Below, in pieces: positions 1 through 38,430 of a DNA stretch of 38,430 nucleotides. The notes below the pieces were generated by a model, which did no database searches, was not told where the DNA came from, and worked only from the letters and a program-made list of their open reading frames with translations. The DNA comes from an uncultured Bacteroidales bacterium (GTDB lineage Bacteria; Bacteroidota; Bacteroidia; Bacteroidales; Paludibacteraceae). The stretch spans positions 1 through 38,430 of the forward strand of contig ONEZ01000019.1 of assembly GCA_900316995.1 (NCBI GenBank). Reading direction: 5' to 3'. Every line of letters begins with the position of its first letter. Positions within the stretch are counted from its first letter, which is position 1. The position numbers and the translations under genes are program-made.

Positions 1-2
1 TT

Positions 3-74
3 ACTCAGCAAATGAGAGCAGAAGCAAAACTTGTTTTGATTATGCCGAATGCAGCGAGTAATCACCGTAGGTAG
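3..74 (+). CDS. C-terminal tail of an unidentified protein (5' truncated)
   Basis: A reading frame open from the window edge ends at TAG 72-74 and encodes TQQMRAEAKLVLIMPNAAS then NHRR. It lies just upstream of RNase Z on the same strand, so it is probably the end of the preceding gene. I do not recognise the family. Only 23 residues are visible, and another frame is also open to position 58, so coding status is uncertain. A perfect hairpin begins 2 nt after the stop codon. Confidence 0.35.
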   Translation, partial: TQQMRAEAKLVLIMPNAASNHRR

Positions 75-75
75 T

Positions 76-92
76 GCCCTTTACAAAAGGGC
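76..92 (+). other. Perfect 7-bp hairpin after the first stop codon
   Basis: GCCCTTT (76-82) and AAAGGGC (86-92) are perfectly complementary around a 3-nt ACA loop. No T-run follows, so it is not a standard intrinsic terminator. It could mark a 3' end, stabilise or process an mRNA, or be chance. The RNase Z start lies about 40 nt downstream. Confidence 0.35.
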
Positions 93-134
93 TGAGCCTT
101 ACGTTGTAACAGATATTTCATGTAAGTGAACAAT

Positions 135-1046
135 ATGGATTTCAAACTTAACATATTAGGCACAGGCGCCGCCGTCCCGGCTCACGGACGGTTCTCAGCA
201 GCACAAGTTCTGGAGACTCATAACAAGAGTTTCCTCATAGACTGCGCTGACGGCACGCAGCACCAGTTTCTGAACTGCAACGTAAAATCCACACGTCTGA
301 GCCACATATTCATATCACATCTGCACGGAGACCACTGTTTTGGCATAATAGCACTGCTCTCCACTTTTGGCATGACAGGGCATACAAATGACATCTACAT
401 ACACTCGCACCCTGATTTGGAGCCGCTGCTGCGCCCCATGCTTGACTACTTCTGTTTTGACCTTGACTTTAAGATATATTTTGAACCGTTTGACCCGCTT
501 ACAAGCAACATAATATATGAAGACCGCTCCGTAACGGTAACCACCATACCACTTGTACACTCCATGCCCACCTGCGGCTTTCTGTTCCGTGAGAAAGATG
601 GCGCACCGCATTTAAGAAAAGATATGCTTGACTTCTATAACGTGCCATTATCCATGTATCCAAGCATAAAAGAGGGAGCGGATTTTATCACCGCCGATGG
701 CCGCATAGTGCCAAACGAGCGCCTGACCACTCCACCATCACCAGCCAAAAGCTACGCCTACTGTTCAGACACACGCTACACAGAGCGTATAATACCCATA
801 ATTGAGGGGGTTGACTGCCTTTACCATGAAGCCACATACGCCACTCCTGAACTTGACAAGGCAAAAAAGCATCTCCACTCCACCGCCGCAGAGGCGGCTA
901 CAATAGCTCAAAAGGCAGGAGTAAAGCAGCTCATCATAGGCCACTATTCCAAACGCTATGACACCATTGAGCCACTGCTCCGTGAGGCACAAGCCATATT
1001 CCCAGCCACCACCGCCGCATTTGATGGGCTAAAAGTTCGATTCTGA
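135..1046 (+). CDS. rnz: Ribonuclease Z (tRNA 3' endonuclease)
   Basis: This is a metallo-beta-lactamase-fold endonuclease that trims the 3' trailer of pre-tRNAs in the cytoplasm. The family signature HLHGDH is at residues 62-67, preceded by the N-terminal LGTGAAVP strand-loop. Later metal-ligand candidates are the His in LVHSMP, the Asp in CSDTRY and the His in IIGHYSKRY, in family order. At about 303 residues it is the usual length for the short bacterial form. I chose ATG at 135 because MDFKLNILG matches the usual start of the family; an in-frame GTG at 126 would add three residues. No phylum-type promoter is visible upstream, so it is probably co-transcribed with the preceding gene. The 3' side runs into the tandem hairpin repeats. 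Confidence 0.93.
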   Translation: MDFKLNILGTGAAVPAHGRFSAAQVLETHNKSFLIDCADGTQHQFLNCNVKSTRLSHIFISHLHGDHCFGIIALLSTFGMTGHTNDIYIHSHPDLEPLLRPMLDYFCFDLDFKIYFEPFDPLTSNIIYEDRSVTVTTIPLVHSMPTCGFLFREKDGAPHLRKDMLDFYNVPLSMYPSIKEGADFITADGRIVPNERLTTPPSPAKSYAYCSDTRYTERIIPIIEGVDCLYHEATYATPELDKAKKHLHSTAAEAATIAQKAGVKQLIIGHYSKRYDTIEPLLREAQAIFPATTAAFDGLKVRF

Positions 1047-1067
1047 CGACCCCCCAAAAAAAGCTCG

Positions 1068-1165
1068 TTTTTCGTCCAAATGTGGGTGAGAATATATAGA
1101 TTTGGACAAAAAACATGTATTTTTCATCCAAATGTGGGTAAAAACATATAGATTTGGACAAAAAA
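1068..1165. repeat. Two tandem 46-nt hairpin repeats, 52-nt period
   Basis: Copy 1 is 1068-1113 and copy 2 is 1120-1165, starting 52 nt apart and differing at 4 of 46 positions. Each runs from a T5C tract through an inverted repeat to an A-run. The arms are GTCCAAAT (1074-1081) with ATTTGGAC (1100-1107) in copy 1, and TCCAAAT (1127-1133) with ATTTGGA (1152-1158) in copy 2. Each hairpin, flanked by T5 and A6, could terminate transcription on either strand. The pair separates rnz from the ATPase gene. I know no name for this repeat. Confidence 0.85.
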
Positions 1166-1178
1166 ACAACTAAGTATC

Positions 1179-1209
1179 TTGCACACTCTAAGTAAAATCC
1201 ATATCTTTG
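1179..1209 (+). promoter_or_regulatory. Bacteroidota-type promoter for the AAA ATPase gene
   Basis: TTG (1179-1181) and TATCTTTG (1202-1209) are separated by exactly 20 nt, matching the -33/-7 pattern of the phylum's primary sigma factor. The predicted start near 1216 leaves a leader of about 22 nt before the ATG at 1238. The promoter begins 13 nt after the second hairpin repeat. Confidence 0.75.
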
Positions 1210-1237
1210 CATTACGTTGCAATTATAAAAACACGAT

Positions 1238-2674
1238 ATGGAAAATCTGATAGGCCGAATACACGAACTTGGAGAACTTAAGGAATCATTAGAATCTAAG
1301 CGTTCTGAATTTGTTATACTTTATGGCCGCCGCCGTGTAGGCAAAACATTTTTAGTACGCAAATTCTTCAATGACCAATACACGTTCCATTTTGTGGGAG
1401 CGCATGGGAAAAAAACTAAACACCAACTTAAGTATTTTCAGGAAGCGTTACAACGTTACTCAAACAACAACATTCCCACACTAAAAAATTGGCACGAGGC
1501 GTTTCTTCAACTTGAGTACTATCTGGAAACATGCAAAGAACAGCGAAAAGTCCTATTCTTTGACGAGATGCCATGGATTGATGCGCAAAAGAGTGATTTT
1601 GTGGAGGAGTTAGAGTATTTCTGGGCAAGTTGGGTACAAAATAGGGATGACATTGTTTTTATTGCATGTGGCAGTGCCACCACTTGGATGAAAGAGAAAC
1701 TGGAAGACAACCAAGGAGGGTTGCATAACCGTATAACACGCCGCATATATTTACGTCCTTTCTATCTGAGTGAGTGCCGCTCGTATCTTAAAGCAAATGG
1801 GTTTGACTGGGACGAGTACATGATAATGCAGTCCTACATGATTTTTGGTGGAGTGCCATACTACCTCAGCCTACTAAAAAACAACCTGAGCCTTGTTGAA
1901 AATGTGGATTCACTAATCTTCCGCATAGGCGGTAATCTTAGCGATGAATTCAACGAACTATACAACGCACTCTTCAAAAAAGCAGACCGCTACATTAAGA
2001 TTGTAAAATTTCTTGCAACCAAACGAGAAGGGTTCACAAAGACAGAAATAGCAAATAGCACAGGTTTCTCAGGCGGAGGATTAACAAAGATGCTGGACAA
2101 TTTGGAACGTTGTGATTTTATAATATCATACGCTCAATTTGGCAATAAAACAAAACAGACTATATATCGTCTGTGTGACTTCTTCACGCTATTCTATCTA
2201 CGTTATGCCAATAACAACTCTAAAGACGAGCATTATTGGCAGCACCATTTCCAAGACCGCAGCGTTAGCAGCTGGGAAGGATTCTCTTTTGAAGAGCTCT
2301 GCCTTAGGCACTTACCACACATTAAACATGGGTTGGGTATTTCAGGCATTGCGACAGAGGCTTCATCGTGGAGATATTTACCACAACAGAAAAACAACAC
2401 TGAAAGAGGAGCACAAGTGGATTTGGTCATATCTCGTGCAGATAAAATCATACACTTGTGCGAAATGAAATTTTCCTCTACTTATTACGCCATATCAAAG
2501 GATTATGCGGAACGCCTTACGCAACGCAGACTACAATTCATGGAGGCCAACCGCCTTTCTCGTGGTGCAGTAATAACATTTATCACACCTTATGGACTGC
2601 AACAAGGCATCAACACCTCTCTCGTTCACTCATCTCTAACATCAAGCCATTTATTTGCAGAGATATTGGAATAA
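1238..2674 (+). CDS. AAA ATPase with C-terminal DUF234 / nuclease-like domain
   Basis: This is a predicted ATP-binding protein of the ATPase_2 plus DUF234 family, common in archaea and Bacteroidota with no firmly established role. Walker A is GRRRVGKT (residues 30-37) and Walker B is KVLFFDE (104-110). CGSATTWM (about 144-151) fits a sensor segment. Residues of about 250-295 look like a winged helix (KREGFTKTEIANSTGFSGG). The C-terminus has a PD-(D/E)XK-like arrangement: D395 in GAQVDLV and E409-M-K411 in LCEMKFS. The full length of 478 aa is typical. It looks more A/T-rich than its neighbours and stands alone between housekeeping genes with its own promoter, which fits acquisition by transfer. 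A mobile-element or defence-related function is possible but not shown by the sequence. Confidence 0.85.
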   Translation: MENLIGRIHELGELKESLESKRSEFVILYGRRRVGKTFLVRKFFNDQYTFHFVGAHGKKTKHQLKYFQEALQRYSNNNIPTLKNWHEAFLQLEYYLETCKEQRKVLFFDEMPWIDAQKSDFVEELEYFWASWVQNRDDIVFIACGSATTWMKEKLEDNQGGLHNRITRRIYLRPFYLSECRSYLKANGFDWDEYMIMQSYMIFGGVPYYLSLLKNNLSLVENVDSLIFRIGGNLSDEFNELYNALFKKADRYIKIVKFLATKREGFTKTEIANSTGFSGGGLTKMLDNLERCDFIISYAQFGNKTKQTIYRLCDFFTLFYLRYANNNSKDEHYWQHHFQDRSVSSWEGFSFEELCLRHLPHIKHGLGISGIATEASSWRYLPQQKNNTERGAQVDLVISRADKIIHLCEMKFSSTYYAISKDYAERLTQRRLQFMEANRLSRGAVITFITPYGLQQGINTSLVHSSLTSSHLFAEILE

Positions 2675-2773
2675 ATTACTTGATTCTGCGTAATTCGGTA
2701 ATTCTATCGTAAATGCAGATAATGAGTGAGTGGATGAATTTTCATTTGCATATTAGAGTTTGAAATTGTAAAA

Positions 2774-2863
2774 AACGAGGCCAAGTCACAGACCACGGAA
2801 TTTGGCAAACACCTTCAAGGTATATGCCCTGACGGCTGGCATTTACCCACAAACAGCGGACAA
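2774..2863 (+). pseudogene. Relic of a FISUMP-domain (major paralogous domain) protein
   Basis: In this frame the DNA encodes a 30-residue stretch including LQGICPDGWHLPTN. The motif CPxGWHLPT is the hallmark of the 'Fibrobacter succinogenes major paralogous' domain, found in lipoproteins and surface proteins of Bacteroidota and Fibrobacterota. The frame is bounded by TGA at 2735-2737 and TAA at 2893-2895, and has neither a start codon nor the rest of the domain. It looks like a decayed remnant. Chance is possible for so short a match, but the nine-residue core is very specific. Confidence 0.5.
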
Positions 2864-2880
2864 AATAGTCCGATTTTATT
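2857..2880 (+). terminator. Possible weak terminator ahead of guaB
   Basis: CGGAC (2857-2861) pairs with GTCCG (2868-2872) across an AAAATA loop, followed by ATTTTATT. The stem has only 5 bp, so it would be weak. It could stop transcripts from the ATPase gene just before the guaB promoter, whose -33 box starts at 2879. Confidence 0.35.
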
Positions 2881-2909
2881 GATTTGTATTGAATAAAGTT
2901 GTACCTTTG
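2879..2909 (+). promoter_or_regulatory. Bacteroidota-type promoter for guaB
   Basis: TTG (2879-2881), 20 nt, then TACCTTTG (2902-2909) fits the -33/-7 consensus. Predicted initiation near 2916 leaves a leader of about 98 nt before the guaB ATG. In that leader I see only a small ACTC-AAT-GAGT hairpin and no recognised riboswitch. The promoter probably drives guaB and the parvulin-lipoprotein-surA-ostA block. Confidence 0.78.
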
Positions 2910-2992
2910 CCGTTTAAATAGCACCAAATTAAAATTTAACGCTTTAACCAATAGCACACTCAATGAGTATCCGTTGCGTACAAAACAAATAA

Positions 2993-4492
<1,500 letters not shown>

Positions 4493-4493
4493 A

Positions 4494-6380
4494 ATGAAAA
4501 GAATCTTTTTTCTGACAATTATGTCACTATCAGCCGTAGCCATGTTTGGTCAGACGGTTATGAAGATAGCAGGCAAGGAGGTGTCAAAACCTGAGTTTGA
4601 GTACTATTATAACAAGAATGTTGTAGGTGACAGTACCAAGATGAGTGTTGCTGAATATGCGCTCCGTTTCATAAACTTCAAGCTAAAGGTGGCTGATGCA
4701 TATAACAGGAAGATGGACACAGTGTCAAGTTTCATTAAAGAGCTTGACGGCTACCGTAACCAGCTTATACCACCATACCTTACAGATGACAGCATAAAGA
4801 AAGTTCTTGTAAAAGAGCAGTATGCCAGAATGCTTGAAGATGTGGATGTAAGCCATATTCTCATACGTGTGGCTGAAGACACCACTGCCGCTTATAACAA
4901 AGCAATGGAGGCTCTCAAAGAGCTTGAGAAAGAGAGTTTTGGCAAAGTTGCGGCTAAATACTCAGAAGATCCTTCAATGGCGGGCGACAGCGGACGTATT
5001 GGCTATATAACAGCACTTACAACCGTCTATCCTTTTGAGGTGGCTGCATACAACACTCCTGTAGGCAAGTACTCAGGTCCGGTGAGAACCATGTTCGGCT
5101 ACCATATAATCAAAGTTAACGATCGCCGTCCTACTCGTGGACAGGTTAAGGTGGCTCACATATTCAAGCGCAAGCCAATAGGAGCAAAATCTGCATCGCT
5201 TGACAGCCTTAAGCAAGTGGTGTACTCCCTGTACTCTGACATCAAGAACGGAAAGACAAACTTTGCCGATGCCGCAATAGCAGGTTCTGAGGACGGAGCA
5301 GCCAAATCTGGCGGCGAACTGCCTTGGATAACCACAGGTAAAACCAATGAGCTGTTTGAGGACACTGCTTTTGCAATGGACACCATTGGTTCTATGCGGG
5401 TTATAGAGGCTCCATACGGCTGGCACATAATCAAGCTGCTTGACAAAAAGCCTATTGACCCTATTGAAGATGTAACACCTCTCATTGAGAGCCGTATGCG
5501 TGGTGATGAGCGCACACTTGTAATCTATGATTCATTCATAAACAAACTGAAACGTGAGTACAACTTTAAGCAGTACTCTCCTGTGGGTGCAGACAGTGTC
5601 ATAGCCTCATTTGCAGACGTTAAACTTACTCAAGACTCACTTAAGAGTTTTATTGAAACTCACGCAAACTTGGGCAAGGACACCGTTAAGCAATTTATAG
5701 ACAGCTCCATATTTGATTATGAGAAGCGTAATCTGGAGAAAAAGTATCCTGAATTCGGACTGCTGATGCAGGAGTACAAGGATGGCATTCTCATGTTCAA
5801 CATAAGTCAGGAGGAGGTTTGGGGCAAGGCAGCCAAAGACACCACAGGCCTGCGCAAGTATTTTGAGGCTCACAAGGAGGATTACGCATGGGATACACCA
5901 CACTGGAAGGGCATCATTGTACGCTGTGCCTCTAAAGACATAAAGAAACAGGCTCAGGCTATGCTAAACACAGTACCAATGGAGTCTGCCACAGAGTGTC
6001 TCTCTAACCTCAACCTTGACGGCAAGCGCAATGTAAAAGTGGAGAAGGGCGTATTTGCCAAGGGTAAGAACAAAATAGTGGATGCCAAGATATTCAAAGA
6101 TGGCAAGATGCCAGAGGACAGCAAATACCCAGAGGTATTCCTTGTAGGCAAGGTGCTTAAGAAATACCCTGAAAGCTATAAGGATGTGCGTGGCCCTGTA
6201 CTGAATGACTATCAGACAAAGGTTGAGAACGATTGGATTTCGATCCTAAAAAAGAAATACAAAATTGAGGTTTACATGGATATTCTTGACAGTATTTCTG
6301 ACGCTCAACAAACATTTGACGCTCAGAATGAGGCGGCAAGAAAACGAGAACTGAAGAAATATAGCGTTGAGAAGCATTAA
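4494..6380 (+). CDS. Periplasmic parvulin-type peptidyl-prolyl isomerase (two PPIase domains)
   Basis: This exported foldase catalyses prolyl cis-trans isomerisation and probably chaperones outer-membrane proteins. A signal peptide covers about residues 1-19 (MKRIFFLTIMSLSAVAMFG). Residues of about 30-110 form a SurA/PpiD-like helical region. Parvulin domain 1 is at about 118-209 (VSHILIR to FGYHIIKV) and domain 2 at about 219-318 (KVAHIFKR to YGWHIIKLL), each with the paired histidine strands of the family. About 300 residues follow without clear assignment and may be a chaperone scaffold. At 628 aa it is longer than SurA. It starts 1 nt after guaB and overlaps the following lipoprotein gene by 14 nt. 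PpiD-like is an alternative name, but there is no membrane anchor beyond the signal peptide. Confidence 0.9.
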   Translation: MKRIFFLTIMSLSAVAMFGQTVMKIAGKEVSKPEFEYYYNKNVVGDSTKMSVAEYALRFINFKLKVADAYNRKMDTVSSFIKELDGYRNQLIPPYLTDDSIKKVLVKEQYARMLEDVDVSHILIRVAEDTTAAYNKAMEALKELEKESFGKVAAKYSEDPSMAGDSGRIGYITALTTVYPFEVAAYNTPVGKYSGPVRTMFGYHIIKVNDRRPTRGQVKVAHIFKRKPIGAKSASLDSLKQVVYSLYSDIKNGKTNFADAAIAGSEDGAAKSGGELPWITTGKTNELFEDTAFAMDTIGSMRVIEAPYGWHIIKLLDKKPIDPIEDVTPLIESRMRGDERTLVIYDSFINKLKREYNFKQYSPVGADSVIASFADVKLTQDSLKSFIETHANLGKDTVKQFIDSSIFDYEKRNLEKKYPEFGLLMQEYKDGILMFNISQEEVWGKAAKDTTGLRKYFEAHKEDYAWDTPHWKGIIVRCASKDIKKQAQAMLNTVPMESATECLSNLNLDGKRNVKVEKGVFAKGKNKIVDAKIFKDGKMPEDSKYPEVFLVGKVLKKYPESYKDVRGPVLNDYQTKVENDWISILKKKYKIEVYMDILDSISDAQQTFDAQNEAARKRELKKYSVEKH

Positions 6381-7233
6381 AATATTAAAATCACTGCTAT
6401 ACACCGCAACACTGCTTGTGTTGGCATCGTGTAACAACAGGCCCTCTATCCTTGACTGGGGAAGAGAGCCTGTTATGGAATTGCAGGGTGACGTGCTCTA
6501 CCTTGATGAGATTAAGCGCGCCATGCCTGACGGCCTGACATCGTCTGAGGACAGTGCTGTTTTTATAGAGAACTACAAACGCAAATGGGCAAGTGACAAG
6601 CTGCTATACAGCCAGGCGCTCAACAATGTGGGCAATACAGATGAGATAAACACACTTACAGAGGCCTACAGGAAAGAGCTTATTATCAGCGAATATCTGC
6701 GTAAGATTACAGACCAGAATCTGCAAACCATCACAGAAGACACCCTACTAAATTTCTACGAGAAGAACAAGGAGCATTTTCAGCTTGGTGAAACTGTGGT
6801 AAAGGGTATCTGCATTAAAGTGCGCTCTTCCGCTCCTGACCAGTCAAAGCTCTCAAAATGGCTCTCAGACATTAATGATGAGAACCTGGAGAACATTGTA
6901 ACCTACTGCACCAAGCACGCCGTGTTCCAGAATCTTTTTATTGACCAGTGGATACCATTTTCAAAGGTTAATGAGATAATGGCCAAGGAGCTTAGTTGCA
7001 ATGAGCCGGCTATAACAAGAGGCACCATAGTGCAGCAGAGCGACGAATACACCTACTACCTGAAGATAACCGGTCTGTGCAAAGTGGGTTCGCCTCAGCC
7101 TTTTGAACTTGTGGAGGAAAACATTTACAACATACTAACAAACAGGGCCAAGATTGAATATATTCAACAGTTCTATAATGACCTTTATGAAAAGGCCATT
7201 GAAAAAGGAAGCATAAAACTTTATGAGAATTAA
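6367..7233 (+). CDS. Lipoprotein, probable SurA-like chaperone accessory
   Basis: The N-terminus is a lipoprotein signal with lipobox LASC, giving lipidated Cys22. The mature part is charged and helical and resembles the N-terminal chaperone half of SurA/PpiD proteins (EIKRAMPDGLTSSEDS, then the KWASDKLLYSQAL region), but I see no parvulin catalytic signature. It sits between two parvulin-domain proteins, overlapping the first by 14 nt and surA by 11 nt, which suggests tight co-expression. A role as a membrane-tethered partner in outer-membrane protein folding is inferred from context. Confidence in a real lipoprotein is high; in function, modest. Confidence 0.85.
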   Translation: MRSIKILKSLLYTATLLVLASCNNRPSILDWGREPVMELQGDVLYLDEIKRAMPDGLTSSEDSAVFIENYKRKWASDKLLYSQALNNVGNTDEINTLTEAYRKELIISEYLRKITDQNLQTITEDTLLNFYEKNKEHFQLGETVVKGICIKVRSSAPDQSKLSKWLSDINDENLENIVTYCTKHAVFQNLFIDQWIPFSKVNEIMAKELSCNEPAITRGTIVQQSDEYTYYLKITGLCKVGSPQPFELVEENIYNILTNRAKIEYIQQFYNDLYEKAIEKGSIKLYEN

Positions 7234-8572
7234 GTCAGCCATACTTGCAGCAGCCGTAACGCTAATATCAGCCGCCGCCTTCTCAAAAGGCAAGGTTATA
7301 GACCAGGTGGTGTGGATTGTGGGAAATGAGCCTATACTGCAATCAGAAATAGAGACTGAGATACTACGTCATAAATATGAGAAGATTAACATTGACGGAG
7401 ACCCTCATTGTGTGATACCAGAGCAGATTGCCCTGCAGAAACTGTTTGTGGCACAGGCCAAGATAGACAGTGTTACCGTATCAGAGAGTGCTGTGGAACA
7501 GCAAGTGGAGGCAAGAGTCAAGTTCTTCATACAGCGCATAGGTTCAAGAGAGAAGGTTGAGGAGTATTTTGGCAAGCCTCTTGACAAAATGAAGGAGGAG
7601 ATGAAACGCACCGTACATGACCAGATGCTGGCTCAGACAATGCAGCAGAAGGTTACAGAGGCCTATAAGATAACTCCCGCCGATGTCAACCGGTTCTACA
7701 ACAAAATGCCTAAAGACAGCATACCAAACATACCTGAGCTGGTGGAGGTGCAGATAATTTCCATAGCACCAGAGGTTACTCCATACGAGATAGAGAGTGT
7801 GAAGAGCCGCTTGCGTGAGTATAAGGAGAAGATTGAGAGCGGAGAATCAAGATTCTCCACTATGGCCATCCTATACTCAGAAGACCGAGGCTCTGCCATG
7901 CAGGGCGGTGAACTCGGCTTTATGACAAAAGGCCGTCTGGTGCCTGAGTTTGCAAACGTGGCGTTCTCACTATATGACCCTACAAAAGTATCACGTATTG
8001 TGGAGACCGAGTTCGGATTCCATATAATACAGCTTATTGAACGTAAAAATGACCAGGTCAACTGCCGCCATATTCTACTAATTCCAAAGGTTGATGAAAA
8101 ACAGAAAACCCTTGCAATGACCAAGCTTGACAGCCTTGCATCGGAGATAAGAAACGGCGCTCTTACATTCTCAGAAGCTGTACTACGTTACTCTGAGGAC
8201 AAAGACACACGTGAGAATGAGGGCTTGATGATAAACCAAGAGGATATGTCAAACAAATTCCAGATACAGCAGCTGCCTGGTGAGGTAGCCAAAGTGGTAT
8301 ATTCGCTCTCTGTGGGGGAGATATCCAAGCCATTCACATACACCACCCAAGCTGGTAAGGAGATGGCCTGCATTGTAAAGCTCAAGTCTAAAATAAAAGC
8401 TCACAAAGCCAACCCTGAGGAGGACTTCAACATGCTAAAAGAGCTTATAACTGCCAAGAACAATAAGGAGGCGCTTGACAAATGGATTGCGGATAAACAG
8501 AAAGAGATGTTTATCCACATAGATTCTGAATACAAGCACTGTGACTTCAAGTACCCTGGATGGATAAAGTAA
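7223..8572 (+). CDS. surA: Periplasmic chaperone SurA (parvulin-type PPIase)
   Basis: SurA escorts unfolded outer-membrane proteins to the BAM machinery and has prolyl isomerase activity. A signal peptide covers about residues 1-21 (AAAVTLISAAAFS). The SurA N-terminal domain starts with VIDQVVWIVGNEPILQSEIE, very typical of the family. Parvulin domain 1 lies at about 175-272 (VQIISIAP to FGFHIIQLIERK) and domain 2 at about 280-390 (NCRHILLIPK onward). The C-terminal helix returns to the N-domain, as in known SurA. The length of 449 aa is normal. It overlaps the lipoprotein gene by 11 nt and the OstA-like gene by 13 nt, placing outer-membrane protein and LPS transport factors in one transcript. 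Confidence 0.93.
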   Translation: MRIKSAILAAAVTLISAAAFSKGKVIDQVVWIVGNEPILQSEIETEILRHKYEKINIDGDPHCVIPEQIALQKLFVAQAKIDSVTVSESAVEQQVEARVKFFIQRIGSREKVEEYFGKPLDKMKEEMKRTVHDQMLAQTMQQKVTEAYKITPADVNRFYNKMPKDSIPNIPELVEVQIISIAPEVTPYEIESVKSRLREYKEKIESGESRFSTMAILYSEDRGSAMQGGELGFMTKGRLVPEFANVAFSLYDPTKVSRIVETEFGFHIIQLIERKNDQVNCRHILLIPKVDEKQKTLAMTKLDSLASEIRNGALTFSEAVLRYSEDKDTRENEGLMINQEDMSNKFQIQQLPGEVAKVVYSLSVGEISKPFTYTTQAGKEMACIVKLKSKIKAHKANPEEDFNMLKELITAKNNKEALDKWIADKQKEMFIHIDSEYKHCDFKYPGWIK

Positions 8573-10185
8573 GAGCCAAATATCTTATTACAGTTATACT
8601 GTCCGCCCTTTTGCCACTCACTATTGGAGCGGAAAAGACCCTGATTTATCTGGAGCACTCAAACACTTTGAGTTTTGATCAGGACCGATTGCCAGACTGC
8701 CAGATTCTCATAGGCGATGTCCGTTTCCGCCATGACAAGGCGCTTATGTACTGTGACAGCGCCTATTTCTACAGCAAAAGCAACACACTAAACGCATACA
8801 GCAACGTACGCATGGTTCAGGGCGACTCCCTGTTTGTTTACGGAGATGTACTCTATTATGACGGTAACACAAAACTTGCACGCCTACGTAATAATGTGCG
8901 CCTTGAAAACGGCCAAGCCACTCTGTACACAGACTCGCTGAACTATGACAGAGTAAGAGATGTAGGCTACTATTTTGACCACGGCAGAATAGTTGACAGC
9001 ACCAATGAGCTTACATCAGTGAACGGCCACTACTACCCACGGACCGACAATGCCATTTTCCAGAAAAAAGTGGTGCTCACTAACAAAGACTTGGAGCTTA
9101 ACAGTGATACGCTCATATATAACACTAAGACACACATAGCACGCATCGTGGGACCCTCACGCATATACTTTGACGATGCGTGGATTTACTCTGAATCTGG
9201 CTGGTATGATACTGAAAAGGAGGACTCAGAGCTGCTTGATTACTCCATATTAAGGGATTATGAGGGACATTCACTTACCGGTGACACTGTACGTTACCGC
9301 AGGGCTGAACGCATCGCCGAGGGCTTTACAAATGTGTTTATGAAAGACAGTGTTGACAATCTCATAATAAAGGGCGGATACGGCTATTACAATGAGGGCA
9401 CAGACTCAGCATACGTAATAAAACGCGCCACCATGATTTCATACGAGCCTGAGAATCCTGACAGCACATACGTAACGGCAGACACCCTTTTCTACAAGAG
9501 TGCAGACTCCATAAAAACTGTTAAGGGATACTATAACGTACAGGCATGGAGCATTGATTTCCAAGGCCTGGCAGACTCTATATTCTACAGTACAAAAGAT
9601 TCAGTCTGCCGTATGTTTGGAGCGCCTGTCACATGGCAGGGGCGTAATCAGGCCACCGGCGACTCCATCTTAGTATTCACAAAGGATAATGAAGTAGATC
9701 GCATAGAGGCGCTTGGTTCAGGTTTTATCTTTATGAAAAATGACACTACAGCATATAATCAGGTATCTGGCAAGAAAGTCACCTGCTATGTGGATAGCGG
9801 ACGCCTTAAAAAGATATTTGTAGATGGTAACGCCCTCTCTGTATATTTTGCCGAGGAGGATGAGGAGGACATGACAGAAGAGGAGCGCAGCGAGCCCAGG
9901 AGCGATGAAGACTATGTGGGCATAAACGTGTCTGAGAGCAGTGAAATGACCATTTACGTTAACAAGGACAACAGGCCTGAACGCATTATACTAACTCCAG
10001 CATCAAGTGGCGTAATGTACACACCTGACAAGAAAAAAGACACCACAAAAACAAAGCTCAGCGGACTTTTGGATTGTTTTAACATCCGTCCGCTGAGCAA
10101 ATATGACATCTACAATATTAAGGATCGAAGTTCCCTAAAAGAAGCTGCGGAGAACAAACCCCGCCACAAGCGTAAAAAGCGTTGA
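8560..10185 (+). CDS. OstA/LptA-like LPS transport protein
   Basis: A signal peptide (about residues 1-23, ending SALLPLTIGA) is followed by repeated OstA-type beta-strand units. Examples are LIGDVRFRHDKALMYCDSAYFY, LFVYGDVLYYDGNTKLARL and LELNSDTLIYNTKTHIARI, the pattern of the beta-jellyroll LptA/OstA family that bridges LPS across the periplasm. At 541 aa it is much longer than E. coli LptA, as in the 'OstA-like protein' of Bacteroidota. An acidic stretch (about residues 428-445) and a basic KPRHKRKKR tail are lineage features. It overlaps surA by 13 nt and ends the block. The convergent trpB gene ends 43 nt away, with no convincing terminator between. Confidence 0.88.
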   Translation: MDKVRAKYLITVILSALLPLTIGAEKTLIYLEHSNTLSFDQDRLPDCQILIGDVRFRHDKALMYCDSAYFYSKSNTLNAYSNVRMVQGDSLFVYGDVLYYDGNTKLARLRNNVRLENGQATLYTDSLNYDRVRDVGYYFDHGRIVDSTNELTSVNGHYYPRTDNAIFQKKVVLTNKDLELNSDTLIYNTKTHIARIVGPSRIYFDDAWIYSESGWYDTEKEDSELLDYSILRDYEGHSLTGDTVRYRRAERIAEGFTNVFMKDSVDNLIIKGGYGYYNEGTDSAYVIKRATMISYEPENPDSTYVTADTLFYKSADSIKTVKGYYNVQAWSIDFQGLADSIFYSTKDSVCRMFGAPVTWQGRNQATGDSILVFTKDNEVDRIEALGSGFIFMKNDTTAYNQVSGKKVTCYVDSGRLKKIFVDGNALSVYFAEEDEEDMTEEERSEPRSDEDYVGINVSESSEMTIYVNKDNRPERIILTPASSGVMYTPDKKKDTTKTKLSGLLDCFNIRPLSKYDIYNIKDRSSLKEAAENKPRHKRKKR

Positions 10186-10228
10186 TTCCTTGCCCCTTCA
10201 CTCTGAGCAAAGGGAAGAGTCTCAAGAT

Positions 10229-11596
10229 TTACTTAGGCTGTAGTTCAGCAATCTTTGCAAGATTCTTATCAATCTCAGATTGTGGAACCTCATAGTTGGA
10301 AAGCTGACCATCCATATACTGACGGTAAGCCACCATATCAATAAGACCATGGCCTGAGAGGTTAAAGAGAATAGTCTTCTCTGTGCCCTCCTCCTTGCAT
10401 TTGAGAGCCTCACGAATAGCAGCAGCAATAGCGTGTGAAGACTCAGGAGCAGGAATAATACCCTCGCACCTTGCAAATAATGTGGCAGCGTCAAAAGTCT
10501 CAAGCTGAGGAATATCCTGAACCTCTATCATACCGTCTTTAAGCAGCTGGCTTACAATCTGACCTGCACCATGGTATCTCAAACCACCTGCGTGAATGCT
10601 CGCCGGCTCAAACTCATGACCCACTGTGTACATAGGGATAAGCGGAGTATAACCTTCTGTATCACCAAAGTCATACTGGAACTTACCTCTTGAGAGCTTA
10701 GGACAGGAAGCTGGCTCAGCAGCAATAAAACGTGTGTTTTTACCATCCACAAAGTTATGGCGCATAAATGGCATGGCTATACCGCCAAAGTTACTGCCAC
10801 CGCCAAAGCAAGCAATAACCACATCAGGGTAATCACCTGCCAAATCCATTTGTTTCTCAGCCTCCAGACCAATGATAGACTGGTGAATCATCACATGGTT
10901 CAGCACACTGCCAAGGGTGTATTTTGTGTCAGGATTCTTAATAGCCTCCTCCACAGCCTCAGATATGGCCATACCAAGGCTACCAGCTGTGCCAGGGAAC
11001 TGCTGCTGCATCTTACGTCCTATCTCAGTCTCATTGCTCGGCGATGCAAACACAGTGGCACCGTATGTGTTCATAATGGAGCGGCGGAAAGGCTTCTGCT
11101 CAAAACTAACCTTTACCATAAACACTCTAAGGTCAAGACCAAAGTGCTTACAAGCCACACTCATGGCACTACCCCACTGACCTGCGCCAGTCTCTGTGGT
11201 AATGTGTTTTGTACCCTCAATCTTATTAAAGTACGCCTGAGGAATGGCAGAGTTCAGTTTGTGTGAACCCACAGGGCTTACACTCTCATTCTTGAAATAA
11301 ATCTTAGCAGGAGTGTCAAGAGCCTTTTCAAGCCCCGATGCACGGACAAGCGGAGTAGGACGATATATTCTATAAAGATTGTAAACCTCTTCTGGTATCT
11401 CAATCCAGCGTTCCTGACTAACCTCTTGTTCACACAGACCCTTTGCAAAGATTGGGCTCAGGTCATCAATTGTAACTGGCTTTTTGGTTGCAGGATGTAG
11501 TACTGGAAGTGGCTTATTGGGCATATCAGCCATAATATTGTACCACATTTTCGGCATATCGTTTTCTGCCAACATAATCTTCTTTGTAAGTTTCAT
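10229..11596 (-). CDS. trpB: Tryptophan synthase beta chain, TrpB2 type
   Basis: This PLP enzyme condenses indole and serine to tryptophan. The length (455 aa) and N-terminus (MWYNIMADMPNKPLPVLHP) mark the TrpB2 subgroup rather than classic TrpB. Lys113 in GSHKLNSA is the Schiff-base lysine. TETGAGQWGSA is the catalytic Glu region, CFGGGSNFGG binds PLP phosphate, and PAPESSHA is the conserved late motif. No trpA or other trp genes are nearby. TrpB2 proteins are often thought to salvage indole or work apart from TrpA. Here the gene is preceded by a Trp-rich leader peptide, an antiterminator and a terminator (11690-11815), which points to control by tryptophan supply. ATG 11596 is chosen; a second Met is at residue 8. 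Confidence 0.95.
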   Translation of the reverse strand: MKLTKKIMLAENDMPKMWYNIMADMPNKPLPVLHPATKKPVTIDDLSPIFAKGLCEQEVSQERWIEIPEEVYNLYRIYRPTPLVRASGLEKALDTPAKIYFKNESVSPVGSHKLNSAIPQAYFNKIEGTKHITTETGAGQWGSAMSVACKHFGLDLRVFMVKVSFEQKPFRRSIMNTYGATVFASPSNETEIGRKMQQQFPGTAGSLGMAISEAVEEAIKNPDTKYTLGSVLNHVMIHQSIIGLEAEKQMDLAGDYPDVVIACFGGGSNFGGIAMPFMRHNFVDGKNTRFIAAEPASCPKLSRGKFQYDFGDTEGYTPLIPMYTVGHEFEPASIHAGGLRYHGAGQIVSQLLKDGMIEVQDIPQLETFDAATLFARCEGIIPAPESSHAIAAAIREALKCKEEGTEKTILFNLSGHGLIDMVAYRQYMDGQLSNYEVPQSEIDKNLAKIAELQPK

Positions 11597-11689
11597 AGAT
11601 AATTTAATTTTAGAATAATTACAGAGTTAAATAATCACAATTTAAGCACATCAAACACACAGACAGAAGAGAGTTTTTCACATAAAAAA

Positions 11690-11728
11690 GAGAGTTACAG
11701 GTGGGTTCCCGTAACTCTCATTTTATGT
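11690..11728 (-). terminator. Intrinsic terminator of the trp leader
   Basis: Read on the minus strand, GAGAGTTAC (11719-11711) pairs perfectly with GTAACTCTC (11698-11690) around a 12-nt loop, and a run of six T follows (11689-11684). Flanking ACATAAAA and TTTTATGT extend the stem past a small internal loop. It lies 93 nt before trpB. The whole loop is complementary to an upstream segment, so this is more than a plain operon end. Confidence 0.88.
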
Positions 11729-11762
11729 CAATTCAAATAACTGCAAAAGGGAGCACCCACCT
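11699..11762 (-). promoter_or_regulatory. Candidate antiterminator pairing of the trp leader
   Basis: The minus-strand segment 11762-11749 (AGGTGGGT-GC-TCCC) is complementary to GGGAACCCACCT at 11710-11699. This gives 8 plus 4 bp interrupted only by the 2-nt GC bulge. The partner is exactly the 12-nt loop of the terminator hairpin, so a full helix should be sterically incompatible with the 9-bp terminator stem. The segment starts at the last base of the leader peptide stop codon. A terminating ribosome would therefore cover it and one stalled at the Trp-Trp codons would not. Confidence 0.75.
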
Positions 11763-11815
11763 TACCAAGTAAAGCGACGCCACCAATAATAGCTATTTGA
11801 ACAAACTCTAAACAT
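11762..11815 (-). CDS. Trp leader peptide (17 aa)
   Basis: ATG (11815-11813) opens a 17-codon frame encoding MFRVCSNSYYWWRRFTW, ending at TAA (11764-11762). It contains tandem Trp codons (11785-11780), a third Trp as last sense codon, two Tyr and two Phe, a composition expected only by design of an attenuator peptide. It lies 12 nt after the rpmF stop and 219 nt before trpB. No strong ribosome-binding site is visible (AGAAAGAG precedes the ATG), as usual in this phylum. I see no consensus promoter directly upstream, so transcripts may come from the yceD promoter through rpmF. A longer overlapping frame on this strand is unrelated. Confidence 0.8.
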   Translation of the reverse strand: MFRVCSNSYYWWRRFTW

Positions 11816-11827
11816 GCTCTTTCTAAT

Positions 11828-12016
11828 TTATGCCTCTTCTGTCTCTTTTGAAACCGCCAACTTACCACGATAGTAGCCGCATGCGCCGCATACTGTGTGA
11901 TAGATATATGGAGCACCGCAATTTGGGCAAATTGCTACAGTTGGAGCCACTGCCACGTCATGAGTTCTACGCTTGGCAGTTCTGGTTTTTGATTGTCTTC
12001 GTTTAGGATGTGCCAT
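11828..12016 (-). CDS. rpmF: 50S ribosomal protein L32
   Basis: L32 is a small component of the large ribosomal subunit. The sequence opens MAHPKRRQSKTRTAKRRTHD, the standard N-terminus, and carries an intact zinc ribbon with Cys30, Cys33, Cys43 and Cys46. The length of 62 aa is normal. It follows yceD by 19 nt, the usual pairing. In many bacteria fatty-acid genes come next; here the trp leader and trpB2 follow instead. Confidence 0.96.
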   Translation of the reverse strand: MAHPKRRQSKTRTAKRRTHDVAVAPTVAICPNCGAPYIYHTVCGACGYYRGKLAVSKETEEA

Positions 12017-12035
12017 AATATTTTATTTTTAATTA

Positions 12036-12554
12036 TTATTTCTTATCAAGTAGAGCTTTCAGCCCTTCCCATCTGGGATCTACAGCATCTTCTGTTTCTG
12101 TAAGTTGCTCTCTTGCCGTGTAACTCTCAAGTACATTTCCCATCTGCTCGTCACACTCACCGTCTTCATGCACTCTCTGAATTGGCAGCGCAAGCTCAGC
12201 CATTTCATATATATTCCACTCTATATCAACACCTGTGTCAGAAGGGCTCAAAAGAACCAAATCCTCATCATCGTAATCAAGGCCGTCATCATCTTTGGCT
12301 CTCAACTGCATCTCCGCCTCAACTGGCATGTCCAACATTCCAAGACACCTGTCACAAACCACTCTGACTGTTCCATCCAAGCGTATGTCAATGCTGTAGC
12401 CATCTCCCAGCCTTCTAACCTCTACATCTACATTCAAATCACCACCCTCAATATCAGGTTTCTCATCATCAAAGAACTCATCACTCACAGTAAACAGCTC
12501 ATTATGAGGAAATTTCTTAAGTGATCTCAATTCAACAAAGTACTTTTTGCTCAT
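12036..12554 (-). CDS. yceD: YceD/DUF177 family protein
   Basis: This is a small acidic protein of the DUF177 family, which is linked to 23S rRNA accumulation or large-subunit biogenesis in several bacteria and plastids. Diagnostic features are the central VVCDRCLGMLDMPVEAEMQL motif, the acidic DDDGLDYDDEDLVLLSP stretch and the NIYEMAELALPIQRVH segment. The length of 172 aa is typical. It is the first gene of a transcript that includes rpmF and possibly trpB, and has a consensus promoter 19 nt upstream. Some family members keep a second CxxC; here only CDRC is clear. Confidence 0.9.
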   Translation of the reverse strand: MSKKYFVELRSLKKFPHNELFTVSDEFFDDEKPDIEGGDLNVDVEVRRLGDGYSIDIRLDGTVRVVCDRCLGMLDMPVEAEMQLRAKDDDGLDYDDEDLVLLSPSDTGVDIEWNIYEMAELALPIQRVHEDGECDEQMGNVLESYTAREQLTETEDAVDPRWEGLKALLDKK

Positions 12555-12572
12555 ACCCTACTAAATTGCCCA

Positions 12573-12603
12573 CAAAAGTACAACATATTTCAAACATACG
12601 CAA
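12573..12603 (-). promoter_or_regulatory. Bacteroidota-type promoter for yceD-rpmF
   Basis: On the minus strand TTG (12603-12601), 20 nt, then TACTTTTG (12580-12573) fits the consensus. Initiation near 12566 leaves a leader of only about 12 nt before yceD. It is the nearest clear promoter upstream of the trp leader. Confidence 0.75.
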
Positions 12604-12629
12604 AAAAACTTTGCACTTTTTTTTAATTC

Positions 12630-13769
12630 TCAACTCACAATTCTCTTCAGTTCAATCCTGAATGTAGTCCCCACCCCCACATGAGATGACAGTACGTAAA
12701 TTCTGCCTTTATGGTACTCCTCCACTATACGCTTTACAAGCGAGAGTCCAAGCCCCCACCCACGCTTCTTAGTGGTATAGCCAGGAGAAAACACCATATT
12801 CTTGTTCTTAATTCCTATTCCCTTGCCATCATCCTTAACATCGATGAGAACATGGGTGTCTGTACCGCTCATAGTAATGTCAATATGCCCCTTACCCTCC
12901 ATTGCATCCACTGAGTTCTTACACAGATTCTCTATAACCCATTCAAACAGCGGAACATTAAGCATAGCCATATACTCCCCGTCGCTCTTAAATGACATCT
13001 CCACCTTGGTGGAGAAACGAGTACGAATATACTCCACCTGGCGCTCAATAACATCATTAACGCAGGACTTCTTAAGTTCCGTAGTGGAGCCTATCTGTGA
13101 GAAGCGCTCCGCTACCGTGCGCAGACGAATCACATCCTTGTCCATCTCCAAGAACATATCATCATCAGGGTATTTTGACTTCATTATCTCTATCCAAGCC
13201 ATAAGAGAGGAGATAGGCGTGCCTAACTGATGAGCCGTCTCCTTTGAAAGACCCACCCAAACCTTATTCTGCTCGGAGCTTTTCATTAACTTTATAGCCA
13301 ATATAATCAGCACCACAAACAGACCTATGACAAAAAACTGCACTATAGGGAACAAGAACAGTTTTTTATAGAGTATGGAGTTACCATAGCATATAAGCTG
13401 CACATCATCGCCCACATCCACCTTTATAGGCTCATGCTGCTGTGAGTATTTGACGGCAAGTACTTTAAGCTCCTCTTGTGTAGGATTTTTGATATCAATA
13501 TTCTTGTATGACAGAACATTAAACAAACTGTCTGTGAGAATAACAGGTATAGTGGTGTTGTTAGTTATGACACCCTGCTCCAACGTAACGTCACACTGCA
13601 TATCAGCCCTTATAAGCTGTTCTGTAGCAGCAGCCCAAAGTTTCATCTTGCCATGCTCTTCCATGGCAAGGCTCACTACCACATCTCTGGTAAACAGAAA
13701 GGAGGCGACAATGATTATAAGACCAATAATAGCCAAAAGTGGTCTGAATAGTACTTTGAATTTCTCCAT
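12630..13769 (-). CDS. Membrane sensor histidine kinase (orphan)
   Basis: Transmembrane segments at about residues 10-28 and 138-160 flank an extracytoplasmic sensor of about 105 residues. The dimerisation/phosphoacceptor motif LSKETAHQLGTPISS puts the phosphorylated His at 180. The N-box WVIENLCKNSVDAM, G1 DDGKGI and G2 KKRGWGLGLSLVKRIVEEYHKG of the ATPase domain are intact. No response regulator is adjacent, so the partner must be encoded elsewhere. HQLGTPISSLMAW is typical of a Bacteroidota kinase group often found next to rsgA. It starts 11 nt after rsgA and probably shares its transcript. The ligand is unknown. Confidence 0.92.
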   Translation of the reverse strand: MEKFKVLFRPLLAIIGLIIIVASFLFTRDVVVSLAMEEHGKMKLWAAATEQLIRADMQCDVTLEQGVITNNTTIPVILTDSLFNVLSYKNIDIKNPTQEELKVLAVKYSQQHEPIKVDVGDDVQLICYGNSILYKKLFLFPIVQFFVIGLFVVLIILAIKLMKSSEQNKVWVGLSKETAHQLGTPISSLMAWIEIMKSKYPDDDMFLEMDKDVIRLRTVAERFSQIGSTTELKKSCVNDVIERQVEYIRTRFSTKVEMSFKSDGEYMAMLNVPLFEWVIENLCKNSVDAMEGKGHIDITMSGTDTHVLIDVKDDGKGIGIKNKNMVFSPGYTTKKRGWGLGLSLVKRIVEEYHKGRIYVLSSHVGVGTTFRIELKRIVS

Positions 13770-13780
13770 AGTATAGTCTG

Positions 13781-14689
13781 TTATCTGTATTTTGCCTGCG
13801 ATGAGTCATCCATGATGCTAAGGTAGCTGTTATACCTTGACAGGCTGATAGAATGATTCTCTACAGCCTTAATAACGGAACATCCTGGTTCTTTAGTGTG
13901 TGTACAGTCTGCAAATCTACAGTTTTTGCCCTCTGCAAATATTTCTGGAAAGAAATGGCTCACCTCAGATGGTGCTATATCAATGGTGCCGAAGCCTTTT
14001 ATTCCAGGAGTGTCTATTATGTATCCGCCACTGTAAGGGAACATCTCTGAGTACGTGGTGGTGTGCATTCCTGTGAGGTGAACGTCTGATATGGCTCCCA
14101 CCTTGGTTTTAAAACTGCTGTCAAGTGCGTTTATCAGAGAAGACTTGCCCACACCTGAATTACCCGATATAAGAGTTATCTTACCTGCAAGCAGCCCCCT
14201 AAGTTCTTCCACACCCTCCTCATTGGGCACGCTGCTTTTCACACACTTGTACCCTAAACTGCCTTGGTAAAGGTTAATATAGGCATCAAGAAGCTCCGTA
14301 TCGTCAGGTGTATATAAATCAGTTTTGTTAAAAGCCAAGATAACAGGCACTCTGTATGCAAAAGCCGTAACCAGAAAACGGTCTATAAACTCCGTAGGGG
14401 TTTCTGGCATACGCAGAGTAACCACTAACAGCGCCTGGTCTATGTTAGCTGCAAGTACCTGACTCTGCTTTGACAGGTTTGAAGAACGTCGTACTATATA
14501 GTTTTTACGGTCATAGACATCAACAATAGACTCACCTTCAACCTCCACTATATCTCCAACTGCTACGGGCGATGTGCTCCTACTGCCACTAAGACGCAGC
14601 CTGCCACGCACACGCACATCCAGTGTCTCACCGTGGTCATTTACCACTGTGAACATACTACCTGTTGATTTTATTACTCTGTATTGCAT
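13781..14689 (-). CDS. rsgA: Ribosome small subunit-dependent GTPase A
   Basis: RsgA (YjeQ) is a circularly permuted GTPase that assists late 30S maturation. An OB-fold occupies about residues 1-65. In permuted order, NKTD (121-124, G4) comes before the P-loop GNSGVGKS (176-183, G1) and DTPG (226-229, G3). The C-terminal zinc finger is complete: Cys257, Cys262, His264 and Cys270. The switch segment GMHTTTYSEM is typical. The length of 302 aa is normal. It lies 90 nt after the outer-membrane barrel gene, across a cluster of short tandem repeats, and 11 nt before the kinase. With frr and pyrH upstream, the transcript has a translation theme. Confidence 0.97.
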   Translation of the reverse strand: MQYRVIKSTGSMFTVVNDHGETLDVRVRGRLRLSGSRSTSPVAVGDIVEVEGESIVDVYDRKNYIVRRSSNLSKQSQVLAANIDQALLVVTLRMPETPTEFIDRFLVTAFAYRVPVILAFNKTDLYTPDDTELLDAYINLYQGSLGYKCVKSSVPNEEGVEELRGLLAGKITLISGNSGVGKSSLINALDSSFKTKVGAISDVHLTGMHTTTYSEMFPYSGGYIIDTPGIKGFGTIDIAPSEVSHFFPEIFAEGKNCRFADCTHTKEPGCSVIKAVENHSISLSRYNSYLSIMDDSSQAKYR

Positions 14690-14694
14690 ATACT

Positions 14695-14783
14695 GGTTAA
14701 TCGGTGAATCGGTTAATCGGTGAACTGAGTTTAATTGAGAATTGAGAATTAAAAACTGTCAACTATCAATTGTCAATTGTCAA
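14695..14783. repeat. Three adjacent short tandem repeats
   Basis: The spacer between the barrel gene and rsgA has three unrelated tandem repeats in a row: a 16-nt unit GGTTAATCGGTGAAYY twice (14695-14726), AATTGAG twice plus AATT (14733-14750), and TCAATTG twice plus TCAA (14766-14783). The last four bases overlap the stop-codon end of the barrel gene. Similar AATTGA-type and TTAATCGG-type spacers recur in Bacteroidota genomes from my general knowledge; their role is unknown. Confidence 0.8.
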
Positions 14784-15910
14784 AAAGCCTCCGTTGCTGT
14801 AATATTAAATTTAACTTCTCCGTAATTATTAAACGCCACGTCAAACCTCAGATTAACACGGGCGTCATTAAGGCGACACCTCAGCCCCAGACCGTAGCCC
14901 ACTTTCAGTTTGTTGAACGTAGGATTGTAGATGTCCATAACATCACCAAAGCTACAGAAAACAGCGGCTTTAAGCCTCCACCAGATAGGTATTCTATACT
15001 CCGCCTGCACTTCCCACATAAACTTATCTGTGAATTTGCGTTCACGGAACCCCCTTATATTGTCTGAGCCGCCAAGAGTGGGGAGCATACGGAACGGGAC
15101 ATCGTGCCCGAACCTGGCATCGGCGTATATCTGCCAAGCAAAAACCTGCCCCACCCATGTGGGCACATACTGGCGCACGTCAAGCGTTACAGAAGTAACA
15201 TCATACGACGCCCCAAGCGCCTTGCTGTAGCAAGTGGCGGACAGCTTTACAAAGTTACTGAATTTCTGCGGATAAAATGAATTATCACGGGTATCGTATG
15301 CAAAATGAGCGCCCAAACCCCACATAAAATATGGTTTCCAACCCACATCACCGTAACGGGCATAGATAGTGTTCAACGTCCCAGCATACTCATCCTTAAC
15401 CAGTATCTTCTCTCCCTGAAACGCAAGGTTAACGCCCACACTGAGCGACGGTAGAATATAGTACGAGGGGGTGAACTTCAACTCAAATGACTCTGACGTG
15501 TATGGCATATCTATATCTGTGGGCACATTGCCTATGCCGTAAAAGCGGTCAGGATAGTATTTGATATTAAAATTGCCGTTGAGGTAAAACTTTTTGTTAC
15601 GGGTGTATATGCGAGGATTCACATTTATTTTAGCCTGATTGTACAGCGTGTATATAATACTTCCTGATATACTGCTGATTTTGCTTAATGAGCTACTGTT
15701 AAAATAGTAGCCTCCAGTGGCGCCAAAACCTACACTCGTCTCCTCCTGATAAAAAGCAATAGGCACAGCAAACCAGCTCCTCCTTACAAAAGAACTGGGT
15801 TGCCATGCCACTGAGTCTGTTTCAGCATCTGCGGTGTGCGCTTTCTTCTTGGCCTGTAACGGCACAATGCAGAAAAACAGCAGCGTTATTGTAAGCAGAC
15901 GCTTAATCAT
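14780..15910 (-). CDS. Outer-membrane Omp85/BamA-like surface antigen barrel
   Basis: A signal peptide (about residues 1-20, ending VPLQA) is followed directly by beta-barrel sequence of alternating aromatic strands, ending in an aromatic C-terminus (ITATEAF) as needed for BAM-dependent insertion. GGSDNIRGFRERKFTDKF (about residues 283-300) is the Omp85 signature containing the (V/I)RG(F/Y) motif of the lid loop. At 376 aa there is no room for POTRA domains, so it is a POTRA-less 'BamA/TamA family' barrel whose cargo is unknown. It starts 8 nt after frr. A phospholipase-like or metallophosphatase-fused paralogue is unlikely because no such domain is present. Confidence 0.88.
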   Translation of the reverse strand: MIKRLLTITLLFFCIVPLQAKKKAHTADAETDSVAWQPSSFVRRSWFAVPIAFYQEETSVGFGATGGYYFNSSSLSKISSISGSIIYTLYNQAKINVNPRIYTRNKKFYLNGNFNIKYYPDRFYGIGNVPTDIDMPYTSESFELKFTPSYYILPSLSVGVNLAFQGEKILVKDEYAGTLNTIYARYGDVGWKPYFMWGLGAHFAYDTRDNSFYPQKFSNFVKLSATCYSKALGASYDVTSVTLDVRQYVPTWVGQVFAWQIYADARFGHDVPFRMLPTLGGSDNIRGFRERKFTDKFMWEVQAEYRIPIWWRLKAAVFCSFGDVMDIYNPTFNKLKVGYGLGLRCRLNDARVNLRFDVAFNNYGEVKFNITATEAF

Positions 15911-15918
15911 ACAGAGCC

Positions 15919-16479
15919 TTATACAGTCATAATCTCTTTATCCTTGGCGGCTACCGCTTCATCAACCATCTTGATGTACTTGTCATGCACCTTCTGAATT
16001 TCTGCCTCGGCGTCTTTCTCCACATCCTCTGGCATACCGTCCTTTATGGCCTTTTTAAGTGCGTCAATGGCGTCACGACGAGCGTTACGAATACCAATCT
16101 TGGCATCCTCGCCCTCTTGTTTAGCCTGCTTTGAGAGCTGCTTACGGCGCTCCCCTGTTAGAGGAGGAATACCCAAACGGATGATTTCACCGTTATTCTC
16201 AGGTGTAATACCCACCTCCGATGCCAGGATAGCCTTTTCAATCTCCCTTAGCATGGATTTCTCCCATGGTTGAATCACAATAGACTTGGCGTCAGGAGTG
16301 GTAATGTTCGCCACACTTGCAAGCGGCGTCATAGAGCCGTAATACTCCACCTTAACTCCGTCAAGGATTCTTGGGTTTGCCTTGCCTGCTCTAATTCTGG
16401 CAAGAGCCTCATCAAGGAACACCATGGCATTATCCATCTTTGCCTTGGCATCCTTTAGGTTTTTCTCTTTGTCTAACAT
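15919..16479 (-). CDS. frr: Ribosome recycling factor
   Basis: RRF splits post-termination ribosomes together with EF-G. The 186-aa sequence carries typical segments [44 protein letters not shown] and [21 protein letters not shown], covering the hinge and the three-helix bundle. It begins 3 nt after pyrH, the order seen in many bacteria. Its partner EF-G is encoded in the supercluster in this same window. Confidence 0.98.
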
Positions 16480-16482
16480 ATA

Positions 16483-17193
16483 CTATTTCTTTACTAATGT
16501 TCCTATCTTCTCACCTCTCAGCACCTTACCCAAATTACCGTAAACATCCATATTAAACACGTAGATGTTCATGCAGTTCTCTTTGCACATGGTAGTGGCA
16601 GTAAGGTCCATAACCTTAAGATTACGGTTATATATCTCATCGTATGTTATTTCATTAAACTTAACAGCATTAGGGTCTTTCTCTGGGTCCGCCGTATAGA
16701 TACCATCCACACGCGTACCCTTAAGCATAACGTCACACTTAAGTTCAATAGCCCTTAATGACGAACCAGTATCAGTGGTGAAGAACGGGTTACCCGTACC
16801 GGCAGAGCAGATAACCACGTATCCTGCATTAAGGTACTCGATAGCCTTGTCACTACTATAGAACTCGCCTACAGGCTCCATTCTTATAGCTGTAAGAACC
16901 TTAGCCTTTACACCCATCGATGCAAGAGCTGAGCTCAAAGCCAGACTGTTGATAACAGTGGCGAGCATACCCATTTGATCACCCTTTACACGGTCAAAAC
17001 CCTTTGACGCGCCACTCAGACCACGGAATATGTTACCGCCGCCTATCACAATGGCCACTTGCACACCAATAGACACCGCATCCTTTATCTGCTCAGCATA
17101 ATCATTCAGGCGCTGCTGGTCAATCCCATAGCCCTGTTCCCCCATGAGTGACTCTCCACTCAGTTTCAGTAAAACTCTCTTAAATTCAGCCAT
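16483..17193 (-). CDS. pyrH: Uridylate kinase (UMP kinase)
   Basis: PyrH phosphorylates UMP to UDP and belongs to the amino-acid-kinase fold. Family features are KRVLLKLSGESLMGEQGYGID at the N-terminus, the VAIVIGGGNIFRG nucleotide loop, the DQMGMLATVINSLAL UMP-binding helix and GTGNPFFTTDT. I chose ATG at 17193 (MAEFKRV); an upstream in-frame TTG at 17199 would add two residues and has less support. The frr start is 3 nt downstream. A consensus promoter lies 24 nt upstream and overlaps the end of the supercluster terminator. Confidence 0.97.
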   Translation of the reverse strand: MAEFKRVLLKLSGESLMGEQGYGIDQQRLNDYAEQIKDAVSIGVQVAIVIGGGNIFRGLSGASKGFDRVKGDQMGMLATVINSLALSSALASMGVKAKVLTAIRMEPVGEFYSSDKAIEYLNAGYVVICSAGTGNPFFTTDTGSSLRAIELKCDVMLKGTRVDGIYTADPEKDPNAVKFNEITYDEIYNRNLKVMDLTATTMCKENCMNIYVFNMDVYGNLGKVLRGEKIGTLVKK

Positions 17194-17216
17194 AACCAAA
17201 TACTATATAGAATAGA

Positions 17217-17247
17217 CAAAGGTAATTATTTTTTCACACACCCGCAA
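17217..17247 (-). promoter_or_regulatory. Bacteroidota-type promoter for pyrH-frr
   Basis: On the minus strand TTG (17247-17245), 20 nt, then TACCTTTG (17224-17217) fits the consensus. The TTG is the end of the U-run of the supercluster terminator. Initiation near 17210 gives a leader of about 17 nt. Confidence 0.8.
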
Positions 17248-17248
17248 A

Positions 17249-17294
17249 AAAAAGAGAGGGACTGTAGGTTTTCACCATAAGTCCCTCTCTTTTT
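17249..17294 (-). terminator. Strong intrinsic terminator after rplQ, palindromic in both directions
   Basis: AGAGAGGGACT and AGTCCCTCTCT (right arm 17280-17294, left arm 17249-17263) pair perfectly around a 16-nt loop, with A-runs and T-runs on opposite sides. In the minus direction the stem is followed by eight T. It ends the rpsL-rplQ supercluster 18 nt after the rplQ stop. The sequence would also work on the plus strand. Confidence 0.93.
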
Positions 17295-17311
17295 TATTCA
17301 GCGGAATAAAA

Positions 17312-17809
17312 TTATTCGGCAGCTTTCTCTTCAGCAGCTTCTGCCTTTGGAGCCTCCTCAGCCTTAGCCTCTACGGCCTTAGCTGCAGCCTTCTTGCCAC
17401 CACGACGTGTCTTAGAAGCCTTCTTCTCAGATTTAGCATTAAGCATATTCTCATTGTAGTCAACAAGTTCAATGAAGCACATCTGAGCGGCGTCACCCAA
17501 ACGGAAACCTGTCTTGAGAATACGTGTGTAACCACCTGGACGGTCACCAATGCGGCTTGAAATTTCACCAAACAGAATGGTGACAGCCTCTTTGTTCTGC
17601 AACTCCTGGAAAACAACACGTCTTGAGTGTGTTGTATCCTCTTTACTCTTAGTAATAAGTGGCTCTACAAACTTACGCAGTTCCTTAGCCTTGGCAAGAG
17701 TGGTGCTTATCTTTTTGTGCTTGATAAGCGACACTGCCATATTTGCAAGCATAGCATTACGGTGAGCTGCTTGTCTTCCCAAATGATTGAAATTCTTATT
17801 ATGTCTCAT
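17312..17809 (-). CDS. rplQ: 50S ribosomal protein L17
   Basis: L17 sits near the polypeptide exit tunnel. Residues 1-115 are the standard core ([21 protein letters not shown], then [33 protein letters not shown]). After that comes a tail of about 40 residues rich in Lys, Ala and Glu ([20 protein letters not shown] onward), a low-complexity extension common in Bacteroidota L17. It lies 5 nt after rpoA and is the last gene before the terminator. Confidence 0.97.
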
Positions 17810-17814
17810 TTTGT

Positions 17815-18807
17815 TTACTCTTTATCAATTTTATATTTTGAGATGTCCATCCCGAATGAGAGGTTCAAGCTCTCAAGTTTCTCATCAAGCTCAACGAGTG
17901 ACTTCTTACCAAAGTTACGGAACTTAAGAAGGTCATTTCTGTTGTAAGATACAAGCTCTGCAAGAGTCTCAACATCGGCTGCCTTGAGGCAGTTGAGAGC
18001 TCTGACTGAGAGGTCAAGATCCACAAGCTTGGTTTTAAGAAGCTGGCGCATGTGAAGTGCCTCCTCATCAAACTCCTCTGTTCCGTCTGACTCAGCAAGA
18101 TCAATTGTGATCTTCTCATCAGAGAACAGCATGAAGTGGTGGATAAGAATCTTGGCGGCCTCTTTAAGAGCCTCTTTTGGATGGATAGAACCATCTGTAT
18201 CAATCTCTATTGTAAGTTTCTCGTAGTCAGTCTTCTGCTCTACGCGGAAGTTGTCAACCACATACTTAACATTTACAATAGGAGTATAGATGGAGTCAAT
18301 AGGAATAACACCTACCTCATTAAACATTTCACGATTCTCATCAGCTGAAACCCAACCGCGACCCTTGTTAATTGTAAGCTCAATGTGAAAAGAAGCGCTC
18401 TTATCCATTGTGCAAATTACAAGGTCAGGGTTAAGAACCTCAAAACCGCTAAGTTTCTTAGATATATCACCAGCCTTAAATACTGTAGTGTCAGCTACAT
18501 CAAGAATCACTTTTTCATTCTCCACACCCTCTACTATCTGTTTCAGACGAACTTTCTTGAGGTTAAGGATAATGTTGGTCACATCTTCCATCACACCAGG
18601 AATGGTGGCGAACTCATGCTGTACGCCATTTATCTTGATGGATGTAATTGCAAAGCCCTCAAGTGAAGAAAGCAGAATTCTGCGAAGAGCGTTTCCAATA
18701 GTAATACCAAATCCCGGCTCCAATGGGCGGAACTCAAACTTACCATGGAAAGCGTCAGCCTCCAACATGATGACTTGCTCTGGTTTTTGAAACGGTAGTA
18801 TAGCCAT
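17815..18807 (-). CDS. rpoA: DNA-directed RNA polymerase alpha subunit
   Basis: Alpha dimerises to seed RNA polymerase assembly. The N-terminal domain (about residues 1-230) shows [25 protein letters not shown] and the dimerisation elements. An acidic linker (EEFDEEALH) leads to the C-terminal domain (about 250-320) with [20 protein letters not shown] and [16 protein letters not shown], the DNA- and activator-binding fold. The length of 330 aa is normal. It is placed between rpsD (9 nt) and rplQ (5 nt), the classic alpha-operon order. Confidence 0.99.
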
Positions 18808-18816
18808 AATTCTACA

Positions 18817-19422
18817 TTATTTAGAGTAAAGTTCTACGATTAGTTGCTCCTTAATGTTCTCAGGAATATCAGCTCTGTCTGGCATGTGTAGGAACTTACC
18901 TGCCTTTGCAGACTCATCAAACTCAATCCAAGCATATTTGCTGTGGTTGAATCCGGCAAGGCTGTCATTGATAACCTCAAGAGCCTTTGAGCTCTCTCTA
19001 ACGCCTACAATGTCACCCTGCTTAACCTGATATGATGGGATATTAACAACTTCACCGTTAACAATAATATGCTTGTGGCTTACAAGCTGACGGGCTCCGT
19101 TACGAGTTCTTGCGAAACCAAGGCGGTAAACCACATTGTCAAGTCTTGACTCCAAAAGTTGGAGGAGCACCTCACCTGTAATACCCTTGGTGCGAGAAGC
19201 CTTGTCAAACAAGTTTGCGAACTGTCTTTCAAGAACACCGTATGTATATTTTGCTTTCTGTTTCTCTTTTAGCTGTGTGCCATACTCAGATGTTTTACGC
19301 TTACGGTTATTTCCATGCTGACCCGGAGGGTAGTTCTTCTTAGTTGCGTATTTGTCTGAACCGTATATCTGCTCACCTAACTTACGGGCGATCTTTGTCT
19401 TAGGTCCTGTATATCTTGCCAT
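18817..19422 (-). CDS. rpsD: 30S ribosomal protein S4
   Basis: S4 is a primary 16S rRNA-binding protein that nucleates 30S assembly. [21 protein letters not shown] opens a 201-aa protein with the S4 RNA-binding domain at about residues 92-155 ([21 protein letters not shown]). The N-terminal zinc-ligand cysteines of some S4 proteins are absent, so this is the zinc-free type. In E. coli S4 represses the alpha operon; I saw no equivalent pseudoknot here. Confidence 0.98.
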
Positions 19423-19451
19423 TTTTCTAAAATTTTAAATGTTAAACAATA

Positions 19452-19841
19452 TTATACTCTACGTCTTTTAGGTGGACGGCAACCATTGTGTGGAAGTGGA
19501 GTAACATCAATAATCTCAGTTACCTCGATGTTAGCGGCAGCTACCGCACGGATTGCTGATTCACGTCCGTTACCCGGACCCTTAACGTATGCTTTTACTT
19601 TTCTAAGACCCAAATCGTATGCTACCTTAGCGCAGTCCTGAGCTGCCATCTGAGCTGCATACGGAGTGTTCTTCTTAGAACCACGGAAACCCATCTTACC
19701 AGCAGAAGACCAAGAGATAACCTCTCCGTCCTGGTTTGCAATGGTTACAATGATATTATTGAATGAAGAATATACGTGAACTTGTCCCGTTCCTTCTATT
19801 TTCACTACTCTTTTCTTAGTAGCGGCAGTCTTTTTTGCCAT
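19452..19841 (-). CDS. rpsK: 30S ribosomal protein S11
   Basis: S11 forms part of the 30S platform near the E site. The 129-aa sequence carries the conserved [30 protein letters not shown] and the C-terminal signature [14 protein letters not shown]. It lies 31 nt after rpsM and 29 nt before rpsD. A lysine/alanine-rich N-terminus ([11 protein letters not shown]) is the only variable part. Confidence 0.98.
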
Positions 19842-19872
19842 ATTCTTAATGTTTTTGAGTTAGACAAATTAA

Positions 19873-20253
19873 TTACTTAGTTGCTTTCTTCTTATTTGCA
19901 ACAGTCTTCTTCTTACCCTTACGAGTACGTGCGTTGTTCTTTGTGCTCTGACCACGTACAGGTAATCCAAGGCGGTGACGGATGCCGCGATAGCAGCCTA
20001 TATCCATCAGACGCTTGATGTTCAGCTGAACCTCAGAACGCAAATCACCCTCAACCTTGAATGTTGAGGCAATGATATCACGGATCTTAGAGGCCTGATC
20101 ATCAGTCCAGTCTTTCACCTTGATGTCTTTGTCCACTCCGGCAGCTTCCAATATCTTGTTAGAGCTGCTTCTTCCAATTCCGTAGATATAGGTTAAACCT
20201 ATTTCACCTCTCTTATTCTGAGGCAAATCTACTCCAGCGATTCTTATAGCCAT
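19873..20253 (-). CDS. rpsM: 30S ribosomal protein S13
   Basis: S13 lies in the 30S head and contacts the P-site tRNA and 50S bridges. [27 protein letters not shown] is the usual N-terminus, and [21 protein letters not shown] the conserved C-terminal rRNA/tRNA-binding tail. The length of 126 aa is normal. It starts 24 nt after rpmJ. Confidence 0.98.
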
Positions 20254-20277
20254 AAACTATTATATAAAATTAAGTTA

Positions 20278-20394
20278 TTAACCTTGACGTTGTTTCATTT
20301 TAGGATCTTTCTTGTTTATAACATATAAACGACCCTTTCTACGAACGATCTTGCAATCGTCATTACGTTTCTTAACAGAAGCTCTTACTTTCAT
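20278..20394 (-). CDS. rpmJ: 50S ribosomal protein L36, zinc-ligand-poor form
   Basis: The 38-codon frame begins [20 protein letters not shown] and ends PKMKQRQG, an unmistakable L36. In the classic form Cys11, Cys14, Cys27 and His33 bind zinc. Here only Cys14 remains; the others are Asn11, Asn27 and Met33, making this a zinc-independent ('C-minus') version as known in other Bacteroidota. It lies 16 nt after infA and 24 nt before rpsM. Confidence 0.97.
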
Positions 20395-20410
20395 CTTTGT
20401 ATGTTTTTAA

Positions 20411-20629
20411 TTATTTGTATCTGAATGAAATTCTTCCTTTAGACAAATCATACGGTGACATCTCAACACGAACCTTGTCACCAGGCAGGATTCTTATGTA
20501 ATGCATACGCATCTTGCCAGATATGTGAGCGGTAAGCTCATGTCCGTTCTCAAGCTGTACACGGAACATGGCATTTGACAATGCCTCAAGTATTGTGCCG
20601 TCCTGCTCTATTGCCGCTTGTTTTGCCAT
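20411..20629 (-). CDS. infA: Translation initiation factor IF-1
   Basis: IF-1 occupies the ribosomal A site during initiation. The 72-aa OB-fold protein shows the family core [38 protein letters not shown] and [15 protein letters not shown]. It is 9 nt after map and 16 nt before rpmJ, the usual spc-alpha junction of many bacteria. Confidence 0.98.
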
Positions 20630-20638
20630 ATAAGAAAT

Positions 20639-21415
20639 CTATTTGTTTTTTAATACTTCATCTACGAAATCAAAGGATGACAATATCTCCGCCTTACCTG
20701 CATGAACTGCAATTGTATGCTCAAAATGGGCTGAAGGTTTGCGGTCTATTGTGCGGACAGTCCAACCATCCTTTTCAAAAACCACAGCTCGGTTACCCAT
20801 ATTTATCATAGGTTCAATTGCTATGACCATGCCCTCTTTCAGAAGCACACCCTGACCTCTCTTCCCAAAGTTTGGAACCTCAGGAGCCTCATGCATATCC
20901 CTTCCTACACCATGACCTACCAAATCCCTTACGACAGAGAAACCGGCAGCCTCACAGTGACGCTGGACAGCGTGACCTATATCTCCTATGCGGTTTCCGT
21001 CAACCGCTTGTTCTATACCTTTGTAAAGAGCCTCACGAGTTGTTCTAAGGAGTTTCTTTACTTTCTCGTCAACCTCACCCACACAGAACGTGAAGGCTGA
21101 GTCTCCGTAAAAGCCGTCAACTATAGTTCCACAGTCAACAGAAACTATATCACCTTCCTTAATCTCATAGTCTGACGGTATTCCATGGACCACATTCTCA
21201 TTTACTGAGATGCAGAGAGTGTTTGGGAAACCACCATATCCTAAGAAACCCGGAACTGCTCCGTTAGACCTTATAAAGTCTTCTGCAATTCTGTCAAGCT
21301 CTATAGTCTTAACTCCTGGCCTTATAGCCTTACCCACCTCAGCAAGAGTCTTACCAACAAGTTGGTTAGCTCTCTTAAGTGTGGCTATCTCTTCAGGTGT
21401 CTTTAGATATATCAT
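20639..21415 (-). CDS. map: Type I methionine aminopeptidase
   Basis: The enzyme removes the initiator Met from nascent proteins. The five metal ligands are all recognisable: Asp in CGTIVDGFYGD (two), His in GHGVGRDMHEAP and its neighbourhood, Glu in IAIEPMINMG and Glu in FEHTIAV. At 258 aa with no N-terminal extension it is type Ia. It follows secY by 12 nt; adk, which separates them in some phyla, is absent. Confidence 0.98.
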   Translation of the reverse strand: MIYLKTPEEIATLKRANQLVGKTLAEVGKAIRPGVKTIELDRIAEDFIRSNGAVPGFLGYGGFPNTLCISVNENVVHGIPSDYEIKEGDIVSVDCGTIVDGFYGDSAFTFCVGEVDEKVKKLLRTTREALYKGIEQAVDGNRIGDIGHAVQRHCEAAGFSVVRDLVGHGVGRDMHEAPEVPNFGKRGQGVLLKEGMVIAIEPMINMGNRAVVFEKDGWTVRTIDRKPSAHFEHTIAVHAGKAEILSSFDFVDEVLKNK

Positions 21416-21427
21416 TCCTCTAATCCG

Positions 21428-22759
21428 TTAGTAAATAGCACCTCTACCTTTAATTCTTGAACCATTTGAGCTGAAGCCGTCATAGTGACGGTTTACAAGA
21501 TAGGTCTCAATCTGCTGCAATGTATCAAGAATAACACCAACCATAATAAGCAGTGATGTGCCGCCAAAAAACTGAGCGAACGCATTGCTTACTCCAAACA
21601 GACCTGCAAAAGCAGGAAGAATAGCTACAATACCCAGGAATATGGAACCAGGCAGAGTTATACGTGACATGATAGTATCAAGGTACTCTGCTGTCTTCTT
21701 TCCTGGTTTGATACCTGGGATAAAGCCGTTATTACGTTTCATTTCCTCAGCCATCTGAGTAGGATTTATAATAACAGCTGTATAGAAATAGGTAAACAAG
21801 ATGATAAGCAGGAAGAATACCAAATTGTACCAGAATCCGTTGTTATTAAGGAATGCCATGGCAAATGAACTGATTTCACCGTCCTTTGCAAAGAATCCTA
21901 TAAGAGATGCAGGGATGAACATAATAGCCTGTGCAAAGATGATAGGCATTACGTTAGCTGCATTAACCTTTAGAGGAATGAACTGACGTACACCACCGTA
22001 CTGCTTGTTACCAACCACACGCTTTGCATACTGAACAGGCACACGGCGCACACCTTGTACAAGCAGGATTGCAAGTGCGATTACAATAAGCAGGAACACT
22101 ATCTCTGCAACAAACATTACAAGACCACCAGTAGCCTCATTAAGTCTTGATGTAAACTCACCAACCAGCGCTCTTGGGAAACGAGCCACGATACCAACCA
22201 TAATTATGAGTGATATACCGTTGCCCACACCTCTCTCAGTGATACGCTCACCAAGCCAGAGCACAAACATACTGCCTGCGGCAAGTATGAGGGTTGAAGT
22301 TACCATAAAGAATGTACCGGCAGGTACCACCTGACCAATCTGCATCTTAAGGTTCAGCAAATATGCAGGACCCTGAATTAGCAGAATAAGCACTGTGAGG
22401 TAACGTGTGATCTGATTGATTTTACGGTGTCCGCTCTCGCCTTCCTGTTGTAGTTTTTTGAAGTATGGGAAAGCCATACCCAAAAGTTGAACCACAATGG
22501 AAGCGGAGATGTAAGGCATGATACCTAACGCAAATATAGAAGCGTTAGAGAACGCACCTCCGGAAAACATATCAAGAAGCATCATAAGACCGCCCTCTGT
22601 CTGTTTGCTGAGTGCCGCAAGCTGAGTAGTATCAATTCCCGGCAGAGCAATGAAAGAGCCGAAACGGTAAACCACCACAAAAAGGAATGTGATGAGCAAC
22701 CTATGTCTCAGTTCCTCTATCTTGTATATGTTTTTAATTGTTTCTATAAACTTCTTCAT
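21428..22759 (-). CDS. secY: Preprotein translocase subunit SecY
   Basis: SecY is the channel of the Sec translocon in the inner membrane. The 443-aa sequence begins with LRHRLLITFLFVVVYRFGSFI and has about ten hydrophobic spans. YISASIVVQLL, the LGERITERGVGNGIS loop and the PTQMAEEMKRNNGFIPGIKPG cytoplasmic loop are standard. It exports the parvulins, SurA, OstA and barrel precursors seen elsewhere in the window. It lies 16 nt after rplO and 12 nt before map. Confidence 0.99.
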   Translation of the reverse strand: MKKFIETIKNIYKIEELRHRLLITFLFVVVYRFGSFIALPGIDTTQLAALSKQTEGGLMMLLDMFSGGAFSNASIFALGIMPYISASIVVQLLGMAFPYFKKLQQEGESGHRKINQITRYLTVLILLIQGPAYLLNLKMQIGQVVPAGTFFMVTSTLILAAGSMFVLWLGERITERGVGNGISLIIMVGIVARFPRALVGEFTSRLNEATGGLVMFVAEIVFLLIVIALAILLVQGVRRVPVQYAKRVVGNKQYGGVRQFIPLKVNAANVMPIIFAQAIMFIPASLIGFFAKDGEISSFAMAFLNNNGFWYNLVFFLLIILFTYFYTAVIINPTQMAEEMKRNNGFIPGIKPGKKTAEYLDTIMSRITLPGSIFLGIVAILPAFAGLFGVSNAFAQFFGGTSLLIMVGVILDTLQQIETYLVNRHYDGFSSNGSRIKGRGAIY

Positions 22760-22775
22760 GACAAAGAGAGTAAAA

Positions 22776-23222
22776 TTATAGGGTTACTGCACTACCTCCA
22801 GCCTTCTCAATAGCCTCTTTAGCTGCTGCAGAGAATGCGTGAGCAGTTACTTCAATCTTAGATGTAAGCTCGCCTTTTGCAAGGATTTTAACAAGAGACT
22901 TACCAGATACATATCCAGCAGCCACAAGCTCCTCAACACCTATCTTGTCAAGATTTTTCTCAGTTGCAAGAGCTTGAAGTGTAGATAGGTTGATAGCCTT
23001 GTACTCTACTCTGTTAATGTTATTGAAGCCATATTTTGGCAAACGGCGCTGCATAGGCATCTGACCACCCTCAAAACCAATCTTCTTTGAGTAACCAGAA
23101 CGTGACTTTGCACCCTTGTGACCTCTTGTAGAGGTTCCGCCCAAACCAGAACCGGCACCACGGCCAACTCTCTTGCGTATCTTTACTGAACCTTCAGCAG
23201 GTTTCAAATTACTTAAATCCAT
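22776..23222 (-). CDS. rplO: 50S ribosomal protein L15
   Basis: L15 is an early-to-mid assembly 50S protein that threads through 23S rRNA domains. The 148-aa sequence has the Gly/Arg-rich N-terminus RKRVGRGAGSGLGGTSTRGH, then GGQMPMQRRLPKYGF. The globular C-terminus ends with AKEAIEKAGGSAVTL. It is 29 nt after rpmD. Confidence 0.98.
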   Translation of the reverse strand: MDLSNLKPAEGSVKIRKRVGRGAGSGLGGTSTRGHKGAKSRSGYSKKIGFEGGQMPMQRRLPKYGFNNINRVEYKAINLSTLQALATEKNLDKIGVEELVAAGYVSGKSLVKILAKGELTSKIEVTAHAFSAAAKEAIEKAGGSAVTL

Positions 23223-23251
23223 TTTCTTAAATTTTTAGAGGTTAATAAGAG

Positions 23252-23428
23252 TTACTTCACAATCTCTACAAGATGGTTCACCTTGGCAATCATACCAAGA
23301 ATTTGCGGAGTCTCCTCGTGCTCAACCACCACATTCATCTTCTTAAGTCCAAGTGAATCCAAAGTTTGCTTTTGAACTTTTGGGATTCTGATTCTACTCT
23401 TAACTTGTTTAATCTTAATTGTTGCCAT
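23252..23428 (-). CDS. rpmD: 50S ribosomal protein L30
   Basis: A 58-codon frame from ATG (23428-23426) to TAA (23254-23252) encodes MATIKIKQVKSRIRIPKVQK followed by LGLKKMNVVVEHEETPQILGMIAKVNHLVEI, the standard small bacterial L30. It lies between rpsE (8 nt) and rplO (29 nt), the expected position. Confidence 0.97.
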   Translation of the reverse strand: MATIKIKQVKSRIRIPKVQKQTLDSLGLKKMNVVVEHEETPQILGMIAKVNHLVEIVK

Positions 23429-23436
23429 AGTTCAAA

Positions 23437-23964
23437 TTATTTACCAGTGAACACTTTTTCCAATGAAACGCCTCTGTTCTTAGCTACAGTATAAGCGTCT
23501 CTCATCTCAGAGAGAGCAAGTATTGTAGCCTTAACAAGGTTGTGAGGGTTAGATGAACCCTTAGATTTGGCAAGCACGTCTGTAACGCCTACGCTCTCAA
23601 GAACTGCACGCATAGCACCACCAGCCTTAACACCAGTACCGGTTGATGCAGGTTTGAGGAACACCTCTGCACCTCTGTACTTAGCAGACTGCTCGTGAGG
23701 AATAGTACCCTTCAATATAGGCACCTTAACAGTGTTCTTCTTTGCTGCGTCAATACCTTTCTGAATAGCTGTGGTAACCTCACCAGCCTTACCAAGGCCG
23801 TAGCCTATCTTACCTTCTTCTTCATTGCCTACGACAACGATAGCTGCAAACGTAAAGGTTCTACCACCTTTTGTAACTTTAGTAACACGATTGATAGCAA
23901 CCAATCTGTCTTTCCATTCGCTCTCGTTTGCTCCTTTTACTGAATTGTTATTCTTTTCTGTCAT
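23437..23964 (-). CDS. rpsE: 30S ribosomal protein S5
   Basis: S5 contributes to decoding fidelity at the S4/S5 interface. The 175-aa sequence contains the S5 double-stranded RNA-binding segment [21 protein letters not shown], then [16 protein letters not shown] and the C-terminal domain [20 protein letters not shown]. It lies 6 nt after rplR. An N-terminal [13 protein letters not shown] stretch is variable and looks disordered. Confidence 0.98.
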
Positions 23965-23970
23965 AGCGCA

Positions 23971-24327
23971 TTAAAATTTAAGTCCTGCATTACGTGCGGC
24001 GTCAGCTAATGCCTTAACTCTGCCGTGGTAAATATATCCGTTACGGTCAAACACCACAGTATCAATTCCGGCGGCAATGGCCTTCTTAGCGATAAGCTCA
24101 CCAACCTTAGCTGATTTCTCTGTTTTAGTTAGTTTCTCTTTAATTGACTCAGAAGACTCTGATACCAGAGTGGTACCGTTGCCCTCCTTTGCGGTATCGT
24201 CTATAATTTGAGCATATATCTGACTATTGCTTCTAAATACCGATAAACGTGGTCTTGAAGAAGTGCCTTTGACTTTTGCGCGGACACCTGCTTTAATCTT
24301 CAATCTTCTAGCTGTCTTATCTATCAT
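23971..24327 (-). CDS. rplR: 50S ribosomal protein L18
   Basis: L18 binds 5S rRNA in the central protuberance. The 118-aa sequence shows the family pattern [22 protein letters not shown] and the C-terminal [20 protein letters not shown]. It is 16 nt after rplF and 6 nt before rpsE. Confidence 0.98.
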
Positions 24328-24343
24328 AGCATTATCATTTTAA

Positions 24344-24898
24344 TTATTTAGCACCAGCAGACTTACCTGCCTTTCTACGAATCTGCTCACCCACGAACTT
24401 AACACCCTTGCCCTTATATGGTTCAGGTTTACGGAATGAACGAAGTTTGGCACATACCTGACCAAGAAGCTGCTTATCGCAAGACTCAAGCATAACAAGA
24501 GGATTCTGGTTTCTCTCACTCTTAGTCTCAACCTTGATCTCTGGAGCCAGTTTAACAAATATATTGTGTGTGTAGCCAAGAGAAAGCTCAAGAACCTGAC
24601 CGTTGTTAGATGCACGATAACCTACACCAACAAGCTCAAGGGTCTTTTTATAGCCCTCTGAAACACCCACTATCATATTATGAATCAGTGCACGGTAAAG
24701 ACCATGCATTGCACGATTCTCTTTCTCATCATTTGGACGTGAAACATGGACCTGACCATCCTTAACCTCAACGGTGATAGCAGGGTTAATAGTCTGTTTC
24801 AACTCGCCTTTAGGGCCCTTAACGGTAAGCTCCTGACCATTCACGGTAACAGTTACGCCCTTTGGCATATCAATAGGTAATTTTCCAATTCTAGACAT
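24344..24898 (-). CDS. rplF: 50S ribosomal protein L6
   Basis: L6 lies near the sarcin-ricin loop and is built from two similar domains. The 184-aa sequence begins MSRIGKLPIDMPKGVTV and has the conserved RNA-binding C-terminus KPEPYKGKGVKFVGEQIRRK. It is 15 nt after rpsH and 16 nt before rplR. Confidence 0.98.
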   Translation of the reverse strand: MSRIGKLPIDMPKGVTVTVNGQELTVKGPKGELKQTINPAITVEVKDGQVHVSRPNDEKENRAMHGLYRALIHNMIVGVSEGYKKTLELVGVGYRASNNGQVLELSLGYTHNIFVKLAPEIKVETKSERNQNPLVMLESCDKQLLGQVCAKLRSFRKPEPYKGKGVKFVGEQIRRKAGKSAGAK

Positions 24899-24913
24899 AG
24901 CTTTTCCTCCTCA

Positions 24914-25309
24914 TTAATAAACGTAGCATAAAACTTCACCACCGACATTCTGCTCACGAGCCTCTTTGTCGGTCATTACACCTTTAGAGGTGGAAATAAT
25001 AGCGATACCCAGACCGTTAAGAACACGTGGAAGCTCCTTGTGGCCTGAATATTTACGCAAACCTGGTGTGGAAACACGCTCAAGTTTCTTAATTGCGTTC
25101 ACTTTGCTAACTTGGTCATACTTCAAGGCTATCTTTATAGTACCTTGAGGACCGTCTTCTTCGAACTTGTAGTTAAGGATATAGCCCTGTTCGAACAATA
25201 TCCTTGTAAGTTCTTTCTTTAGATTAGACGCTGGAACCTCTACCACTCTGTGGCCTGCCTTAATAGCGTTACGGAGGCGCGTCAAGTAATCTGCAATAGG
25301 ATCTGTCAT
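24914..25309 (-). CDS. rpsH: 30S ribosomal protein S8
   Basis: S8 binds the central domain of 16S rRNA and, in E. coli, represses the spc operon. The 131-aa sequence starts [19 protein letters not shown] and ends with the typical [20 protein letters not shown] and VLCYVY. It follows rpsN after an unusually long 71-nt spacer that holds a short GC-rich hairpin. Confidence 0.98.
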
Positions 25310-25330
25310 TTCTTTTAGTTTTTAAATTAA

Positions 25331-25345
25331 TCCGGCCTGCCCGGA
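25331..25345 (-). other. Small GC-rich hairpin in the rpsN-rpsH spacer
   Basis: TCCGG (25331-25335) and CCGGA (25341-25345) flank a 5-nt loop in an otherwise A/T-rich 71-nt gap. Neighbouring spacers in the cluster are mostly under 31 nt. No T-run follows closely, so a processing or regulatory site is likelier than a terminator. Confidence 0.45.
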
Positions 25346-25380
25346 CAATATTTATTAATTAACTCTATATATCAAGTATT

Positions 25381-25650
25381 TTACCAGCTTGCTTTTTTTA
25401 CTCCTGGGATAAGACCTTTAGAAGCCATTTCACGGAACTGGATACGGGAAATACCAAAAAGACGGATATATCCTTTTGGACGACCTGTTATCTTGCAACG
25501 GTTGTGCAGTCTTACAGGAGATGCGTTACGAGGTATGCTCTGGAGGGCTTCATAGTTACCCTCTGCTTTGTACTGAGCTCTCTTAGCGGCATATTTCTCA
25601 ACCAGTTTGGCTCTCTTAACCTCACGGGCTTTCATTGACTCTTTTGCCAT
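25381..25650 (-). CDS. rpsN: 30S ribosomal protein S14, zinc-free form
   Basis: S14 is a late-assembly protein of the 30S head. The 89-aa length and [20 protein letters not shown] segment, which lacks the CxxC pairs of the short zinc form, place it in the long zinc-independent class. It ends in the conserved [11 protein letters not shown]. It is 6 nt after rplE. Confidence 0.98.
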
Positions 25651-25656
25651 ATTCTC

Positions 25657-26199
25657 TTATTTTTTAAATGGTAAACCAAATTCTTTCAAAAGTTCAAAGG
25701 CCTCTTCGTCTGTTTTGGCAGAAGTTACAAAGGTAATATTCATTCCTGATATTTTGTTAACAGAATCAATATTTATTTCAGGAAAAATTATCTGCTCCTG
25801 AATACCAAGGGTATAATTACCTCTACCATCAAGTTTTGAATTGATACCTTTGAAGTCACGGATACGTGGAAGAGCCACACGTACAAGCTTCTCAAGGAAC
25901 TCATACATTCTGTCTCTACGCAGTGTAACACACACGCCGATAGGCATTTTCTTACGAAGTTTGAAGTTTGAAATATCCTTCTTAGAGTATGTTGCAATAG
26001 CCTTCTGGCCTGAAATTGCAGTCATCTCATTTATGGCTACTTCTATAATCTTCTTGTCAGCTACAGCGTCTCCAAGACCCTGGTTAAGAACAATCTTCTC
26101 AAGTACAGGTATCTGCATCTTAGACTTGTAGCCGAACTTCTTGTTAAGTGCAGGAGCAATGCGCTCCTTGTAGTCATTTTTTAAGCTAGCGGTATTCAT
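25657..26199 (-). CDS. rplE: 50S ribosomal protein L5
   Basis: L5 binds 5S rRNA and contacts the P-site tRNA. The 180-aa sequence has [42 protein letters not shown], the [18 protein letters not shown] strand and the [20 protein letters not shown]-terminus. Its ATG overlaps the rplX stop codon by 1 nt (TAATG), suggesting translational coupling. Confidence 0.98.
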
Positions 26200-26513
26200 T
26201 ATTTAAGTTCCTCCCCAGTCTTTTTAGCGTAACGAACTAACTTGCCATTCACCTCTTTGCGGCCAACACGTGAAGGTTTGCCGTCCTTACCTACAACATT
26301 GAGGTTTGAGATGTGAATTGAAGCCTCTTTCTTGATTATGCCACCTTGTGGACTTTTTGCATTAGGCTTGGTATGCTTTGACACCATGTTAGCGCCCTCT
26401 ACAATAGCACGTTTCTTCTCTACGTCCACTGCAAGAACGCGTCCTGTCTTACCCTTGTCGTCACCGGCATTGATATAGACTGTATCGCCTTTTTTGATAT
26501 GTAACTTGCTCAT
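26199..26513 (-). CDS. rplX: 50S ribosomal protein L24
   Basis: L24 is an assembly initiator of the 50S subunit, located at the exit tunnel. The ATG at 26513 gives [20 protein letters not shown], the normal start with the KOW motif at residues of about 6-34, and a 104-aa protein. A longer in-frame version reaching 26561 would add 16 unrelated residues and overlap rplN, so I reject it. It overlaps rplE by 1 nt. Confidence 0.97.
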
Positions 26514-26532
26514 CTTAGTTGATTTTACTTGA

Positions 26533-26898
26533 TTAAAGCACTTCAGGTGCCAATGAAACAATCTTCATATTTGTTGAACGAAGCTCACGGGCTACGGGGC
26601 CGAATATACGGCTGCCGCGCATTTCGCCTGCGCCATTCAACAATACACAAGCGTTATCGTCAAAACGGATGTAAGAGCCGTCTGCTCTTCTTATCTCCTT
26701 CTTTGTACGAACGACAACCGCTTTTGAAACTGCACCCTTCTTAGTATCACTTGAAGGAATAACGGACTTAACCGCTACCACAATAATATCACCGACTGTG
26801 GCATACCTTTTACCGGTACCGCCAAGTACACGGATACAGAGAACTTCCTTTGCTCCGCTGTTGTCGGCTACTGTCAATCTTGATTCTTGCTGTATCAT
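26533..26898 (-). CDS. rplN: 50S ribosomal protein L14
   Basis: L14 lies at the subunit interface. The 121-aa sequence begins [27 protein letters not shown] and carries the signature [14 protein letters not shown], then [15 protein letters not shown]. It is 2 nt after rpsQ and 19 nt before rplX. Confidence 0.99.
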
Positions 26899-26900
26899 AA

Positions 26901-27152
26901 TTACTTAGCTTTTTCTACTATTTCAACTACTCTCCATCTCTTGCTCTTGCTCAATGGACGGGTTTCCATAATTCTCACAGTATCGCCGATATGGCACTCG
27001 TTTTTCTCATCGTGTGCGTGATACTTCTTTGTCTTGCTGACAAACTTGCCATAGATAGGGTGTTTCTCTTTCCACTTAATGGAAACAGTAACAGTCTTGT
27101 CCATCTTATCACTTGACACAACGCCTTGTCTTTCTTTTCTTAGATTTCTCAT
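26901..27152 (-). CDS. rpsQ: 30S ribosomal protein S17
   Basis: S17 is an early 16S rRNA-binding OB-fold protein. The 83-aa sequence has [35 protein letters not shown] and the closing [22 protein letters not shown]. It is 12 nt after rpmC and 2 nt before rplN. Confidence 0.98.
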
Positions 27153-27164
27153 ACGGCATTATTT

Positions 27165-27359
27165 TTATTTGTTCATTTCTCTTCTGCGCTTTTCAGTAAG
27201 AAGACGCGCAACTGTTTTTCTCGCTTCGCGTATCTGACATGGATTGTCAATTGGTGAAATAGCGTGATTCAGTTTCATTTTAGACAGATTTGCTCTCTCT
27301 GTCCCTATTCTCTCAACAAGCTCCTTGTCTGTGAGTTCTCTAACTTCTTGTGTTTTCAT
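27165..27359 (-). CDS. rpmC: 50S ribosomal protein L29
   Basis: L29 is a two-helix protein next to the exit tunnel and the trigger-factor docking area. The 64-aa sequence shows ELTDKELVERIGTERANLSK, followed by QIREARKTVARLLTEKRRRE. It is 12 nt after rplP and 12 nt before rpsQ. Confidence 0.97.
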   Translation of the reverse strand: MKTQEVRELTDKELVERIGTERANLSKMKLNHAISPIDNPCQIREARKTVARLLTEKRRREMNK

Positions 27360-27371
27360 ACTACTTCAGGC

Positions 27372-27806
27372 TTAAGCGTTTTCGTTTTCAAAATCATAAC
27401 TGTTGCTAACCACGAACTTGGTAGTGATAGGCAGTTTCTGAGCGCCAAGGCGGAGAGCCTCTTTTGCTATTTCAAAAGGTACGCCACCTACCTCAAAGAG
27501 CATTCTGCCCGGAGTAACAGGAGCTACGAAACCTTCTGGATTACCTTTACCTTTACCCTGACGTGTGTCAGCTGGTTTTCTTGTGATTGCCTTGTCTGGG
27601 AAAATACGAACCCAAACCTGACCTTGACGTTGCATATAACGTGTGATGGCAACACGGGCAGCCTCTATCTGACGGCCTGTGATCCATTTTGTCTGCAATG
27701 ATTTTATTCCAAATGAACCGAAGGCGAGCTGATTACCACGCTGGGCAATACCCTTTGAAGGGCATTTTTGCTGTCTGCGGAACTTCGTTTTCTTAGGTTG
27801 TAACAT
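27372..27806 (-). CDS. rplP: 50S ribosomal protein L16
   Basis: L16 organises the A-site region of the 50S subunit. The 144-aa sequence starts [15 protein letters not shown] and has [51 protein letters not shown] and the [20 protein letters not shown] helix. It is 30 nt after rpsC. Confidence 0.98.
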
Positions 27807-27836
27807 AATTTTTAGACTAAACAGGATTTGACATTA

Positions 27837-28661
27837 TTATTTTTTCTTCTTTCTGAAGCCACCCTTACCCTCTCTTGCAGGACCGGAAGGACGACCTCCC
27901 TCTCTGTAAGATGCGTATTGTGGCGCCAAATCTTTTTTGCCGTAAATCTCACCACGGCAAATCCATACCTTGATGCCTATGATACCAACCTTGGTCAGAG
28001 CCTCAGCCTGAGCATAGTCAATGTCAGCACGGAATGTGTGAAGTGGGGTACGGCCCTCTTTGTACATCTCTGAGCGAGCCATTTCAGCACCGTTCAAACG
28101 GCCTGAAACCTGCACTTTGATACCCTCCGCACCAGCACGCATTGTAGAGGTAACAGCTGCTTTCACAGCTCTACGGTAAGCCACCTTTCCTTCTACTTGG
28201 CGAGCAATAGAATTGGCGACAACCACTGCGTCTATTTCAGGTTTCTTTATCTCAAAGATGTTAATTTGCACCTCTTTGTCAGTAAATTTCTTCAACTCCT
28301 CTTTCAGGTTCTCAACATCGGCGCCTGCCTTACCAATAATCATACCTGGCTTGGCGGTGCATATTGTAACTGTGATGAGTTTAAGTGTACGCTCAATAAC
28401 GATACGGGAAACACTGGCTTTCTTCTCTCTGATTTTGTTCTTCTCCTTCTCAGAGAGTTTTCTCTTGTCTTGATCAGAATCATCAGACCCTCTGCCAGTA
28501 GTGTCCTTCTCAAGGAAGGCCTCTACATATTTTCTGAGCTTATAGTCCTCAAGTATGGTATCACCATAATTCTTGCTTCTTTTCTTATCGCCTATCCAAT
28601 TGGAATCCCAACCTTTGATTATACCAAGACGATTGCTTATCGGATTTACTTTCTGTCCCAT
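27837..28661 (-). CDS. rpsC: 30S ribosomal protein S3 with a charged insertion
   Basis: S3 forms the mRNA entry site of the 30S head and has helicase activity with S4 and S5. The N-terminal [20 protein letters not shown], the KH domain ([18 protein letters not shown]) and the C-terminal domain ([31 protein letters not shown]) are all standard. Unusually, residues of about 51-81 form an extra charged stretch ([20 protein letters not shown] onward) where relatives have a short LNARLAK-like turn. This makes the protein 274 aa, about 29 residues longer there. The frame is intact, so the insertion is genuine. The ending is basic ([10 protein letters not shown]). It is 6 nt after rplV. Confidence 0.98.
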
Positions 28662-28667
28662 ACTTAA

Positions 28668-29075
28668 TTATTTTTTAGTATCGTTATTAACACTGTCAAC
28701 ATAAATGGTAACGTGATTTGAACGCTTGCGGATTCTGTATCCACGGCCTTGTGGGGCTGGACGCAGTCTCTTAAGAGTTCTGCCGCCGTCAACATAGACA
28801 GCGCTTACTATAAGGTTACCGTCTTCAGCTTTTTGGTTTGTCTTCTGCTCCCAGTTGTTAATTGCAGAAAGAAGCAGTTTCTCCATTTTGGAAGAAGCCT
28901 CCTTAGTAGAGAATTTCAACATACCAAGAGCTTTTTGTACTTCAACGCCACGTATCATGTCGGCAACAAGACGCATTTTGCGTGGAGAAGTAGGCACATC
29001 GTTTAGCCTTGCAAAGTAAAGAGCCTTTTTAGCCTCCTTACTGTTATTTGCTGAGTTTCTTTTTCTAACACCCAT
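28668..29075 (-). CDS. rplV: 50S ribosomal protein L22
   Basis: L22 lines the exit tunnel with its beta-hairpin. The 135-aa sequence has [20 protein letters not shown], the [10 protein letters not shown] helix and the hairpin/C-terminal part [32 protein letters not shown]. The tunnel-facing loop appears intact. It is 14 nt after rpsS and 6 nt before rpsC. Confidence 0.98.
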
Positions 29076-29089
29076 ATCTCTAATTTTTT

Positions 29090-29356
29090 TTATTTTCTAT
29101 TTCCACTATGGCCTCTGAAAGTACGGGTAGGAGCGAACTCGCCCAACTTGTGACCAACCATATTTTCTGTTACATAAACAGGAATGAACTTGTTTCCGTT
29201 GTGAACGGCGATGGTATGACCTACAAAATCCGGAGAAATCATAGAAGCTCTAGACCATGTCTTAATTACGGATTTCTTATTTGTCTCATTCATAGCGATT
29301 ACTTTCTTCTCAAGCTTAACGCATATAAATGGACCTTTCTTTAATGAACGACTCAT
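29090..29356 (-). CDS. rpsS: 30S ribosomal protein S19
   Basis: S19 lies in the 30S head and contacts S13 and 50S bridges. The 88-aa sequence opens [19 protein letters not shown] and has the conserved [23 protein letters not shown] and [14 protein letters not shown]. It is 25 nt after rplB. Confidence 0.98.
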
Positions 29357-29381
29357 AATTCTTCTTAATTAATTCTGGTTA

Positions 29382-30206
29382 TTACTTCTTCTTTCTCTCT
29401 ATAATGTACTTGTTAGAAGCCTTCTTAGGTGTACGGGTCTTGTAGCCCTTAGCAAGCAAGCCTTTGCGTGATCTTGGGTGACCACCGGAAGCTCTACCTT
29501 CACCACCACCCATTGGGTGATCTACTGGGTTCATAACAACACCACGGTTGTGAGGACGACGTCCTAACCAGCGAGAGCGGCCAGCCTTACCAGACTTCTC
29601 AAGAGCGTGGTCTGAGTTGCCTACTACACCAACGGTGGCTTTGCAGGCGCAAAGAATCATACGCATCTCTCCAGAAGGCAGCTTGATGATGGCATACTTG
29701 CCCTCACGTGAAGCCAACTGAGCAAAAGTACCGGCAGAACGCACAAGTGCGGCGCCCTGACCTGGACGAAGCTCGATGTTGTGAATCACAGTACCAAGTG
29801 GGATATTCTGCAATGGCAGTGTGTTACCTACTTCAGGTGCAGCGTTTTCTCCTGAAAGAAGCACCTGTCCTACCTTCAAACCGTTAGGAGCAAGGATGTA
29901 GCGTTTTTCACCATCAGCATAGAAAAGAAGAGCAATGCGAGCTGAGCGGTTTGGATCATACTCTATTGTCTTAACTGTTGCTGGAACTCCATCCTTTTCA
30001 CGTTTGAAGTCAATTACTCTATACTTTCTCTTGTGTCCGCCACCAATGTAGCGCATGGTCATCTTACCGGTATTATTACGACCTCCGGTCTTGGCACGAC
30101 CACCTACAAGAGACTTTTCTGGAACAGACTCGGTAATTGTTTCGAATGTTCCAATAATCTTGTGTCTCTGCCCCGGTGTTGTGGGGTTAAATTTACGTAC
30201 AGCCAT
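29382..30206 (-). CDS. rplB: 50S ribosomal protein L2
   Basis: L2 is essential for subunit association and peptidyl-transferase centre assembly. The 274-aa sequence has [22 protein letters not shown], the SH3-like core and the conserved C-terminal loop [21 protein letters not shown] with the functionally important His. It is 9 nt after rplW. Confidence 0.99.
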
Positions 30207-30215
30207 CTTTATTTA

Positions 30216-30506
30216 TTAAATGTTGCTATAAAAATCTATTGTATCTCCCTCTTTAAGCGCTACAACAGCCTTCTTATAATCAGATGTGCTACCTGTTATA
30301 ATACCAGCCTTGGTGTAACGGCTCTTTACTTTACCTTTAACAATTGCTGTATTGACATCAACAACCGTTACATTGTATGTCTTCTCAACAGCAGCCTTAA
30401 TCTGCTCTTTTGTGGCATCTTTAACCACCTTGAAAGCATACTTACCCTGCTTTTCGGTAAGACCTGTAGCTTTTTCAGTTACGATAGGTTTGATTATGAT
30501 TCCCAT
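30216..30506 (-). CDS. rplW: 50S ribosomal protein L23
   Basis: L23 is the docking site for trigger factor and SRP at the tunnel exit. The 96-aa sequence has IKPIVTEKATGLTEKQGKYAFKV, then ATKEQIKAAVEKTYNVTVVDVNT, the usual RRM-like fold. It is 12 nt after rplD and 9 nt before rplB. Confidence 0.97.
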   Translation of the reverse strand: MGIIIKPIVTEKATGLTEKQGKYAFKVVKDATKEQIKAAVEKTYNVTVVDVNTAIVKGKVKSRYTKAGIITGSTSDYKKAVVALKEGDTIDFYSNI

Positions 30507-30518
30507 TTTTTGTCCTCC

Positions 30519-31148
30519 TTATGCGTTAAATGTTGCTGTCAAGCCTTCAAGAGCCTTCTCTGTGATGATAAGGCATTTAGCATCAAGAATCTTGTAGGTA
30601 TTGAGTTCTGTTGAAACAGTAACATCAGCATTCTCAAGATTACGGGCGGAAAGAATGACATTCTTGTTTGGCTCTGGCATTACAAGCAGAGTCTTCTTGT
30701 CACCTGCCTTGAAAGAGTCAAGCATAGCCTTGTAGCTCTTTGTCTTAGGAGCATCAAAAGAGAAGTCCTCAAGAACTACTAATGCGTTATCCTTAACCTT
30801 GTATGCCAAAGCTGACTTGCGGGCAAGCTGTTTAAGTTTCTTATTAAGTTTGAAGCTGTAGTCACGTGGAGTTGGACCGAATACGCGTCCACCACCTACA
30901 CGAACTGGAGAGTTGATGTCACCTGGACGTGCGCCACCGCCTCCTTTTTGACGACCCAGCTTACGGGTACTACCGGAAACCTCACTTCTCTCTTTTGATT
31001 TTGCTGTTCCCTGGCGTTTGTTGGCCATATACTGCTTTACATCTAAGTAAATAGCGTGGTCATTTGGCTCAATACCGAAGATAGACTCATCTAATGTAAT
31101 CTTTCTTCCGGTCTCTTTTCCTTGTATGTTATATATGCTAAGTTCCAT
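30519..31148 (-). CDS. rplD: 50S ribosomal protein L4
   Basis: L4 helps shape the exit tunnel and in gamma-proteobacteria also represses the S10 operon. The 209-aa sequence shows the tunnel loop [22 protein letters not shown] plus [26 protein letters not shown]. Its start overlaps the rplC stop by 1 nt, indicating coupling. L4-type autoregulation of the S10 genes in this phylum is not established. Confidence 0.98.
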
Positions 31149-31765
31149 TACTCATTAACAATTACGATTGAACCTTTAGCCCCGGGAACAGAACCCTTGA
31201 TAAGAATAAGGTTATTCTCCGGAATAATTTTTAAGATCTCTAAGTTTTGAACCGTTACTCTCTCGTCGCCCATCTGGCCACCCATACGCATTCCTTTGAA
31301 TACTTTTGCTGGGTAAGAGCAGGCGCCTATAGAACCCGGCTTACGCTGACGGTTATGCTGACCGTGTGTTATCTGACCCACACCACCAAAACCGTGACGC
31401 TTTACAACACCTTGGTAACCTTTACCTTTTGATGTACCTATAACGTCAACCCATGTGATATCAGAGAACATATCTACAGTAATAACATCACCCGCCTTGA
31501 CTGATGAGTCAAAGCCTTTGAACTCAACCAAGTGGTACTTTGGTGTAACTCCTGCCTTTTTGAAGAGACCTGCCTCCGGTTTTGTGACATTCTTCTCTTT
31601 CTTGTCTTCAAAACCAAGCTGAACAGCCTCATAGCCGTCTTTTTCAGCGGTCTTTACCTGAGTGACAACACAAGGACCAGCTTCGATAACAGTGCATGGA
31701 ACATTTTTTCCATCAGCACTGAAAACGGAAGTCATTCCGATTTTTTTTCCAATTAATCCTGGCAT
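31148..31765 (-). CDS. rplC: 50S ribosomal protein L3
   Basis: L3 is an assembly initiator whose loop approaches the peptidyl-transferase centre. The 205-aa sequence starts [20 protein letters not shown] and has the conserved [29 protein letters not shown] with the modifiable Gln. It is 30 nt after rpsJ and overlaps rplD by 1 nt. Confidence 0.98.
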
Positions 31766-31795
31766 TTCTTAGTGTATTATTAAATTGTTAAAATA

Positions 31796-32101
31796 TTATA
31801 CTTTAATCTCAACGCCTACTCCACTTGGCAACTCAAGCTTCATCAGAGCCTCAACAGTCTTTGCTGTAGAGCTATAGATGTCAATAAGACGCTTGTAAGA
31901 GTAGAGCTGGAACTGCTCACGTGACTTTTTGTTCACGAATGTTGAACGGTTTACTGTAAAGATACGCTTGTGTGTAGGTAGTGGAATAGGACCGCTTACT
32001 ACAGCACCGGTAGCCTTAACTGTCTTTACAATCTTCTCTGCTGACTTGTCAACAAGATTGTAATCATAAGATTTAAGTTTGATTCTGATTTTCTGACTCA
32101 T
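31796..32101 (-). CDS. rpsJ: 30S ribosomal protein S10
   Basis: S10 belongs to the 30S head and is the NusE subunit of antitermination complexes. The 101-aa sequence begins [24 protein letters not shown] and contains [28 protein letters not shown]. It is the first gene of the S10 set, 58 nt after fusA, with a perfect 11-bp hairpin 18 nt before its ATG. Confidence 0.99.
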
Positions 32102-32119
32102 TTTATTAAAATATTAGAA

Positions 32120-32153
32120 GATGCGGCTTAAGAATCATTTGCTAAGCCGCATC
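32120..32153 (-). terminator. Perfect 11-bp hairpin between fusA and rpsJ
   Basis: GATGCGGCTTA (32120-32130) and TAAGCCGCATC (32143-32153) pair perfectly across a 12-nt loop. On the transcribed minus strand the stem is followed by TTCTAATATTTTAAT, an imperfect U-rich tract. It could be a leaky terminator or attenuator separating the str genes from the S10 genes, or an mRNA processing site. It lies within the rpsJ leader. Confidence 0.6.
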
Positions 32154-32159
32154 AAAGTT

Positions 32160-34277
32160 TTACAATAGATCCACACGTCCTTTAGCCTCTTCAAGAACAC
32201 TCTTGGCTATAGAGGTTGAAACCTCTGCATAGTGAGAGAACTCCATTGAAGATGTTGCACGACCTGATGTGATAGTACGGAGTGATGTAACATAACCGAA
32301 CATCTCTGCAAGAGGCACTTTAGCCTTTACAATACGAGCACCTGTACGGCTTGTCTCCATACCCTCAACCTGACCACGACGTTTGTTAAGGTCACCGATA
32401 ACATCACCCATGTTCTCCTCTGGAGTTACAACCTCAATCTTCATGATTGGCTCAAGAAGAACAGGTTTAGCCTTGGCACATGCGTTCTTAAATGCTATCT
32501 GTGCGCAAATTTCAAATGAAATCTGGTCAGAGTCAACTGGGTGGTAAGAACCATCAACAACCACAACTTTAAGTTTGTCAACAGGATAGCCTGCAAGAAC
32601 ACCGTTGCGCATTGCTGTCTGGAAACCTTTCTGAATAGCAGGGATAAACTCCTTAGGAATGTTACCGCCCTTAACCTCATCAATAAACTGAAGATCACCC
32701 TCAAAGCCCTCATCTACAGGACCAACTTTAAGTATCATATCAGCGAACTTACCACGACCGCCGGATTGTTTCTTGTAAACCTCTCGTATATCTACAGTTT
32801 TGGTTATTGCCTCCTTATATGATACTTGCGGACGACCTTGGTTACACTCTACCTTGAACTCACGACGCAGACGGTCAATAATAATCTCAAGGTGAAGCTC
32901 ACCCATACCGCTGATGATTGTCTGGCCAGACTGCTCATCTGTTCTTACTGTGAAGGTTGGGTCCTCCTCAGCAAGCTTTGCAAGACCGTTGCTAAGCTTG
33001 TCAAGATCCTTCTGGGTCTTAGGCTCTACAGCGATACCGATAACTGGATCTGGGAAGTCAATTGACTCAAGTGTCATCTGATTGTTCTCATCGCAAAGAG
33101 TGTCACCAGTACGGATATCCTTGAAACCTACACCTGCGCCTATATCACCGGCTGAGATGCACTCCACAGGATTCTGCTTGTTTGAGTGCATTTGGAATAT
33201 ACGAGAAATACGCTCCTTCTTGCCTGAACGAGTGTTGAATACGTAAGAACCAGCGTCAATCTTACCTGAATATACACGGAAGAAGCAGAGACGACCTACG
33301 TATGGGTCTGTTGCAATCTTGAACGCAAGAGCGCAAAGAGGCTCATCGGCAGAAGGCTTACGTGTAATCTTAACCTCCTCATCACGAACATCGTGACCTA
33401 CAATCTCCTCAGTGTCAAGTGGTGAAGGCAGATATGCGCAAACGGCGTCAAGCATTGTCTGAACGCCTTTGTTCTTAAATGAAGAACCGCATATCATAGG
33501 ATATATCTTCATTGCAAGAGTACCCTTGCGGATAGCTCTCTTAATCTCCTCTTCTGTGATGGTTGAAGGGTCATCAAAATACTTCTCCATAAGCTCGTCA
33601 TCAAACTCTGCTATGGCGTCAAGCATCTTTGTGCGCCACTCCTCAGCCTCAGCCTTAAGATCATCTGGAATTTCATCAACCTCATACTCAGCTCCCATGG
33701 TCTCATCGTGCCATAGAATAGCTTTCATTTTAACGAGGTCAACCACACCTTTGAAGTTCTCCTCTGCGCCGATAGGAATCTGGATAGCACAAGGGTTAGC
33801 TCCAAGAACCTCTTTTACCTGACGTACAACATCAAAGAAGTCCGCACCTGAACGGTCCATCTTGTTTACGTAACCTATACGTGGAACGTTGTACTTGTCT
33901 GCCTGACGCCATACGGTCTCAGACTGAGGCTCAACACCACCTACTGCGCAGAATGCTGCAACAGCACCGTCAAGAATACGGAGTGAACGCTCAACCTCTA
34001 CGGTGAAATCCACGTGTCCCGGGGTGTCAATAAGGTTTATTTTGTACTTGTCATTGTTGTAGTTCCAGAATGTGGTTGTAGCAGCAGATGTGATAGTAAT
34101 ACCACGCTCCTGCTCCTGCTCCATCCAGTCCATAGTGGCGGCACCGTCATGTACCTCACCTATCTTGTGTGTAAGACCTGTGTAGAACAGAATACGCTCT
34201 GATGTAGTGGTCTTACCGGCATCAATGTGAGCCATGATACCGATGTTTCTGGTATATGTTAAATCTCCTTTAGCCAT
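32160..34277 (-). CDS. fusA: Elongation factor G
   Basis: EF-G drives translocation and, with RRF, ribosome recycling. The 705-aa protein has G1 AHIDAGKT (16-23), the switch I/II region with [17 protein letters not shown], and G4 [10 protein letters not shown]. Domain II follows, then domain IV with [14 protein letters not shown] and the C-terminal [14 protein letters not shown]. It is a conventional full-length EF-G. It is 16 nt after rpsG. tuf, which often follows, is absent here. Confidence 0.99.
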
Positions 34278-34293
34278 TGTCTTTTCTTCTTAA

Positions 34294-34770
34294 TTAAAAT
34301 CTGAAATGTGCAAATGCACGGTTAGCCTCAGCCATACGGTGCATATCCTCTTTACGTTTGAACGCTGCACCCTGCATGTTGAATGCGTCAACTATCTCGG
34401 CAGCCAACTTGTCAGCCATTGTCTTGCCACCTCTCTTGCGAGAGAACAAGATCATATTTTTCATTGAAATAGACTCTTTTCTTTCCGGACGGATCTCTGT
34501 AGGAACCTGGAATGTGGCACCACCTATACGGCGTGACTTTACCTCAACTTGCGGAGTGATATTCTCGAGGGCTTTTTTCCAGATTTCAAGTGCGCTCTTA
34601 TCTTCATTAGGCATCTTAGTCTTTACATTGTTAAGAGCATCGTAGAAAATAGTGAATGCTGTTGACTTTTTACCGTCATACATTAGATGGTTTACAAACT
34701 TTGTAACCATAACCTCGCCGAAAACAGGATCTGGAAGTACGATCCTTTTCTTTGGTTTCGCTTTTCTCAT
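34294..34770 (-). CDS. rpsG: 30S ribosomal protein S7
   Basis: S7 is the primary binder of the 16S 3' major domain and the regulator of the str operon in E. coli. The 158-aa sequence shows [68 protein letters not shown] and the C-terminal [14 protein letters not shown]. It follows a 130-nt spacer after rpsL with a hairpin, the place where E. coli S7 acts. Confidence 0.98.
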
Positions 34771-34821
34771 CTTAGTAATAAATTTTCCGTTTTGAGTTTG
34801 GTTGTCATATTGTCTTCAAAA

Positions 34822-34835
34822 GGTTCCTCTGAACC
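34822..34835 (-). promoter_or_regulatory. Hairpin in the rpsL-rpsG spacer, possible S7 control site
   Basis: In the 130-nt spacer, GGTTC and GAACC (34822-34826 and 34831-34835) form a perfect 5-bp stem with a tetraloop, followed on the minus strand by TTTT. In E. coli S7 represses translation by binding the rpsL-rpsG spacer. Analogy of position and length suggests a similar site; I could not match the 16S S7-binding motif by eye. Confidence 0.35.
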
Positions 34836-34900
34836 AATTTACTCAACCTGATATGTTCCAAGAAACAAAACAGTATTAAAAACTGCTGTTTGTTAGTCTC

Positions 34901-35290
<390 letters not shown>

Positions 35291-35354
35291 TGTTGTTGTT
35301 TATTGTAATTTATTGATATTTCTATTCTTACACCCAAGCATACTTTTGGGGTTG

Positions 35355-35384
35355 CAAAGGTACGTAAAGTTTTCTAACTGCCAA
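35355..35384 (-). promoter_or_regulatory. Bacteroidota-type promoter for the ribosomal supercluster
   Basis: On the minus strand TTG (35384-35382), 19 nt, then TACCTTTG (35362-35355). Initiation near 35348 gives a leader of about 58 nt before rpsL, A/T-rich without obvious structure. It is the only clear promoter for the 31 ribosomal and associated genes down to rplQ. Confidence 0.82.
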
Positions 35385-35420
35385 AACTTTTTTAAGATTT
35401 TTTGCCAATCAAACTAAAAT

Positions 35421-35451
35421 TTGCAAAAACAGACCTTTTTTCGTATATTTG
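35421..35451 (+). promoter_or_regulatory. Bacteroidota-type promoter for the 7TM-HD gene
   Basis: TTG (35421-35423), 20 nt, then TATATTTG (35444-35451). Initiation near 35458 leaves about 20 nt to the ATG at 35478. It is divergent from the rpsL promoter, with 36 nt between their -33 boxes. Confidence 0.8.
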
Positions 35452-35477
35452 CAAACTATACGTAAACTTGACAAGTC

Positions 35478-37580
35478 ATGGCAAAAAAACTGAAACGAAC
35501 CGATATTCTCATCAGGGTGGGCTTCTTTATAGTGGCGGCGGGCGTTCTGCTGCTCCTATGCCCAAGAGGAGCTAAATACCAGTACCAGTTTGAGCTGGGC
35601 AAACCCTGGCAGTACGACCTGCTTACAGCCGATTTTGACTTTCCGATATATAAAGACAAGGATGAGTTCCGCAAAGAGAGGGAGAATGTGCTTAACAACA
35701 AGGTGCTCTATTTCCAATACAACGCCAACACAGGCACTAACGTGGCAAACAGCTTAACATCTGAGATAAAAAAGATGGTGAAAGAGGCGAATGCGGCATC
35801 GGTGAGGACAAACGAGACCATCCACTTCATAGAGAAACATGAACAATATATAGCCTACCTGCAAAAGGAGCTTAAAGCCATATACAAGGCAGGCCTCATG
35901 GCCGATGCAGACTTTAATGCGGTGAAAGACAACGCCAGTGACCATATTGTGATTATAGACAGCAACAATATGGGTAAGTCAATGAGCAAAGACAACCTCT
36001 ACTCCATATCCAGAGCCAGAAATGTTATTGAGACAAACCTGCCGGAGAATCTTCATAAATCATGGCTTGACGAGATTCATCTTAACAAATTCCTGCTCGC
36101 AAATATTTCATACGATGAGGACATGACAGACAAAGTGCTGGCAGAGGAATATAGGAAGGTTTCAGCCACACAGGGCATGGTGCAGCGGGGTGAGAGAATC
36201 ATAGACAAGGGTGAGATTGTGACCGAGCAGAAGCTAAAGATACTCAACTCCCTGAAGCAGGAGACTTTTGACAGGAACCTATCTTCACAACAGCAGTATT
36301 ACAGCACAATGTTCGGCCATTTGATGCTGATAAGCTTTGTTTTAGCCTTCTTTTTCCTATATACATTTGTGTTCAGAAGAGACTACTTCATGAGCATACG
36401 CTATTTTACCATGACTCTTATGCTCATAACGGTGTATTTTGCCGCCACGTCGCTTATAGTACGATACACAGACCCAGACTTGGTATATGTGGTGCCATAC
36501 GCACTTGTACCTATGATAATCAGCACATTTTATGACACACGCACAGCATTCTTCACGCATATAATAGTAGTACTTCTCACACTTATTGTGGTGGCTGTGC
36601 CGTTAGAGTTTGTACTGCTCCAAATACCTGCCGGCATGATTACAATATTCATATCAAAGGATTTGGAGAACCGCTCTCAGCTTATAAAATGCGCCTTGGC
36701 CATATTTGCAATTTACTGCCTAATCTACCTATCGTACGGTCTGATGCTTGACGGCGATGTGGTGGTGGTTGACAAATGGATGTTCCTGTGGTTTGGCATC
36801 AACGGAATGTTCCTTCTATTTGCATATCCATTCATATATCTTATAGAAAAGCTATTAGGCTTCACTTCAAATGTGACATTGCTGGAGCTTTCAAACACAA
36901 ACAACACAGTGCTAAGAAAGCTGTCAGAAGAGGCGCCAGGCACATTCCAGCATGTGCTTCAAGTTTCAAATCTTTCAGCCGACATTGCCGCTGCGCTTGG
37001 AGCCAACGCCCTACTTGCACGTACAGGAGCCTTATACCATGACATAGGCAAGATGAAAAACCCTGCATTCTTTACTGAGAATCAGCACAAGGGCATCAAC
37101 CCACACTCACAACTGAGACCTGAGCAGAGTGCGCACGTTATAATTGACCATGTTAAGAACGGTGTGGACATTGCCCGCCAGAACACACTGCCACAATGTG
37201 TTATAGACATAATCAAGACGCATCACGGCAAGAGCAAGACCCGCTACTTCTATAACACATGGATAAACAACAACCCTGGCAAGGCTGTGGATGACGCCCG
37301 CTTCACGTATGACGGGCCTAACCCTATGACAGTGGAACAGGGCATTATAATGATATGTGACGCTATAGAGGCGGCATCGAGGAGTTTGCCTGAATACACC
37401 GATGAAACCATTAACAATCTGGTGGAGAACATTGTGGGCGGCATAGTAGATAACCACTACCTTGATGACACTCCTATAAAAATGAACCAGATTAGAGAGA
37501 TTAAAGACATACTTAAAGACAAGCTTAAAAACATATATCACACAAGAATAGCATACCCTGAACTTAAAAACCCACAGTAA
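35478..37580 (+). CDS. 7TM-HD membrane phosphohydrolase (PgpH-like)
   Basis: A membrane segment at about residues 12-29 is followed by an extracytoplasmic 7TMR-HDED-like domain (about 35-270) and seven predicted membrane spans (about 280-460). The C-terminal HD domain (about 485-690) has APGTFQHVLQVSNLSADIA (His492), LYHDIGKMKNPAFF (His521, Asp522) and IIKTHHGKSKTRYFY. In Firmicutes PgpH this architecture hydrolyses cyclic di-AMP. Whether this species makes that nucleotide cannot be judged here, so substrate is inferred. The length of 700 aa is typical. It has its own promoter and overlaps the next gene by 1 nt (TAATG). Confidence 0.93.
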   Translation: MAKKLKRTDILIRVGFFIVAAGVLLLLCPRGAKYQYQFELGKPWQYDLLTADFDFPIYKDKDEFRKERENVLNNKVLYFQYNANTGTNVANSLTSEIKKMVKEANAASVRTNETIHFIEKHEQYIAYLQKELKAIYKAGLMADADFNAVKDNASDHIVIIDSNNMGKSMSKDNLYSISRARNVIETNLPENLHKSWLDEIHLNKFLLANISYDEDMTDKVLAEEYRKVSATQGMVQRGERIIDKGEIVTEQKLKILNSLKQETFDRNLSSQQQYYSTMFGHLMLISFVLAFFFLYTFVFRRDYFMSIRYFTMTLMLITVYFAATSLIVRYTDPDLVYVVPYALVPMIISTFYDTRTAFFTHIIVVLLTLIVVAVPLEFVLLQIPAGMITIFISKDLENRSQLIKCALAIFAIYCLIYLSYGLMLDGDVVVVDKWMFLWFGINGMFLLFAYPFIYLIEKLLGFTSNVTLLELSNTNNTVLRKLSEEAPGTFQHVLQVSNLSADIAAALGANALLARTGALYHDIGKMKNPAFFTENQHKGINPHSQLRPEQSAHVIIDHVKNGVDIARQNTLPQCVIDIIKTHHGKSKTRYFYNTWINNNPGKAVDDARFTYDGPNPMTVEQGIIMICDAIEAASRSLPEYTDETINNLVENIVGGIVDNHYLDDTPIKMNQIREIKDILKDKLKNIYHTRIAYPELKNPQ

Positions 37581-38430
37581 TGAAGAGACTTTTTTACACA
37601 ATAATCTTATTTACAGTCATGGCAGCCTACGCCAGCGCAGAGGCAGACCTTTCAGGCGGATACAAAGCGCCCCCGGTCAACCTGCACAAATACAGCGTTG
37701 GGCATACAAGGAGCGCAGAGCTGCCATCCAAATATGATTCAAGGGACTATGGACTCATAACACAGTCACGCAACCAGCAGATTAGCGGTCCGTGCTGGGC
37801 CTTTGCCACCTGTGACGCCATAGAGGCCTATTTTACAAAAGTTGGGCAGTATGATGACTGGCTTGCACCGCAGGTATTCACAAACTGCCATGACGGATAT
37901 TTATGGCCTAAGACACACGGCGGTAACAGCCAGATAGCCGCAGCGATGCTGAGCCGCCTGCAAGGCCCTGTGGAGGAGGATGGCGCGCCATACGTGGCAT
38001 CTGAGACAGAGTGCCCAGACTACTCCATTGACTACGTTCCCGGCTACTCTCCAGTAACATATTTTCTACCAGAGAACGATATGGAGGCCATAAAGGAGTG
38101 TATCTATGAATATGGTGCTGTTTCAGCCGCTATGCGCTACAGCAGCGCATATTATAACCATGATACAAACACTTACTGCTATACTGGTACAGAGGAGCCT
38201 AACCACGGTATATCACTAATTGGATGGGATGACGAGGAGCAGGTCTTTATAGCAAAGTTCAACTATGGCGCCACGGCGTTTGTGAACGGCTGCATGAAAA
38301 TATCCTACAGTGACTCAAGGATTATGGAGGCGTGCAGCGCTTTCCCAGCCTTCATACCTAAAAGCGACATAGACAAGGTTTACGGATATGACCTCACAGG
38401 CATGACCCGCCATATAAGCTTTTCGTCAGC
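37580..38430 (+). CDS. Secreted papain-like cysteine protease (3' truncated by the window)
   Basis: The frame runs from ATG 37580 to the window end (283 complete codons). A signal peptide (about residues 1-20, ending AAYASA) is followed by a C1-like catalytic domain. QQISGPCWAFATCDAIEAY supplies oxyanion Gln and catalytic Cys72. PNHGISLIGWDDEEQVFIAK supplies His209. Asn228 in FNYGATAF is a possible third residue, although the usual NSWG block is altered. There is no obvious propeptide of classic papain length. The start overlaps the 7TM-HD stop codon by 1 nt. Other domains, such as a C-terminal secretion signal, may lie beyond the edge. Confidence 0.82.
   Translation, partial: MKRLFYTIILFTVMAAYASAEADLSGGYKAPPVNLHKYSVGHTRSAELPSKYDSRDYGLITQSRNQQISGPCWAFATCDAIEAYFTKVGQYDDWLAPQVFTNCHDGYLWPKTHGGNSQIAAAMLSRLQGPVEEDGAPYVASETECPDYSIDYVPGYSPVTYFLPENDMEAIKECIYEYGAVSAAMRYSSAYYNHDTNTYCYTGTEEPNHGISLIGWDDEEQVFIAKFNYGATAFVNGCMKISYSDSRIMEACSAFPAFIPKSDIDKVYGYDLTGMTRHISFSS

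Follow-up and report, generated by a model that had tools for sequence, protein, structure and literature searches.

Sequence and folding evidence for a probable ribosome-mediated tryptophan attenuator upstream of trpB2 in Bacteroidales, with an antiterminator predicted to capture the terminator apex

Introduction

Between rpmF and a trpB2 gene, the 38,430-nt stretch of Paludibacteraceae DNA analysed here (hereafter 'the window') carries a short reading frame with tandem Trp codons, followed by a U-tailed hairpin. Does this interval hold a complete ribosome-mediated tryptophan attenuator, and how does its layout compare with that of E. coli? In the E. coli trp attenuator, terminator and antiterminator are mutually exclusive and the position of the ribosome decides which of them forms. 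TrpB2, in turn, is usually thought of as a salvage enzyme. An earlier reading of the sequence alone (the original prediction) proposed that the window holds a complete attenuator of this kind upstream of trpB2; our analysis supports it, as both frame and complementarity recur in relatives and a folding model switches at the Trp codons. Taking sequence and model together, we put the probability that the leader is a ribosome-mediated transcription attenuator, making trpB2 expression dependent on charged tRNA-Trp, at roughly 0.88.

The locus and its transcription

All genes concerned lie on the minus strand. The rpmF group begins with a YceD family protein of 172 aa (12036..12554; PF02620, 62.2 bits against a cut-off of 33.2), followed by rpmF itself, encoding the 62-aa 50S ribosomal protein L32 (11828..12016; TIGR01031, 78.6 bits; stop codon 11830-11828), directly 5′ of the leader. 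The gene expected to be regulated (10229..11596) was assigned with NCBIfam models to the trpB2 type, scoring 712.3 bits with NF009057 (cut-off 366) and 624.6 bits with TIGR01415 (cut-off 518.85), above the curated cut-off in both cases; we take 'TrpB2' to be the appropriate label for these TrpB-like models.

Promoters were sought with the consensus TTTG N17-24 TANNTTTG, which we take to be of Bacteroidota type. The closest exact match upstream on the same strand is a candidate promoter 5′ of yceD-rpmF (12573..12604, minus), with another minus-strand match at 17217-17248, and TANNTTTG does not occur on the minus strand from 12573 to the trpB2 start. The consensus is a weak one, with five matches in the window on both strands where 1.64 are expected. 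The sequence suggests that the transcript starts 5′ of yceD-rpmF and that polymerase gets to the leader and trpB2 by reading through from rpmF; because the nearest match to this weak consensus precedes yceD, gating of read-through from the rpmF operon is likewise a suggestion.

Leader frame, terminator and competing helices

The leader peptide ORF MFRVCSNSYYWWRRFTW has 17 codons (11762..11815, minus) and reads ATG TTT AGA GTT TGT TCA AAT AGC TAT TAT TGG TGG CGT CGC TTT ACT TGG TAA (11815-11762), with its ATG at 11815, tandem TGG codons at 11785-11780, a terminal TGG at 11767-11765 and TAA at 11764-11762. The frame predicted between rpmF and trpB is thus real, tandem and terminal Trp codons included, and every coordinate given for it was correct. 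It is followed by an intrinsic terminator (11684..11719, minus), consisting of a hairpin at 11719-11690 and a T-run at 11689-11684. This hairpin had been described as a 9-bp stem with a 12-nt loop; it reads better as a 12-bp stem with the 6-nt loop AACCCA, the 9 bp being the lower part of the stem. By sequence, the interval contains an intrinsic terminator 5′ of trpB2 and a short leader ORF whose tandem codons specify the amino acid that the downstream gene makes or handles, two of the features that mark the attenuator class. Against dinucleotide shuffles the fold of the leader RNA has a z-score of -5.62, and none of 200 shuffles folded as well.

A post-stop segment, AGGTGGGTGCTCCC (11749..11762, minus; hereafter a), is complementary to the terminator apex, GGGAACCCACCT (11699..11710, minus; hereafter a′), with p = 0.01 against shuffled spacers. 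It had been proposed to abut the stop codon and to pair with the whole loop. Its place and its complementarity were borne out, but the first base of the segment is actually the final A of the stop codon, and the segment competes with the loop plus the top three stem pairs, taking in both arms. The duplex a:a′ (-19.1 kcal/mol) and the terminator hairpin (-18.1 kcal/mol) are about equally stable.

Frame, segment and terminator were all found as predicted, but two helices had been overlooked. P0 joins a 5′ arm within leader codons 5-9 (TTCAAATAGCT, 11791..11801, minus) to AGTTATTTGAA (11732..11742, minus), and its complementarity has p = 0.01. P1 joins the codons right after the tandem Trp codons (TCGCTTTAC, 11769..11777, minus; p = 0.08) to GTAAGGTGG (11757..11765, minus), which overlaps the antiterminator segment by 6 nt, so that the segment is predicted to be hidden when P1 forms. 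Both 3′ arms rest on the fold as well as on the complementarity test. An E. coli-like 'segment 1' does therefore exist, in the form of P0 and P1; as a consequence, the ribosome-free state should also terminate.

The distances also bear on translational control, in which the leader would set ribosome loading on trpB2 rather than termination. Leader and trpB2 presumably share one transcript, and reinitiation at leader peptides has been proposed elsewhere (in the part of PMC4833913 available to us). Against this stand the 165 nt that separate the leader stop from the trpB2 start, with the U-tailed terminator in between, and the complementary segments themselves, which involve the terminator and not the trpB2 start; we consider this reading very unlikely.

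Recurrence of leader and complementarity in relatives

TrpB2 relatives were drawn from whole genomes, regions and named GTDB contigs (the best 80 of 527 for the last); among order-level genomes, 104 of 295 had a TrpB2 match at E<=1e-120. Counting as leaders only ATG-started frames of 6-45 codons with WW, and leaving W-x-W frames uncounted, we found leader ORFs in 66 of the 189 distinct regions upstream of trpB2; the reverse strand gave 3/189, and mononucleotide shuffles 1.25 on average. The 123 regions that had no WW leader include three of the window's own genus (L007, L008 and L009). Short W-x-W frames (WRW, WCW, WSW) also occur in the 450 nt 5′ of trpB2 (L015, L027, L091, L142, L211, L213 and others) and, by their sequence, may be additional attenuators that a search for WW overlooks.

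A U-tailed hairpin was detected downstream in 59 of the 66 WW leaders, and the seven others were dropped from the complementarity tests. The stretch after the Trp codons was complementary to the hairpin at p<=0.05 (dinucleotide shuffles) at 42 of the 59 loci. When partners were swapped among 51 non-redundant loci, true partners stood out for both a:a′ (z=14.3) and P0 (z=10.3), with none of 2000 permutations reaching either value, while the own partner was the single best in only 12/51 (a:a′) and 9/51 (P0). Within 18 loci grouped as Paludibacteraceae-like, z was 4.1 for a:a′ and for P0, reached in one and none of 2000 permutations, respectively. Taken locus by locus the helices are less regular: P0 had p<=0.05 at only 22/59 loci and P1 at 14/59, and P0, P1 and a:a′ were significant together at 3/59; for P1, p was 0.02-0.08 in nine of the ten other sequences of alignment A2 and 0.31 in L039.

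Covarying stems had been named as a check in relatives, and the outcome was divided. Pair-preserving changes on both sides were found for 4/7 pairs of P1 and 6/10 consensus pairs of the terminator (10/17 in total), and RNAalifold recovered P1 and the terminator from the sequence alignment. P0 was absent from that consensus and was therefore tested by complementarity instead. The a:a′ pairing was mostly conserved rather than covarying across the 11 closest sequences, its covariation score being reached by 76/500 shuffles and its percentage paired by 58/500; as this is not clearly above shuffles, we base the argument on the broader set used for partner swapping. The original prediction had also said in advance that it would fall if neither the peptide frame nor the loop complementarity were conserved in relatives; Trp-codon frame and complementarity both recur.

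These data bear directly on the plainest reading, that the hairpin is simply the terminator of the rpmF operon and the Trp-rich frame a chance one, untranslated or irrelevant. The hairpin does lie right behind rpmF and makes a good intrinsic terminator, and in the three same-genus genomes mentioned above (L007, L008, L009) trpB2 is intact and lacks a WW leader. Such a terminator would lead one to expect neither the recurrence of the frame, nor partner-specific complementarity in a:a′ and P0, nor the Trp-positioned dip in predicted termination described below. Some WW leaders, moreover, have no rpmF found ahead of them: across loci L001-L149, at E<=1e-6, rpmF precedes trpB2 in the 12 genomes of the own genus whose upstream sequence is long enough and in the locus of no other genome, matching named loci being copies of own-genus contigs. 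We regard a plain terminator as very unlikely.

Ribosome position in a folding model

The remaining question for the attenuator reading is whether ribosome position could decide between the two structures. In the model, an assumed ribosome footprint (-17 to +13 around the A-site codon) was blocked codon by codon while the growing RNA was folded. When the A site held one or other of the window's tandem Trp codons, the predicted probability of a:a′ was 0.96-0.98 up to 4 nt past a′, and that of the terminator 0.00; at 7 nt past a′ the Trp-codon stall still gave 0.82-0.89 for a:a′. With the ribosome at the stop codon or absent, the terminator reached 0.85-0.86 at 4 nt past a′. The model thus reproduces the predicted behaviour, in which a ribosome at the Trp codons frees the antiterminator and one at the stop lets the terminator form. 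At full transcript length the terminator wins whatever the state of the ribosome, and so the switch must be kinetic.

The same holds more widely. Over 51 leaders, mean terminator probability was 0.17 with the ribosome stalled at W and 0.61 with it at the stop; by codon it ran at ~0.4 well 5′ of the Trp run, 0.17 on the run and ~0.6 from six codons past it. From W to stop, terminator probability rose by >0.2 in 43/51 leaders and fell by >0.2 in none, although the terminator was slightly likelier at W than at the stop in two (L076, L204). Shuffling the spacer between Trp codons and hairpin abolished the switch (15/153, against 44/51 unshuffled, the reference being a ribosome at least six codons past W, or at the stop if there was no room for that). 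The E. coli trp attenuator showed a shallow dip in this model, at the right codons (0.76 to 0.67), a dip so small that the model should not be read as quantitative. Within it, terminator and antiterminator exclude one another as ribosome position dictates, in line with the partner-specific complementarity.

Modelled termination drops for a stall anywhere between one codon ahead of the first W and three codons past it, as would be expected if the leader sensed stalling in general (caused by an antibiotic or by another amino acid) and the Trp codons were incidental. The W run recurs in divergent leaders whose flanks vary (WW being itself the selection criterion), and the downstream genes are Trp genes, both of which point away from general stall sensing; we think it extremely unlikely.

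Distribution within the genome and the genus

The element was also followed with a search model, R1, trained on 11 trpB2 leaders with the window's included. In the window's own genome, the trpBEGDCFA operon lies on another contig than trpB2, and in the 432 nt scanned upstream of it there is no short ATG frame containing W; R1 has no match at the trpB1 region at E<=1, and its sole match below E 0.3 in this genome is that of the window, itself a training sequence. By eye, the region 5′ of trpB1 (L112 9500-9932) shows the promoter-like box TACTTTTG close before trpBEGDCFA and an inverted repeat, GTGGCTAA...TTAGCCAC, with no T-run. Matches to PF01212, a tryptophanase-type family, numbered seven in this genome (83% complete), four of them over the cut-off and the best at E 1e-8, a superfamily-level result that leaves Trp breakdown undecided.

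Among same-genus genomes, 10/16 have a strong R1 site 5′ of trpB2 (E 4e-14 or better), nine of which are training sequences and one, in G010, is not. In another genome of the genus (G005) the arrangement is the reverse of that in the window's genome, with a WW leader, MNLFGANNTNWWRSQSNNCE, before trpB1 (L239 1271-1433) and none at trpB2 (L009), where by eye a hairpin with a T-run lies behind rpmF, with no WW frame. In L007 and L008 (genomes G014 and G015) another gene stands between rpmF and trpB2 and there is no leader; the intervening ORF of L007 encodes 329 aa with an end that is FabH-like by eye, and that of L008 is similar. A FabH-type ORF (PF08541, PF08545) is also found in L236 (G017), followed by an R1 leader near the contig end.

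R1 sites outside the training set precede trpB2 (G010, G022), trpB1 (e.g. G016, G026, G035, G005) and trpE (G030). Before trpE in G030 there are two consecutive matches (L237 1653-1770 and 1794-1933, minus; E 2.9e-5 and 1.9e-7), the second frame starting ATG AAC AAT TCG AAC TTA CAT ATT TGG TGG, and from its sequence this double site looks like tandem Trp attenuators. A weak match in G039 (L238 1095-1228, E 0.0088) carries the short frame MKNMTNINRWW before a trpG-trpB1 pair. One further match (L240, E 0.013) was taken as chance, having no W-containing short frame.

Register of the antiterminator along the terminator

We expressed the target of the antiterminator as a register, the centre of a′ relative to the hairpin apex, with negative values towards the 5′ arm. 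The register is 0 in the window, at the apex, and -7 in E. coli trp, on the 5′ arm; in six of the eight other same-genus leaders the target is loop plus 3′ arm (+2.5 to +3.5). Eleven leaders from genomes of the window's family gave a register of at least 0 in ten cases, with p<=0.05 in 8/11, whereas over all 42 significant leaders the register was at least 0 in 16 and negative in 26. In seven Alistipes/Rikenellaceae leaders the register falls between -5 and -7, as in the classical layout, and six of these have a within the ORF; two further leaders from this group (L077, L079) had no detected terminator. In leaders of the Alistipes type (L083, L092, L094, L099, L100, L110), a lies within the leader ORF, starts 38 nt before the ORF end and targets the 5′ arm. 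At the ten fetched sites of the known RNA family RF01692 the register was positive in nine, and of the seven with p<=0.05, six were positive.

The layout had been described as unlike that of E. coli, and it is, but it is not unique, since RF01692 sites have a similar register. In terms of sequence, loop capture is real, differs from E. coli and is common to a known family, and the register differs from lineage to lineage.

Discussion

We infer from these results that the leader is translated, that transcription terminates or is antiterminated in the cell and that the choice responds to tryptophan. Polymerase, probably arriving from the yceD-rpmF operon, would transcribe the 17-codon leader. 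With ample Trp, the ribosome would reach the stop codon and cover a, or depart and let P0 and P1 re-form and hide it; with a covered or hidden, the terminator would form and the transcript end between rpmF and trpB2. When charged tRNA-Trp is short, the ribosome would halt at the tandem UGG codons, covering the 5′ arms of P0 and P1 and freeing a, which could then grab the emerging terminator apex before the 3′ arm is complete and allow read-through into trpB2. This would be the 1:2, 2:3, 3:4 logic of E. coli, with '3' shifted from the 5′ arm to the apex.

In many Bacteroidales, such a switch would link TrpB2 with a lack of tryptophan. In a single genus, most of the species examined have it at trpB2 and another has it at the trpB1 operon, which makes the division of labour between TrpB1 and TrpB2 directly testable. 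Two features are surprising: the moving target of the antiterminator, and the placement of the switch on trpB2 behind rpmF rather than on the biosynthetic operon. The first suggests that an antiterminator under ribosome control can work without taking the 5′ arm and that capture of the apex or 3′ arm may suffice; the related leaders offer a natural series for how termination is beaten in time. A broader view, for and against which we see about equal odds, is that Bacteroidales possess a wide superfamily of Trp attenuators, for the most part unannotated, whose antiterminator target slid from 5′ arm to loop to 3′ arm while the logic stayed unchanged; in the window's genus one copy would have become a mid-operon gate, so that the end of the rpmF transcript serves as an entry, controlled by Trp starvation, to a TrpB2 that stands alone and is uncoupled from a biosynthetic operon that has no switch.

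Comparison with known systems

The E. coli trp attenuator (trpL, NC_000913) shares with the window a short leader with tandem Trp codons and differs in its antiterminator, which takes the 5′ arm (-7) there and the apex (0) here. The family RF00513, which we take to be the E. coli-type Trp_leader, had no gathering-level match in the window and was absent from the matches at E<=5 on 11600-11900; no Rfam family at all matched the window at gathering level, and R1 in turn did not match E. coli trpL. Six Rfam matches at E<=5 on those 301 bases, all far under their cut-offs, were taken as chance.

A precedent for the gene is found in Corynebacterium diphtheriae, where Trp attenuators described as classical in the accessible part of that account have been predicted before trpB1EDGC and trpB2A (PMC1262725). 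That organism belongs to the Actinobacteria and its trpB2 is joined to trpA, whereas trpB2 stands alone here. In Bacteroidota, leader-peptide attenuation has been suggested for amino-acid operons of F. psychrophilum (PMC9723704) and for sORFs in long 5′ UTRs of B. thetaiotaomicron (PMC7366714); the parts of these accounts available to us mention neither a trpB2 leader nor how the antiterminator is laid out. For the fhsA motif, a weak riboswitch candidate, the terminator stem-loop is proposed to pair with a preceding hairpin, blocking termination (PMC11109978), a pairing akin to that in the window, with no leader peptide mentioned in the portion available. Our literature search, mostly at the level of abstracts, returned neither a Bacteroidota attenuator for trpB2 nor a leader-peptide antiterminator that captures the terminator loop; the loop-capture layout may already be known.

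The closest relative is RF01692 itself, the Bacteroid-trp RNA of Weinberg et al. 2010, listed for Bacteroidetes in Table 1 of that account (PMC2864571) and, in the available text of a second source, placed 5′ of the F. psychrophilum trp operon and likened to the E. coli leader (PMC6414381). The RF01692 model gave no match in the window at its gathering cut-off of 49 bits, none in the window's own genome at E<=0.01 and nothing at E<=1 on 15 trpB2 loci; because the family cut-off is not reached, the element in the window is not filed under RF01692. The model did match 10 of 61 relatives at E<=0.01, four of them above the cut-off, at sites 5′ of trpB1 (nine) or trpE (one), and R1 finds all ten of the fetched sites (E 3.6e-10 to 1.3e-4, as rough values). 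These sites differ from the window in lying before trpB1 or trpE rather than before trpB2 behind rpmF, and in an antiterminator pairing that is typically GUGAGU:ACUCAC there and AGGUGGGU:ACCCACCU here. They share with it a WW or WWW leader peptide, pairing around the leader 3′ end and a U-tailed terminator, in the same order, together with a post-Trp segment complementary to the terminator loop plus 3′ arm. The trpB2 leader and RF01692 are the same kind of element, and they are probably related by descent.
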